DNA from: Alphaproteobacteria bacterium
GTDB taxonomy: Bacteria > Pseudomonadota > Alphaproteobacteria > Rhizobiales > Beijerinckiaceae
NCBI GenBank assembly: GCA_016869555.1
Contig: VGDY01000008.1
Location: forward strand, 1-54,726
Reading direction: 5' to 3'
Length of the DNA stretch: 54,726 nt
Below the pieces are notes generated by a model. It saw only the letters and a list, made by a program, of their open reading frames with translations, was not told where the DNA came from and made no database searches. The position numbers were made by a program, and so were the translations under genes. Each line of letters starts with the position of its first letter. Within the stretch, counting starts at the first letter, position 1. Shown here in pieces: positions 1 through 54,726 of the stretch.

Positions 1-211
1 GCATGGCGGGTGTGGCTTCGATGCGATGGCGTGAACGGATCGGCGTCAGCAACCAATCCATACACTAAATCAGTATCTTACACCACACTCGCCAGCCCAA
101 AATCAGGCCCTCGGTGAATAAGACGGGCTAGAAGCAATCCGAAACGCTGGGGTTTGCGTGGTTCGACAATTGGCAAACGTCTCGGCGTTCATTTCGCGGC
201 GCGCGCGTCGC

Positions 212-242
212 AGCTTGTATTTTCGCCCATACAAGCTAAATA
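212..242 (+). promoter_or_regulatory. Possible promoter of the cold-shock gene with an overlapping palindrome
   Basis: A TTGTAT box (215-220) and a TAAATA box (237-242) are 16 bp apart and resemble a sigma-70 promoter. A perfect 9-bp inverted repeat, AGCTTGTAT (212-220) and ATACAAGCT (229-237), fills the -35 box and spacer, so it could be an operator or, if transcription starts upstream, an RNA hairpin. The resulting leader would be about 130 nt, and long leaders are common for cold-shock mRNAs. Nothing else gene-like was seen in bases 1-211. The assignment is by eye only. Confidence 0.35.
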
Positions 243-382
243 TTGCAAATCGAGTTTTCGGCCGAACGATCTTGCCTTTCGCTGCCTTGGCGCGTCGGCT
301 CCTGACTTCCTCTCCAGAACTTCGATCCTTGAGCGCTGCGCAGTTCGTGCGGCGCAGAACCTTGTTCTTGAAAGGACATGTC

Positions 383-595
383 ATGCAAAGCGGTACCGTA
401 AAATGGTTCAACGCCCAAAAAGGCTTTGGCTTCATCCAGCCGGAGAACGGCGGCCCGGACGTATTCGTTCACATCAGCGCGGTTGAACGCGCGGGGCTGG
501 CTGGGCTCGCGGAAGGCCAAAAGCTGACCTACGAGATCGCCATCGACAGGCGTAGCGGCAAGTCGTCGGCGGACCAGCTGCAGGTCGCGGCCTAA
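383..595 (+). CDS. Cold-shock protein, CspA family
   Basis: This 70-residue single-domain protein binds single-stranded RNA and DNA and acts as an RNA chaperone in the cytoplasm. The RNP1-like segment (KGFGFI, residues 13-18) and RNP2-like segment (VFVHIS, about 27-32) of the cold-shock fold are both present, and the length is normal for the family. The ATG at 383 was chosen because AAGGA lies six bases upstream and the family begins with this M-x-x-G-T-V-K-W-F sequence; the reading frame stays open further upstream but that part matches nothing. A hairpin terminator follows directly, so the gene is probably monocistronic. Which Csp paralogue it is, and whether it is cold-induced, cannot be told. 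Confidence 0.93.
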
Positions 596-605
596 CCATC
601 ATTAT

Positions 606-642
606 CGCCCCTGACGGTCCATCCGCCAGGGGCGAATATTTT
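606..642 (+). terminator. Intrinsic terminator after the cold-shock gene
   Basis: CGCCCCTG (606-613) pairs with CAGGGGCG (627-634). The stem is extended by CGG/CCG across one mismatch, with a 5-nt loop, and AATATTTT follows. It starts 11 bp after the stop codon of the cold-shock gene. Confidence 0.75.
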
Positions 643-725
643 GCCTTGCGGAAGCGCTTTGAGCATCAGCGCAAGGACATGCAGCCGGGCGGTAGCGCGA
701 AGCCCAGAACTTTTAGGGGCGAATC

Positions 726-878
726 ATGGCCAAAGGCCAACGGCGCAGCAATCGCGAAGTGAAAAAGCCCAAAAAAGACAAAGCTCCTGACGGGAGTTCG
801 GCGACCGACAAGAGTTCATCTTGGCTGACCGTCGAAAAGCTTCAGTCCCGAGAAGCCGAAGCAAAGCGGCGGCGGTGA
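726..878 (+). CDS. Small basic protein of unknown function (50 aa)
   Basis: The product begins MAKGQRRSNREVKKPKKDK and is lysine- and arginine-rich throughout, with no membrane segment. Short proteins that begin MAKGQ-x-RSN-x-E-x-KKPK are widespread in Rhizobiales, which is the main reason to call this a gene; their function is unknown to me. The charge would suit nucleic acid or ribosome contact, but that is inference. No strong ribosome-binding site is visible. It lies between the cold-shock terminator and another small gene. Confidence 0.7.
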   Translation: MAKGQRRSNREVKKPKKDKAPDGSSATDKSSSWLTVEKLQSREAEAKRRR

Positions 879-941
879 CGAGAGCGCGGCAGGCGTTCGA
901 GCGCTCGGCGCTCATCAGCGCCCAATCGAGGAGCGCGTCCA

Positions 942-1208
942 ATGACGAATGACAATGAAACGATCCGGCGCTTTCGGCGTCCGGCGCCACGGCTTACAGC
1001 TCTGCCATCGCACAAATTTCCGATCGGCGTCCGCGTGGTCCAAAAGTCTGGCGCGCCGACCGATGCTGATTCGTTTCACGTCACGCGTCATCTCCCCGAT
1101 GCCGGCGCGGGACTCCAGTATCGGATGAAGAGAGATCGCGACGGGCAGGAAAGAGTCGTCGTGGAATCCGCGCTCGAACTCGTCACGGGGGATGATTCGA
1201 TCCAATAG
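942..1208 (+). CDS. Hypothetical protein (88 aa), compact alphaproteobacterial family
   Basis: The centre (residues 25-80) has the pattern F-x-x-G-V-R-V, then FHVTRHLPDAG, then QYRMK, then ERVVVESAL. It resembles a family of short cytoplasmic proteins common in Rhizobiales, with a beta-rich fold and no assigned role. GAGGAG lies eight bases before the ATG and supports the start. The N-terminal 22 residues are basic and probably disordered. It is the second of several tiny same-strand genes between 726 and 2149; no pathway can be named. Confidence 0.72.
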   Translation: MTNDNETIRRFRRPAPRLTALPSHKFPIGVRVVQKSGAPTDADSFHVTRHLPDAGAGLQYRMKRDRDGQERVVVESALELVTGDDSIQ

Positions 1209-1220
1209 CTCTGGAGGCGG

Positions 1221-1493
1221 ATGATGGACGCGAAAAACTATCGAAACGAAGCCGTCCTCTTTTTCTGCAAGTCGACAAATTTGAAATACAATTCTCTTAC
1301 TTTCAGGCGCTTCCCACGGGCCTCGGAAGCCATTCGCTATGCGGTGGAGGAACTTGCGCCGAAAGCGCTGGCGAGTTGTTCCCTGGAAGTGGATGAGCAG
1401 CATTTTTTCGGGCGCGAGATTCGACCTCTTTACGACAGCGCCGATTACCCTTTGCGGCGTCGGCCGATAAAAGGGCGCGACCATCGGGCGTGA
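1221..1493 (+). CDS. Hypothetical protein (90 aa)
   Basis: The core, residues about 35-80 with AIRYAVEEL, LEVDEQHF and the ending LYDSADYPLRR, matches my recollection of a small uncharacterised rhizobial family. GGAGG lies at 1213-1217; by spacing, the second ATG at 1224 may be the true start. It follows the previous gene by 12 bp and is probably co-transcribed with it. No signal peptide, membrane segment or catalytic motif is visible. Confidence 0.65.
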   Translation: MMDAKNYRNEAVLFFCKSTNLKYNSLTFRRFPRASEAIRYAVEELAPKALASCSLEVDEQHFFGREIRPLYDSADYPLRRRPIKGRDHRA

Positions 1494-1643
1494 CGGCAGC
1501 GCAATGCGCGAGCCCTCTTGCGGCCAAGTTGCGGCAATCGTGAACTATTTTCAGTCAGCGCGCACGCATTTTGGCGCGCCGCGTCCTATCTGCTCCTGCA
1601 AGCGACATCGGGCGACGACCCGAGCGCAAGGGAGGATCGGACA

Positions 1644-1850
1644 ATGGCCAAGACGCGGAGATTCGCCAAGACATATGCCAGCGCCTCTGACGACGTCACT
1701 GCGACGACCCCAATCGCCTTCGCCGGAATCGGCGCGGCGCTCGCTGCGGGCTTAGGCGTCGCCGCAGCGGGACTTTCCGCCGGATTCTTTTGTTCCGTCG
1801 CCGGCGCCATCGCCGGGGCGATTCTCGGCGCGTGGCTGGATCGCCGCTGA
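1644..1850 (+). CDS. Small glycine- and alanine-rich membrane protein (68 aa)
   Basis: After a polar N-terminus of about 22 residues comes a long hydrophobic stretch, residues 24-64, very rich in Gly and Ala. It is long enough for two membrane passes packed by small-residue contacts. The ATG at 1644 was chosen over an earlier in-frame start because GGGAGGA precedes it at a good distance and the upstream part is unlike a protein. No family is recognised. It lies between two other tiny genes on the same strand. Confidence 0.6.
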   Translation: MAKTRRFAKTYASASDDVTATTPIAFAGIGAALAAGLGVAAAGLSAGFFCSVAGAIAGAILGAWLDRR

Positions 1851-2014
1851 GCCTTGAGAACTCAAGCGTTGTCTTCAGTGGGCATAGCGAAGGCTTGGCT
1901 CCTATCGGCGCTCTCGCGGGGCGCATCGACGCAAGACCGCGACGCGTGCGGAGGCGCACATTCGCTCAGGCTTCCAATGGATAATGTCCCTTCAACAAAC
2001 GACAGGAGGACGTT

Positions 2015-2149
2015 ATGTCGAAGTTCAACAGCAAGCTCATCGGAGCGATCATCGGTTCGATTATCTTCTTTGGCGTGGGCGTCGGGCTCGCGCATGCGCA
2101 TACCGCGCCCCAACAGACCGGAGCCGTCGTCTATGTCGACGAACCCTGA
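2015..2149 (+). CDS. Tiny predicted exported or membrane protein (44 aa)
   Basis: A strong AGGAGGA site is followed five bases later by ATG. The product starts MSKFNSKL, then has a hydrophobic helix (residues 8-25), an AHAH sequence that could be a signal peptidase site, and about 17 further residues ending in VYVDEP. If cleaved, the mature peptide would be only about 17 residues; otherwise it is an anchored small protein. No family is recognised. The ribosome-binding site is the best argument that it is translated. It converges on the doxX-type gene at the end of the bufferin operon. Confidence 0.55.
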   Translation: MSKFNSKLIGAIIGSIIFFGVGVGLAHAHTAPQQTGAVVYVDEP

Positions 2150-2203
2150 GGTCTTGATCGCCAGCGGCAGGCGGCTTGCCTGCCCGATTCGCGGGGTCGG
2201 TTT

Positions 2204-2698
2204 TTATGCCGACCGGCGACGAAACAACAGATGATCCAGGGAGATCGCGCCGGGCCCGCGGGCGATCAGCACGATGAGAATCGCCGCCCAATAGGCGTGG
2301 ACCGTCCACCATGCGTCGGGAAAGACGAAAATCTGGATGACCATCGTCATCATCAGAAGTCCGAACGCCGACAAGCGGGTCAGCAGCCCGATGACAAGCA
2401 GCAGCGGCAGAATGAATTCGACGGCGGTCGCCGCATAGGCGGCGAGCGTAGGCGAAATCAACGGCAGTTTATATTCATCGGCAAATAAGGCGAAGGTCGC
2501 GTCGCGGATCGACGTCGGGATTTGGAACGACAGATCCAGGCCGAAAATCTCGCTGCCGACAGTCGGTCCCTCGATCTTGGTTTGGCCGGAGACGAAGAAG
2601 GGATGCGCGGCAATGATCCGCAGAAAAAGTGCGATCAGAGAATAGGGGATCGCATCCAGCCAGCGCGCAATCGTTCTAACGATCTCCATCAGCCTCAA
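2204..2698 (-). CDS. DoxX-family membrane protein of the bufferin operon
   Basis: The 164-residue product is an integral membrane protein with about four hydrophobic segments (near residues 18-35, 78-92, 95-112 and 130-150) typical of DoxX/SURF4-like proteins, and has the family-like ALFLRIIAAHPFFVSGQTKI start. A DoxX-type gene is the usual last member of bufferin operons; its role there is not settled, and an electron-transfer or redox task linked to the post-translational modification is plausible. It begins 40 bp after bufC on the same strand. Confidence 0.85.
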   Translation of the reverse strand: MRLMEIVRTIARWLDAIPYSLIALFLRIIAAHPFFVSGQTKIEGPTVGSEIFGLDLSFQIPTSIRDATFALFADEYKLPLISPTLAAYAATAVEFILPLLLVIGLLTRLSAFGLLMMTMVIQIFVFPDAWWTVHAYWAAILIVLIARGPGAISLDHLLFRRRSA

Positions 2699-2738
2699 GC
2701 TCCATCTTGATCAGGCCGCGTCACGACAGTTTTGTCGT

Positions 2739-3512
2739 TCAGCGCGAGACGCAGATGGCGGTGAAAGCCTCCGCCAGGAAAAGCGCCTGCAGGCAGCCCG
2801 TCAGGTCGAAATCCGCCGCCACCCCGCTCGCCGCAGTCACGGCCTGTTCGAATGTTCCGCCTGCCTTAAGCGCATGCGCGAAGGCCGATCCGCCGACCGG
2901 GAGAAGCGCTACGGCAACCGCCAGTTCGGGACGGACGACGAGCGCCTCTTCGCCGCGGTCCAAATCCAGCGGCGCCCTGTCATCATCCGACATGTGCCGT
3001 CGCCAGATCGAAACGATGGGATAGTTCGAGGCGATGACATGCGTCGAAGGATGCAAGATCGCCGTTGCTTCCGCCAGCCGATCGAGAGGCAGGGCGCGGA
3101 TGACATCCATCGCCAGCGGCGCGGCGTCTTCGGCGTGATAGGCCTGGCCGACGGCATATTCGAGCCGCGCGACATCGGAAAGATAAGCAAGCTCGCGCGC
3201 CGGCTCGAAGCTAGCGACGAAAGTCGCAAAACTGTCCCCATATTCAAAAAGCACCGGAGTGCGCGGAAGGAATTCACGCATGTAGCAATGCGCCATGGCG
3301 CGGAAAAACTCATCGCCGACCAGCCGCCGGCAGACCGGAAAGCGCTCCGCCAGCGCATCGACCAGCCCGACGCATACATTGTTGCGATAGACGGCGAAGC
3401 GTCGCTCCGGCGCAAAGCCGTGGCGCGCTTCAAGGCCGTTCGGCGCCGGCAATTCGGGATCGAGCAACGCGCGGACGAACGCGCCTTGATCGAATTCCGC
3501 CGACAGCGTCAT
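2739..3512 (-). CDS. bufC: Bufferin maturation partner BufC (DUF2063 family)
   Basis: This 257-residue cytosolic protein has the DUF2063 signature near its N-terminus (RFAVYRNNV, residues about 38-46, then LVDALAERFPVCRRLVGDEFF) and a C-terminal RIPP-recognition-like region. In characterised bufferin and methanobactin systems, such a partner presents the precursor to the iron enzyme BufB/MbnB. The ATG at 3512 overlaps the bufB stop codon (ATGA), which indicates translational coupling; an earlier in-frame start inside bufB is less likely. With bufB just upstream and doxX downstream it completes the usual bufferin maturation set. Confidence 0.92.
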   Translation of the reverse strand: MTLSAEFDQGAFVRALLDPELPAPNGLEARHGFAPERRFAVYRNNVCVGLVDALAERFPVCRRLVGDEFFRAMAHCYMREFLPRTPVLFEYGDSFATFVASFEPARELAYLSDVARLEYAVGQAYHAEDAAPLAMDVIRALPLDRLAEATAILHPSTHVIASNYPIVSIWRRHMSDDDRAPLDLDRGEEALVVRPELAVAVALLPVGGSAFAHALKAGGTFEQAVTAASGVAADFDLTGCLQALFLAEAFTAICVSR

Positions 3513-4420
3513 GAGCGCATCCGATCCGGCGTTGTCTTCAACGGCAAGCGGTCTTTTTTGAGGAACCGCTCGGCGCGCCTGGCTTGTGCCGAGAGGAGCG
3601 GCCACGGCGGGATGTCATTGTCCCATTCGATCAGGGTCGCGATCGGTCCACGGCGCGCCAACGCGCGGTCGTAGAGACGCCAGACTTCCTCCTGAACGGG
3701 CGCGCAATGGGCGTCGATCAGCAAAGGATCGCCGGTCTCGTCGGAATCCTCGGCGTATCCGGCGAGATGGATTTCTTCGACATCGAGCATCGGGAAGGCG
3801 TCGATATAATCGTCAGCCGAAAAGCCGAGATTGACGGCGCTTACATAGGCGTTGGTCACGTCGAGAAGCAGTCGGCAATCCGTCCGGCGCACAATCTCGC
3901 GCAGGAATTCGATTTCGGAATAGTCCGAGGACTGGAACCGCAGATAGGCTGCGGGATTTTCTAGGAGGACACGCCTGCCGAGCGCCTCTTGAATGTCGTC
4001 TATATGGGCGACGACATGCGCCAATGTCGTCTTGTTATAGGGCAAAGGCAGTAAATCATTGAGAAAGCTCGCGCCCTGCGTCGACCAGGCGAGATGTTCC
4101 GAGAAGGCGGCAGGTTCGTAGCGTTCGACAAGAGACTTCACCCGGCGAAGGTGATCGCGGTCGAGGCGCCCGGCGCCGCCGATCGAAAGTCCGACGCCAT
4201 GGATCGACAGAGGATAGTCCCGGCGCAATCGCATGAGCTGCGCATGCGGCGGCCCTCCGGCGCCCATGTAATTTTCGGCGTGGACTTCGAAGAAGCCGAC
4301 ATCGGGCGCCGAGGCTTCGATGTCGGAAAAATGCACGTTCTTGAATCCCACCCCCGCGCCAGCCGGCAGCGCGGACGCCGCATGCGCGCGGGTTGGCTCG
4401 GGGGCGGAACGCGTTTCCAT
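3509..4420 (-). CDS. bufB: Bufferin maturase BufB, multinuclear non-haem iron oxidative enzyme (DUF692/MNIO)
   Basis: This 303-residue TIM-barrel enzyme is expected to modify cysteines of the precursor oxidatively; in characterised bufferins the product is a thiooxazole that binds copper. The iron-ligand motifs are all visible in order: HAENY (H47, E49, N50), SIHGVGLS (H74), SEHLAW (E108, H109), LLENPAAY (E154, N155), LLLDVTNAYV (D187, N190), IHLAGY (H218), DAHCAPV (D236, H238) and LIEWDNDIP (E265, D267). The length is typical. It starts 6 bp after bufA1 and overlaps bufC, so bufA1-bufB-bufC-doxX is one transcription unit. Confidence 0.95.
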   Translation of the reverse strand: METRSAPEPTRAHAASALPAGAGVGFKNVHFSDIEASAPDVGFFEVHAENYMGAGGPPHAQLMRLRRDYPLSIHGVGLSIGGAGRLDRDHLRRVKSLVERYEPAAFSEHLAWSTQGASFLNDLLPLPYNKTTLAHVVAHIDDIQEALGRRVLLENPAAYLRFQSSDYSEIEFLREIVRRTDCRLLLDVTNAYVSAVNLGFSADDYIDAFPMLDVEEIHLAGYAEDSDETGDPLLIDAHCAPVQEEVWRLYDRALARRGPIATLIEWDNDIPPWPLLSAQARRAERFLKKDRLPLKTTPDRMRS

Positions 4421-4426
4421 GCGGCC

Positions 4427-4708
4427 TTAGTTCGCGATGGGGTCGAGGCTGCCTTTGCCCTTGGGCGTCACGATGGAGGTGCATGTGCCCTTGGGAACAT
4501 ATTTCCACGCGCTGCCCTGATAGTCGGTCTTTGACGATCCTGCGCAGCTTGTTCCGGGACCGGCCGCGCAATCATTCTTGCCCTTTAGGGAGACGCCGAA
4601 GCACTTCTCCTGCTCGGCCTTGGCAGCCTTGGCCGTTTCGGCCAGCGAGCAGGCCGCGGCAAACGCGCCGGCGATAGCGAAGGCGGCGCAAAGCTTCTTG
4701 TCCGACAT
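4427..4708 (-). CDS. bufA1: Bufferin precursor of the BufA1 type (DUF2282 family)
   Basis: The 93-residue precursor has a signal peptide ([19 protein letters not shown], cleavage probably near residue 27). Its mature part holds four cysteines in the BufA1 arrangement: [13 protein letters not shown], then [20 protein letters not shown], then GTC. After modification by BufB/BufC it is expected to be exported and to bind copper in the periplasm. The ATG at 4708 was chosen because AGGGAGA precedes it by six bases. Its promoter box lies at 4816-4841. It is first in the operon with the maturation genes. Confidence 0.93.
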
Positions 4709-4815
4709 TTTGATCTCCCTCTGCTTCCGTGACGGATCCATTAGCCAGGCAATCAGTTGAATATCTGGCGTTCCTCAGCGCTTGCCCAAACGATCGCGCG
4801 CCTCTCAGGGGCCAA

Positions 4816-4841
4816 TTCGGCGCGACGACGCCAAAGGTTAC
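4816..4841 (-). promoter_or_regulatory. SigF-type ECF promoter of the bufA1 operon
   Basis: On the minus strand GTAACC (4836-4841) and CGAA (4816-4819) are separated by exactly 16 bases. This equals the promoter motif I recall for SigF of Caulobacter, whose regulon includes bufferin operons. It leaves a leader of about 100 nt before the bufA1 start. The sigma gene itself is transcribed divergently from 4986. The same motif with the same spacing precedes bufA2. Confidence 0.82.
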
Positions 4842-4985
4842 AACCGATATGGCCGGCAAGGCGAGTCTGCCAGATGGCGCGCCGACGGCTGATCGACTAA
4901 AACTGCGCTATCGGACCCCGTTGCTCCGGCGCAACATCGGCAGCGGCGGACCGAGCCAGGCAAATTCGCAGCGAACAGGGGCGAA

Positions 4986-5549
4986 TTGAGCGATAGGTTG
5001 AACGATCGAGAGTCTCGTTGGCGCGCGCTGATGGCGGCGTCGCAGGACGGCGATCATGCGGCCTATGCCGACCTCTTGACCGACCTCTTTCCTGTTTTGC
5101 GCCGCTTCGTCATGCGACGATGGCCGAATGCGCACGATACCGAAGATGTCGTTCAGGAAATCCTGGCGTCGATTCACACCGTGCGCCAGACATATGATCG
5201 AAGGCGTCCGTTTACGCCTTGGCTCATGACCATCGCCGCACGCCGCGTCGCCGACGCAGCGCGAAGCCGTTATGCGCGCGCCAACGAAACCACGGTCGAT
5301 GTTTTGCCTGAAACCTTTCAGGACGACGGCGCGAAATCCGAACAGGACGCCAGAGACGATCGGGAGGCCCTTATCCGGGCCATGGCGACCCTGCCGGCAG
5401 GCCAGCGACACGCGATCGAACTGATCAAGCTCCAGGGACTGTCGCTGGACGAGGCGGCTCGGGTTACGGGCAAGAGCGTCGGCTCGCTGAAAGTGGGAGT
5501 CCACAGGGCGATCAGAGCGATGCGTGAGGCGCTGGCGCGAGATGGCTAG
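4986..5549 (+). CDS. sigF: ECF-family RNA polymerase sigma factor, SigF-like
   Basis: This 187-residue sigma factor has region 2 (residues about 25-90, with DTEDVVQEIL and RPFTPWLMTIAARRV) and region 4 (about 125-182, with LPAGQRHAIELIKLQGLSLDEAARVTGKSVGSLKVGVHRA split as a helix-turn-helix). There is no C-terminal extension. The frame opens with TTG at 4986, with a weak AGGGG upstream; a later start is possible. Its stop overlaps the start of an NrsF-type anti-sigma gene, and bufferin genes lie on both sides. It most likely turns on both bufferin precursors under copper or related metal stress. No copy of its own promoter motif is seen upstream, so it may not be autoregulated. Confidence 0.9.
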   Translation: MSDRLNDRESRWRALMAASQDGDHAAYADLLTDLFPVLRRFVMRRWPNAHDTEDVVQEILASIHTVRQTYDRRRPFTPWLMTIAARRVADAARSRYARANETTVDVLPETFQDDGAKSEQDARDDREALIRAMATLPAGQRHAIELIKLQGLSLDEAARVTGKSVGSLKVGVHRAIRAMREALARDG

Positions 5550-6237
5550 GCGAATGTTGAACGAAGAACTGATCAAAACCCTGGCCGAGAATTGCGCGCC
5601 CATACGCCCGCTCGCGCATCCCGCGCGTCGCGCGCTCGTCTGGTTTGCGGTTTCGTTGTGCTACGTCGCCGTCGTGGTGGCCGCCATGGGCGTCAGGCCT
5701 GATTTTCTTGCCAAGGTCGCCGACCCGCGGTTTGCGACGGAATTGGCCGCGGCCTTCCTGACCAGCATCGTGGCCGCGGCAGGCGCGTTCAGCGCCGGAT
5801 GTCCGGCGCGACCGGTCTGGGAGCGGTTCGCCGCCGGAATTTTCCTGGCGGTCTGGGTGGGCGCTCTCGTCGTTGGATGCTGGAGGGATATTGACGCCTT
5901 TGGCCTGGCGGGGCTCCTGTCGCATTCGGACATTTACTGCCTCCCGACGATCCTTGCCATCAGCATACCGGCGGCGCTCTTGATCCTTTCGATGGTCAAG
6001 CGCGGCGCGCCCATCGCGCCATTCGTGACGATTGGTCTTGCGGCGCTCGCGTCGACAGCGCTGGCCGCGGCGGCCTTGCGTCTCTCCTTCAGACAGGACG
6101 CGGCGGTGTCGGTCTGCATCTGGCAGTTCGGCTCCGTCGTGCTGTTGACGGGGATCGCATCGCTTTTCGGCCGGGTCGTGCTGCATTGGACCATGCGCGA
6201 CGAGTTGATCGCGTCTTTTTTGGCGCATCGCCGCTGA
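5542..6237 (+). CDS. nrsF: NrsF-type anti-sigma factor (DUF1109), six membrane segments
   Basis: The 231-residue inner-membrane protein has a short cytoplasmic N-terminus (LNEELIKTLAENCAPIRPL) followed by six hydrophobic segments, as in DUF1109/NrsF proteins that hold SigF at the membrane. Five cysteines are visible (in SLCYV, SAGCPA, VVGCWRD, DIYCLP and SVCIW); in the Caulobacter homologue cysteines matter for metal sensing, so some of these may be the sensor. The ATG at 5542 overlaps the sigma factor stop. It converges on bufA2, whose stop is 84 bp away. Confidence 0.9.
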   Translation: MARRMLNEELIKTLAENCAPIRPLAHPARRALVWFAVSLCYVAVVVAAMGVRPDFLAKVADPRFATELAAAFLTSIVAAAGAFSAGCPARPVWERFAAGIFLAVWVGALVVGCWRDIDAFGLAGLLSHSDIYCLPTILAISIPAALLILSMVKRGAPIAPFVTIGLAALASTALAAAALRLSFRQDAAVSVCIWQFGSVVLLTGIASLFGRVVLHWTMRDELIASFLAHRR

Positions 6238-6321
6238 TGTTGCTTTCGGAGCGTTCCTGGCCCGGAAATCGAGGATCGGCGCGGAACGGAGGAAGAAAAC
6301 TCATCCGTCCGCGCCGCTCGC

Positions 6322-6588
6322 TCACATCTCGACGACCTTGCCGCCCTTGGCCTCGCAAGCCTGTGCCGATTTTTCCGGCAGCCACCCCTGACCCTTGCAG
6401 GCGTTCATGCCCTTGCAGGCGTTGTTCGCGGTCTTGCAGAGGCTCGTCCCCTTGCATGAGTTGATTCCGCCGCAATGGACGGACTTGCTCATTTTTTTGG
6501 CGAGCGCCGGCGACGTCGCGGCGCCGCTCAGAACGAGAGCGACCGCGGCGGCCGCCAGCGAGGCGCCCGAAACGATTTTGGCGTTCAT
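6322..6588 (-). CDS. bufA2: Bufferin-like precursor of the BufA2 type, six mature cysteines
   Basis: The 88-residue precursor has a signal peptide (residues 1-30, ending PALA) and a mature part with six cysteines at 39, 45, 51, 58, 64 and 78. Three of them sit in CKG triads (SCKG, ACKG, ACKG) and one in LCKT, followed by QGWLPEKS. This is the pattern of the 6/12-Cys family of periplasmic bufferin-type metallophores. The ATG at 6588 fits an AAGGAG site six bases upstream; the ATG at 6594 directly abuts the site. No bufB or bufC copy of its own lies next to it, so modification would need the bufBC pair at 2739-4420 or genes outside the window. Its promoter is at 6657-6682. Confidence 0.88.
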   Translation of the reverse strand: MNAKIVSGASLAAAAVALVLSGAATSPALAKKMSKSVHCGGINSCKGTSLCKTANNACKGMNACKGQGWLPEKSAQACEAKGGKVVEM

Positions 6589-6656
6589 TTTCATCTCCTT
6601 GCAATTCGCGCTCACAGGACGAGCGCTCCAGGCCCCATAGGAACCCGCCGACGCTA

Positions 6657-6682
6657 TTCGTCGCCGCAGCGAATAAGGTTAC
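6657..6682 (-). promoter_or_regulatory. SigF-type ECF promoter of bufA2
   Basis: On the minus strand GTAACC (6677-6682) and CGAA (6657-6660) are 16 bases apart, identical in sequence and spacing to the box before bufA1. The leader to the bufA2 start is about 70 nt. This places the second precursor under the same sigma factor. Confidence 0.82.
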
Positions 6683-6867
6683 GGCGCGTGCGGTTGATCG
6701 GCTTCATCCGGCGCGCTGCGGGCTTCAGGCGTCGTCGCAGGCGTGCGTTCGCAGAGCCGCGCAAAAAATCGGTCGTCAAAAAAACTCTGCAGCGTCGCGG
6801 ACTTGTTCGATCTGATAAGCTGCATGATCAATTGAGCCGCAAAGAAGAATAGTGACAGGCATATACT

Positions 6868-8745
6868 TTGCTGAGAAAACTAGTTCGAATCGAAGATCGT
6901 TTCGATCGCGGAGTTGTAAAATTGGCGTCGTCGTTTGTCCCCCCGCTTACGGGGTTTTTGCGCAGCTGCCATCAAGAATTCGTCGTCGATGATTCGGGCG
7001 CGGTCGCCGATTACATCCCGGAACTGACGAGAGCGAATCCAGCTCATTTCGGCGTCAGCCTCGCAACGATCGATGGCTATATCTATGAAGTGGGCGACAG
7101 CGCAGCGCCTTTCACGATCCAGTCGATATCCAAGGCGTTTGTATTTGCGCTCGCCCTGGAAACGCTTGGCCACGAGCGCGTCGAATCGGTTATCGGCGTC
7201 GAACCCAGTGGGGAAGCCTTTAATTCGATCCGGCTGACGGGCGACAACAAGCCATTCAATCCAATGGTCAACGCGGGAGCAATCGCTTGTTCCGGCTTGA
7301 TCTATCAGCATGCGGGCGAAGGCGCTTTCGACCTTATTCATCGAACTTTGGGTCGCTTCGCCGGACGCAAACTCGACATCGACGAAGCAGTTTTCGCCTC
7401 CGAGCGGGCGACGGGCGACAGAAACCGCGCTATCGCATGGCTGCTGCGCAATTATTCGGTGCTTCGCGACGATGTCGACGCGGTTTTGGACGCCTATTTT
7501 CGTCAATGCGCCGTTCTCGTCACCGCGCGTGATCTCGCTGTGATGGCGGCGACGCTCGCCAACAGCGGTCGCAATCCGCTCACGGGCGACCAGATCATTT
7601 CTCCCTATGTCGTAGCGCGTACGCTCTCGGTGATGACGAGCTCCGGCATGTACGACTATGCCGGCGAGTGGATTTATCGGGTGGGGATTCCGGCGAAGAG
7701 CGGGGTCGGAGGCGGAATCATCGCCGCGCTGCCGGCGCAATTGGGCCTCGGCACATTTTCGCCCCGGCTCGATAGTCACGGCAACAGCGTCCGCGGACTC
7801 AAGGTCTGCGAGGCGCTATCGGCGCATTTCGGTTTGCATGTGCTCAATCGTAGCGATGATGTGCGCACCTGCATCATCAGCGATTACAACGCCGCGGGCA
7901 TTTCCTCGCGTCGTAACCGACAGAATGTCGAGCTTGCCATCCTTCAAGAGCGCGCCGGCGATATTCGGGTCATCGAACTCGTCGGCGCGCTCTCATTCGC
8001 CGCAATGGATTACGTCTCGCGTCGATTGGCCGGCGAAGGGCGTCAGGCCGAGCTGCTGATCTTGGATTTTCGACGCGTTCCGAGCGCGACCGCCGCCGCT
8101 GCGCGACTCCTCCGCGCCGCGCTCGCCGGCCTTGCCGACAGCGGCGCAAAAATCATCCTTGCTGGCTTCGAAAAGGACTCGCCGCTTTGGGAGGCCATAA
8201 ACGCCGCGGATGTCGCCTTGCCGAAGCTGCATCATTTCCCGCTGCTCGATGATGCGATCGAATGGGCCGAAGACCAGGTGATCTATCGCTTCGGCGGCTT
8301 CGAGGGCCTCGCCAAGACGACGCATCTCAGCGAGCAAGCCCTGCTCGCCGGGCTCACCCCGGACGAGATCGACCATATCGCGGCGATCGGGTTCGCGCGC
8401 GCGTTCAAAACAGGCGAGCGAATCATCGCCGCCGGCGATCCAGCCGCCTCGCTGTTCTTTCTGCAATGCGGTATGGTCAGCGTAAAGCTGCCCAGCGGCG
8501 CGCGTCTCGCGACGATCTCTCCGGGAATGGCCTTCGGCGAAATGGCGCTCATCGAACGCGAGCGCAGCGCTGACGTTTGGGCCGACACGGTGGTACAGTG
8601 CCTCGAACTGCCGCTGAACGCCTATGCTTCCTTCCGCAAGAGCTATCCAGAATGTGGAGAGCTCGTCATGCGAAATCTTGCGTCGCTATTGGCGAAGCGT
8701 TTGATGCTTGCAAACGCCAAAGTCGACCTGCTCAGCGCATATTGA
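6868..8745 (+). CDS. glsA: Glutaminase A fused to STAS and cyclic-nucleotide-binding domains
   Basis: The 625-residue protein hydrolyses glutamine to glutamate and ammonia through its N-terminal glutaminase domain (residues about 25-320). That domain has the serine-lysine motif of the beta-lactamase-like fold (QSISKAF), MVNAGAI, DRNRAIAWLL and a glycine-rich end (SGVGGGI). A STAS domain follows (about 348-440, IRVIELVGALSF), then a cNMP-binding domain (about 480-610, with FGEMAL and the RSADV phosphate cassette). This fusion is known in alphaproteobacteria and suggests control by a nucleotide or partner protein. The frame opens with TTG at 6868; TTG at 6922 is an alternative because the family usually starts close to the FLRSCHQEF region. 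Confidence 0.9.
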   Translation: MLRKLVRIEDRFDRGVVKLASSFVPPLTGFLRSCHQEFVVDDSGAVADYIPELTRANPAHFGVSLATIDGYIYEVGDSAAPFTIQSISKAFVFALALETLGHERVESVIGVEPSGEAFNSIRLTGDNKPFNPMVNAGAIACSGLIYQHAGEGAFDLIHRTLGRFAGRKLDIDEAVFASERATGDRNRAIAWLLRNYSVLRDDVDAVLDAYFRQCAVLVTARDLAVMAATLANSGRNPLTGDQIISPYVVARTLSVMTSSGMYDYAGEWIYRVGIPAKSGVGGGIIAALPAQLGLGTFSPRLDSHGNSVRGLKVCEALSAHFGLHVLNRSDDVRTCIISDYNAAGISSRRNRQNVELAILQERAGDIRVIELVGALSFAAMDYVSRRLAGEGRQAELLILDFRRVPSATAAAARLLRAALAGLADSGAKIILAGFEKDSPLWEAINAADVALPKLHHFPLLDDAIEWAEDQVIYRFGGFEGLAKTTHLSEQALLAGLTPDEIDHIAAIGFARAFKTGERIIAAGDPAASLFFLQCGMVSVKLPSGARLATISPGMAFGEMALIERERSADVWADTVVQCLELPLNAYASFRKSYPECGELVMRNLASLLAKRLMLANAKVDLLSAY

Positions 8746-8784
8746 ATTTTTGGCGGGGTCCCTATCGCTCGCGACGGAGACGAG

Positions 8785-8803
8785 CCCGGCAAACTATGCC
8801 GGG
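8785..8803. terminator. Possible shared hairpin terminator between convergent genes
   Basis: CCCGGC (8785-8790) and GCCGGG (8798-8803) flank a 7-nt loop; TTCTT follows on the plus strand. It lies just after glsA and overlaps the last codons of the convergent GYD gene. The weak T-tract makes efficiency uncertain. Confidence 0.35.
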
Positions 8804-9129
8804 TTCTTAGGCGCCATGCTTGGCGCAGTCGCCGCCTGCAGGAGCATCGCGCGCGTCTCCTCAACCGAAAACACCCTGGTGAGGCGATTGCGGCTCAAAT
8901 GACCCGCGGCGACGTCCGCGATTTCTATCGCCGCCGCAGTGGCTTCGTCGGGCGCTTCGAACAACGCAAAACCGTCATATTCGGCGCCCGGCGTGTAGTA
9001 TAGTCCGATCAGGTTGCCGCCGAAGTGCTTGAGAAGCGCTTGTGAAGCCGCCGCGCGGTCCTGCGGGGCCTGAACGAATGTGGCCCATGCCGCAGGAGAA
9101 TAGGCAAATTGCGCCAGGAACAAGGGCAT
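8794..9129 (-). CDS. GYD domain protein
   Basis: The 111-residue cytoplasmic protein resembles the GYD family, which has a ferredoxin-like fold and no established function. Visible features are the start MPLFLAQFAYSP, then GGNLIGLYYTPGAEYDGFALFEAPDE, then a helix rich in Ala. The ATG at 9129 was preferred to the one at 9135 because GGAGG lies six bases before it. It is divergent from the RND efflux operon and convergent with glsA. A link to either neighbour cannot be shown. Confidence 0.8.
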   Translation of the reverse strand: MPLFLAQFAYSPAAWATFVQAPQDRAAASQALLKHFGGNLIGLYYTPGAEYDGFALFEAPDEATAAAIEIADVAAGHLSRNRLTRVFSVEETRAMLLQAATAPSMAPKNPA

Positions 9130-9296
9130 TTTCATCCTCCGTCTGCAAGCCGCAGTCTGCGCGTTTCGGGAAAGCTCGGCAACGGCGGCCAGTCGGGGCG
9201 CGAGTTGCGTTCTGGCGACGCAGCACTTACTTCGTGCTCACGTTATGCGGCGGTCAAGAATGTTTGGTTCATGCGTGGGTCGAAACCGGAGGTGAG

Positions 9297-10496
9297 ATGA
9301 CGCTGTTGGCTTTTGTGGCGGCGCGCGGCGGCGATGGTCACGGGAGAGTAGCAGGCGCACTGCTCAAAACATTCCTGGCGCTGCTGCTTTTCGCTCCATC
9401 TTCAGGCGTGCGCGCAGACGGCCCGACGCCGGAAGTTGTCGTTTCTCGCCCTCTCGCCAGGACGATTGCGCGCTGGGACGAATATACGGGTCGTTTCGAG
9501 CCGCTCAAGCAGGTCGAGGTCCGCGCGCGCGTTTCCGGCGCTCTGGAGAAGATCAATTTCGCCGACGGACAATTCGTCAAAGCCGGCGACGTCCTGTTCG
9601 TCATCGATCAGCGGCCTTATCAGATCGCGGTCGACAGCGCGCGCGCGGAACTCATCCGGGCGCAGGCGCAGGCCGCGATGTCGGCTCGCGATTACGGGCG
9701 CGCGCAGGAAATGACGCAAGGCCGCACCATTACCGCGCGCGACGTCGATCAAAGACGAGCGAGCAACGATATCGCCAAGGCGCAAGTGCTCAGCGCCGAA
9801 GCCGCGATCCGCAACGCCGAACTCAATCTTGAATGGACCCAGGTACGCGCGCCGATCTCCGGGCGGGTGTCGGACCGTCGCGTCGATCCGGGCAATCTGG
9901 TTCAGGGCGGACAGGCGGGAGCGACCCTGCTGACGACGATCGTGACGCTGGATCCCATTCACTTCGTGTTCGACGCCTCGGAGGCCGATTACATTCGCTA
10001 TGCGCGCGCGGCGGAACGGCGTAAGGGAGCGTCCGGCGAGTTGAAAAACCCCGTATCGGTGCGGCTGGCCGATGAGAAGGAATGGACGCGCGCCGGCGTC
10101 ATGGACTTCCTCGACAATCAGATCAACCGGCGCTCCGGCACGATCCGCGGGCGGGCGATCTTCGACAATAAGGACCATTTCCTCACGCCCGGCACATTCG
10201 GGCGCCTGCGTCTCTTTGGCGGCGACGTTTCGGCGTTGCTCATTCCCGACGCCGCCGTCGTCTCCGACCAGACCAGCAAGACGGTGCTTGTCGTCTCGGA
10301 CGACAACAAGGTCATCGCCAAGTCGGTGACTCTCGGTCCCATTCAAATGGGCCTGCGCGTCATTCAATCCGGTCTAGACGCAAAGGATCGGATCGTGATC
10401 GGCGGGCTCGCCAACCCGATGGTTCGGCCTGGGGCGACCGTGCAGGCGAAGGACGGCGAGATCAAGGAAGCGCCCGTCGCGGTCAGCGACCGTTAG
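9297..10496 (+). CDS. RND efflux periplasmic adaptor subunit (AcrA/MexE-like)
   Basis: The 399-residue adaptor bridges the inner-membrane pump and an outer-membrane channel. A hydrophobic export segment (residues about 20-40) is followed by a lipoyl half-motif (VEVRARVSGALEKINFADGQ, near 60-80), a coiled-coil hairpin rich in Ala and Arg, the second lipoyl half (TQVRAPISGRVSDRRVDPG), a beta-barrel and a membrane-proximal domain. The ATG at 9297 has GGAGG just upstream; the frame stays open for another 85 codons before it but without adaptor features. The pump gene follows after 21 bp, so the two form an operon. No TolC-type channel or regulator lies nearby, so the substrate is unknown. Confidence 0.9.
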   Translation: MTLLAFVAARGGDGHGRVAGALLKTFLALLLFAPSSGVRADGPTPEVVVSRPLARTIARWDEYTGRFEPLKQVEVRARVSGALEKINFADGQFVKAGDVLFVIDQRPYQIAVDSARAELIRAQAQAAMSARDYGRAQEMTQGRTITARDVDQRRASNDIAKAQVLSAEAAIRNAELNLEWTQVRAPISGRVSDRRVDPGNLVQGGQAGATLLTTIVTLDPIHFVFDASEADYIRYARAAERRKGASGELKNPVSVRLADEKEWTRAGVMDFLDNQINRRSGTIRGRAIFDNKDHFLTPGTFGRLRLFGGDVSALLIPDAAVVSDQTSKTVLVVSDDNKVIAKSVTLGPIQMGLRVIQSGLDAKDRIVIGGLANPMVRPGATVQAKDGEIKEAPVAVSDR

Positions 10497-10517
10497 TCTT
10501 TAAAGACCAGGAACGCT

Positions 10518-13500
10518 ATGCGCATCTCGCATTTCTTCATCGAGCGGCCGATCTTTGCGGCGGTTCTGTCGGTGCTGCTGACGCTCGCGGGAGCGATCGC
10601 GCAAGGCGCGCTCCCGGTTTCCGAATATCCGGAAATCGCGCCGCCGACGGTCAATATCAGCGCGACCTATCCCGGCGCCTCGGCGGATGTGATCGCCGAG
10701 ACGGTCGCCTCGCCGATCGAACAGGAGGTCAATGGCGTCGACGACATGCTCTACATTACGTCGCAATCGACCGGCGACGGACGCCTGTCGATCGATGTCG
10801 TGTTCAAGCCGGGCGTCAATATCGATCTTGCTCAGGTGCTGGTCCAGAACCGCGTTGCGATCGCCAATCCGCGCCTGCCGGAGGAGGTGACGCGCTTTGG
10901 CGTCGTCGTGAAGAAGGCCTCTCCGGACCTGATGATGGTCGTCCATTTGCTGTCGCCCGACGGCTCGCGCGACCAGCAATATATTTCAAATTACGCGACG
11001 CTTTACGTGAAGGACGCCATCGCCCGAATCGAGGGGGTCGGCGACGCGCGCCTGTTCGGGGCAAGAGATTATTCGATGCGCGTCTGGCTCGATCCGGCGA
11101 AAGTCGAGGCGCGCGATCTGACCGCGGGAGACGTCATCGCCGCGCTGCGCGCCGCCAATCTGCAAGTCGCTTCCGGCGCCGTCAATCAGCCGCCGGCCGC
11201 CTCGGCGGGCGCCTTTCAGCTTTCGGTGCAGACGCTCGGACGGCTCAGCACGCCGGAGCAATTCGGCGACATCGTCATCCGCGCCGACGCCGACGGCGAA
11301 ATTCATCTGCGCGACGTGGCGCGGATCGAGTTCGGCGCCCAGGATTATACGCTCAACGCCTATCTGAACCACGACGTGGCCACTGCGCTCGGCATTTTCC
11401 AGCGTCCCGGCTCGAACGCCTTGCAGACGGCCGAATCGATCAAGCAGGAGATGGAGCGGCTCAAGAAAAATTTTCCCGCCGGCGTCGACTATACGGTGAT
11501 CTACAATCCTACCGAATTCATTCAGCAATCGGTGGACGAGGTCGTCCATACGCTGCTTGAGGCGATCGTCCTCGTCGTCCTCGTCGTCATCCTGTTCCTG
11601 CAGACCTGGCGCGCGGCGATCATTCCAGTCGCGGCGATCCCGGTTTCGCTGATCGGCAGCTTTGCGGTGATGAAGGCCGTGGGCCTCAGCTTCAATACGC
11701 TGTCGCTCTTCGGCCTCGTGCTCGCCATCGGCATTGTCGTCGACGATGCGATCGTCGTCGTGGAGAATGTCGAGCGCTATCTCGCGCAGGGACTTTCCCC
11801 GAAGGAAGCCGCCCACAAGACCATGGACGAGGTTGGCGGCGCGCTGATCGCCATCGCGCTGGTGCTCTGCGGCGTTTTCATCCCGACCGCCTTCATCAGC
11901 GGGCTGCAGGGCGCCTTCTACAAGCAGTTCGCGATCACGATTGCGAGCGCCACGATCATCTCGGCCTTCGTGTCGCTGACCCTGTCGCCGGCGCTCGCGT
12001 CAATATTGCTGAAGCCGCACGACGCGGAAGCGAGCGTCCACCATCGCCTCACCTGGGCGCATGCGCCGCTGCGCCGGTTCTTCGACGCCTTCAACGCCGG
12101 TTTCGATCGCCTGTCGACGGCCTATGGCGCGGCGACAGGCCGGCTCGTCCGGCTTGGCGTCGTCATGCTCGCGATCTATGCGATCCTCATCTTCTTCGCT
12201 TTCGATCTGTTGCGGCGAACGCCGACCGGCCTCATTCCGCAACTCGACCGCGGCTATGTGATCGCCGCCTTCCAATTGCCGCCGGGCGCGACGCTCGACC
12301 GCACCGACAAGGTGATGCGCAAGGCGACCGACATCATTTTGAAACGCGCGGGCGTGAAGGACGCCGTGGTCTTGACCGGCTTCGACGGGGCGACCTTCAC
12401 CAATGCGCCGAACACCGGCGTGATCTTCGTCACGCTCGAGGATTTCGACGCGCGGGCGAAGAAGGGCCTGTCGGCGGCGCAGATTCAAGGAGATCTCTAC
12501 GCCGAACTTTCGAAGCTGACCGACGCCTTTACCTTCGTGCTGCTGCCGGCGTCGGTTCCCGGCATCGGCACCGGCGGGGGCCTGAAGGGCTATGTGCAGG
12601 ATCGCGCCGGACGCGGCCTGCCCGCGCTCGAAGGCGCGACCTGGGCGCTGGCCGGCGCGGCGGGACATTCGGGCGAATTCACCCAGGCGTTTACGCTGTT
12701 CAACACGCGCACGCCGCAGATTTTCGCGGACGTTGACCGCACCAAGGCCGAACTCATCGGCGTGCCGATCTGGCGGGTCTTCGAGACGCTCTCGGTCTAT
12801 CTCGGCTCGACCTTCGTCAACGACTTCAACATGCTCGGCCGCACCTACCGGGTCATGGCGCAGGCCGACGATCCCTATCGCATGACGCTGCGCGACGTCG
12901 CCAATCTCAAGACGCGCAGCGCCTCTGGCGCGATGGCGCCGATCGGCGCCGTCGCGACGTTCCGCGACACGACGGGCGCGTTCCGCGTGCCCCGCTACAA
13001 TCTCTATCCGGCCGCCGAGGTGCAACTCAATCTCGCCCATGGCGTCTCGTCCGGCCAGGGCATCGCCGCGGTCGAGAAGCTCGCGGCGGAGAAGCTGCCG
13101 CAGGGGTTCGGTTTCGAATGGACCGAAATCGCTCTGCAGGAAAAGCTTGCCGGACACACCGCCGTTCTCGCCTTCGGTCTCGCGGTGGTCTTCGTGTTTC
13201 TGCTGCTCGCCGCGCTCTATGAGAGCCTCCTGCTGCCGGTTTCCGTGATCCTGATCGTGCCGATGTGCATTCTCGCGGCGATGCTCGGCGTGGTCTCGCG
13301 GGGACTCGATCGCAACATATTGGTCGAAATCGGCCTCGTCGTGCTGATCGGCCTCGCCGCGAAGAACGCCATTCTCATCGTCGAATTCGCCAAACAGGCG
13401 GAAGAGGCGGGCCAATCCAGCTTCGAGGCCGCCGTCACCGCCGCCCGCACCCGTCTGCGGCCGATTCTGATGACCTCGCTCGCCTTCATCCTCGGCGTGC

Positions 13501-13793
13501 TGCCGCTCGCCGTCGCGACGGGCGCCGGCGCCGAGATGCGTCAGTCGATCGGCACGGCCGTGTTCTTCGGCATGCTTGGCGTCACTTTGTTCGGACTGAT
13601 CTTCACGCCGACGTTCTATGTCGTCGTGCGCATATTGGCGCGGCATCTCCCCGCGGGATTTGCGCGCGGCGCGGGGCCGTCGGCGGGACCGGCGGAAAGC
13701 TTCGCGCATGACATCGGCTTTCACGAAGCGAAAAACTTCGATGTCGGGCGGTTGAAAAAATTGGTCGACGATTTTCGGCGCAGGCCGCAATGA
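10518..13793 (+). CDS. RND multidrug efflux permease, HAE1 family
   Basis: The 1091-residue inner-membrane proton-driven pump has the typical start RISHFFIERPIFAAVLSV, porter subdomains, the signature GIVVDDAIVVVENVER in the fourth transmembrane helix (near residue 410) with the paired Asp residues for proton relay, and the second-half repeat with LAAKNAILIVEFAK. The length is slightly above the 1040-1050 of AcrB because of a C-terminal tail of about 40 residues that is polar and probably disordered. It exports hydrophobic or toxic compounds together with the adaptor upstream. A perfect hairpin follows the stop. Confidence 0.93.
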   Translation: MRISHFFIERPIFAAVLSVLLTLAGAIAQGALPVSEYPEIAPPTVNISATYPGASADVIAETVASPIEQEVNGVDDMLYITSQSTGDGRLSIDVVFKPGVNIDLAQVLVQNRVAIANPRLPEEVTRFGVVVKKASPDLMMVVHLLSPDGSRDQQYISNYATLYVKDAIARIEGVGDARLFGARDYSMRVWLDPAKVEARDLTAGDVIAALRAANLQVASGAVNQPPAASAGAFQLSVQTLGRLSTPEQFGDIVIRADADGEIHLRDVARIEFGAQDYTLNAYLNHDVATALGIFQRPGSNALQTAESIKQEMERLKKNFPAGVDYTVIYNPTEFIQQSVDEVVHTLLEAIVLVVLVVILFLQTWRAAIIPVAAIPVSLIGSFAVMKAVGLSFNTLSLFGLVLAIGIVVDDAIVVVENVERYLAQGLSPKEAAHKTMDEVGGALIAIALVLCGVFIPTAFISGLQGAFYKQFAITIASATIISAFVSLTLSPALASILLKPHDAEASVHHRLTWAHAPLRRFFDAFNAGFDRLSTAYGAATGRLVRLGVVMLAIYAILIFFAFDLLRRTPTGLIPQLDRGYVIAAFQLPPGATLDRTDKVMRKATDIILKRAGVKDAVVLTGFDGATFTNAPNTGVIFVTLEDFDARAKKGLSAAQIQGDLYAELSKLTDAFTFVLLPASVPGIGTGGGLKGYVQDRAGRGLPALEGATWALAGAAGHSGEFTQAFTLFNTRTPQIFADVDRTKAELIGVPIWRVFETLSVYLGSTFVNDFNMLGRTYRVMAQADDPYRMTLRDVANLKTRSASGAMAPIGAVATFRDTTGAFRVPRYNLYPAAEVQLNLAHGVSSGQGIAAVEKLAAEKLPQGFGFEWTEIALQEKLAGHTAVLAFGLAVVFVFLLLAALYESLLLPVSVILIVPMCILAAMLGVVSRGLDRNILVEIGLVVLIGLAAKNAILIVEFAKQAEEAGQSSFEAAVTAARTRLRPILMTSLAFILGVLPLAVATGAGAEMRQSIGTAVFFGMLGVTLFGLIFTPTFYVVVRILARHLPAGFARGAGPSAGPAESFAHDIGFHEAKNFDVGRLKKLVDDFRRRPQ

Positions 13794-13824
13794 GTCAAGC
13801 GCGGCCCGGAAGACCGCGCTTGAC
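13794..13824. terminator. Perfect 11-bp hairpin between convergent genes
   Basis: GTCAAGCGCGG (13794-13804) pairs completely with CCGCGCTTGAC (13814-13824) around a 9-nt loop. It sits between the RND pump stop and the stop of the Cys-rich gene on the other strand, which is where a bidirectional terminator would be. No T-tract follows on either strand, so this is a positional inference. Confidence 0.5.
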
Positions 13825-13830
13825 GCGCGC

Positions 13831-14076
13831 TTACTGGAAATGCTCCGGCTTCAACTTGGTGGAGCTTGCGGGGGCGAATTCGCGACGGCAGGCGGGGCTC
13901 AGCCGCGCCATATTCTGCTGGAGACAGGATTCGATTTCGTCGACGTCTGGAATGTCGGCGCTGCAGAATCTGAGCGCGTCGCCCATGCAGTCGGAGCGCT
14001 CCTGCGCCGTGCCCTGAGCCGCGGCGGGAGATGCGGCGAGCGCCAAGACAAGCGAAAACGGAATGAATTTACGCAT
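13831..14076 (-). CDS. Small exported protein with a cysteine-rich repeat
   Basis: The 81-residue product has a signal peptide (MRKFIPFSLVLALAASPAAA) and a mature part with four cysteines: SDCMGDALRFC, ESCLQQN and PACRREF. This resembles a single copy of the cysteine-rich (GLG1-like) repeat found in small alphaproteobacterial periplasmic proteins, often as two or more copies. Two disulphides are likely in the periplasm; the function is unknown. AAGGAA precedes the ATG at 14076 by five bases. Confidence 0.78.
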   Translation of the reverse strand: MRKFIPFSLVLALAASPAAAQGTAQERSDCMGDALRFCSADIPDVDEIESCLQQNMARLSPACRREFAPASSTKLKPEHFQ

Positions 14077-14172
14077 GTTGTTCCTTTCACGACTTTTGTT
14101 CTGGGGATGCGCAATACTGAGCGTAGAATCGTTCCCTGGGAAAAGCAAAGCGACTTTGATTTCTTTCATTTG

Positions 14173-14475
14173 TTAATCACAACCTTGGACCGGCGCAAGG
14201 CCTTGCTCGGCGAGCGCGGCGCGCGTAAGCCGCAACAATTCGTCGAGCGAAGGATTGGACAGCGCGTCGCCTGACGGCTCGAAGCGCACGACGGGATCGC
14301 GGGTGCAGAGACGCAGGCAGTCGCGCGTCGCGATCGAAAGTCTTGCGGAAGCAAGTTCGTCGGAGAAGACCGTCGCGAAACATTCTTCGACTGACGCGAG
14401 CAGCGCGCGGCCTTTGCCCTCGGCGTCGCAGCGCGGGCCGACGCAGACGAGAAGACGAACAGGCGGAGGACTCAC
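14173..14475 (-). CDS. Thioredoxin-like 2Fe-2S ferredoxin
   Basis: The 100-residue protein has the cluster ligands of the thioredoxin-like [2Fe-2S] family: C11 and C16 in VCVGPRC, and C53 and C57 in DCLRLC. A conserved RDPVVRFEPSG segment follows. It would carry single electrons in the cytoplasm. It starts 8 bp after the divergent glyA-like gene and is probably translated with it, which hints that the two work together, although ordinary serine hydroxymethyltransferase needs no redox partner. The alternative is a free-standing ferredoxin for another enzyme. Confidence 0.82.
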   Translation of the reverse strand: MSPPPVRLLVCVGPRCDAEGKGRALLASVEECFATVFSDELASARLSIATRDCLRLCTRDPVVRFEPSGDALSNPSLDELLRLTRAALAEQGLAPVQGCD

Positions 14476-14482
14476 GAGCGCC

Positions 14483-15751
14483 TCAATAGATCGGATGTTT
14501 GGCGCAAAGCGCCGCTACATCGCTGCGAATGGCCGCGATCGTCGAGTCGTCGTCATGTCTTTTCAGCACCCGGTCGATCCATTGCGCGATCGTCTCGAAC
14601 TCCGCCGCGCCGAAGCCGCGCGTCGTGCCGGCGTTGCTCGACAGGCGCAGGCCCGACGGCGCCTCGGGCGGACGCGGATCGAAGGGAATCATGTTCTTGT
14701 TGACGGCGAGGCCGGCGTGCTCCAGCGCCTTGGCGGCGACATCGCCGGTGAGGCCGCGCGCGGCGAGATCGACGAGCATCAGGCCGGTGTCCGTGCCGCC
14801 CGTAACGATGCGCAGGCCTGTATCTTCAAGAGCGCGCGCCAGCGCCCGCGCATTGTCGATCACCGCACGGTTGTAGGCTGTAAATTCCGGCCGCAAGGCT
14901 TCGCCAAGACATGCCGCCTTGCCAGCGACGCCATGCAGCAGCACCGAGCCTTGCACGCCCGGAAATACGCCGGCGTTGATGCGATTGCTTAAGGCCTCGT
15001 CGTTCCACAACACCATGCCGCCGCGCGCGCCGCGCAGCGATTTATAGGTCGTCGTCGTCACGACATGCGCATGGGGCAGGGGATCGGGATAAAGGCCGGT
15101 CGCGACGAGGCCGGCGACATGCGCCATGTCGACGAGAAGATAGGCGTCGACCTCATCGGCGATGGCGCGCATCGCAGCGAAATCGATCGCGCGCGGATAG
15201 GCGGAGCCGCCGGCGATCATCATGCGGGGCCGTTCGCGGCGCGCAAGATCGCGTATCTCGTCGAAATCGATGCGCTCCGTCTCGCGGCTGACGCCATAGG
15301 AGACGATTCGATAATCGCGGCCGGTCAGCGTCGCTCTATGGCCATGGCTGATATGGCCGCCGGCCGCGACATCCATGGAGAGAATCGTATCGCCGAGTTT
15401 TAGAAGGCCGAGAAAAACCGCGGCGTTGGCGTTGGAGCCGGAATGGGGCTGCACATTGGCGAAGCGGCAGTTGAACAGCTTTTTCGCGCGTTCGATGGCG
15501 AGCGCTTCGATCGCGTCGGCGAATTCCGCGCCGCCATAATAGCGCGCATAGGGCAGGCCCTCGACGGTCTTATTGGTGAGGATCGAGCCCTGCGCCTCCA
15601 GCACCAGCCGCGAGACGATGTTTTCGGAGGCGATCAGTTCGACGCCATCCCGCTGGCGCCGCAACTCGCCGGCGATGGCCGAAGCGAGTTCGGGATCGGA
15701 GGAGAGACCGGATGTGAAGTAGGCCGGATAGAGAAATGATAGAGAATACAA
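14483..15751 (-). CDS. Serine hydroxymethyltransferase-like PLP enzyme, divergent
   Basis: The 422-residue protein is a fold-type I PLP enzyme clearly related to SHMT, with ELIASENIVSR, QPHSGSNANAAV, DMAHVAGLVA and the PLP lysine in TTTTYKSLRGARGG. It departs from canonical GlyA at active-site positions: NKYAEGYPG(K/R)RYYGG is replaced by NKTVEGLPYARYYGG, and the His before the PLP lysine is Tyr. Ordinary SHMT makes glycine and methylene-tetrahydrofolate from serine and in methylotrophs feeds the serine cycle. This copy may be a second SHMT or act on another hydroxy amino acid. A 2Fe-2S ferredoxin gene follows at once. Confidence 0.85.
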   Translation of the reverse strand: MYSLSFLYPAYFTSGLSSDPELASAIAGELRRQRDGVELIASENIVSRLVLEAQGSILTNKTVEGLPYARYYGGAEFADAIEALAIERAKKLFNCRFANVQPHSGSNANAAVFLGLLKLGDTILSMDVAAGGHISHGHRATLTGRDYRIVSYGVSRETERIDFDEIRDLARRERPRMMIAGGSAYPRAIDFAAMRAIADEVDAYLLVDMAHVAGLVATGLYPDPLPHAHVVTTTTYKSLRGARGGMVLWNDEALSNRINAGVFPGVQGSVLLHGVAGKAACLGEALRPEFTAYNRAVIDNARALARALEDTGLRIVTGGTDTGLMLVDLAARGLTGDVAAKALEHAGLAVNKNMIPFDPRPPEAPSGLRLSSNAGTTRGFGAAEFETIAQWIDRVLKRHDDDSTIAAIRSDVAALCAKHPIY

Positions 15752-15953
15752 GGTGCTGGCCTACTGCGTTGGTGCGGAAGCAGTCAGTCAGGACTGGGCA
15801 TCTTCTTCTATATTTTTCAACTCATGTTGCGGTCTTTGCGCTTCTGTCGGTAAGGCAGCTTATTCACCAAGTGAGGCATCGAATGAAGTTGAATTTTACG
15901 GAAAATGTTCTATTTTTGTTCCAATCAGCTATGATTCGATCTGGGGGCGTTCC

Positions 15954-16520
15954 ATGCAACGACTTTTTGAAAAGAGTCTCTATGCCGTCAAAGAGGAAAA
16001 TCTGCGACTAGCTACGCAGCGTGTTCAGGCGCTTTCGGAGCCGGAGTTATTAGTTCCATCACTTCAGGCGCGGCTCGATACTATTGCGGATGAATTCACA
16101 CTCCAGGTCGCAAGGCTTCGGCCGGACGAACGTCGAGGGAAGCGACGAGTTGAGCAGCGCGAGTCCTCCGACTATGGGCGACATCAAGTAGTAGAGGTAA
16201 GTCTGATCGACGTAACAATACCTTTCGTAGGAGACCCAAAGAGTTTGATGATCGCACCCTCCCGGTGTCATGTGATTGAGAGACCGGCAATAGCGAATTC
16301 GAACTCGATAGTAGTATCGCTTGTGGATGACGAAAACCTAGACAGAAATGTGGATGACTTCGTAATGCGCGTCAACGAGAATCTCGATAACCTGCGTTCC
16401 GAGATGGATAGCCTAAGGAACGAAATCAAGACAGAAATTCAAACGATAGCCGATCGTCGACTGGCACTTGTTAAGGCGCAAAAAGAGCGCGACTCTAAGC
16501 GGAGTTTTCCAATTGAATAG
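15954..16520 (+). CDS. Unrecognised AT-richer gene with C-terminal coiled coil, possibly acquired
   Basis: The 188-residue product has an alpha-helical N-terminus, a middle beta-like part (VSLIDVTIPFVGDPKSL, about residues 83-99) and a C-terminal coiled coil with heptads of Leu and Ile (about 130-175, ending RRLALVKAQ). The order IPF-x-GDP, a beta segment, a long helix and an A/D-RR-x-x-L end reminds me of the N-terminal module of several bacterial defence-type proteins, which usually carry an extra effector domain; here the protein stops where that would begin. Base composition over about 15750-16540 is visibly lower in GC than both neighbours. The frame stays open back to 15753, so the start is uncertain. 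Function unknown. Confidence 0.5.
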   Translation: MQRLFEKSLYAVKEENLRLATQRVQALSEPELLVPSLQARLDTIADEFTLQVARLRPDERRGKRRVEQRESSDYGRHQVVEVSLIDVTIPFVGDPKSLMIAPSRCHVIERPAIANSNSIVVSLVDDENLDRNVDDFVMRVNENLDNLRSEMDSLRNEIKTEIQTIADRRLALVKAQKERDSKRSFPIE

Positions 16521-16539
16521 CCGTTATTAGGCACTTACA

Positions 16540-18996
<2,457 letters not shown>

Positions 18997-19162
18997 TCAG
19001 GGGGTCGGACGACCCTCGATTCGAGAAGGCCGATTTTACCCCGGAATGGCTGCAAAATGCACGGAAATAACTGCGCTTTCCGGCGGCTTCGCCGCCTTTC
19101 CGCTGAGAGGGGGCCAACGCCGGCTTTCCGGCCAAGGTTACGACTCGGCGCCGGGCGGAAAG

Positions 19163-20962
19163 CTAACGCAGCGCCTCCGCCAAGGCTTCGAGAAAGGCGT
19201 CGCCGTAACGCGCGACCTTCCTCTCGCCGACGCCATGCACCGCGAGCATGTCGCCGAGCGTCGCCGGCCGCTTTTCCGCCATGTCGATCAGCGTGCGGTC
19301 GGCGAAGACGACATAGGCCGGCACGCCTTCCTCCTGCGCAAGTTCGCGCCGCTTGCGCTTGAGGGCCGCGAGAATGCGATCCGTCGCTTCGTCGAGGCCG
19401 GCGGCGGCCTTTTTGCGGCGGTCGCTGCGCGTCAGCGGATCGCCGCGCAGCATGATCGACTCCCGGCCCATAAGAATTTTCTCGCCCTTTGGCGTGAGAG
19501 CGAATCCGCCATGTTCCGCGCTCGCGGTCCGCAGCGCGCCGGCGGCGAAGAGCTGACGCAAGATCGACGACCATTGCGATTTGGAAAATTCCTTGCCGAC
19601 GCCGAAAGTCTTGATCGCGTCATGCCCATGCCGGCGCACGGCGTCGCTCGCCTCGCCTCTCAGCACGTCGGCGATATGCCCGGCGCCGAAGCGCTGGCCG
19701 GTGCGATAGACGGCGGAGAGCGCCTTTTGCGCGGCGACGACGCCGTCGAAGACGGCGACCTTGCCCTGGCAGACGTCGCAGCGCCCGCAGGGCGACGCCT
19801 CTTCGGCGAAATAGGCGAGCAGCGTCTGGCGCCGGCAGCGCGGCGTCTCGCACAGCATGGCCAGCGCGGAGAAGCGGTCGTGCTCGATCCGGCGGCGTTC
19901 CTCACTCACGTCCTTGTCGTCGATGCGCCGGCGCAGGAAGGCCATGTCGTCAAGCGAGTAGAGCGTCAGCGTATCGGCCGGCAGCCCGTCGCGGCCGGCG
20001 CGCCCGATCTCCTGATAATAACTCTCGACGGACGACGGCATATCGGCATGCGCGACGAAGCGCACGTCCGGCTTGTTGACGCCCATCCCGAAGGCGATGG
20101 TCGCGACGGCGATGACGCCGTCTTCACGCAGGAAACGGTCGCCGTTGCGATTGCGCGCCGCCTGATCCATACCCGCATGATAGGCCAGAGCGTCGTAACC
20201 TTGCTCCTGAAAGTAATACGCAAGGTCTTCGGTGCGCTTGCGCGACGCGCAATAGACGATGCCGCTATCGCCTTTGTGTTTTTCGAGAAAGCGCGAGAGC
20301 TGGCGTTTAGGCTGGTCCTTCAGAGCGAAATTGAGCGCGATGTTGGGCCGATCGAAACTGTGCAGGAAGAGCTGTGGCGGCGAGGAAAAAAGTCTCCTGG
20401 CGATGTCCTCGCGCGTCGCGGCGTCGGCCGTGGCGGTGAGGCCGATCGCCTGGATGTCGCCGAGCGCCGCTGCGGCGTGGCCGATCTCGCGATATTCAGG
20501 GCGAAAGTCGTGTCCCCATTCCGAAACGCAATGGGCTTCGTCGATGGCGAGGCGTCGCGCTCCGGCGCGGCGCACATCGGCGATGAGTCCGTCCATCATC
20601 AGGCGCTCGGGCGAGACATAGAGCAGCCGCAACGCGCCGTCTCGCATCGCGCGGCGGGCTTCGTCATTCTCTTCCGCGCCGTTCATCGAGTTGAGCGTCG
20701 CCGCCGCAACGCCGAGCGCCCGCATCTGCTGCACCTGATCGCGCATCAGCGCGATGAGCGGCGAGACGACGATCGTGAGCGCGCCTTCCATGATGGCGGG
20801 GAGCTGATAGCACATCGATTTGCCGCTGCCGGTCGGCATGACCGCGAGCACTGGCCCGCCATGGAGCACGGCGGCGATGATTTCCGCCTGACCGGGGCGG
20901 AAATCGTCATAGCCGAAAATTGATTTGAGCAGGACGCGCGCCTGCGGAGGAAGGAGGGCCAT
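19163..20962 (-). CDS. recQ: ATP-dependent DNA helicase RecQ
   Basis: The 599-residue 3'-5' helicase acts in recombination and fork repair. Domains: superfamily 2 helicase with Walker A (MPTGSGKS, near residue 43) and DEAH box (AIDEAHCVSEWGHDFRPEY), a zinc site with four cysteines (CETPRC and CGRCDVC, near 365-390), a winged-helix RQC region, and one HRDC domain at the C-terminus (VFADRTLIDMAEKRP). The start is uncertain: the ATG at 20962 gives the family-like ALLPPQARVLLKSIFGYDDFRPGQ, but no ribosome-binding site stands before it; a TTG at 21004 is also possible. Confidence 0.95.
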   Translation of the reverse strand: MALLPPQARVLLKSIFGYDDFRPGQAEIIAAVLHGGPVLAVMPTGSGKSMCYQLPAIMEGALTIVVSPLIALMRDQVQQMRALGVAAATLNSMNGAEENDEARRAMRDGALRLLYVSPERLMMDGLIADVRRAGARRLAIDEAHCVSEWGHDFRPEYREIGHAAAALGDIQAIGLTATADAATREDIARRLFSSPPQLFLHSFDRPNIALNFALKDQPKRQLSRFLEKHKGDSGIVYCASRKRTEDLAYYFQEQGYDALAYHAGMDQAARNRNGDRFLREDGVIAVATIAFGMGVNKPDVRFVAHADMPSSVESYYQEIGRAGRDGLPADTLTLYSLDDMAFLRRRIDDKDVSEERRRIEHDRFSALAMLCETPRCRRQTLLAYFAEEASPCGRCDVCQGKVAVFDGVVAAQKALSAVYRTGQRFGAGHIADVLRGEASDAVRRHGHDAIKTFGVGKEFSKSQWSSILRQLFAAGALRTASAEHGGFALTPKGEKILMGRESIMLRGDPLTRSDRRKKAAAGLDEATDRILAALKRKRRELAQEEGVPAYVVFADRTLIDMAEKRPATLGDMLAVHGVGERKVARYGDAFLEALAEALR

Positions 20963-21038
20963 GCGGCGGAATAACACAGGCGAGGCCTGTGCGGCGACCG
21001 GCAACCGCTGGCGAGAAGATGCGCCGGAGCGTCAACGA

Positions 21039-22181
21039 TCATCCGGGAAGGGGCGAGGCTTCCTCCACTTTCCCCAGCGTCACCCGCAAGAGCTGCGCGC
21101 GTCCCTGCAATGACGCAAACAGCAGCGGGTCCGCGCCCGTCATCCATATCTGCCCGCCCAGCGTTTCCAGTTCCTGAAACAAGGCTTCGCGACGGTTCAC
21201 GTCGAAATGCGCCGCGACTTCATCGAGCAGAAGAATCGGCGCCTGGCCGGTCATCGCGGCGACGAGGCGGGCGTGAGCGAGCGTCAACCCCATCAGCAGC
21301 GCCTTCTGCTCGCCGGTTGAGCAGGCGCGCGCCGCCTCGTTCTTGGGGCCATGTCGCACGGCGAGGTCGCTCGCCTGCGGACCGATCAACGTGCGACCGG
21401 CGGCGGCGTCGCGGCGCCGCGAAGCGGCGAGTTCGTCGCGATACCAGTCCTCGACGGCGAGCGCCGGCTCCTCGGCGAGCCGGCGCTCCAATTCCCCTTC
21501 GATCGCCACATCCGCCCAGGGGAAGGGCGAGGCGTCGTCGCGTTCGGCGGCGATCAGCGCGGCAAGCCGCGAAACGGTCTCGCGCCGCGCGGCGGCCACG
21601 GCGACGCCGAGCGCGGCGATCTCGCGCTCCGCGGCGTCGAGCCAGCGGCGATCGGCGACGCCTTCTTCGAGCAGCCGGTTACGGTTACGCAGCGCGCGCT
21701 CCAGCCGGTTGGCGCGCGCGCCATGTTCGGCGTCGACGCCGAGCGCCAGCCGATCGAGATAGCGCCGCCTTTCGCCGGCCGGGCCGGAGAACAGCCCATC
21801 CATCGCCGGCGTCAGCCAGAGAACCCGCAGACGATCGGCGAAGGCGCGCGCCGACGTCGCCGGCGCGCGGTCGATGCGAAAAAGCCGCTCCCCTGACGGC
21901 GTCAGGCCATGGCCGAGCTGCGCCGCCGCACCATCGGCTTCGACTTCGATCGACACGGCGAAACCGCCCGCCCCATCGCGTCTCGCGCATCCGGCGAGCT
22001 CCGCGCGGCGCAGGCCGCGGCCCGGCGAAAACAGCGACAGCGCTTCCAGCAGATTGGTCTTGCCGGCGCCGTTCTCGCCGAAGAGGGCGATCATCGCAGA
22101 GTCGAAGCGGCAGTCGAGCGTCGGATAGGAGCGGAAATCGCCGAGCGTCAGCCGGCGCACGCGCGGCGCAGGCGCGGTCAT
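21039..22181 (-). CDS. recF: DNA replication and repair protein RecF
   Basis: The 380-residue ABC-type ATPase recognises gapped DNA and helps to load RecA. It has Walker A (GENGAGKTN, near residue 34), the signature-like CSTGEQKALLMGLTLAH and Walker B (PILLLDEVAAHFD). The ATG at 22181 overlaps the stop of the DUF3124 gene (ATGA), giving a start that matches the family (RVRRLTLGDFRSYPTLD). dnaN, which often sits beside recF, is not in this window. Confidence 0.96.
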   Translation of the reverse strand: MTAPAPRVRRLTLGDFRSYPTLDCRFDSAMIALFGENGAGKTNLLEALSLFSPGRGLRRAELAGCARRDGAGGFAVSIEVEADGAAAQLGHGLTPSGERLFRIDRAPATSARAFADRLRVLWLTPAMDGLFSGPAGERRRYLDRLALGVDAEHGARANRLERALRNRNRLLEEGVADRRWLDAAEREIAALGVAVAAARRETVSRLAALIAAERDDASPFPWADVAIEGELERRLAEEPALAVEDWYRDELAASRRRDAAAGRTLIGPQASDLAVRHGPKNEAARACSTGEQKALLMGLTLAHARLVAAMTGQAPILLLDEVAAHFDVNRREALFQELETLGGQIWMTGADPLLFASLQGRAQLLRVTLGKVEEASPLPG

Positions 22182-22726
22182 TGCGGTCGGGAAACGCGGC
22201 GGCCCGGCGAGAGAATGGCGTAGCTGTGGGGTCCGGTGAAGGCGGTCATGATCGCTTCGATCAAGGGTTCGTCCGCGCCTTCGACGGTCGACCAATCGAC
22301 CGTGAAACTGGCGCCCGTTCCGCCGCGAATATCGTCTTGCGCGATCAGCACCTGCAACGAGGCGTAAGGCTTCAAATAGACGGGATCATTGACGTAGCTG
22401 TCGATCAGCTGACCCGCGCCGTTGCGGTATTCGATCTTTTCGATGGCGAGAACATTGGTCCACGAGGCGTTGTGAATCGACAGCGCGCCGGAGAAGTTCA
22501 GCCGCGTCACGCCGCCTTGCCCGAGAAGGGTCGAATGCAGCGGAATGAAGGCGCGTCCGTGAACGGCGAGCTTCTCCGGCGGGGCGGAAGTCGTGGCGTC
22601 GGGGCTGACGACGACAGGCGTAGCGGCGGTCTGCGGCGCCCGAGCCGCGCACTCCGTTGCGAAAACGCTCCACGCCAGAGCGAGCGCAAGAATCGGCGCG
22701 GCAGGGCTAAGCGGCATTGCGCGCAT
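22178..22726 (-). CDS. DUF3124 domain exported protein
   Basis: The protein of about 182 residues has an N-terminal hydrophobic export segment ending near a cysteine (VFATECAARA; a lipoprotein is conceivable but the box is poor), a Pro/Thr-rich linker and a C-terminal DUF3124 domain (from about residue 62, with GRAFIPLHSTLL, LSIHNASW and DSYVNDPVYLKPYAS). Function unknown. It overlaps recF by 4 bp and lies upstream of it. The start at 22726 was chosen from the AAAGGAA site; ATGs at 22747 and 22717 are alternatives. Confidence 0.78.
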   Translation of the reverse strand: MRAMPLSPAAPILALALAWSVFATECAARAPQTAATPVVVSPDATTSAPPEKLAVHGRAFIPLHSTLLGQGGVTRLNFSGALSIHNASWTNVLAIEKIEYRNGAGQLIDSYVNDPVYLKPYASLQVLIAQDDIRGGTGASFTVDWSTVEGADEPLIEAIMTAFTGPHSYAILSPGRRVSRPQ

Positions 22727-23048
22727 CATTTCCTTTCGATTCGACATATGCGGCGACGGCGCACACTACCATCGCTCGGCGAAAGGTCTAATCGAATGTC
22801 TTTGGCCCCTCTCGGCCGAATGACGGCGCGAACGTGACGACGAGTCGCATGGCGGGAGCCTCACCAGTTCGGCGATCCGAAGGAGGCGTGAAGCAGCGCT
22901 TCAACCGGGAGACCCGCGGCGCAGCGTTTCGCGAGAATGCATTGCAGGCGGATAGGTTGGGGAGCGACAATCGATCGCGCAACCGAAGCCGTTTGGCCTT
23001 GGGCATAAAATCTGTATTCTCCCGCCTGCGGCGATCGGAGTTATTTCA
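22727..23048. other. Divergent intergenic region before coaBC, no gene seen
   Basis: This stretch separates the recF/DUF3124 operon from coaBC. Short open frames on both strands here show no protein-like pattern. A possible coaBC promoter, TTGGCC (22993-22998) and TATTCT (23015-23020) with 16-bp spacing on the plus strand, is the only signal picked out. Confidence 0.4.
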
Positions 23049-24317
23049 GTGGCGGGCGTGGGTCATGCGCGAAGCCTCGAGGCCAAGCGCATCTTGCTGA
23101 TCGTCGGCGGGGGGATCGCCGCATACAAGTCGCTCGAACTCGTGCGTCGCCTGCGCGAGCGCGGCGCCTGCGTGCGGGTGGTCATGACCGCGGCGGCCAA
23201 GGAATTCGTGACGCCGCTGGCCTTCGTCAGCCTCGCCAATGAAAAAGTCTATGACGATCTCTTCTCGGCCACCGACGAGCAGGAGATGGGTCATATCGAA
23301 CTGTCGCGGGAGGCGGATCTCATCGTCGTCGCCCCGGCGACGGCGCATCTCCTGGCGCGCGCGGCGCGCGGCCTGTGCGACGATCTTGCGACCACCCTGC
23401 TGCTGGCGACCGACAAGCGCGTTCTCTATGCGCCGGCGATGAATGTGCGCATGTGGCTTCATCCGGCGACGCAGCGCAATGTCGCGACCCTGCACGGCGA
23501 CGGCGCCTGGTTCGTCGGTCCCAATATCGGCGACATGGCCTGCGGCGAATATGGGCCGGGCCGCATGAGCGAGCCGCTGGAGATCGCCGAAGCGATCGAG
23601 ACGGCGCTGAAACAGGGCGCCCGACTGCCGCCGCCCGACGGACTTATGCCAAAGGGCGGCGCGCTCGAAGGGCGGCATGTCGTCGTGACCTCCGGCCCCA
23701 CGCATGAACCGATCGATCCGGTCCGCTATATCGCCAACCGTTCCTCCGGACGGCAGGGCCACGCCATAGCTGCGGCGGCGGCGCGCGCCGGGGCGCGGGT
23801 GACGCTGATTTCGGGGCCCGTCGCGATCTTTGACCCTCCTGGCTGCGAGGTCGTACATATAGAGAGTGCGCGCGACATGATGACCGCTGTGGAAGCGGCG
23901 CTTCCGGCGGACATATTCATCGCCGCGGCCGCCGTGGCCGACTGGCGCGCGGCGCCGGCGGCGGAAAAGATCAAGAAAGACCAGGGCGGCGCGCCCGCTC
24001 TGTCGCTTATTGAAAATCCGGACATTCTCGCGAGCGTCTCGCAGGGACCGAAGCGTCCGCGCCTCGTCGTCGGCTTCGCCGCGGAAACGAACGATCTCAT
24101 TCGACATGCGCAGGAGAAACTCGCCCGCAAAGGATGCGATCTCATCGTCGCCAATGACGTGAGCGAGGGGGCGGGCGTTTTCGGCGGGACGACCAATGAG
24201 GCTCATCTCGTCTCTCGCGCCGGCGTCGAGGATTGGCCGCGCCTGCGCAAGGAGGATGTCGCGGCGCGGCTCATCGCGCGGCTGGCGGAGATGATCGGCG
24301 AGAAGAGGGCGCCATGA
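23049..24317 (+). CDS. coaBC: Bifunctional phosphopantothenoylcysteine decarboxylase / phosphopantothenate-cysteine ligase
   Basis: The 422-residue enzyme carries out two consecutive steps of coenzyme A synthesis. The flavin-dependent decarboxylase CoaC occupies residues about 12-190 ([16 protein letters not shown], an active-site His in [18 protein letters not shown], and the substrate clamp with Cys in [13 protein letters not shown]). The ligase CoaB follows from about 205 ([25 protein letters not shown], then AAAVADWRA and GFAAET). It starts with GTG, supported by GGAG eight bases upstream. It overlaps dut by 4 bp. Confidence 0.95.
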
Positions 24318-24778
24318 AGGTTGCGATCCGCCGACTGCCCAACGCCGACGGCCTGCCATCGCCGGCCTATGCAAGCGAAGGAGCCGCGGGCATTGATCTC
24401 CACGCTGCGTTGGCCCCGGGCCAAAAGCTGGTGCTGGAGCCGGGCGCCCGCGATCTCATCCCGACAGGTCTTTCGATCGCGTTGCCTTCAGGTTATGAAG
24501 GACAGGTTCGGCCGCGCTCGGGTCTCGCTGCGGAGCACGGCGTCACCGTGCTCAACGCTCCCGGCGCCGTCGACAGCGATTATCGCGGCGAGATCAAGGT
24601 GATCTTGATCAATCTCGGGGCGCAGGCCTTTGAGATCGTCCGCGGGCTGCGCATCGCTCAGCTGGTTATCGCGCCGGCGCCGCATGTCACGCTTGTCGAG
24701 GTTGACGATCTCGACGCGACGGCGCGCGGCGTCGGCGGTTTCGGGTCGACGGGACTTGGTGGAGAGGGCGGGCAATGA
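24314..24778 (+). CDS. dut: dUTP diphosphatase
   Basis: The 154-residue trimeric enzyme hydrolyses dUTP to dUMP and pyrophosphate, keeping uracil out of DNA. The five conserved motifs are in order: [41 protein letters not shown] and the C-terminal GVGGFGSTG. The ATG at 24314 overlaps the coaBC stop and the stop overlaps the Rrf2 gene, so the three genes are translated together. Confidence 0.96.
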
Positions 24779-25218
24779 AGCTCCTGTCGCGCTCCGCCCG
24801 TTTCGCGCTGATGGCGACTCTCGACGTCGCGCTTCACGCGCGCGGCCGGCCGGTGTCGTCGAAACAGCTCGCCGCGCGTCATGGTCTGCCGCCGCGGCGG
24901 TTGGAGACAATCCTGCAGGCATTGGTTCGGGCGGGGATTCTCAAGAGCGTCAGAGGACCCGCGGGCGGATATGGGCTGGCGCGCGAGCGTCGGCGGCTCT
25001 CGGTCGGCGAGATCGTCCGCGTCGCTCTGGTCGTCGAGGAGGAGGCGCCCGATATTGCGCCGCCGCTGCTCTCGGCGGTGTTGGAGCCGGTCATCGCCGA
25101 GGCCGAAGAGAGCGCGCTTCGCCGACTGGACGACGTGACGCTCGACGATCTGCACGCCCGCGCGCTCGCGCGCGGATTTGGAGAAAGGCCGGACGCGAGC
25201 GGCGATTTTGAGATATGA
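24775..25218 (+). CDS. Rrf2-family transcriptional regulator without cluster cysteines
   Basis: The 147-residue protein has the Rrf2 winged-helix domain ([44 protein letters not shown], then [11 protein letters not shown]). Unlike IscR or NsrR it contains no cysteine at all, so it cannot hold an iron-sulphur cluster. It is coupled to dut by an ATGA overlap; its targets cannot be read from the sequence. The first codons follow the family pattern, so the start is secure. Confidence 0.88.
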
Positions 25219-25260
25219 AGCGCGCGATCCGGCGCGGCGCTGGAGCGGCAGGAGGCGCGC

Positions 25261-26034
25261 ATGACTTTTGAGACGATCGAAGCCGAGACGCAGGGCCGAG
25301 TCGGCTTGATCCGACTCAATCGACCTCAAGCGCTCAATGCGCTCAATGCGCGGCTCATCGCGGAACTCGACGACGCTCTTGCGGCGTTTGAAGCGAATGA
25401 CGGCGTCGGCTGCATCGTTCTGACCGGCTCGGAAAAGGCTTTTGCCGCCGGCGCGGACATCAAGGAAATGCGCGACAAGGGCTTCGTTGACGCCTTTCTC
25501 GACGATTTCATCGGCCGGTGGGATGTCGTGGCGCGAACGCGCAAGCCGATCATCGCCGCGGTCGCCGGATTCGCGCTGGGCGGCGGCTGCGAAATCGCGA
25601 TGATGTGCGATTTCATTCTCGCCGCCGATACGGCGGTTTTCGGCCAGCCGGAGATCAAGCTGGGCGTCATTCCCGGCGCCGGCGGCACGCAGCGGCTGAC
25701 CCGCGCCGTGGGGAAGGCAAAGGCGATGGACCTCATTCTGACTGGCCGGATGATGAGCGCGGAGGAGGCTGAGCGCGCCGGCCTCGTCGCGCGGATCGTG
25801 CCGGCCGCCGATCTTCTCGCCGAGGCGATGAAGACCGCTGCGACCATCGCGTCGATGTCGCTACCCGCGGTCCTTATCGCCAAGGACGCGGTCAATCGGG
25901 CTTTCGAATCGACGCTCGCCGAGGGAATTCGCTACGAGCGGGGCCTCTTCTATTCCCTGTTCGCGACGAGTGATCAAAAGGAAGGCATGAGCGCCTTCGT
26001 GGAGAAGCGGAAGCCGGCTTTCACGAACCGCTAG
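25261..26034 (+). CDS. Enoyl-CoA hydratase, crotonase family
   Basis: The 257-residue enzyme would add water to trans-2-enoyl-CoA in fatty acid breakdown. The oxyanion-hole segments ([15 protein letters not shown], near residue 62, and [15 protein letters not shown], near 105) and both catalytic glutamates (in GGGCEIA and [19 protein letters not shown]) are present, as in true short-chain enoyl-CoA hydratases. The spacing to the Rrf2 gene is 42 bp. A crotonase gene just before rpsT and dnaA is familiar from rhizobial genomes. Confidence 0.92.
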
Positions 26035-26148
26035 GCGGCCATTGACGACGGATCGCGTCGCGCCTATAAACCCGCCACTTGGCCGCGATTTCGCGGCCCT
26101 TTGGTTTTTAGGCGGCTCGACGCCGTCTCTTTCAAGGACACGCAAAGC

Positions 26149-26421
26149 ATGGCCAATACGAGTTCGGCCAAAAAAGCCGTTCGCAAGATCGCGCGCCGCA
26201 CCTCGGTCAACCGGACGCGTCGCAGCCGCATGCGCACCTTTGTGCGCAAGGTCGAGGAGGCGATCGCTGCGGGCGATCCGGCGGTGGCGGCCGACGCGCT
26301 GCAGAATGCGGTGCCGATCGTGATGCGCGCCGCTCAGCGGGGCGTCATTCACAAGAATACCGCCTCGCGGAAGGTTTCCCGGCTGACCGCGCGGGTGAAG
26401 GCGCTGACCGCAAAGGCGTGA
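26149..26421 (+). CDS. rpsT: 30S ribosomal protein S20
   Basis: The 90-residue basic protein begins [18 protein letters not shown] and carries the helical S20 pattern to its end ([23 protein letters not shown]). It binds 16S rRNA early in 30S assembly. The ATG at 26149 is set by homology; the frame is open for 16 more codons upstream but those are not S20-like. A strong terminator follows. Confidence 0.97.
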
Positions 26422-26456
26422 CGCGTTTCGCCGCGTCATGTGACGGACAGGCTTCG

Positions 26457-26482
26457 AGCCCGGCGATCGCCGGGCTTTTTTT
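26457..26482 (+). terminator. Intrinsic terminator after rpsT
   Basis: AGCCCGGC (26457-26464) pairs perfectly with GCCGGGCT (26469-26476) across a GATC loop, and a run of seven T follows. It begins 35 bp after the rpsT stop. Confidence 0.92.
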
Positions 26483-27036
26483 GTCCCGACCGGAGTCTGC
26501 CAAAATCGTCGCATGAAGCGCAGATGACACATTCAAAAAAAATATTTTCGCCCATAAACTGTGATCATTCAAAATTCTCGCGATTCAATCTCTTGCAATC
26601 AAGTTGTCACGAACGGGAAAAACGTGGCCACTTGACACTAATTTTGGCGCTTGTTTGCGGAGGCGCCGGCGCCTGTCGCGCGCGGCTAACATGCATTCTT
26701 CAAGCGGAATTTTAAAGGCGGCGAATCATCGGCTTATGGCCAAATGCGACAAAAAGTTCATAGACCCGCGCCGGAAAAGTGCAGTCAATATGACAGATGT
26801 TGTCACATGCGTCGTTGCGCGTGATCGCGCTGGCGTGTAGCTTTCAAGGGTCGAACGAAAGGCGGTCGGCGTCGGTTTTTCAGCGGCGCGCAGAATTGAG
26901 GGAAACGATCTGCGTTTCCCGGCGCGGATGGGCCGCAGAGCGAGACGCATCCGCCTTCCAGCCGTTCGGTTGAATTCAAAGTGATCAGTTCGCACGGGCG
27001 TAGCATAGAGTCCGTTACCTGCGACGCGCTATTAAT

Positions 27037-27056
27037 CCGGGATTCTTCAATCCCGG
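27037..27056 (+). promoter_or_regulatory. Tetraloop hairpin before a small open frame upstream of dnaA
   Basis: CCGGGATT (27037-27044) pairs fully with AATCCCGG (27049-27056) around a CTTC loop. It ends just before a GGGAGA ribosome-binding-like site and an ATG at 27074. It could affect translation of that frame or be a leader structure of the dnaA transcript. No T-tract follows. Confidence 0.4.
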
Positions 27057-27073
27057 AGTAGGGAGACTTTGTC

Positions 27074-27238
27074 ATGGCGAAGGGGCGGTTGGCCGAGACA
27101 ATCCAGGGAGTGCGCAGCGTCAACGATCGTTTCATTGTTCGATCGTTCGCGGCGCATTGTTCATGTTTTACGGGTGAGGCCAACGTCGGCAGATGCGCTG
27201 GGCTCGCGATAGGGCCGCCTTCGCAATTTCTGATTTAG
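27074..27238 (+). CDS. Doubtful small open reading frame upstream of dnaA (54 aa)
   Basis: An ATG with GGGAGA seven bases upstream opens a frame starting MAKGRLAETIQGVRSVNDRF; it has three cysteines and no membrane segment or recognised family. It ends 114 bp before dnaA and follows a hairpin at 27037-27056. It may be a leader peptide of dnaA or chance; the ribosome-binding site and hairpin are the only support. Confidence 0.3.
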   Translation: MAKGRLAETIQGVRSVNDRFIVRSFAAHCSCFTGEANVGRCAGLAIGPPSQFLI

Positions 27239-27352
27239 CGCCGTTCGCGGCGGCGAATACTCGATCAAACTAGGTTCCTTCGATCAGCGCCCGCGGCGAG
27301 CTTTCGCCGGGGTTTCCCCTTTTTTGGCGCTTGTTTCGGAAAAAGGTCTGAT

Positions 27353-28855
27353 ATGTCCGATCACACAGAACAATTGGCAAGCGGCGAAGTATCCGCTGAG
27401 GATCGCTCGAAGTGGGACCGAGTTCGACATAGGTTGAAAACCGATCTCGGCGACGCGGTTTACAATTCCTGGTTCACGCGATTGGAGCTTGAACGCATTG
27501 ATGGCGGCGCGGTGCATCTGACGGTGCCCACCAAATTTCTCAAGAGTTGGGTGCAGTCGCACTACGCGCCGCGGATAAAGGCGCGAGTGGCGAGCGAATT
27601 CTCAAAAGTGGAACGCGTGGTCATCGACGTGCGCTCGCCCATGCGTAAACCTCGCTTGCGCGAGGACGGCCAGGATCATGGCGCGCCCAATGCGCCGCAC
27701 TTCGTCGCGCGCGCGGCCGCGTCATTCGCGCCAGCTCTCGAAGCGGCGAGCGAAGCCAATGGGAGGCGCGCGGTCCGCTCGGCTGCGGCGCGTCACGAGT
27801 CCGACGCATTCGTCGGCTCGCCGCTCGATCGCCGGCTGTGCTTCTCGACCTTTCTCGTCGGACCCTCAAACCAGCTCGCCTATGCGGCCGCCTGCCGCGT
27901 CGCGGCGGCGCGGGCCGGGGACCTTCCCATGTTCAACCCGCTCTATGCCCATGCGGCAGTCGGGCTCGGCAAGACGCATCTCCTGCAAGCGCTGGCGCAT
28001 GCGTCGAATGACAATCGCCGCCATACCATCTATCTGACGGCGGAACGCTTCATGAGCGGCTTCGTTTCTTCGCTGACCGCCCAGACCTCGTTGGCGTTCA
28101 AGGAGAAGCTGCGCGGCATCGACATGCTGATCATCGATGACGTGCAGTTCTTGCAGGGGAAGTCGATCCAACAGGAGTTCTGCCACACGCTGAATGCGTT
28201 GATTGACGCCGGCCGTCAGGTCGTGGTCGCCGCCGACCGGCCGCCGTCGGAGCTCGACACGCTCGACGAACGCGTGTTGTCGCGGTTCAACGGCGGCCTA
28301 TGCGTCGACATCGGACCGCTCGACGAGGCCTTGCGCGCCAAGATTCTCACCGCGCGCATCGCCGCCGCCAAGGAGTCGCAACCCAATTTCAATGTGCCGG
28401 CTGAAGTCATTTCCTGTGTCGCGCGCATGATCGTGTCCAACGGACGTGATTTAGAGGGCGCGGTCAATCGGCTGCTGGCTCACGCCACGCTGACCGGAGC
28501 GCCGCTGACTGTCGAAACCGCGGAAACAGCCATTCGCGATCTCGTGCGCGCGCAGGACCCAAAGCGCGTCAAGATCGACGATATCCAGAAGCTCGTGGCG
28601 AGCCATTACAATATTTCGCGCGCCGACATTCTATCGTCCCGGCGCACCGCCAACGTCGTGCGGCCGCGGCAGATCGCCATGTATTTGTCGAAAGTGCTGA
28701 CTCTGCGCTCATTGCCTGAGATTGGCCGTCGATTTGGCGGCCGCGATCACACGACCGTGCTCCATGCGGTGCGCAAGATTGAAGAACTCGCCGCCAAGGA
28801 CAAGGGGCTCGCCGAGGTCATCGAACTCCTCAAGCGGATATTGAGCGAGCAGTAA
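27353..28855 (+). CDS. dnaA: Chromosomal replication initiator DnaA
   Basis: The 500-residue AAA+ initiator opens oriC. Domain I is at residues about 20-85 ([21 protein letters not shown]), a variable linker runs to about 155, and the AAA+ core has Walker A in [16 protein letters not shown] and Walker B in [13 protein letters not shown]. The DNA-binding domain IV ends in the signature [18 protein letters not shown] (near residue 465-482). The ATG at 27353 gives the usual alphaproteobacterial start. dnaN does not follow; the next gene is on the other strand. Confidence 0.97.
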
Positions 28856-28889
28856 ACCGCGGGGCGCGCATCGGCGCGCCGGAATCGTC

Positions 28890-29975
28890 TCACCGTCCGG
28901 TCTTCACCGTCGTCCATAGTCGGGTGATCATTTTCTGACCCGCCTGATCGGGCGCAGTGACCGTAAACAGACGCCGCATCGTGGGATCGCTGGGGTAGAC
29001 CGAGGGATCGTTCGCCACCGCCTTGTCGATTAGCGGACGCGACGGCGCGACGCCATTGGCGAAATTGGTGGCGACGGAATTGCGCGCCGCAATGTCGGGA
29101 CGAAGCAGATAGTCGATGAAGAGATAGGCTTCGTCGAGATGCCGCGCATCCTTCGGAATCGCCAGATTGTCGAGCGAGAGGAGCGAACCCTCGTTCGGTA
29201 TCACATAGGCGATGTCGACGTCGGTTCCGGCCTCGCGGGCGCGATTGCGCGCCTGCAGACTGTCGCCTGACCAGCCAATCGCGAGGCAGACGTCGCCGTT
29301 CGCCAATGCGTTGATATATTCGGAGGAGTGAAATTTCTTCACATAGCGGCGCAGGCTCGTCAGAAGTTCGGCGGCGCGCTTGAGATCCTTGGGGTTCTTC
29401 GAATTGGGATCGAGCTTCAAATAATTGAGCGCGATCGCGAACATGTCTTCAGGGCTGTCCAGCATATAGACGCCACAGTCGGCGAGCTTCTTCAAAGACT
29501 CCGGCCGCAGAACCTGGTCCCAGCTCGTTATCGGCTTGCCGAGCCGCTGCTTGATCTTGGCGACGTCGTAGGCGACGCCCGTCGTGTACCACATGTAGTT
29601 GACGGCATGGCGGTTGCCCGGATCGAAACGCGCCAGCCGATTGTCGATCTCAGGCCATATGTTGCGCGCGTTGACGAGCTTGCTCCGGTCGATCGGCTGC
29701 AGCACGCCCGCTGCGATTTCCCGCTGCAGGAACGTCGCCGAGGGCACGACGACGTCGTAGCCGGTGTCGCCGGCCAGAAGCCGCGCCTCGAGCATCTCGT
29801 TCGAATCATAGGTGTCATAAACGACCTTGACGCCCGTCTCCCGGGTAAAGTCTTCGAGCACGCTCGGATCGACGTAATCGCTCCAATTGAAAACATTGAC
29901 GACACGCTCGCCGCCCAGGGCGGTCGGGGTTGTGGCGAGAAGCGCGAGGAAGCATGCGAGGAGAAGCCGTTTCAT
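28890..29975 (-). CDS. Extracellular solute-binding protein, putrescine/spermidine type
   Basis: The 361-residue protein has a signal peptide (MKRLLLACFLALLATTPTALG) and the PotD/PotF fold. Visible elements are VVNVFNWSDYVDPSVLEDFTRE after cleavage, YDVVVPSATFLQREI, YMWYTTGVAYD, and ALANGDVCLAIGWSGDS. It would deliver polyamines to an ABC transporter, yet no permease or ATPase gene is near, so it is an orphan or has a separate role. The ATG at 29975 begins the signal peptide. It converges on dnaA. Confidence 0.9.
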   Translation of the reverse strand: MKRLLLACFLALLATTPTALGGERVVNVFNWSDYVDPSVLEDFTRETGVKVVYDTYDSNEMLEARLLAGDTGYDVVVPSATFLQREIAAGVLQPIDRSKLVNARNIWPEIDNRLARFDPGNRHAVNYMWYTTGVAYDVAKIKQRLGKPITSWDQVLRPESLKKLADCGVYMLDSPEDMFAIALNYLKLDPNSKNPKDLKRAAELLTSLRRYVKKFHSSEYINALANGDVCLAIGWSGDSLQARNRAREAGTDVDIAYVIPNEGSLLSLDNLAIPKDARHLDEAYLFIDYLLRPDIAARNSVATNFANGVAPSRPLIDKAVANDPSVYPSDPTMRRLFTVTAPDQAGQKMITRLWTTVKTGR

Positions 29976-30076
29976 GCGACAAGCCGTGTGGTTGATCGAT
30001 CGAGCGAACCTATCATGGTTGCGCGCGCTTTGGCGACGCGCCAATCTGGGCTGAGGACAGGCCCGCTGGGATCAAC

Positions 30077-30550
30077 ATGACGGCTTTTTCCGCGGAACGC
30101 GCGACGGCGCTCGAAACTCGTCCCGACGCTACGAAACGCGTGGCGCGCGGCGCAAGGCGCTATCTTCAGGCCTGCGGCTTCTCGGTGGTTTGCGAAGCGC
30201 CCTTGCCGAACGGGCGGCGCGCCGATCTCGTCGCGCTGGCGCCCGACGGCGGCCTGCGAATCATCGAGGTCAAGTCGAGTTACGCCGATTTTCGCGCCGA
30301 TCTCAAATGGCCGCAGTATCGCGGCTTTTGTGACAGATTCTATTTCGCGATCCCCGCATCGCTCGATCCAGAATCATTTCCGCAGGACGCCGGGCTGATC
30401 ATTGCCGACGCGCATGGGGCGCTGCTCGCGCGTGAGGCCCCGGCTTTGCCGCTCGCGCCGGCGCGGCGACGCGCGATGCTGTTACGCTTCGCGGCGGTGG
30501 CGGCGAACCGCTACTGCATGCTGGCCTTCGGCGACCGGCTAGCGGACTGA
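30077..30550 (+). CDS. mmcB: MmcB-family DNA repair protein
   Basis: The 157-residue protein resembles MmcB, an alphaproteobacterial PD-(D/E)xK nuclease-like protein induced by DNA damage. The motif residues are visible in RRADLVALAPDG followed by LRIIEVKSSYADFRADLKW (near residue 55-80), then QYRGFCDRFYFAIP. The gene stands alone between the solute-binding gene (divergent) and the regA gene (convergent, 8 bp). Confidence 0.88.
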   Translation: MTAFSAERATALETRPDATKRVARGARRYLQACGFSVVCEAPLPNGRRADLVALAPDGGLRIIEVKSSYADFRADLKWPQYRGFCDRFYFAIPASLDPESFPQDAGLIIADAHGALLAREAPALPLAPARRRAMLLRFAAVAANRYCMLAFGDRLAD

Positions 30551-30558
30551 ATCCCGGG

Positions 30559-31161
30559 TTACCGGGGCGCCCGTTTGGCGAGAATCCGTTGCAGGGTGCG
30601 GCGATGCATATTGAGCCGCCGCGCGGTCTCCGAAACATTGCGGTCGCAGGACTCGAACACGCGCTGAATATGCTCCCAGCGGACTCGGTCGGCCGACATG
30701 GGATTTTCCTGCGCGTCGGGCTTCTCGATCTGGGTCGCCATCAGCGCGTGATAGATTTCGTCGGCGTCGGCGGGCTTCGCCAAATAATCGAAAGCGCCGA
30801 GCTTAACTGCGGTGACAGCGGTGGCGATGTTGCCGTAGCCAGTGAGAATGATGCCGCGCGCGTCGGGTCGCGAGGCCTTGAGCTTCGATATGACGTCGAG
30901 GCCGTTGCCGTCGTTGAGCCGCATGTCGATGATGGCGAAAGCCGGCGGGCTCGACTCAAGCGCTGCGAGACCTTCGGCGACTGTTTCGCAGGGCGTCACG
31001 ACGAATCCCCGCGCCTCCATCGCGCGGGTCAGCCTGCCGAGAAACGGCTTGTCGTCATCCAGAATGAGCAATGAACGATCCTGCGGCAGAGCTGCAATTT
31101 GCTCAGCCTCTGAAACGCCTTCCCGATCCGACTTAAATTCTTCGGCCGACATCGCGCGCAT
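30559..31161 (-). CDS. regA: Response regulator, ActR/RegA/PrrA family
   Basis: The 200-residue regulator has a receiver domain (residues about 30-145: LLILDDDKPF with the acidic pocket, phospho-acceptor Asp in AIIDMRLNDGNGL, ILTGYGNIATAV, and Lys in YLAKPADADEI) and a C-terminal Fis-type helix-turn-helix (NVSETARRLNMHRRTLQRIL). This is the RegA form, which controls respiratory, carbon- and nitrogen-fixation genes in response to redox state. The regB-type kinase lies directly upstream, with 49 bp between them. ATGs at 31161 and 31152 are both possible starts. Confidence 0.94.
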   Translation of the reverse strand: MRAMSAEEFKSDREGVSEAEQIAALPQDRSLLILDDDKPFLGRLTRAMEARGFVVTPCETVAEGLAALESSPPAFAIIDMRLNDGNGLDVISKLKASRPDARGIILTGYGNIATAVTAVKLGAFDYLAKPADADEIYHALMATQIEKPDAQENPMSADRVRWEHIQRVFESCDRNVSETARRLNMHRRTLQRILAKRAPR

Positions 31162-31210
31162 CCACCCCTGATTTTGGTCAAATCTAGCTTATTGGCGGCG
31201 TTGCGTCGAT

Positions 31211-32554
31211 CTATTTGTCCTTTTCGGCGAGCTTCGTCCGGGCGGCGGCGGGTTCGAGCGCCTCTCGCGGCCAAGTGATCTTGACGACGGCTCCGGTTCT
31301 TGGCGGCGAAACATTCGTTGTTTCGACGATCGCGCCCGAGCGCTCCAGGAGCGTCTTGGCGATGAAGAGACCGAGCCCCAGCCCAGAGTCGGGATCGTTT
31401 TTCGTGCGCCGTTCCGTCGGCCTGCCTCTGAGATAAGGGTCGCCGAGCCGGTCCAGAATGTCGGGAGAAAAGCCGGGTCCGTCGTCCTGGATCGATATCG
31501 TGACATAGCTTGGACTCCACCAAGCGTCGATTTTTACCCGCGAATTGGCGAAGTCCATGGCGTTTTCGACAAGGTTGCCAAGACCGTAAAGAATGGCTGG
31601 ATTGCGCGCGAGCACTGGCGCGTCAGTCGGTCCGTTTTTCGAAATCTCGACCTCGACGCCGCTCTCGCTCTGCGGCTCGACGACTTCCTGGATCAGCGTG
31701 TCGATCGAGAGCAGATTCATGACGCTGCTCTGATCCGTCGCGCCAAGCGAGGCGAGCTTACCCAGGATTTCCCGGCAACGCGCCGCCTCCTGCGCGAGCA
31801 GCGCAAGATCGTCACGCAGCGCCGGCCCGTTCTCCGGCGCCGACTTCAGCAATTCTTTGGTGATCAGCGTGATCGTCGCGAGCGGCGTGCCGAGTTCATG
31901 CGCCGCCGCGGCGGCGAGGCCGTCGAGCTGCGAGAGATGCTGCTCGCGCTCGAGCACCAGCTCCGTCGCAGCGAGCGCATCCGCCAACAGTCGCGCCTCG
32001 TCGGACACCCGAGCGGCGTAAATGCCGATGAACACCGCGCTGAGCGCCAGAGCCGCCCAAATTCCGGTGCGGTAGAGGAGCGGAAAGACCAGCTTTTCGT
32101 TGGGATACCAGGGCAGCGGGTAATATTCGACGGCAAGCACCGTGGCGACCGCGATCATGACGATGCCGAGCAGCAGCGTCAGATTGCTCGGGAGCGACAC
32201 CGACGAGATGATCACCGGCGTCAGGAACAGCATCGCGAAACTGTTCGTCAGCCCTCCGGTGAGATAGAGCAGAAATCCGAGCTGGATGATGTCGTAGCCG
32301 AGAAGCACGGCGGCCTCGACGTCGCCGAGGCGGAAACTGCGCGGCGTGCCATAGCGCATGCCGACGTTGAGAGTCGCGGACGCAGCAATGAAGACGAAGC
32401 AGAGGCCGACGGGAAAATCAAATCCGAGGATGAAATAGACGCCGAGACAGGCCGCCGTCTGGCCGGTGATCGCCACCCAGCGCAGCACGAGCAGCGTCTC
32501 CATGCGCAGGCGCCGGGCGTCATATTCATATTCGAGAGTCGCCATTTCGGTCAT
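31211..32554 (-). CDS. regB: Redox-sensing histidine kinase, ActS/RegB/PrrB family
   Basis: The 447-residue inner-membrane kinase has six hydrophobic segments in its first 190 residues, the phospho-acceptor motif AAAHELGTPLATI (His near 217) and the ATPase motifs NLVENAMDFA, DDGPGFS and GLGLGLFIAKTLL. The redox-type cysteine in EAARCREILGKL is kept. The quinone-sensing heptad, normally GGxxNPF, reads GGLTNSF here, so Pro is Ser. It phosphorylates the RegA-type regulator encoded next. A start at the second ATG (32545) fits the AGGA site equally well. Confidence 0.93.
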   Translation of the reverse strand: MTEMATLEYEYDARRLRMETLLVLRWVAITGQTAACLGVYFILGFDFPVGLCFVFIAASATLNVGMRYGTPRSFRLGDVEAAVLLGYDIIQLGFLLYLTGGLTNSFAMLFLTPVIISSVSLPSNLTLLLGIVMIAVATVLAVEYYPLPWYPNEKLVFPLLYRTGIWAALALSAVFIGIYAARVSDEARLLADALAATELVLEREQHLSQLDGLAAAAAHELGTPLATITLITKELLKSAPENGPALRDDLALLAQEAARCREILGKLASLGATDQSSVMNLLSIDTLIQEVVEPQSESGVEVEISKNGPTDAPVLARNPAILYGLGNLVENAMDFANSRVKIDAWWSPSYVTISIQDDGPGFSPDILDRLGDPYLRGRPTERRTKNDPDSGLGLGLFIAKTLLERSGAIVETTNVSPPRTGAVVKITWPREALEPAAARTKLAEKDK

Positions 32555-32579
32555 TCCTAGCGAAGCATTCTATCGCCTA

Positions 32580-33422
32580 TCACAATCCGACGCCGCGCGA
32601 TGCGCGCCAGATGCGCCATTGTCGGCGCAGCGGCGAGGGGTCGCGGGCCGGGCGTTCGGAAGCGTAATCATCGCTTCGCGCCAGCCGCTCCAAATAGAGG
32701 GGAGTTGTCGCCGCCGGAAGCAGGGCGGCGTGAGCGGGGCCGAGATCAAGGGCCAGACGGCGCGCTTCGTCGTAGCGAGACTGCGCCAGCCGACATAACT
32801 CCTTTACCATGGGGCGAAGCTGTTCGCGCTCGCTCGCCTTGTCGCCGTCGCTCGCGAACGCGTCGTCCGGCAGAAATTTCCTCTGACCGGAATATTGGGC
32901 GATCGCGCGCGCAATTCGCGTCAGGCCGAGCGCGACGCCCGCCTCGTCGAAAGCGCGCGCCGACGGCGCCTTAAGATCTGCGCCGAGAAGCTGAGCGGCC
33001 CAGCGGATCGGGGCCGAAGCCGTGGCGCGGCAATAGTCTTCTAGCGCCGACCAGCTCGGCATCCGATCGTCATAGAGATCAAAGACATGCGCTTCCGCTA
33101 GTGCGATCAATTCATCACGGGGCAGGGCGAAGCGCTCGATCGTGTCGATGAGCGCGTCGGCGATGGGATTGGCGCGCGCGCCTTCGCCGGGCGCGGCGGC
33201 AGCCTCCAGCGCGTCGATCCACCATTGCAGCCGCATCTCGCCCAGCAGCGGTTGCGTGACCTTGCCGCTCACGTCGGCGGCTTCCTGGGCGAAGGCGTAG
33301 AGCGCGTGAATATGTTTGCGCGCCTCTCGCGGCGCGAAGAGACAGGCGAGCCACAGGTCGCGGTCGTGCGTCCGCAGCAGCTCTTCGCACTGCGCGTAAT
33401 GCTCTTCTATGGCGGCTGTCAT
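32580..33422 (-). CDS. Squalene/phytoene synthase family protein, NDUFAF6-like
   Basis: The 280-residue protein has the all-alpha squalene/phytoene synthase fold (YAFAQEAADVSGKVTQPLLGEMRLQWW and VFDLYDDRMPSW). The two Asp-rich catalytic motifs of true synthases are weak or absent: no DXXXD is seen at the first site. It is probably not a terpene enzyme but a relative of NDUFAF6, a complex I assembly factor. The Mth938-domain gene (NDUFAF3-like) sits 1 bp upstream, followed by secF and secD. A link with complex I assembly is by analogy with the mitochondrial proteins. Confidence 0.85.
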   Translation of the reverse strand: MTAAIEEHYAQCEELLRTHDRDLWLACLFAPREARKHIHALYAFAQEAADVSGKVTQPLLGEMRLQWWIDALEAAAAPGEGARANPIADALIDTIERFALPRDELIALAEAHVFDLYDDRMPSWSALEDYCRATASAPIRWAAQLLGADLKAPSARAFDEAGVALGLTRIARAIAQYSGQRKFLPDDAFASDGDKASEREQLRPMVKELCRLAQSRYDEARRLALDLGPAHAALLPAATTPLYLERLARSDDYASERPARDPSPLRRQWRIWRASRGVGL

Positions 33423-33423
33423 G

Positions 33424-33801
33424 TCACACGGCGATCAGTAGCGCGCCGACGCGGCGATCCTCGTCGACGAGGATATTGTATGTGCGCACCGCGGCGCCGG
33501 TCGCCATCGCCTCGCAGCCGATGCCCGCCTCGCGCAGCCGGGCGCGCACGCCCGCGGCGAGCGGCAGCAGTTCCTGTCCGGTTCCGACGACGAAGACGTC
33601 GAGGCCACCGCTTTCAGATAGCGCGCGGTCGATCATCGCTTCATCGATTTCAGCGGCGCTCGACAGCGGCACGGCGCGCACGCCGGAGGGTAGGGCGAGA
33701 ATGGAGCCCTTGTGGGACATATCGGCGAAACGAAAGCCGCCGCGGCCATAGTCGTCGATCCTGTGGCGGCCTGCGACATAGCCGCCGTCACGAACGGTCA
33801 A
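33424..33801 (-). CDS. Mth938-like domain protein (DUF498), NDUFAF3-like
   Basis: The 125-residue protein matches the Mth938/NDUFAF3 family: GGYVAGRHRIDDYGRGGFRFADMSHKGS is broken by no gap, then DVFVVGTGQELLPL and GCEAMATGAAVRTYNILVDEDR (residues near 95-118). In mitochondria NDUFAF3 helps to build complex I; bacterial members are uncharacterised. The start overlaps the secF stop (ATGA) and the next gene begins 1 bp after its stop, so it is read with secF and the NDUFAF6-like gene. Confidence 0.88.
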   Translation of the reverse strand: MTVRDGGYVAGRHRIDDYGRGGFRFADMSHKGSILALPSGVRAVPLSSAAEIDEAMIDRALSESGGLDVFVVGTGQELLPLAAGVRARLREAGIGCEAMATGAAVRTYNILVDEDRRVGALLIAV

Positions 33802-34877
33802 GCCGGCCTCGTCTTCGCCCGCTTTCCGGCCGGCTTCCGCGCGGGCTTGGGCGTCTTTTCGGCGGCTTCGGGCGGCGCCGTCGGCGCGGCGACGGGCGTC
33901 TCGGCGTCGTCGTCATCCGCCGATACGGCGGTTTCGGTCTTGCGCTCGGTCTCGCGCTTCTGCGACGCAGCCTTATCGGCGTCTTCATTGCGCAGGCCGA
34001 GATAGATCAGCATCGGCGAACAGATGAAGATCGAGGAATAGGTGGCGACGAAAATGCCCCAGATCATCGCGATCGAAAAGGAGCGGATCACCTGGCCGCC
34101 GAATGCGACGAGCGCGAAGAGGGCGAGCATCACCGTCGTCGCGGTCATGATCGTGCGCGGCAAGACGGCGTTGATCGACATGTCGACCATCTGCGCCGTC
34201 GCCATTTTCTTGTATTTCCGCATATTCTCGCGAATGCGGTCGAGCACCACCACCGTCTCGTTCAAGGAATAGCCGACGATGGTCAAAATCGCGGCGATCG
34301 AGGTGGTGTTGAATTCGAGCTGGGTGATCGAGAAGAAGCCGACGGTGAGCAGCAGATCGTGCATCGTCGCGATCACCGCGCCGATCGCGAATTGCCATTC
34401 GAAGCGAAACCACAGATAGCTCAGCACCGCGATGATCGAGAGCACGACGCCGAGCGTTCCCGACTGCACCAATTCATTCGAAACGCGCGGGCCGACGACT
34501 TCGACGCGACGCAGATCGTAATAGGCGCTGACAGCGTCGCGCACCCGTTCGACCGCCGCCTGCTGGGCGACGTCGCCGCCCGGCTGCAGGCCGAAGCGCA
34601 AGGTCGCGTCGGCCGGATTGCCGAACGCCTGCACCTCGATGTCGCCGAGATGGAGGCTTTCGCCCATCGTGCGCAGCGTGCCGACTTCCGCGGCGCCCGA
34701 CTTCGCCCGCAATTCGATCACCGTGCCGCCGGCGAAGTCGATGCCGAAATTCATGCCCTTGAAGACGAAGAGGGCGACGGCGATCAGCGACAGCAGCGCC
34801 GAGAAGGGATAGCTCACGCGGCGGAACCGCATGAACGGGAATTTGGTGTTCTCCGGGGCGAGGCGCAGAAGTTTCAT
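33798..34877 (-). CDS. secF: Protein translocase subunit SecF
   Basis: The 359-residue inner-membrane protein works with SecD to pull exported proteins out of the Sec channel using the proton gradient. The first helix is followed by the family motif FGIDFAGGTVIEL (near 47-59), then the periplasmic domain and five more membrane helices with VGYSLNETVVVLDRIREN. The last 45 or so residues are a charged, Ala/Pro-rich cytoplasmic tail not found in E. coli SecF. Thirteen bp separate it from secD. Confidence 0.95.
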   Translation of the reverse strand: MKLLRLAPENTKFPFMRFRRVSYPFSALLSLIAVALFVFKGMNFGIDFAGGTVIELRAKSGAAEVGTLRTMGESLHLGDIEVQAFGNPADATLRFGLQPGGDVAQQAAVERVRDAVSAYYDLRRVEVVGPRVSNELVQSGTLGVVLSIIAVLSYLWFRFEWQFAIGAVIATMHDLLLTVGFFSITQLEFNTTSIAAILTIVGYSLNETVVVLDRIRENMRKYKKMATAQMVDMSINAVLPRTIMTATTVMLALFALVAFGGQVIRSFSIAMIWGIFVATYSSIFICSPMLIYLGLRNEDADKAASQKRETERKTETAVSADDDDAETPVAAPTAPPEAAEKTPKPARKPAGKRAKTRPA

Positions 34878-34890
34878 AAAGGTCGCCCCT

Positions 34891-36483
34891 TCAGATCGGC
34901 AGTTTCGTCGGCCGCGCGTAATGATACCAGACGGCGATCATCATGCGCGTCATGGTCACCGCGGTGACGATGGTCGTCAGAATGCCGAGCGCCAGCGAAA
35001 CGGCGAAGCCGCGCACCGGTCCCGAACCAAGAAAATACAGGATCGCCGCCGCGACGAACATGGTGACGTTCGAGTCGACGATGGTCGCGAAGGCGCGGGT
35101 GAAGCCTGCGTCGAGCGAGGCGAGGATCGAGCGCCCGGCGTGATTTTCCTCGCGGATGCGTTCGTAGATCAGCACGTTCGAATCGACCGCCATGCCGATC
35201 GTCAGCACGATGCCGGCGATGCCCGGAAGCGTCAGCGTCGCCCCGAGCAGCACGAGGCCGGCGAAAATGAAGGCGATATGCACGAACAGCGCGAGATTGG
35301 CGAAGACGCCGAAGACGCCGTAGGTGACGAGCATATAGATCACGACGAGGCCGGCGCCGACGTAAGCGGCGCGCTTTCCGGCGTCGATCGAATCCTGGCC
35401 GAGGCCGGGGCCGACGGTGCGCTCCTCGACGATATTGAGCTTGGCCGGCAACGCGCCGGCGCGCAGCAGGATCGCGAGATTATTCGCCTGTTCGACAGTG
35501 AAGCGTCCCGAAATCTGGCCCGAGCCGCCGGTGATGGGGGTCAGGATTCGCGGCGCGGAAATCACCTTATTGTCGAGCACGATCGCAAAGAGCCGTCCGA
35601 CGTTCTTGGAGGTGACTTCGCCGAAGGACTGGGCGCCGCGAATATTGAAGCGGAAATTGACGACCGGCTCGCCGCTTCTTTGCTGGTCGAAGCCGGGTTG
35701 TGCGTCGGTGAGGTCCTCTCCCTTGACCATCACCTGCTTTTCAACCGCGATCTTGCCTTCCTGCTCGACCTGATCGAGTTCCTCGGTTTCCGACGGATTC
35801 TGGCCCGGTTCGGCGACGAGGCGGAACTCGAGTTTGGCGGTCTTGCCGAGAATTTCCTTGAGCGTTTCCGGGTCCTGGAGGCCCGGCACCTGCACCAGCA
35901 CGCGGTCGTCGCCCTGCCGCTGGATGCTGGGTTCGCGCGTGCCGAGCGCATCGACGCGCCGACGAATGACTTCGATCGACTGCTCGACCGCCTTGCGCGA
36001 TTTATCCGTAATCCCGGCGTCGGTAATGGTCACCCGGATGACGCCGTCAGGCGACGTCTCGATGTCGAGCGGCGACGGGCCGCCCATCAGAGCGCTGCTG
36101 AAGCCGTTGCGCAGCTGGCGCAGCTTGGGAAGAATTTTCTCGCGGTCGGCTTCGTCCGCCACGCGCACCTGGACGCCGCGCGTGGTCGTCCCGATGCCGC
36201 CGGTGATCGCCACCTTCTCCTCTCGGAGAATGCGCCGGACGTCGTCGCGCAGATTCTTGATCTGCGTGGCGATGAGGTCCGCCTGATCGACTTCCAGCAT
36301 CACATGCGAGCCGCCCTGCAAATCGAGGCCGAGCACGATGGTCGGCGGAACAAGCCAGGAGGGCAGCCGCGATTTCAGCTCTTCATAGTGGGACGCCGAC
36401 AACATGCTCGGCGCGACGATGAGCACCGCGGCGAGTGTCATCGCGACAATGGCGAAAAATTTCCAGGTCGAGAATCGCAGCAT
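34891..36483 (-). CDS. secD: Protein translocase subunit SecD
   Basis: The 530-residue partner of SecF has the first membrane helix, the motif LGLDLQGGSHVMLEV (near residue 50-64), the large periplasmic P1 domain and five C-terminal membrane helices with GLVVIYMLV and TIGMAVDSNVLIYERIREE. The ATG at 36483 begins just before the first helix; an open frame 16 codons longer runs through a hairpin and was rejected. The order yajC-secD-secF is the usual one. Confidence 0.96.
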   Translation of the reverse strand: MLRFSTWKFFAIVAMTLAAVLIVAPSMLSASHYEELKSRLPSWLVPPTIVLGLDLQGGSHVMLEVDQADLIATQIKNLRDDVRRILREEKVAITGGIGTTTRGVQVRVADEADREKILPKLRQLRNGFSSALMGGPSPLDIETSPDGVIRVTITDAGITDKSRKAVEQSIEVIRRRVDALGTREPSIQRQGDDRVLVQVPGLQDPETLKEILGKTAKLEFRLVAEPGQNPSETEELDQVEQEGKIAVEKQVMVKGEDLTDAQPGFDQQRSGEPVVNFRFNIRGAQSFGEVTSKNVGRLFAIVLDNKVISAPRILTPITGGSGQISGRFTVEQANNLAILLRAGALPAKLNIVEERTVGPGLGQDSIDAGKRAAYVGAGLVVIYMLVTYGVFGVFANLALFVHIAFIFAGLVLLGATLTLPGIAGIVLTIGMAVDSNVLIYERIREENHAGRSILASLDAGFTRAFATIVDSNVTMFVAAAILYFLGSGPVRGFAVSLALGILTTIVTAVTMTRMMIAVWYHYARPTKLPI

Positions 36484-36507
36484 CGTCCTGCTATCGGCTA
36501 GACCACG

Positions 36508-36537
36508 CTGCATTTGGGCGGAATCGCCCAAATGCAG
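36508..36537 (-). repeat. Perfect 13-bp hairpin in the secD leader
   Basis: CTGCATTTGGGCG (36508-36520) and CGCCCAAATGCAG (36525-36537) pair without mismatch around a 4-nt loop. It lies 24 bp upstream of the secD start, between yajC and secD, and has no T-tract. It could stabilise or process the yajC-secD message, or belong to the neighbouring intergenic repeat. Confidence 0.6.
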
Positions 36538-36561
36538 ACAACGTGATCGATTCCAAAAGTT

Positions 36562-36614
36562 TAGAGTGCGCTTTGCGCGAAAAACCGGTTCCCACTTTTT
36601 CGTAACGCGCTCTA
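36562..36614. repeat. Rhizobial-type palindromic intergenic element
   Basis: The 53-bp element is bounded by TAGAGTGCG and CGCGCTCTA and has the core AAAAACCGGTTCCCACTTTT. It resembles short palindromic repeats that are present in many copies in rhizobial genomes, with the recurring form AAAACCG-x-TTCxCACTTTT between GCGCTCTA ends. Only one copy was noticed in this window. It is non-coding, and transcription from yajC to secD would read through it. Confidence 0.65.
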
Positions 36615-36633
36615 GGGGATCGAAAGGACGGCG

Positions 36634-37224
36634 TCAGCTCTGCGAGCCGGATTTGGCGTCGCCGGCCCGGTTTTCGCCGGCCTTTGCGTCGGTCGTCTTG
36701 GCCGACTTCCCGCCGCCTCTGGCAGGACCGACTGTCTTGGCCGGCGGCGGCTCGTCCTTCACCGGTTCGCCCTTGGCGCGCACTTCGGCGATGGCGGTGC
36801 GCAGCATGCGCACCCGCACATTGGGCGCGAGCTCGACCTCCACCTCAGTATCGTCGATCGCTTTGGTCACCTTGGCGACGAACCCGCTCGTGGTGACGAG
36901 CGTGTCGCCGCGACGCACGTTGCGCAGCTGCGCCAGCGCGTCCTTCTCGCGGCGAGAGCGCGGTCGGATGACGAGTATATACACGATGCCCATCACCACG
37001 AAGATGGGAATGAGCTGGCCGAGCATCTCGGGCATGGTCGGCGGCTGCGCCGCTTCGGGCTTGGATTCGGTCAGCTGGCCCGTTTGCGTCGAGGCGGGCG
37101 GATGCGGCGGGCCCGGCGGCGTCGGCGCGGCGGGGGCGGTCGGTTCGGCCGGCGGCGAGGCAGGCGTTTCGGCGGCGGGCGGTGACGGCTGGGCTTGCGC
37201 CAAGGCGTCCGGGATCAGCTTCAT
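36634..37224 (-). CDS. yajC: Preprotein translocase subunit YajC, with long N-terminus
   Basis: YajC is a single-pass membrane partner of SecDF. The core is clear: one membrane helix (MLGQLIPIFVVMGIVYILVI, residues about 67-86) followed by RPRSRREKDALAQLRNVRRGDTLVTTSGF, broken at its normal hinge. At 196 residues it is nearly twice the E. coli length, with a Pro/Ala-rich N-terminal stretch of 65 residues and a Lys/Gly-rich tail. It is first in the run yajC-secD-secF. Confidence 0.92.
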   Translation of the reverse strand: MKLIPDALAQAQPSPPAAETPASPPAEPTAPAAPTPPGPPHPPASTQTGQLTESKPEAAQPPTMPEMLGQLIPIFVVMGIVYILVIRPRSRREKDALAQLRNVRRGDTLVTTSGFVAKVTKAIDDTEVEVELAPNVRVRMLRTAIAEVRAKGEPVKDEPPPAKTVGPARGGGKSAKTTDAKAGENRAGDAKSGSQS

Positions 37225-37458
37225 CGCGAAATCTCTTTAAAGGCTCGAAGCCCGGCGCGGAATTTCATTTCCAGAGCGCCGGAACGGGCGCGGACTATAG
37301 CCGCTCACTTCACGAAAGCAATGGCGTCCCGCTGACATCGGGCGATGCGACGCGCGGGGCGCGAACTGTCCGATGTGCGACCCCGCACGGCCCTTCGCCG
37401 CCCAACAGCTTAGTCAATCTCCGGCGCCTTACGGCGTCTGTGTTTTGGGAGATAAGTC

Positions 37459-37701
37459 ATGTTGAAGAAAGTTGCATGCGCCGCGCTGCTGACGGGAGCG
37501 CTCTTCGCCTCTTCGCCTGCCGCCGCGGGCGGCTGGCATGGCGGCTGGCATGGCGGCTGGCATGGCGGCTGGCATGGCGGCCACGGCTGGCACGGGGGCC
37601 ACGGCTGGCATGGCGGCTGGCATGGCGGCTGGCATGGAGGCTGGCATGGCGGCGGCCACTGCTGGCGCTGGTGGTACGGCCGATGGCACTGGGTCTGCTG
37701 A
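37459..37701 (+). CDS. Exported Gly-His-Trp repeat peptide, possible metal binder
   Basis: A signal peptide (MLKKVACAALLTGALFASS, cleavage near AAA at residue 23) is followed by about 57 residues made mostly of GGWH and GWH units. The mature part holds about 13 His, 14 Trp and 2 Cys (in HCWRWW and the last residue). GGGAGA stands before the ATG, and a strong hairpin terminator follows, so it is a real single-gene unit. Histidine at this density suggests binding of copper, nickel or zinc in the periplasm or outside, but this is inference. The 12-bp DNA repeats could vary in number between strains. Confidence 0.75.
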   Translation: MLKKVACAALLTGALFASSPAAAGGWHGGWHGGWHGGWHGGHGWHGGHGWHGGWHGGWHGGWHGGGHCWRWWYGRWHWVC

Positions 37702-37728
37702 TCGCCCAAGCGACCCTTTATTCTTTCT

Positions 37729-37768
37729 AGGTCTCTCTGGCGCTCATTGCCGGAGAGACCTCTTTCTT
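37729..37768 (+). terminator. Terminator of the Gly-His-Trp peptide gene
   Basis: AGGTCTCTC (37729-37737) and GAGAGACCT (37753-37761) pair perfectly, extended by TGGC/GCCG with one wobble pair and a 7-nt loop; CTTTCTT follows. It sits 28 bp after the peptide gene and before the end of the convergent argE. Confidence 0.75.
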
Positions 37769-37796
37769 GCGCAATCGAGACGATTTCGTCGAGCAT

Positions 37797-38954
37797 TCAT
37801 GCTTGGAGCTGACGCGCGAGCCCGCGCAGAAACTCCATACAGGCGGCGAGTTCGGCGATGTCGATATATTCGTCGGGCTGGTGCGCCTGGTCGATGCGGC
37901 CGGGACCGCAGACGACCGCCGCGATCCCGGCCCGTTGAAACTGGCCTGCTTCCGTGGCGTAGGGCACGGCGATCGTCGCATTGCGCTTGGCGAGCCGTAG
38001 CGCCAGGGTCTCGGCTTCGGAACCGGGCCGAGGCGAAAGGCCCGGAACCTCGTTTTCCATCGTCGTCTCAATCCCGGCGTCGGGGAAGCCGGCAAAGACG
38101 GAGCGCCGCAGATCGTCGCAATAGGCCTCCTGCCGATCCCGGACGAAGCTTGCCGGCGCGCCGGGCAGTCCTCGGACCTCCCACAGAAATTCACAATCCT
38201 TGGCGACGATGTTGCGCGCCGTTCCGCCATGAATGACGCCGACGTGAATGGTCGAGAAGGGCGGATCGAAGCGCCCGCTCGGGTCGCCGTCCGCACGCAA
38301 CGCCTCGCCGATACGATCGAGTTCGCAGACGAGTTTACAGGCGACGTGGACGGCGCTGACGCCGCGATTGAGATTGGCCGAATGGATTTCGAAGCCGCGC
38401 ACCCGCGTCACGAAGGTGGTCACGCTCTTATGCGCGTCGGCGACCTCCATCGACGTCGGCTCGCCGACGATCACCGCTGACGGGCGGGGCAGGTCGGCGC
38501 CGAAGCGGGCGATCACGTCGAGCGGTCCGAGGCAGGTGGTCTCCTCGTCATAGCTCAGGAGAATATGGACCGGCCAGGACAGCCGCGCCGCCTTGAATTC
38601 GGGGATCATCGCGAGGCAGGCGGCGTCGAAGCCCTTCATGTCCACGGCGCCGCGTCCATAAAGGCGAGTGGCGACCCGACGCAGCGTGAAGGGATCGGCG
38701 CTCCAGGCCTGTCCCGCGACCGGCACGACGTCGGTGTGGCCGGAAAGCAGCACGCCGCCATCGACCTCGGGGCCGATGGTGACGAAAAGCGCGGCCTTGT
38801 CGCCGGCCGCGTTCGGCGCGCGCACGAAGCGCACGTCCTGGTCGCGCAGATAGGATTCGACGAAATCGATCAGAGCCAGATTGGATTTGGAGCTGACCGT
38901 GTCGAATGCGACCAATCTGGAGAGCAGCTCGATCGCGTCCTCAAGGCGGTCCAT
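37797..38954 (-). CDS. argE: Acetylornithine deacetylase
   Basis: The 385-residue M20-family metallohydrolase removes acetyl from N-acetylornithine in arginine synthesis. Metal-binding and catalytic motifs are seen: LLSGHTDVVPV (near residue 70), GRGAVDMKGFDA (near 100), SYDEETTCLG (Glu pair near 135) and VGEPTSMEV. The C-terminal His lies in IDQAHQPDEYI. Similar M20 peptidases are possible, but the length and the motif spacing fit ArgE. The stop of apaG is 9 bp upstream. Confidence 0.88.
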   Translation of the reverse strand: MDRLEDAIELLSRLVAFDTVSSKSNLALIDFVESYLRDQDVRFVRAPNAAGDKAALFVTIGPEVDGGVLLSGHTDVVPVAGQAWSADPFTLRRVATRLYGRGAVDMKGFDAACLAMIPEFKAARLSWPVHILLSYDEETTCLGPLDVIARFGADLPRPSAVIVGEPTSMEVADAHKSVTTFVTRVRGFEIHSANLNRGVSAVHVACKLVCELDRIGEALRADGDPSGRFDPPFSTIHVGVIHGGTARNIVAKDCEFLWEVRGLPGAPASFVRDRQEAYCDDLRRSVFAGFPDAGIETTMENEVPGLSPRPGSEAETLALRLAKRNATIAVPYATEAGQFQRAGIAAVVCGPGRIDQAHQPDEYIDIAELAACMEFLRGLARQLQA

Positions 38955-38963
38955 CTCGCCTGC

Positions 38964-39356
38964 CTAGTTCAGGGTCGGGCGCGACAGCGGACTGTCGAGC
39001 GAAAAGGCGGGGACTTCGACGTCGAAGGTTTCGCCGGCGTCGGTGACCATGCGATAGCTGCCCTGCATCATGCCGGAAGGCGTGGTGAGCGGGCAGCCGG
39101 AGGCATAGCGAAACGTCTCGCCGGGCTCGAGCACCGGCTGTTCGCCGACCACGCCCGGTCCGCGCACCTCCTCGCGGCGGCCGTTGGCGTCGATGATGAT
39201 CCAGTGACGCGACAGGAGCTGCACGCGAACGCGCCCGAGATTGGCGATTTCGATCGTATATGACCAGACGTAGCGGTCCTGGTCGGGGTCCGAGCGATCC
39301 GGCAGAAAGTCGGGAAGCGCCGTTATCTGTATGTCTCTGGTGATGGCGATATACAT
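38964..39356 (-). CDS. apaG: ApaG family protein
   Basis: The 130-residue protein has the fibronectin-type fold of ApaG ([51 protein letters not shown], then MQGSYRMV). The family is linked to cobalt/magnesium efflux phenotypes and nucleotide binding, but its biochemical role is not clear. Its length and the conserved glycine-rich GVVGEQP are typical. It is read ahead of argE. Confidence 0.93.
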
Positions 39357-39448
39357 GGGCGCAAGATTAGAGCGCGCGCCAAAAAAGGGGAATGCCTTTG
39401 ATTAGGCAGTGCGGTCGGCGGTCGCGACACTGGCGCCGTTCCGCCTCC

Positions 39449-39465
39449 TGTTACGTAAATGTTAC
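39449..39465. promoter_or_regulatory. TGTTAC direct repeat upstream of the DUF2946/TonB receptor locus
   Basis: TGTTAC occurs at 39449-39454 and again at 39460-39465, one helical turn apart, about 90 bp before the first gene of the locus. Two half-sites in the same orientation at 11-bp spacing could be a metalloregulator operator. No known box is matched with confidence. Confidence 0.3.
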
Positions 39466-39552
39466 ACTTGGAGCTTTTTTGGCGCGGCGCGCCCAGGGCG
39501 CCTATCCAAAAGGCAAACAATCGGGAATGTTAAACCGTCTGATTGTGCGGGA

Positions 39553-39924
39553 ATGGAAATGCGGCTCTCGACGTTTCGCAATCTGCTGCTGGCGCTGGCC
39601 ATGGTCTTCCAGACCGTCGCCGGCGGGGCCGGAATCGCGCACGCCGCTTCGATCTCTCCTGAGGAGACGCTTTCAGCGCAGTGTCATCACCTGCGCACAG
39701 GCGAGCAGCCTGCGCCCGACGACCGGCCTGGCCATCGGCACACCTGCCAGTCCTGTCTTCTGTGCGGCGAACCGCCGCCGGCCTGGGTTTCCTACGCCGA
39801 CTATCATGTCGCCGCGCTCGATGAATATGCGCGGATCGACGCGCCAGTTGAGGCGGCGCGATCCCGCTTCGAGCGATTGTCGCGGGCGCACAGCGCGCGG
39901 GCGCCCCCCGTCTCGCGAGCCTGA
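39553..39924 (+). CDS. DUF2946-type exported protein with Cys/His motif (first of three)
   Basis: The 123-residue product has a signal sequence (MRLSTFRNLLLALAMVFQTV, cleavage after about AHA), then a cluster of ligands: AQCHHLRTGEQ, GHRHTCQSCLLCGE. The CxxCxxC-type core with the nearby His residues looks like a metal site. The rest is Arg/Ala-rich without pattern. DUF2946 proteins often lie near copper or other metal transport genes. Starts at 39553 and 39559 are equivalent. A TonB-dependent receptor follows after about 150 bp. Confidence 0.75.
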   Translation: MEMRLSTFRNLLLALAMVFQTVAGGAGIAHAASISPEETLSAQCHHLRTGEQPAPDDRPGHRHTCQSCLLCGEPPPAWVSYADYHVAALDEYARIDAPVEAARSRFERLSRAHSARAPPVSRA

Positions 39925-40075
39925 GTCCATCAGACGCGAGCGCGCGAAGCGCCTCGGTCTGAGCCGGGTCCGCTGCGCGTAGCAGCTTCCACATCTTCAC
40001 TGCGCGCTCGTTGCGCTTGCCGCAGCTCGCCTCCTCTCATGCGTCGACAGGCGTCGGCGCACAAGGAAACTCGTC

Positions 40076-42673
40076 ATGATTCGTCACTCTCGCCTCCTCG
40101 GAGGGGTCTCTTTCGCCGCGCTCAGCCTGTTCGCCGCCTCGAACGCCGATGCGCAACAGGCGCTTCCCACCATCAACGTCGGCGGCGCGCGGGCGGCCGT
40201 GCATAGAGGCCCTGCGGGCCATTCAGCTGGCGGACCGGGGCGCGTCACCACCGCGGCTCCTACGCCGGGGACCGGGTCCGGGTCCGGGCTGGCGGATCGT
40301 TACGCGGAGCCCAAGCCAGCGCCGTTCAGCCGCACATTGCCCGCAAATATTCCTGCGGTGGTCGAGAGCAGGACGCGCAAGGAAATCCAAAAAACCACGA
40401 ACATTATGACCTCGTCCGACGCATTCAGATACATGCCGTCGATTCTCATCCGCGAGCGCTTCATCGGCGACCGCAACGCTATCGTCTCGACGCGCACGAC
40501 CGGCACGATTCAGAGCGCGCTGACGCTTGTCTATGCAGACAATGTGCTGCTCTCGAATCTGCTCGGCAACAGCTTTAACTTCGCGCCGCGCTGGGGCATG
40601 GTCTCGCCCGCCGAAATTTCGCGCATCGACGTGATGTACGGGCCGTTTTCAGCGCTCTATCCGGGCAATTCGATCGGCGCCGTGTTGACCATGACGACGC
40701 GCATGCCGGACGACTTCGAGGTCCATGCCATGGCGACCGCGGCGGTGCAGCCGTTCAGTCTCTATAGCACCAAAACGCTCAATCTCGGGGGCGTGGCCAA
40801 TGTGCTGATCGGCGATCGGATCAACGATTTCCGCTACTGGGTCGGTTATGAGCACCTCGACAATCAGGGTCAGGCGCAAACCTTCCCGGGCAATTTTCTG
40901 ACGCCCAACACAGGCGCGGCGTTCTTTGGCGGACACCAGGACTTCGACCAGCAGGGACGCCCGCGCATCATCACCAACTCCGCCGGCGCCAATTACGTGC
41001 AAACGGATCTGGCGAAAGTGAAGCTCTCCTATGACATCGCGCCGCTTGTGCGCGCCAAATATCAGGTCGGCTTCTGGGCGCTGAACAACACGACGAGCGT
41101 CGAAAGCTATATTCGCGACAGGAATGGCATGCCGATCTACAACACGCAGACCGGGCGGGTGCAGCTTGGGCCGTTTTCCGTCACGCCGGGCGGCGTCAAT
41201 CCCGGCCATGGCGCCGCAAACCATTTAATGCAGGCGTTCGAGCTCAGACAAGATACGGGCGGGGTCTTCGATTTCGATTTATCGGCGACGTCCTTTAATT
41301 TTCTTCGCGATTACACCAATAATGCGCAATCGTATGGACCGCGCGTCAATAATGCGGGAACCGCCTACAATATCGATCCGCGCGGGTTGAACACCAATAA
41401 TGGCGGAACTTTCTGGCGCACGGCCGACGCGCGCTTCATCTGGCGCGTGCCTCAGGATTTGCTCGGCAAGCACGAAGTGTCATTCGGCGCTCATGGCGAT
41501 GTTTATTCGCTGGCCACGAAGCAGACCAGCACCGTGTCCTGGCCCAACAATTTTTATATGGGAATCCAGGCGCTGAACTTCGGCAAGACCGAAACGAAGG
41601 GCGTCTATGTTCAGGAGGTCTGGAGGCCTCTGCCGGACTGGAAATTCACCGCCGGCGCTCGTGGCGAGTGGTGGCGCGCCTATGGCGGCATGAACGGCAC
41701 CGGCGGCTTTGGCAACGCGTCGAATCCGACCGGCCAGCCAATCGTCGGCATTCCGCTTAGAGCCGCGAACATCACCTATTTCCCCGAATCCGATAAGGGC
41801 GCCTTTTCGCCAAAGGCGGCGTTGGAGCACTATTTCACGCCCGAACTCTCTGTGCGTGGGTCGATCGCCCGCGCCTATCGCTTTCCGACGGTCACCGAAC
41901 TCTTCCAATCTCTGGCGAGCCCAAGTTCGGTGCTCATCAACAACCCGAATCTGCAGCCTGAAATTTGCACCTGCTACGATGTGACTACCGAATACCGAAC
42001 GGTCGACGCTTTCGGCGGAGCGATCGGTCTCTTTAACCCGCGAGTCAGCTTCTTTCTCGACGACCGGTGGAACGCCATCGCCAGCCAGACCGCGCTCTCG
42101 CCCTTCGGCACGCAGGTCACGCAAAACGCCAATCTGGATAAGGTGCGGTTTCGCGGCGTCGAGCTTGCGGCGCATATGAAAGACATTTTCTTTCCAGGGC
42201 TGGATTTCGAGGGAGGCTTCACGCTTACCGACGCAAAAATCCAGACCAATCTTTCGAGCCGCAATCTCGACAGCATCCTTTTTGCAGGCAATCAATTCCC
42301 GCGCGTTCCGAAATATCGATTCCGCGGCGTCGCGAGCTATAGCCCCAATCCCGACATGTCCTTCGCGCTGGGCGCGCGTTATTCGTCCCCGGCCTATGTC
42401 ACTTTCGCGAACACGGACTTCAACCACAACAACTATGGCAATGTGGACAGCGAAATCCTGGTTTTCGACATGAAGGCGAGATATCGGCTCGAGCCGAATT
42501 GGTGGCTGTCCGTCGGCGTCAACAACATCGGCCGCTGGAAGGCCTACGTGAACCCGAACCCCTATCCGCAGCGCACCTTCTTCATCGCGCTCAACTATGA
42601 CCTTGGCGGCTCGGATGGAGCGGGCATAACGATCGATCGGGGCGGTTCCGGAGGAACGTCTGCGGTCAGATGA
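40076..42673 (+). CDS. TonB-dependent outer-membrane receptor, probable metal or metallophore uptake
   Basis: The 865-residue protein has a signal peptide, a TonB-box-like LPTINVGG (near residue 30), a plug domain (about 85-215, with IPAVVESRTRKEI, FRYMPSILIRER, ISRIDVMYGPFSALYPGNSIGAVL) and a 22-strand barrel ending in the aromatic QRTFFIALNYDLGG region. There is no FecR-type signalling extension. Substrate cannot be read directly; the three Cys-motif DUF2946-type neighbours point to copper or another metal. A Pro/Gly-rich linker of about 50 residues precedes the plug. The ATG has AAGGAA upstream. Confidence 0.92.
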   Translation: MIRHSRLLGGVSFAALSLFAASNADAQQALPTINVGGARAAVHRGPAGHSAGGPGRVTTAAPTPGTGSGSGLADRYAEPKPAPFSRTLPANIPAVVESRTRKEIQKTTNIMTSSDAFRYMPSILIRERFIGDRNAIVSTRTTGTIQSALTLVYADNVLLSNLLGNSFNFAPRWGMVSPAEISRIDVMYGPFSALYPGNSIGAVLTMTTRMPDDFEVHAMATAAVQPFSLYSTKTLNLGGVANVLIGDRINDFRYWVGYEHLDNQGQAQTFPGNFLTPNTGAAFFGGHQDFDQQGRPRIITNSAGANYVQTDLAKVKLSYDIAPLVRAKYQVGFWALNNTTSVESYIRDRNGMPIYNTQTGRVQLGPFSVTPGGVNPGHGAANHLMQAFELRQDTGGVFDFDLSATSFNFLRDYTNNAQSYGPRVNNAGTAYNIDPRGLNTNNGGTFWRTADARFIWRVPQDLLGKHEVSFGAHGDVYSLATKQTSTVSWPNNFYMGIQALNFGKTETKGVYVQEVWRPLPDWKFTAGARGEWWRAYGGMNGTGGFGNASNPTGQPIVGIPLRAANITYFPESDKGAFSPKAALEHYFTPELSVRGSIARAYRFPTVTELFQSLASPSSVLINNPNLQPEICTCYDVTTEYRTVDAFGGAIGLFNPRVSFFLDDRWNAIASQTALSPFGTQVTQNANLDKVRFRGVELAAHMKDIFFPGLDFEGGFTLTDAKIQTNLSSRNLDSILFAGNQFPRVPKYRFRGVASYSPNPDMSFALGARYSSPAYVTFANTDFNHNNYGNVDSEILVFDMKARYRLEPNWWLSVGVNNIGRWKAYVNPNPYPQRTFFIALNYDLGGSDGAGITIDRGGSGGTSAVR

Positions 42674-42832
42674 ACTTTCAGAGCGATCCGACAACGCGAT
42701 CGTCCGGCTGAGACGCTTTGCCGCAGGGAGTCGGCCGCTCCAAGATTAACTTGTCGCGGCCCTCGCTTTTTGCTTACATTACGGCGCGCAGGTGAACGCC
42801 GCTTGCGCGCCGACTCCAGGGCTTAAGATTTA

Positions 42833-43198
42833 ATGCGTCGCAACTGGCTGACAGTTCTGCTGTTCGCGCTCGCGCTGACCGTTCAGGCCTTCGCGCCTGC
42901 GGCGGCGCAGGTCGCGACGCGAATGGGCGCCGGCGACGCCGTCCGGGAATTTTGTTTCACCGAGGTCGGCTCAGGCGACCAAACCCAGGCGCCCGGCCAG
43001 GCAAAGGGCCACCGGGACGTCTGTCTGTTTTGTCAGAACCATTGCGACGGCGTCGCGCCGCTGGCGGCGCGGGCCCTTCATATTGGCAAGGCGCCCGTCC
43101 AATGGACAGCGCTTGATTGGACGGTGGCGGACCGCGCCCTGCCGACCCCCCCGCTAGATTATTCAAGACAGGCCCGAGCGCCTCCCGCCAACTCCTGA
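42833..43198 (+). CDS. DUF2946-type exported protein (second of three)
   Basis: The 121-residue product has a signal sequence (MRRNWLTVLLFALALTV, then AFAPAAA) and one cysteine in REFCFTEVG followed by GHRDVCLFCQNHCDGVAPLAAR. The CxxCxxxC core with a preceding His is shared with the third paralogue. It follows the TonB receptor by 159 bp. Low identity to the first and third copies shows old duplication or separate recruitment. Metal binding is inferred from the ligand pattern only. Confidence 0.75.
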   Translation: MRRNWLTVLLFALALTVQAFAPAAAQVATRMGAGDAVREFCFTEVGSGDQTQAPGQAKGHRDVCLFCQNHCDGVAPLAARALHIGKAPVQWTALDWTVADRALPTPPLDYSRQARAPPANS

Positions 43199-43312
43199 AC
43201 CTTCGCAGGCTGACACGCCGCTTTGCGCGTCTCGCCCGGATTCCGGGCGCGCGCGGCATGGGGCGCAGCTAAAGGACAACGCCGCGTCAAGCGGCGGATC
43301 GGGAGTGAGCCC

Positions 43313-43543
43313 ATGTTTCGCAAACGTAAGCCGAGCGGCAAGGAAAGTGTCCTCGCCGGCGCGACGCTCGAATCACTGATTGAGCGTGAACGTGCGCAGC
43401 CGGCGGATGCGCCCGGCATGGCGGCGCTCGCCGCCATCGTGCCGGCGACATGTCTGTGGCGCGGCGATGGCCAGCGCGTCATCCGTCTCATCGACCTCGA
43501 GCGCCGCGCGCGCTTCTCGCGGCCGTTGACCGACGCGACCTGA
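43313..43543 (+). CDS. Small protein of unknown function in the DUF2946/TonB locus (76 aa)
   Basis: The 76-residue product begins MFRKRKPSGKESVLAGATLE and is soluble, with a helix (LESLIERERAQ) and a C-terminal CLWRGDGQRVIRLIDLERR. One cysteine is present; no signal peptide. The ATG at 43313 is preceded by GGGAG. The stop is 4 bp before the third DUF2946-type gene. No family is recognised; the gene may be co-transcribed with its neighbours. Confidence 0.55.
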   Translation: MFRKRKPSGKESVLAGATLESLIERERAQPADAPGMAALAAIVPATCLWRGDGQRVIRLIDLERRARFSRPLTDAT

Positions 43544-43547
43544 ACCG

Positions 43548-43955
43548 ATGCACCCGTCGGCGCTCAGGTTAGCTTCGCCGTCTCGCGCGGGCGTCAGGTT
43601 TGGGGCGGCGCTGCTGTTCGTGGCGGCGTCGCTCTGGGCCGTCGTCCCGCTCGCGCGCGGCGTCGCCGATTCGGGCGTCGGCGGCCGTCTGGTCGCTCAA
43701 TTTTTTATCTGTTTCGCGTCGGGGTCCTCCCAACCCGACGCGCTTGCGGGGCGGCTGGGCCCCAAAGACGATCGCTCCGCCTGTATCCTCTGTCAGGCGT
43801 TATGTAGCGGTCTTGCGCCTCTTGCGGCGCGGCCCGGCCCGATCGGCGCGACGCCCGTCCCGAGCTTCAAGCTCGCGCGGACGGTGGCGGACTGCGTCGC
43901 GCCGACGCCCCGTCCCAGCCCAGCTCACCGGGCGCGCGCGCCGCCGGCGGCTTAA
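43548..43955 (+). CDS. DUF2946-type exported protein (third of three)
   Basis: The 135-residue product has a hydrophobic segment (FGAALLFVAASLWAVVPLA, residues about 18-36), then QFFICFASG, DDRSACILCQALCSGLAPLAARPGP and a Pro/Ala-rich end. The CxxCxxxC core and the following GLAPLAAR are clearly homologous to the second copy (GVAPLAAR). Localisation is inner membrane or periplasm. It closely follows the 76-residue gene. Confidence 0.72.
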   Translation: MHPSALRLASPSRAGVRFGAALLFVAASLWAVVPLARGVADSGVGGRLVAQFFICFASGSSQPDALAGRLGPKDDRSACILCQALCSGLAPLAARPGPIGATPVPSFKLARTVADCVAPTPRPSPAHRARAPPAA

Positions 43956-44067
43956 TCTGTGTCGCGAACGGCCCGCGTCGGCGTCGATTCTCTTCTCGCG
44001 CCGCCGCCGCGGGCCGCCGCTTCGATTTTTTCGCATTCCGCAGCGAATGCATTTCGAGGGCATGCTG

Positions 44068-44205
44068 ATGAACGAACTGATCACGGGCGTCGTGCTTGAG
44101 GCGTTTTGCGCCATACTCGCCGCTTCCTATTTCGTGGCCGAATGCGCGATGCAGGAGGCGAAAATTCCCCTTTGCAAGGAAAGGCGGGATCGCGCGCGGC
44201 CGTAG
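44068..44205 (+). CDS. Possible very small membrane protein (45 aa)
   Basis: ATG at 44068 is preceded by GAGGG seven bases upstream. The product starts MNELITGVVLEAFCAILAA, a likely single membrane helix, and continues with YFVAECAMQEAKIPLCKER; it has three cysteines. It ends just before the convergent metZ gene. In-frame ATGs at 44047 and 44062 are alternatives. Evidence is limited to the ribosome-binding site, hydrophobicity and position after the DUF2946-type genes. Confidence 0.45.
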   Translation: MNELITGVVLEAFCAILAASYFVAECAMQEAKIPLCKERRDRARP

Positions 44206-44207
44206 CG

Positions 44208-45413
44208 TCAGGCGCGCGCGGCGGCCCATAATCCACGCGCGAGATCGTCGATGAGATCGTCGGCGTCCTCAAGGCCCACCGAAAGACGCAGCAGACCTTC
44301 GCCGATGCCGAGCGCCGCGCGCGCTTCAGGCGCGAGCCGCTGATGGGTCGTCGTCGCCGGATGGGTGATGAGGCTCTTCGCGTCGCCGAGATTGTTTGAA
44401 ATCTTGATGATTTCCAGTGCGTTCGCGAGCCGGAAGGCGGCGGCTTTGCCGCCCGCCATGTCGAAGCTCGTCAGCGTGCCGCCGCCCGACATCTGGCGGC
44501 GCGCCAGATCGGCCTGCGGGTGATCGGCGCGGAACGGGTAGAGGACGCGCCTTACAGTCTTTTCCCCCGCCAGGAAGTCGGCGATCCTGGCCGCGCTCGC
44601 GCTCTGTTGGGCGACGCGCAGCGGCAAGGTTTCCAGACCCTTCAACATCACCCAGGCGTTGAACGGCGACATCGCCGGCCCGGTCTGGCGCAAAAAATTA
44701 TGGACGCTCTCCTCGATCAGCGCCTGCGAGGCCAAAATCACGCCGCCGAGACATCGCCCCTGGCCGTCGATATGCTTGGTCGCCGAATAGACGACGACGT
44801 CGGCGCCGAAATCGAAGGGCTTCTGCAGGAGCGGCGTCGCGAAGACATTGTCGACGACGAGCTTCGCCCCGGCCTCATGCGCAATGTCGGCGATCGCCTT
44901 GAGGTCATAGACTTCGAGGCCGGGGTTGGTCGGGCTCTCCAGAAAGAAGAGCTTCGTCTCGGGCCGCACGGCGGCCTTCCACTGTTCAAGGTCTGCGCCG
45001 TCGACGAGCGTCGAAGGGATTCCAAGACGCGGAAGCAAATCCTCGACGACATAGAGGCAGGAGCCGAACAGCGCGCGCGCCGAAACTACATGGTCGCCGG
45101 CCTTGAGCTGCGCGAGCAGACTTGCCGTCACCGCCGCCATGCCGCTCGCCGTGGCGCGGGCGGCTTCGGCGCCCTCCAGAAGGCACATGCGCTGCTCGAA
45201 CATGGCGACGGTCGGGTTCGAGAAGCGCGAGTAGATGAAGCCGGGCTCGTCGCCCTTGAACCGCGCCTCGGCCGCCTCCATCGTCGGATAGGCGAAGCTC
45301 TGCGTGAGGTAGAGCGCCTCCGACAATTCTCCGAAGGAAGAGCGCTGCGTCCCGCCATGCACGAGTTGCGTCGCTGGTTTGAGCGGCCTGCGCGGCGGAG
45401 CGTCGGCGGACAT
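44208..45413 (-). CDS. metZ: O-succinylhomoserine sulfhydrylase
   Basis: The 401-residue Cys/Met-metabolism PLP enzyme makes homocysteine from O-succinylhomoserine and sulphide. The fold's motifs are visible: YSRFSNPTVAMFEQRM, ATASGMAAV, LFFLESPTNPG and the PLP lysine in VVYSATKHIDGQGR. Cystathionine gamma-synthase or lyase are relatives, but the ending and the riboswitch upstream fit MetZ. The ATG at 45413 has AGGGAGA before it. The SAM-II aptamer at 45501-45558 indicates repression by S-adenosylmethionine. Confidence 0.92.
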   Translation of the reverse strand: MSADAPPRRPLKPATQLVHGGTQRSSFGELSEALYLTQSFAYPTMEAAEARFKGDEPGFIYSRFSNPTVAMFEQRMCLLEGAEAARATASGMAAVTASLLAQLKAGDHVVSARALFGSCLYVVEDLLPRLGIPSTLVDGADLEQWKAAVRPETKLFFLESPTNPGLEVYDLKAIADIAHEAGAKLVVDNVFATPLLQKPFDFGADVVVYSATKHIDGQGRCLGGVILASQALIEESVHNFLRQTGPAMSPFNAWVMLKGLETLPLRVAQQSASAARIADFLAGEKTVRRVLYPFRADHPQADLARRQMSGGGTLTSFDMAGGKAAAFRLANALEIIKISNNLGDAKSLITHPATTTHQRLAPEARAALGIGEGLLRLSVGLEDADDLIDDLARGLWAAARA

Positions 45414-45500
45414 TGCTTCTCCCTTGGCGCGAGGCGCGCCAGTCTCTTGATGCGCGCCGAACGGCGCGGGCACGCAAAAAGCGGGCTTCCTTAGGGAGAC

Positions 45501-45558
45501 CCGGCCTTTTAGCGCGTTGTTTTTCGTGGCGGCAAGCCGGCCGGCTCAAATAACCACG
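45501..45558 (-). ncRNA. SAM-II riboswitch aptamer
   Basis: On the minus strand the RNA reads CGTGGTTATTTGAGCCGGCC, then GGCTTGCCGCCACG, AAAAAC, GCGCTAAAAGGCCGG. This is the SAM-II pattern: a first stem CGTGG/CCACG, the internal TTGAGCC loop, and the 3' GCTAAAAGG strand that folds back into the loop as a pseudoknot. It sits in the leader of metZ, where alphaproteobacteria commonly use this class. Between it and the start codon, an imperfect hairpin followed by GCTTTTTG (about 45475-45500) may be the terminating platform. Confidence 0.88.
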
Positions 45559-45564
45559 TCGGCC

Positions 45565-45594
45565 TATAGAGGGCAGAGCGGCCTGCGCTGTCAA
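45565..45594 (-). promoter_or_regulatory. Sigma-70 promoter of the metZ riboswitch transcript
   Basis: On the minus strand TTGACA (45589-45594) and TCTATA (45565-45570) are 18 bp apart. Transcription would start about seven bases after the -10 box, almost exactly at the first stem of the SAM-II aptamer, which supports both calls. Confidence 0.8.
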
Positions 45595-45663
45595 CAGGCC
45601 CTTCTTGAAAGGCGGCGCGATTTGGCGCTTATGCCGTCGCAAAGGCGACGGGGCGACAGGCGA

Positions 45664-46764
45664 ATGGGCGGCGTGCTTTCCAGCCGGCAGATACAGGCGA
45701 TGGCCGACTCCGGCCAAATCCGCCTCGCGGCCCCCTTGGCGCATGGCCAGATTCAGCCGGCCAGTCTCGATCTGCGGCTGGGGCCGAAAGCCTATCGCGT
45801 GCGCGCCAGCTTTCTGCCGGGCAAAGGCCGCAGCGTCGACGAACTGCTTTCCGCGCTGAAATATGACGAAATGTCGCTGGAGGGCGAGGGCGCGGTGCTG
45901 GAGCGCGGTTGCTTCTACGTCGTGCCTCTGCTGGAGAGTCTGGCGCTCGACGATTGCGTCGTCGGCGCGGCCAATCCGAAAAGCTCGACCGGGCGTCTCG
46001 ACATTTTCACCCGGCTGATCACGGACCGGGGCGATCGCTTCGACGAGGTCGCCGCCGGCTATCACGGGCCGCTCTACGCCGAAGTGTCGCCGCGCAGCTT
46101 TTCGGTGCGCGCGCGCACGGGAACGCGATTGAACCAGCTCCGGTTTCGCGCGCATGCGCCCGGCGCGCCGGCCGGCGGCGCGCTCGGCGACGCGGAACTC
46201 GCCGAACTGCATCGCAAATCGCCGCTCGTCGACGGGACGCTCAATCTACGAGACGGGGTCGTGCTGCGCGTCGCGCTCGACGCAGGCGCCTTCGGCGGCA
46301 TTCTCGGCTATCGCGCGCAAAAGCACACCGACGTGATCGACGTCGATAGGATCGGCGCCTATCACATCGACGATTACTGGGAGCGGCTTCCGGCGCGCGA
46401 CGGCAGGCTGATCCTCGATCCGGGCGATTTCTACATTCTCGCCTCGCATGAGCGGCTGGCGATTCCGCCCGATCTCGCCGCCGAAATGGCGCCGATGGAC
46501 GCGGCGATCGGCGAGTTCCGGGTGCATTACGCCGGCTTCTTCGATCCGGGCTTCGGCGCCGGACCGAACGGGCGACCGGGCGCCCGCGCCGTTCTCGAAG
46601 TGCGCTCGCGCGAAGTGCCCTTCATTTTGGAAGACGGACAATTTATCGGCCGCCTCGTCTATGAACGCATGGCCGAAACGCCGGAGTCGCTTTACGGCCA
46701 GAGCGGCGTGTCGAATTATCAGGGGCAGGGGCTCAAGCTCTCGAAACATTTCAAGGCGGAGTGA
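45664..46764 (+). CDS. dcd: 2'-deoxycytidine 5'-triphosphate deaminase, bimodular form
   Basis: The 366-residue protein converts dCTP to dUTP. It consists of two dCTP-deaminase/dUTPase-like halves: the first starts with VLSSRQIQAMADSGQI and QIQPASLDLRLGPKAYRV (near residues 3-45), with PKSSTGRLDIFTRLITD near 103; the second contains YHIDDYWERL, LILDPGDFYILAS and GEFRVHYAGFFDPGFG. Single-domain Dcd is about 190 residues; the doubled form is known in alphaproteobacteria. The ATG at 45664 was chosen; 45631 is an alternative. It overlaps nothing and is divergent from metZ. Confidence 0.88.
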   Translation: MGGVLSSRQIQAMADSGQIRLAAPLAHGQIQPASLDLRLGPKAYRVRASFLPGKGRSVDELLSALKYDEMSLEGEGAVLERGCFYVVPLLESLALDDCVVGAANPKSSTGRLDIFTRLITDRGDRFDEVAAGYHGPLYAEVSPRSFSVRARTGTRLNQLRFRAHAPGAPAGGALGDAELAELHRKSPLVDGTLNLRDGVVLRVALDAGAFGGILGYRAQKHTDVIDVDRIGAYHIDDYWERLPARDGRLILDPGDFYILASHERLAIPPDLAAEMAPMDAAIGEFRVHYAGFFDPGFGAGPNGRPGARAVLEVRSREVPFILEDGQFIGRLVYERMAETPESLYGQSGVSNYQGQGLKLSKHFKAE

Positions 46765-46767
46765 TTC

Positions 46768-47769
46768 ATGCGCAATGCGCTTGCAGGAGCCGCGTTATTC
46801 GCGTTTTTGCTGGCGGCTTCCGTCGCCGCCGAAGAAATTGGCGCCTCAAGCGCGAAATTCTGGTCGGCTCCGCAGGTCGGCGCTCTGCCATATGACGCGC
46901 ATGGCCGGCTCGTCCGCCGCGGGCACGATCTCATCACTGCGACTTATTCCCATATTGGTCCTGACATGCCCGATCCCGCGCAGCGCTTTTCGGGCAATAA
47001 TCTTGCGTGCGGCAATTGCCATCTCGACGCCGGCGTGAAGAAATTCGGCCTGCCGCTCTTCGGACTCTCGGAAGATTTTCCCGCCTATAGCGCGCGCGCC
47101 GGCGCCGAGATCACGCTGCAGGGGCGCATCAACTCCTGCATGACGCGCAGCATGAACGGCAGGCCTTTGCCGGTGTCCTCCGAGCCGATGCGCGCCATCG
47201 TCGCTTATATCCAGTTCCTGTCGCAGGGGGTGCGAAAGGGCGAGAAGCTTTCAGGCCTCGGCGCCGGGACCATGCCGGAGCTCGATCGCGCCGCCGATCC
47301 CGCGCGCGGGCGCGACATCTATCAGGCGCGCTGCATCGGCTGCCACAACATCGACGGCGCCGGCGTGCAGAACAGCCTGCCGGGGCTCGGCGCCGGCTAC
47401 GCCTTTCCGCCGCTGTGGGGCTCGGACAGTTTCAACGACGGCGCCGGCATGGCGCGGCTGATCACGGCCGCGAATTTCATCCATGCCAACATGCCGGACG
47501 GCGTCGATTATCTGCATCCGCGGCTTGCGGTCGATGAGGCCTGGGACGTGGCGGCCTTGATGGTTTCGAAGCCGAGGCCGCTTCGGGCGGGTCTTGAAAA
47601 GGACTATCCCGACCTTCTGAAAAAGCCGATCGACGCGGCCTACGGCCCCTATGCCGACGGCTTCTCCGAGGCGCAGCATAAGTTTGGACCCTATGCTCCG
47701 ATCCGCGAAAAGCTGAAGGAAATCGAGAAGGAAAAGGGAGAGGTGAAGAATCCGAACAGCGGGAGGTGA
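46768..47769 (+). CDS. Dihaem cytochrome c of the TsdA thiosulfate dehydrogenase type
   Basis: The 333-residue periplasmic protein (signal peptide residues 1-21) has two haem-binding sites, CGNCH at 81-85 and CIGCH at 189-193. The family pattern is clear: GNNLACGNCHLDAG, RINSCMTRSMNGRPLP (with Cys124 at the position of the unusual axial Cys ligand of TsdA), then RGRDIYQARCIGCH and PPLWGSDSFNDGAGMARL. TsdA couples two thiosulfates to tetrathionate, but relatives differ in activity, so the exact reaction is open. It starts 3 bp after dcd. Confidence 0.85.
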   Translation: MRNALAGAALFAFLLAASVAAEEIGASSAKFWSAPQVGALPYDAHGRLVRRGHDLITATYSHIGPDMPDPAQRFSGNNLACGNCHLDAGVKKFGLPLFGLSEDFPAYSARAGAEITLQGRINSCMTRSMNGRPLPVSSEPMRAIVAYIQFLSQGVRKGEKLSGLGAGTMPELDRAADPARGRDIYQARCIGCHNIDGAGVQNSLPGLGAGYAFPPLWGSDSFNDGAGMARLITAANFIHANMPDGVDYLHPRLAVDEAWDVAALMVSKPRPLRAGLEKDYPDLLKKPIDAAYGPYADGFSEAQHKFGPYAPIREKLKEIEKEKGEVKNPNSGR

Positions 47770-47778
47770 GCTTGTTGT

Positions 47779-47892
47779 CACCCCACCCCGGCGCTGCGCG
47801 CCGACCCTCCCCCTCAAGGGGAGGGTGTGGGCTGCGCGCCGGTCTACCCTCCCATCGAGGGGGAGGGTCGCGCCGAAGGCGCGGGTGGGGTG
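47779..47892. repeat. Dispersed palindromic G/C-run intergenic repeat
   Basis: The element starts with CACCCCACCCCGGCGC and ends with GGCGCGGGTGGGGTGG, and contains two inner hairpins of the form ACCCTCCCCCTCAAGGGGAGGGT and ACCCTCCC-ATCGA-GGGGGAGGGT (sequences shown in part). This composite palindrome is a known-looking dispersed intergenic element of methylotrophic and rhizobial alphaproteobacteria. It lies between the cytochrome gene and the tRNA gene and could act as a terminator or REP-like element. Confidence 0.7.
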
Positions 47893-47911
47893 GAGAGGCT
47901 CAGTTGCTCCG

Positions 47912-47940
47912 TTGAAACCGGCCGCCACCCGCGTTACACA
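47912..47940 (+). promoter_or_regulatory. Possible promoter of tRNA-Gly
   Basis: TTGAAA (47912-47917) and TACACA or TTACAC (47934-47940) are 16-17 bp apart and stand about 10 bp before the tRNA gene. The -10 box is not strong. Confidence 0.45.
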
Positions 47941-47949
47941 GGAGAGTTC

Positions 47950-48024
47950 GCGGGCGTAGTTCAGAGGTAGAACGTCAGCTTCCCAAGCTGAATGTCGTGG
48001 GTTCGATTCCCATCGCCCGCTCCA
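47950..48024 (+). tRNA. tRNA-Gly (anticodon CCC)
   Basis: A 75-nt cloverleaf: acceptor stem GCGGGCG (47950-47956) pairs with CGCCCGC (48014-48020), the D-arm has GTTC/GAAC, the anticodon stem TCAGC/GCTGA encloses the loop TTCCCAA (anticodon CCC), and the T-arm has GTGGGTTCGATTCCCAT. The CCA end is encoded (48022-48024). It reads GGG glycine codons. Confidence 0.96.
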
Positions 48025-48077
48025 ATTTCCGGCAAGATGCGAGACAAGCGCGGAGAGCCTCCGGTCGCCGCTGTTGA

Positions 48078-50113
<2,036 letters not shown>

Positions 50114-50118
50114 AGTTT

Positions 50119-50198
50119 CGTCATTGCGCGCGAAGCGAAGCAATCCTGGCATTGGCGGGCTGCTGGATTGCTTCGCCGCTGCGCTCCCCGCCATGACG
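50119..50198. repeat. Dispersed inverted repeat of the CGTCATTGCG type
   Basis: The left arm CGTCATTGCGCGCGAAGCGA (from 50119) and AGCAATCC are mirrored by GGATTGCTTCG (50165-) and CCATGACG (ending 50198), with some mismatches. This is a common mobile-looking palindromic repeat in alphaproteobacterial genomes, usually written CGTCATTGCGAGCGAAGCGA. It sits between cmk and gluQRS and supplies the bases up to just before the gluQRS ribosome-binding site. Confidence 0.72.
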
Positions 50199-50210
50199 GC
50201 GGGAGTGACA

Positions 50211-51056
50211 ATGGATAGAAAGCGCGTCTTCCGCTTCGCGCCGTCGCCCAATGGCTATCTCCATCTCGGCCACGCCTATTCGGCGCTCCTCGATTTCGAT
50301 CTCGCGCGCCAATGCGGCGGACGATTTCTGCTGCGCATCGAGGATATCGATACGGGCCGCGCGCGGACGGGTTTCGAAGCGGCGATCCATGAAGACCTCG
50401 CCTGGCTCGGGCTTGAATGGGAGGCGCCCGTGCGGCGCCAGTCCGAACATTTCGACGATTACGCGCGGGCGCTCGAACGGCTCGACGACATGGGCCTGCT
50501 TTACGCTTGCGATTGCCGGCGCTCGGACATCGCCCGCGCCGCCGCGGCGAAGCCGAATTGGCCGCACGACCCCGATGGCGCGCCGCTTTACCCTGGAACC
50601 TGCCGCGACAAGCCGCGACGCGCGGCGCGCGAAGTCCTTATGCAGGGCGGCGTCGCGCTGAGACTCGATATGCGGAAGGCCGCCGCTCTGGCGGGGCAGG
50701 GGCTGTCGTGGCGCGAATTCGGCTTGGGCGGGGTCGCCGCCGATCCGGCGGCATGGGGCGACGTCGTCCTCGCGCGCAAGGATACGCCGGCGAGCTATCA
50801 CATCGCCGTCGTCGTCGACGATGCGCTGCAGGGCGTGACCGACGTCGTGCGCGGCAAGGATTTGTTCGCGGCCACGAGCCTGCATCGCCTGCTGCAATGT
50901 CTACTCGAGCTCCCGGCGCCGGACTATCGGCACCATGATCTCGTGCTGGACGAGACAGGCGAGAAGCTGTCGAAAAGCCTTGCTTCGATAGCGCTGCGCG
51001 CCCTGCGCGCGCAAGGCTGGACGCCGGCCGACGTGCGCCGGCGCATAGGCCTATAG
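50211..51056 (+). CDS. gluQ: Glutamyl-Q tRNA(Asp) synthetase
   Basis: The 281-residue paralogue of glutamyl-tRNA synthetase attaches glutamate to the queuosine base of tRNA-Asp. It has the class I motifs FAPSPNGYLHLGH (HIGH, near residue 10-22) and the KMSKS equivalent KLSKS (near 248), and lacks the anticodon-binding domain, so it is short. Zinc ligands are seen in YACDCRRSD and YPGTCRD. The ATG at 50211 is preceded by GGGAG; the frame is open further back through a repeat. Its stop meets the convergent vapC stop in a shared CTATAG. Confidence 0.93.
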   Translation: MDRKRVFRFAPSPNGYLHLGHAYSALLDFDLARQCGGRFLLRIEDIDTGRARTGFEAAIHEDLAWLGLEWEAPVRRQSEHFDDYARALERLDDMGLLYACDCRRSDIARAAAAKPNWPHDPDGAPLYPGTCRDKPRRAAREVLMQGGVALRLDMRKAAALAGQGLSWREFGLGGVAADPAAWGDVVLARKDTPASYHIAVVVDDALQGVTDVVRGKDLFAATSLHRLLQCLLELPAPDYRHHDLVLDETGEKLSKSLASIALRALRAQGWTPADVRRRIGL

Positions 51057-51413
51057 AATGGGAATGTCGAGGCGTTCGGCGACCGCTTGTAATCGCTTGT
51101 CCCGAGTCCATAGCGATGCCGGGGCGGCGAGCAGGGCGCTCGCGAGAAGATGCGCGTCGACGTAACCGATGCCCGCGCCGAATAGCGACCGCCGGTCGAT
51201 CAATTCCATGACCTCGTCATTGTCGGCGAGCGGCGCCCTCGGAAGGCCGCGTAAAAGCGACAGCGCCATATTGCGGTTGATGAAATTGCCGAGCGCGAGC
51301 TCGCCGATGACGAAAGCATGGGTCAAAACCCGCGCGTTATTCAGTAACGCCGCGAGCCGAAAATCCGGCTGGCGGAAATGGTCGATCCATATCGAACTGT
51401 CGACGAGAATCAC
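51051..51413 (-). CDS. vapC: VapC-type PIN-domain toxin
   Basis: The 120-residue ribonuclease toxin has the PIN-domain acidic residues: Asp5 in LVDSSIWID, Glu in FVIGELALGN (near 38), Asp in GYVDAHLLASALL (near 85) and Asp in LWTRDKRLQ (near 104). Its start overlaps the antitoxin stop (ATGA), the usual vapBC arrangement. It would cleave tRNA or rRNA when freed from VapB. It ends convergent with gluQRS. Confidence 0.93.
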   Translation of the reverse strand: MILVDSSIWIDHFRQPDFRLAALLNNARVLTHAFVIGELALGNFINRNMALSLLRGLPRAPLADNDEVMELIDRRSLFGAGIGYVDAHLLASALLAAPASLWTRDKRLQAVAERLDIPIL

Positions 51414-51607
51414 TTCGGAGCCGAACGCCGTCTCGGTATGTCCTTTAGTTGCGGCTCCGTCCCGCCAAGAAGCGCCAGGCGTCGTGCGCTTTCTCGCTCG
51501 ATAAGCGCCTTGAGCGCTTCGCGGATAAGCGCGGATTTTTCCGTAAGTCCGGTGAAATCCTGAGCCTTGGCGACGAGTTCATCATCGAGCGCGATCGTCG
51601 TGCGCAT
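51410..51607 (-). CDS. vapB: VapB-type antitoxin
   Basis: The 65-residue protein has a ribbon-helix-helix DNA-binding N-terminus (RTTIALDDELVAKAQDFTGL, residues 2-21, then SALIREALKALIERE) and a short flexible C-terminus (GGTEPQLKDIPRRR) that would wrap the toxin. It overlaps vapC by 4 bp and should repress its own operon. This pair is the only toxin-antitoxin module found in the window. Confidence 0.92.
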   Translation of the reverse strand: MRTTIALDDELVAKAQDFTGLTEKSALIREALKALIERESARRLALLGGTEPQLKDIPRRRSAPK

Positions 51608-51768
51608 CTACGCTTCTCCTCCACAGGCACAGAAATAGCATCAATTGATGCCCATAACAATGCCTGTGATGCCCCCGACGGTGCGCTGTGCGTCGCCGCA
51701 CGAACATTCGCTCGGACTCCGGCTAGCTTCGGATCATCGAATTCGGAAAGCGGCTAGGGGAGAGCGAG

Positions 51769-52035
51769 ATGTTCGAGACCATTCAACGCCTGATCGACCA
51801 GGAAGCGCAAATCCGCATTCCGGCGTCGCATCTGACGCCGCGCGCCAATCTCTATGAGCTGGGAATGACGCCCTATACGGCGATCCGTCTGCTGCTCGCG
51901 ATCGAGCGCGAATTCCGCGTCGAATTCCCGCGCGACTCGCTCAACCGGGAGTCGATGGCGACGATCGACGATATCGTCCGCCGTGTTCGGGCCAGCCAGT
52001 TCGCGCCGGCTTACGAGTGGCGCGAGGCCGCTTGA
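51769..52035 (+). CDS. Acyl carrier protein-like protein lacking the phosphopantetheine serine
   Basis: The 88-residue protein has the ACP helical pattern: FETIQRLIDQ, LYELGMTPYTAIRLLLAIEREFRVEFP, then SMATIDDIVRRV. At the site where carriers have (L)GxDSL, it reads GMTPYTA, so Asp-Ser-Leu is replaced by Thr-Pro-Tyr and no 4'-phosphopantetheine can be attached there. A family of such serine-less proteins is known in Rhizobiales (AGMTPF-type). It may bind partners of fatty acid or lipid synthesis without carrying acyl groups. The next gene is convergent. Confidence 0.82.
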   Translation: MFETIQRLIDQEAQIRIPASHLTPRANLYELGMTPYTAIRLLLAIEREFRVEFPRDSLNRESMATIDDIVRRVRASQFAPAYEWREAA

Positions 52036-52097
52036 AGAGACGTGGTCCATATCGCGCGCATTCAGCGATCATCGGACAAATCGCTTTCGTCTAAAGG

Positions 52098-54116
52098 CTA
52101 TTTCGTCTGACGAGTCGCGACTTTGGCGTCGTTATTGGGCGCTCTGGCCATGAGTCCATCGATGCGATCGCGCTCTTTCTTGAACTCGACCAGAAGCCGG
52201 CCCTCGATTTCACGCGTGCGCGCGAGCTTGACGCGCATCGGATCGACGAAATGGCCGTTGACCATCACCTCGTAATGGAGGTGCGGTCCGGTGGACAGTC
52301 CGGTCGAGCCCAAGAAGCCGATGACCTGGCCCTGCTTGACCCGCCCGCCTTCCTTCACGCTGCGCGCAAAGCCCGACATGTGATTGTAGGTCGTGATGTA
52401 GCCATTGGCGTGCTGGATCTCGATGCGCCGCCCATAGCCCGAATCCCATTGCGCCTTGATGATCGTGCCGTTGCCGGCCGCAAGGATGGGCGTGCCGATC
52501 GGCGCCGCCCAGTCCACGCCCGTATGCATCTTGTAATAGCCGAGGATCGGATGGCGGCGCATGCCGAAGCCCGAGCGCGTTTCGCCGTTCGCAATTGGCT
52601 TGCGCACCAGGAATTTGCGGCTCGAACGGCCGTTTTCGTCATAATAATCGAGCAGCCCGTCGTCGGGCGTGAAGAAACGGTAATATCGATAAGTCTCGTT
52701 GCGGGTCGACAGCGAGGCGTAGAGCAGCGCGTCGCGTCCGGCGGTCACGCCTTGGTCCGCTTCGTCATAGAAGACATCGAACGTATCGCCGGCGGCGACG
52801 CCGCGCTGGAGATCGACGTCATTTGTGAAAACCCGCACGAGCTCATTGATGATCGGTCGCGGAATCTGCTGTTTAAGCGCAGTTTCGTAGAGGGAGTCGT
52901 AAAGGCGCATCGCGCCTTCGTCCTCGTCAATCTCATTTCGAGACCTTGGCCCGCCGTCCTGAGCGAAAGACGTCGGTCCGGTCGGAGTCTGCACGAACGC
53001 GCCCTTGTCCGTCGCCGCGACGATCGATTCGATCGTTTCGTCGTTGTAGACCGACACGCGGGCGAGCTGCATGTTTTTGCCCGAGCCGTCGAAATCCGCG
53101 AAGAGCAGCTTGACCCGCTGTCCTTCGCGCACCGGCTCGCCGCGCTTGTTCTTGAAGGCGGCGGCGACCGCGGCGGCGCGGGACTGGGCCACGCCGCCGG
53201 CGTCCAGAATGTCGAACAGCGTCTGGCCGTGCTTAACGACGACAAGCCTTTCCTCCATCTGCGTCGGCTGCGGCGTGTCGCGCGGCGCGACGGTGACGTT
53301 TTCCGCCACCATGCGCACTTCAATGCCCGAAAAGGGAGCGGTGAGCGATCCGCCCGGCGTCGCATAGGCGAGCGCCAGCGGGTCGATCGCCGCGCGGCTC
53401 GTGCGCGTCAGCAACATCTGACCGGGCAGGGGCAGCGCCGACGATTGCGGTCCCGCGGCGAGGCTGGATTTGACCTGCTCGACGACCTGCGCCTGCGCTT
53501 CCGCATTGGTCAATTGCGCGCTCTGCGTCGTGACCGAATAGGCGGCCAGATCGCGGGTTTCGAACGACACTTCCGCCTGATCAGGCGCGAGATCGGCCTC
53601 GGCGGCGTTCTCGGGCGCGCGGGCGTCCGTTATCAGCTTGAGCGGATTATAGGCGGGCACCTCGCTCGCGAATGTCGAGGGGGTGAGAGAGAGAGTCGCG
53701 GCCACGCGGGTGAAGGCGCGGGTGCGTACGACCTCCTTGTCCCCGGCGCGCGAGGTGGTGGCGGCTTTGAAGGTCTGCTTGGCCGCGACGACGTCGACCG
53801 TCCGCATCAGCCGGTCGCCCTTCTTTGGATTGACGGTCTGTTGCTCTTCGGAGTCGGCACCGCGCGCCGTTTGAGCGCGGGTCGGCGCTTCAGCGAAGCG
53901 GGTTTGTTGATCGAGCGCCGTATAGGCCGCGGCGCTGATCAGCAGCGCGCCCGAAAGCCCGGAGAGCACGGTGCCGGAGAGCCAGCGCGTCGAGACGCGC
54001 CGCCTGTCGTCCGGCGTATGGCGACGGCCGTCTACCTCGATCGCGGGTTCGTCGCCCAACCAGTCGGGACCGCCTTGCGTCGCGTGGACGAGGCGGCCGG
54101 TGCTCTGCAATGCCAT
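52098..54116 (-). CDS. M23 family peptidoglycan DD-metalloendopeptidase
   Basis: The 672-residue protein has an N-terminal membrane anchor (residues about 48-66), a long polar linker, a beta-rich region from about 290 (LVVVKHGQTLFDILDAGGVA, LysM/OapA-like) and a C-terminal lysostaphin-type domain from about 530. The zinc motifs are GFGMRRHPILGYYKMHTGVDW and GPHLHYEVMVNG (HxxxD and HxH), so the enzyme should be active. It would cut peptide crosslinks during cell-wall growth or division. The family includes MepM-like proteins. Confidence 0.92.
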   Translation of the reverse strand: MALQSTGRLVHATQGGPDWLGDEPAIEVDGRRHTPDDRRRVSTRWLSGTVLSGLSGALLISAAAYTALDQQTRFAEAPTRAQTARGADSEEQQTVNPKKGDRLMRTVDVVAAKQTFKAATTSRAGDKEVVRTRAFTRVAATLSLTPSTFASEVPAYNPLKLITDARAPENAAEADLAPDQAEVSFETRDLAAYSVTTQSAQLTNAEAQAQVVEQVKSSLAAGPQSSALPLPGQMLLTRTSRAAIDPLALAYATPGGSLTAPFSGIEVRMVAENVTVAPRDTPQPTQMEERLVVVKHGQTLFDILDAGGVAQSRAAAVAAAFKNKRGEPVREGQRVKLLFADFDGSGKNMQLARVSVYNDETIESIVAATDKGAFVQTPTGPTSFAQDGGPRSRNEIDEDEGAMRLYDSLYETALKQQIPRPIINELVRVFTNDVDLQRGVAAGDTFDVFYDEADQGVTAGRDALLYASLSTRNETYRYYRFFTPDDGLLDYYDENGRSSRKFLVRKPIANGETRSGFGMRRHPILGYYKMHTGVDWAAPIGTPILAAGNGTIIKAQWDSGYGRRIEIQHANGYITTYNHMSGFARSVKEGGRVKQGQVIGFLGSTGLSTGPHLHYEVMVNGHFVDPMRVKLARTREIEGRLLVEFKKERDRIDGLMARAPNNDAKVATRQTK

Positions 54117-54414
54117 TCAACCTAGCCGTTACGTTTCTATTGTTCGTTTGGGGAGGACCCGCACTGGCCGGTTTCTCCGCGCCGGCCGTCAGCGCCTGTC
54201 TGTTGTCGACCGGCGGTTTCCTCTGCCGCGCTCTTGCTGGTAGCGCTGATGCTCGAACATTAAGCTCGGTTCGTCAAACCGACGGATAGAACGAAGCCTC
54301 GGCATTATGGCCCTATTGCGGCGTGGAAAGCGACCTTTGTCCACCGGCTAACGCCGGAAAAACCAGGGACTCCGCGGGGTCGCGACGAAATTGTAAAGTT
54401 TTCATAGAACCGTG
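54117..54414. other. Intergenic region, no gene seen
   Basis: This stretch separates the M23 peptidase gene (divergent) from the promoter at 54415. Open frames here have no protein-like pattern. Nothing regulatory was identified with confidence. Confidence 0.4.
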
Positions 54415-54443
54415 TTGACACCCGAAAGGGAGCCGAATATATA
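54415..54443 (+). promoter_or_regulatory. Near-consensus sigma-70 promoter, probably for an rRNA operon
   Basis: TTGACA (54415-54420) and TATATA (54438-54443) are exactly 17 bp apart, among the strongest promoter matches in the window. It points toward the window end and precedes the leader-like region below, which supports an rRNA operon promoter. Confidence 0.8.
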
Positions 54444-54726
54444 CCAATTCATCGACGGCGGCGCTGCCAACGTGCAGCGAACGGTGTCGCTTCTTCGTCT
54501 GTCGGCAGGAACCAGCCACCCGGCTGATTGGTCGGGACGAAGACGCTTCGCCGGAAAAGCGTGAGCTTTTCGCCTCAGTGAATGCGCTGTTTGACAATCG
54601 AATCGGAAGAAAGAGAAACGTGGACGGCGGAGGTCCTTGCGGACCGCTTCTCCTCGGAGAGCGGTCGATGAGACACTCTGACGGTCACGTTTTCTAAGTA
54701 CACCATTGTCTTCATCGTCGTGAGAC
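54444..54726 (+). ncRNA. Probable 5' leader of a ribosomal RNA operon (partial, runs off the window)
   Basis: The region contains GAAGAAAGAGAAACGTGGACGG (54604-, shown in part), a sequence I associate with the leader of 16S rRNA operons in Rhizobiales, then a hairpin GACCGC-TCTC/GAGA-GCGGTC (about 54643-54668). The 16S gene would start beyond 54726. No 16S sequence itself is seen here, so this is an inference from the promoter and the leader motif. Confidence 0.55.

Follow-up and report, generated by a model that had tools for sequence, protein, structure and literature searches.

A conserved orphan bufferin precursor gene with its own SigF site beside sigF-nrsF, most likely matured in trans by a Buf2-type enzyme pair

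Introduction

Precursor genes that lie apart from any MNIO gene make up a sizeable share of both bufferin families (PMC12452194 section 14), and whether their products are modified, and by which enzyme, is an open question (PMC12452194 sections 14, 20, 21). The same question is raised by the locus described here, in which a bufferin precursor gene without an adjoining maturase gene stands next to a sigma/anti-sigma pair and, beyond that pair, a complete bufferin operon of another type. Methylocystis, the genus to which we assign the source genome from its relatives, is a copper-dependent methanotroph. The locus occupies positions 2204 to 6682 of the window, by which we mean the whole analysed stretch of 54,726 nucleotides (contig VGDY01000008.1).

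Results

Organization of the locus

The following genes and promoter sites were identified in the window:

2204..2686, minus strand: doxX-like membrane protein, last gene of the bufferin 1 operon (PF07681, 52.3 bits, cut-off 23.6)
2739..3512, minus strand: bufC, DUF2063 partner protein of the MNIO (PF09836, 89.3 bits, cut-off 27.2)
3509..4420, minus strand: bufB, Buf1-type MNIO with signature IEWDN (PF05114, 338.8 bits)
4427..4708, minus strand: bufA1, DUF2282 bufferin precursor (PF10048, 87.5 bits, cut-off 22.4)
4816..4841, minus strand: SigF site of bufA1, GTAACC-N16-CGAA, exact (motif search)
4986..5549, plus strand: sigF, ECF sigma factor (Sigma70_r2 and Sigma70_r4_2, both over cut-off)
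5545..6237, plus strand: nrsF, membrane anti-sigma factor (PF06532, 86.5 bits, gathering score 26.8)
6322..6594, minus strand: bufA2, Buf2 (Cys-Lys type) precursor with no adjoining maturase gene (NF050166, 98.3 bits, cut-off 60)
6657..6682, minus strand: SigF site of bufA2, GTAACC-N16-CGAA, exact (motif search)

Profile scores confirmed the gene order and strands given in the initial annotation (bufA1-bufB-bufC-doxX and a BufA2-type gene on the minus strand, sigF-nrsF on the plus strand), as well as the distance of about 1.6 kb between the two precursor genes. Reading of the proteins likewise bore out its count of four versus six mature cysteines. BufA1, the sole DUF2282 match in its genome, has the features of Buf1, with four cysteines following a Sec signal peptide that was judged by eye. 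BufA2, with six mature cysteines and a score above the NF050166 cut-off, resembles the precursors of Buf2 (Buf_6/12Cys, Cys-Lys captophorin) clusters, and all six of its cysteines were invariant in 12 aligned BufA2 sequences. BufB exceeded the cut-off of the NCBIfam equivalog MNIO_BufB (371.9 versus 310), and the doxX-like protein and BufC scored below those of the NCBIfam models HvfX (49.6 bits, cut-off 80) and HvfC (47.2 bits, cut-off 142). The window NrsF, the only NrsF match in its genome, reached 30.7 bits against the NCBIfam equivalog AntiSigF_NrsF, under the cut-off of 300, and is by its sequence a divergent NrsF and no Caulobacter-like equivalog. In an alignment from which one row in the wrong frame (L209) was disregarded, it keeps one cysteine column common to the canonical relatives and has phenylalanine in another; these columns would correspond to Caulobacter C131 and C181.

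SigF sites and conservation of the layout

The locus resembles that of Caulobacter vibrioides (crescentus), in which, according to PMC3511200, sigF-nrsF lies near bufA1-bufB-bufC-doxX and SigF acts at GTAACC-N16-CGAA. The window held two exact matches to this motif, versus 0.03 expected, one before bufA1 and one before bufA2, the positions expected of SigF-regulon genes. Two exact matches were reached in none of 100 shuffles, and we therefore rejected chance as the origin of the pair. The entire genome contained four exact matches, of which the two outside the window fall within genes.

The same layout was found in 10 further genomes with a fetched locus, and both sites were exact in all 11 loci when the source genome is included. 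Both were also exact in four additional genomes, three of which carry the layout in one locus (L109, L111 and L113, one of them ending after bufC) and one over two contigs (L110 and L196). These make 15 layout genomes, counted after L108, L112 and L115 were dropped as repeats of G297, G254 and G241, and the recurrence of the arrangement in relatives indicates that it is more than chance. In 14 site-anchored loci (L113, lacking upstream sequence, was left out), the numbers of invariant columns at the bufA2 site were 0 of 40 just upstream, 7 of 16 in the spacer and 10 of 44 downstream; the bufA1 footprint was made without L110, whose bufA1 is on another contig. As controls, we searched 13 second orphan BufA2 genes (C99-type, after the contig that carries the second BufA2 of the source genome) and 13 precursors of the type found on contig C4 of that genome, and none was preceded by a site with up to one mismatch. 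Orphan bufA2 genes in the Methylosinus genus group had the exact site at three of three loci. Exact sites at both genes, together with the single NrsF match and the single DUF2282 match in the genome, give strong sequence support to the view, already put forward in the initial annotation, that one sigma/anti-sigma switch would co-regulate two different precursors.

Other relatives showed different combinations of the same genes. On contig C62 of G226, the same Buf1 operon occurs and bufA1 is again preceded by an exact site, but nrsF is truncated and neither sigF nor bufA2 lies beside the operon. G146, which belongs to the Methylosinus genus group, carries an exact site before its orphan bufA2 and gave no DUF2282 match; its MNIOs, among the matches listed, are one with the ERD-D signature and one MbnB-scoring. 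In G089, bufA2 is divergent from sigF and its SigF site has one mismatch; again there was no DUF2282 match, and the one MNIO among the matches listed is ERD-D. A tandem arrangement, with bufA2 placed before bufA1-bufB-bufC-doxX, occurs in KS32 (L107) and Propionivibrio (L167). A full bufA2-bufB2-bufC2 operon is convergent to nrsF in G114, G282 and KS32, and sigF-nrsF also adjoins these genes in two Sphingomonas species. In Sphingomonas trueperi, both precursor types surround the single MNIO match found. A BufA2 tree of 90 columns was poorly resolved and is compatible with repeated SigF capture of bufA2 as well as with a single origin. The orphan arrangement is kept across a group of Methylocystis and, in different layouts, in the Methylosinus genus group.

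Maturation enzymes

The window bufBC had been taken as the single set, subject to a genome search for other copies. This search rejected it as the sole set: the source genome has four MNIO matches (the window enzyme and three more), of which the window BufB and one on contig C4 (377.1) exceed the BufB cut-off of 310, and the latter belongs to a second bufferin MNIO/DUF2063 pair at about 11.6-13.4 kb of that contig. No SigF site was found at the C4 pair, the C4-type precursors having been searched up to one mismatch. Although the assembly has a contamination value of 8.61 percent, we rejected a foreign origin of the contigs, since the BufB of the window, the MNIO on C4 and the BufA2 on C99 were all placed next to their counterparts from a single relative, G297.

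The two enzymes differ at the active-site signature, which is EWD-N in the window BufB and ERD-D in the C4 enzyme. Aspartate at this position has been tied to Cys-Lys (BufA2) enzymes (PMC13097082 section 14); at the site of FonB Phe250, a position assigned here by motif, the C4 enzyme has Asp (ERDD) and the window BufB has Asn (EWDN). Among MNIOs typed in the fetched loci, EWD-N was found in 23 of 23 Buf1-linked enzymes and ERD-D in 18 of 19 BufA2-linked enzymes (the other being ERD-E), as well as in all 15 C4-type enzymes, one type that is present in every layout genome. The tree nests the C4-type enzymes in the Buf2 clade, whereas BufB of the window belongs to the Buf1 clade. The leader of the C4 precursor is identical to that of BufA2 at 20 of 32 positions and to that of BufA1 at 8, and there is preliminary evidence for a role of the signal peptide in BufBC recognition (PMC12452194 section 21). 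Judged by signature and phylogeny, and for C4 also by precursor leader, the C4 pair is of Buf2 type and the adjacent BufB of Buf1 type. The proposal that the two precursors share the adjacent maturation pair was thus not supported.

What speaks against the C4 pair as BufA2 maturase is that the signature is not absolute. A FonB F250D mutant is still functional (PMC13097082 section 14). In a wider sample of 61 BufA2-linked enzymes, the signature site could be read in 59, and 14 of these have Ala or Gly there (this sample overlaps the smaller one, and the two are not summed). Two divergent DUF2282-linked MNIOs, in G190 and G234, carry LERD-G, so linkage to DUF2282 does not always go with EWD-N.

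Discussion

The locus is best explained, with a probability of roughly 70 percent, as a two-promoter SigF/NrsF metal-stress regulon in which the orphan BufA2 is most likely matured in trans by the C4 pair. Inactivation of NrsF by metal is known in Caulobacter, and metal may act on NrsF here in the same way. The sequence shows the genes, the sites and their conservation, the enzyme types and the absence of a hit in the C4 site search. In the proposed model, freed SigF would transcribe bufA1-bufB-bufC-doxX as well as the orphan bufA2, the latter from a promoter of its own. The adjacent Buf1-type BufB/BufC would modify BufA1, and the Buf2-type MNIO/DUF2063 pair on C4, which presumably also serves a local His-rich six-cysteine precursor, would most likely modify BufA2; both products are predicted to reach the periplasm through Sec and to bind copper there. 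Retention of an orphan bufA2 with a SigF site where Buf1 machinery was not detected (G146 and G089) favours trans maturation as the most likely course, and the distance of the C4 pair and its lack of visible co-regulation count mildly against it.

It is conceivable, but unlikely, that the adjacent BufB/BufC matures both precursors, a single switch and a single pair then yielding two products. The nearness of bufA2 to the Buf1 operon, its conserved linkage and the promoter site in common fit this explanation, and tandem precursor genes and perhaps multi-substrate MNIOs have been described (PMC12452194 section 14). The tandem genes of KS32 and Propionivibrio suggest that Buf1-type pairs may handle BufA2, and the single MNIO of S. 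trueperi suggests that one pair may serve both types. However, KS32 and Propionivibrio also hold ERD-D enzymes, and their tandem layout is therefore no proof of shared maturation. The EWD-N signature of the adjacent BufB, the unlike leaders of BufA1 and BufA2, the Buf2-type pair in all 15 layout genomes, and the SigF-site bufA2 of G146 and G089 also argue against a shared pair.

We consider it quite improbable that BufA2 is an unmodified, SigF-induced periplasmic Cys-rich protein, the remnant of a bufA2-bufB2-bufC2 operon minus its enzymes. Loss of bufB2-bufC2 from an operon like those convergent to nrsF in G114, G282 and KS32 could yield the window layout, and bufA2, sigF and the greater part of nrsF are gone from the G226 C62 locus; but the invariant cysteines of BufA2, a promoter box kept where the DNA just upstream was not, and the Buf2-type enzyme kept in trans in 15 of 15 layout genomes are at odds with a remnant. 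There is very little chance that the bufA2 site goes unused, with bufA2 expressed constitutively or controlled by some other regulator. Ahead of sigF itself, the search up to one mismatch gave no site, and a G287 contig bears four exact sites within 13 kb in a genome with no NrsF match found, yet the bufA2 site is exact in all 15 layout genomes and at the three Methylosinus genus group orphan loci, and is missing from the paralogues checked.

The chances are about even that this is a 'substrate-only' stress regulon, in which SigF would induce the precursor BufA2 without a maturase, and one Buf2-type pair outside the regulon would serve three precursors. These would be the local His-rich peptide, the second orphan BufA2 and the SigF-induced BufA2. 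Which metallophore this one enzyme produces would then depend on stress.

The initial annotation called the system little-described. This holds for the conserved orphan bufA2 arrangement, which is new, and not for SigF control of two bufferin operons: PMC3511200 and PMC8224329 describe two precursor-MNIO-DUF2063 operons under SigF in Caulobacter, copper-induced in the latter report. The second of these, CC2907-CC2905, has its own MNIO and DUF2063 protein and lies, by locus number, away from sigF, unlike the orphan inside the sigF locus here. CC2907 is listed as DUF2282 in PMC3511200, and an NF050166 search of the Caulobacter control genome gave no match; we infer which Caulobacter locus the published 'Buf2' denotes. 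Also new is sigF-nrsF directly beside Buf2 genes, orphan here and in full operons in G114, G282, KS32 and the two Sphingomonas species, as a published survey found sigma/anti-sigma genes in Buf1 clusters and none in Buf2 clusters (PMC12452194 section 14). Both precursor types around the only MNIO found, which had been proposed for this genome, apply instead to S. trueperi, again a new arrangement.

In Legionella-type multi-precursor genomes, precursors likewise occur without a linked MNIO, and modification by an MNIO at another locus has been proposed (PMC12452194 section 20). What differs here is that a conserved SigF site makes the regulation of the orphan visible and that a likely trans enzyme can be pointed to. 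An orphan with a stress promoter, a predicted trans enzyme, a non-cognate neighbouring enzyme and natural deletions (G146 and G089, with S. trueperi as the mirror image) makes the question of orphan maturation directly testable. The genome also encodes MbnB and MbnC, both over cut-off, at a separate locus on contig C117. Methanobactin is, like bufferins, a copper-binding RiPP made by an MNIO; it differs in serving copper acquisition and in lacking a Sec signal peptide (PMC12452194 section 4). With these genes present, two kinds of MNIO copper peptide, one acquiring and one buffering copper, would coexist in one methanotroph.

SigF sites ahead of both precursor genes

The genes named in the initial annotation were found where it had placed them, and their products passed Pfam cut-offs. 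BufB and BufA2 also passed the NCBIfam cut-offs, and the window NrsF, DoxX and BufC scored below the cut-offs of the NCBIfam equivalogs (HvfX-type for DoxX, HvfC for BufC). The assembly totals 3.95 Mb in 295 contigs, with the window as contig C8, and the closest named relatives of its BufA2 suggest that the genome belongs to the genus Methylocystis. The Caulobacter SigF site, defined by Kohler and others, is GTAACC-N16-CGAA, and SigF is reported there to control two DUF2282/DUF692/DUF2063 operons (PMC3511200); copper reportedly induces both, and a sigF mutant is copper-sensitive (PMC8224329). Two exact copies of this site occur in the window, compared to an expectation of 0.03 from the shuffled window:

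4816-4841 (-), exact SigF site heading bufA1
6657-6682 (-), exact SigF site heading bufA2

The whole genome holds four exact sites, the remaining two falling within genes on contigs C108 and C153. Exact sites precede both bufA1 and bufA2 in all 11 fetched genomes sharing the window gene order (our own and ten others). Four more genomes from a named scan concur, three with both sites in a single locus (L109, L111, L113) and one with the bufA2 site in locus L110 and the bufA1 site on a separate contig (L196); no locus of this layout lacking the site was found among those seen. One exception to the layout itself is contig C62 of relative G226, where a Buf1 operon with an exact bufA1 site accompanies a truncated nrsF, with no adjoining sigF or bufA2. 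When 14 bufA2 loci were aligned at the site, none of the 40 columns just upstream was invariant, compared to 7 of the 16 spacer columns and 10 of the 44 columns downstream; the box columns are invariant by construction because the loci were retrieved with the exact pattern.

Allowing up to one mismatch, no SigF site was found at the second BufA2 of our genome (contig C99) and its relatives (0/13 loci), or at C4-type precursors, the His-rich precursors encoded with an MNIO/DUF2063 pair as on our contig C4 (0/13), indicating that the site marks particular BufA2 genes and not the whole family. Exact sites also occur in the Methylosinus genus group at three orphan bufA2 genes, which have no adjoining maturase gene (G200, G174, G146); in G215 and G089 the orphan bufA2 is divergent from sigF-nrsF and its site has one mismatch. 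Caution is warranted by one G287 contig with Buf1 genes (L214, G287:C29), where four exact sites lie within 13 kb although the G287 genome gave no NrsF match.

Directly past the bufA2 promoter lies a gene (6868-8745, +) whose product is a glutaminase that also carries a cyclic-nucleotide-binding domain and matches STAS weakly, below the cut-off. The NrsF of this clade (window 5545-6237; L088, L094) has one Cys column in common with canonical NrsF, Phe at another, and extra cysteines; its metal sensing may differ from the canonical.

Relation to known systems

That SigF controls two bufferin operons has been published before. A bufferin survey reports sigma/anti-sigma genes in Buf1 clusters and none in Buf2 clusters (PMC12452194); the loci described here are exceptions, with such genes beside Buf2 genes. 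Among the papers listed by our literature searches on bufferins or MNIO enzymes in methanotrophs and on sigma factors, MNIO enzymes and bufferins in combination, no title or opening of an abstract described this arrangement, and the founding bufferin paper (Leprevost 2024), which fell outside that search, may describe it. We infer that the Caulobacter 'Buf2' is CC2907, which is labelled DUF2282 in PMC3511200; the BufA2 model had no match in the Caulobacter control genome. Bufferin transcription, modification and metal binding in our organism are predictions from its genes.

Candidate enzymes for BufA2

The initial annotation had proposed that both precursors share one maturation pair. Our genome has four MNIO matches, the window BufB and three others:

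C4, MNIO with a partner protein and a six-Cys His-rich precursor
L010 4261-6001 (-), G000:C9, MNIO (ERDE) adjoining genes resembling pqq genes
L011 403-4730 (-), G000:C117, methanobactin genes (MbnB 441 bits, MbnC 288 bits)

We favor maturation of BufA2 in trans by the C4 pair. Residues around the catalytic Asp split the MNIO types among 58 aligned enzymes: EWD-N occurs in 23/23 Buf1-linked MNIOs, and ERD-D in 18 of 19 BufA2-linked and all 15 C4-type enzymes. ERD-E is found in the one remaining BufA2-linked MNIO and the C9 enzyme. Outside these 58, two divergent DUF2282-linked MNIOs (G190, G234) have LERD-G. In a wider named sample, which partly overlaps the 58, the last residue of the signature is Asp in 45, Ala in 12 and Gly in 2 of the 59 BufA2-linked MNIOs with a readable site; among 11 Buf1-linked MNIOs it is Asn in 9, Val in one and Thr in one, and three Buf1-like MNIOs without a linked precursor have Ser. 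Cys-Lys (BufA2-type) enzymes are described as having Asp at the selectivity position, with a predicted contact to the substrate Lys, and FonBC is shown to leave unprocessed those motifs in which Cys is followed by a charged residue, including NACKG (PMC13097082); window BufA2 contains NACKG. In the tree, Buf1-linked MNIOs are united (100/99) and C4-type enzymes are nested among Buf2-linked ones. The BufA2 leader is identical to that of the C4 precursor at 20 of 32 positions and to that of BufA1 at 8, and preliminary evidence for a role of the signal peptide in recognition is reported (PMC12452194).

The C4 partner protein grouped with other such partners by phmmer and had no NCBIfam match. The C4 precursor (L009 4384-4635, -) has a Buf2-like leader and scores 22.9 bits with the BufA2 model (cut-off 60), and is possibly a separate precursor type; at least two such ORFs stand in a row in G114 (L086), G292 (L065) and G287 (L198). 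The C9 enzyme stands beside a membrane protein that ends in a Cys-rich tail and is TIGR04222-like by eye, and pqqB-, pqqC- and pqqE-like genes are nearby. The C117 locus also has, by eye, a MATE-like transporter and an MbnA-like peptide, placing methanobactin genes and bufferins in the same genome. Reyranella and related loci (L145, L147, L183, L186) have several BufA2-like ORFs in a row ahead of one MNIO with Ala, not Asp, at the site. In G190 a single long ORF (L215 5852-7876, -) matches both the DUF2282 precursor and MNIO, a possible fusion, and in G234 a long BufA1-like ORF (L216 4944-7699, +) lies next to an MNIO similar to that of G190.

Evidence from related genomes

The family draw of 298 genomes listed 25 genus members, 23 of them with BufA2. 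An ERD-type MNIO was read in all 23, three of which (G017, G089, G292) gave no DUF2282 match; the two members without BufA2 (G057, G164) gave no MNIO match. G146 gave no DUF2282 match, yet keeps nrsF and a bufA2 headed by the SigF site; of its two MNIO matches, the first is an ERD-D enzyme and the second has a low score typical of MbnB-like enzymes. Sphingomonas trueperi is a mirror case, with doxX-bufA1, sigF-nrsF and bufA2-bufB-bufC, GTAACC-N16-CGTA ahead of both precursors, and a single MNIO match in a genome of unstated completeness; S. azotifigens has the same type of locus and a second MNIO elsewhere.

A bufA2-bufB2-bufC2 set convergent to nrsF occurs in G114, G282 and Methylocystis KS32 (where the bufB2 frame is short), and the window layout would arise if such a locus lost bufB2-bufC2. 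In the BufA2 tree, the proteins from the 15 layout genomes fall into a single group (SH-aLRT 97), and the deeper forks are poorly supported.

The KS32 genes in tandem order bufA2-bufA1-bufB-bufC-doxX (L107 5099-8019) showed no SigF site ahead of them even when one mismatch was allowed; the tandem order is also seen in Propionivibrio (L167 5923-9062). The Sphingomonas loci (L173, L187/L211) combine bufA1-doxX lacking its own bufB and bufC with bufA2-bufB-bufC around one sigF-nrsF.
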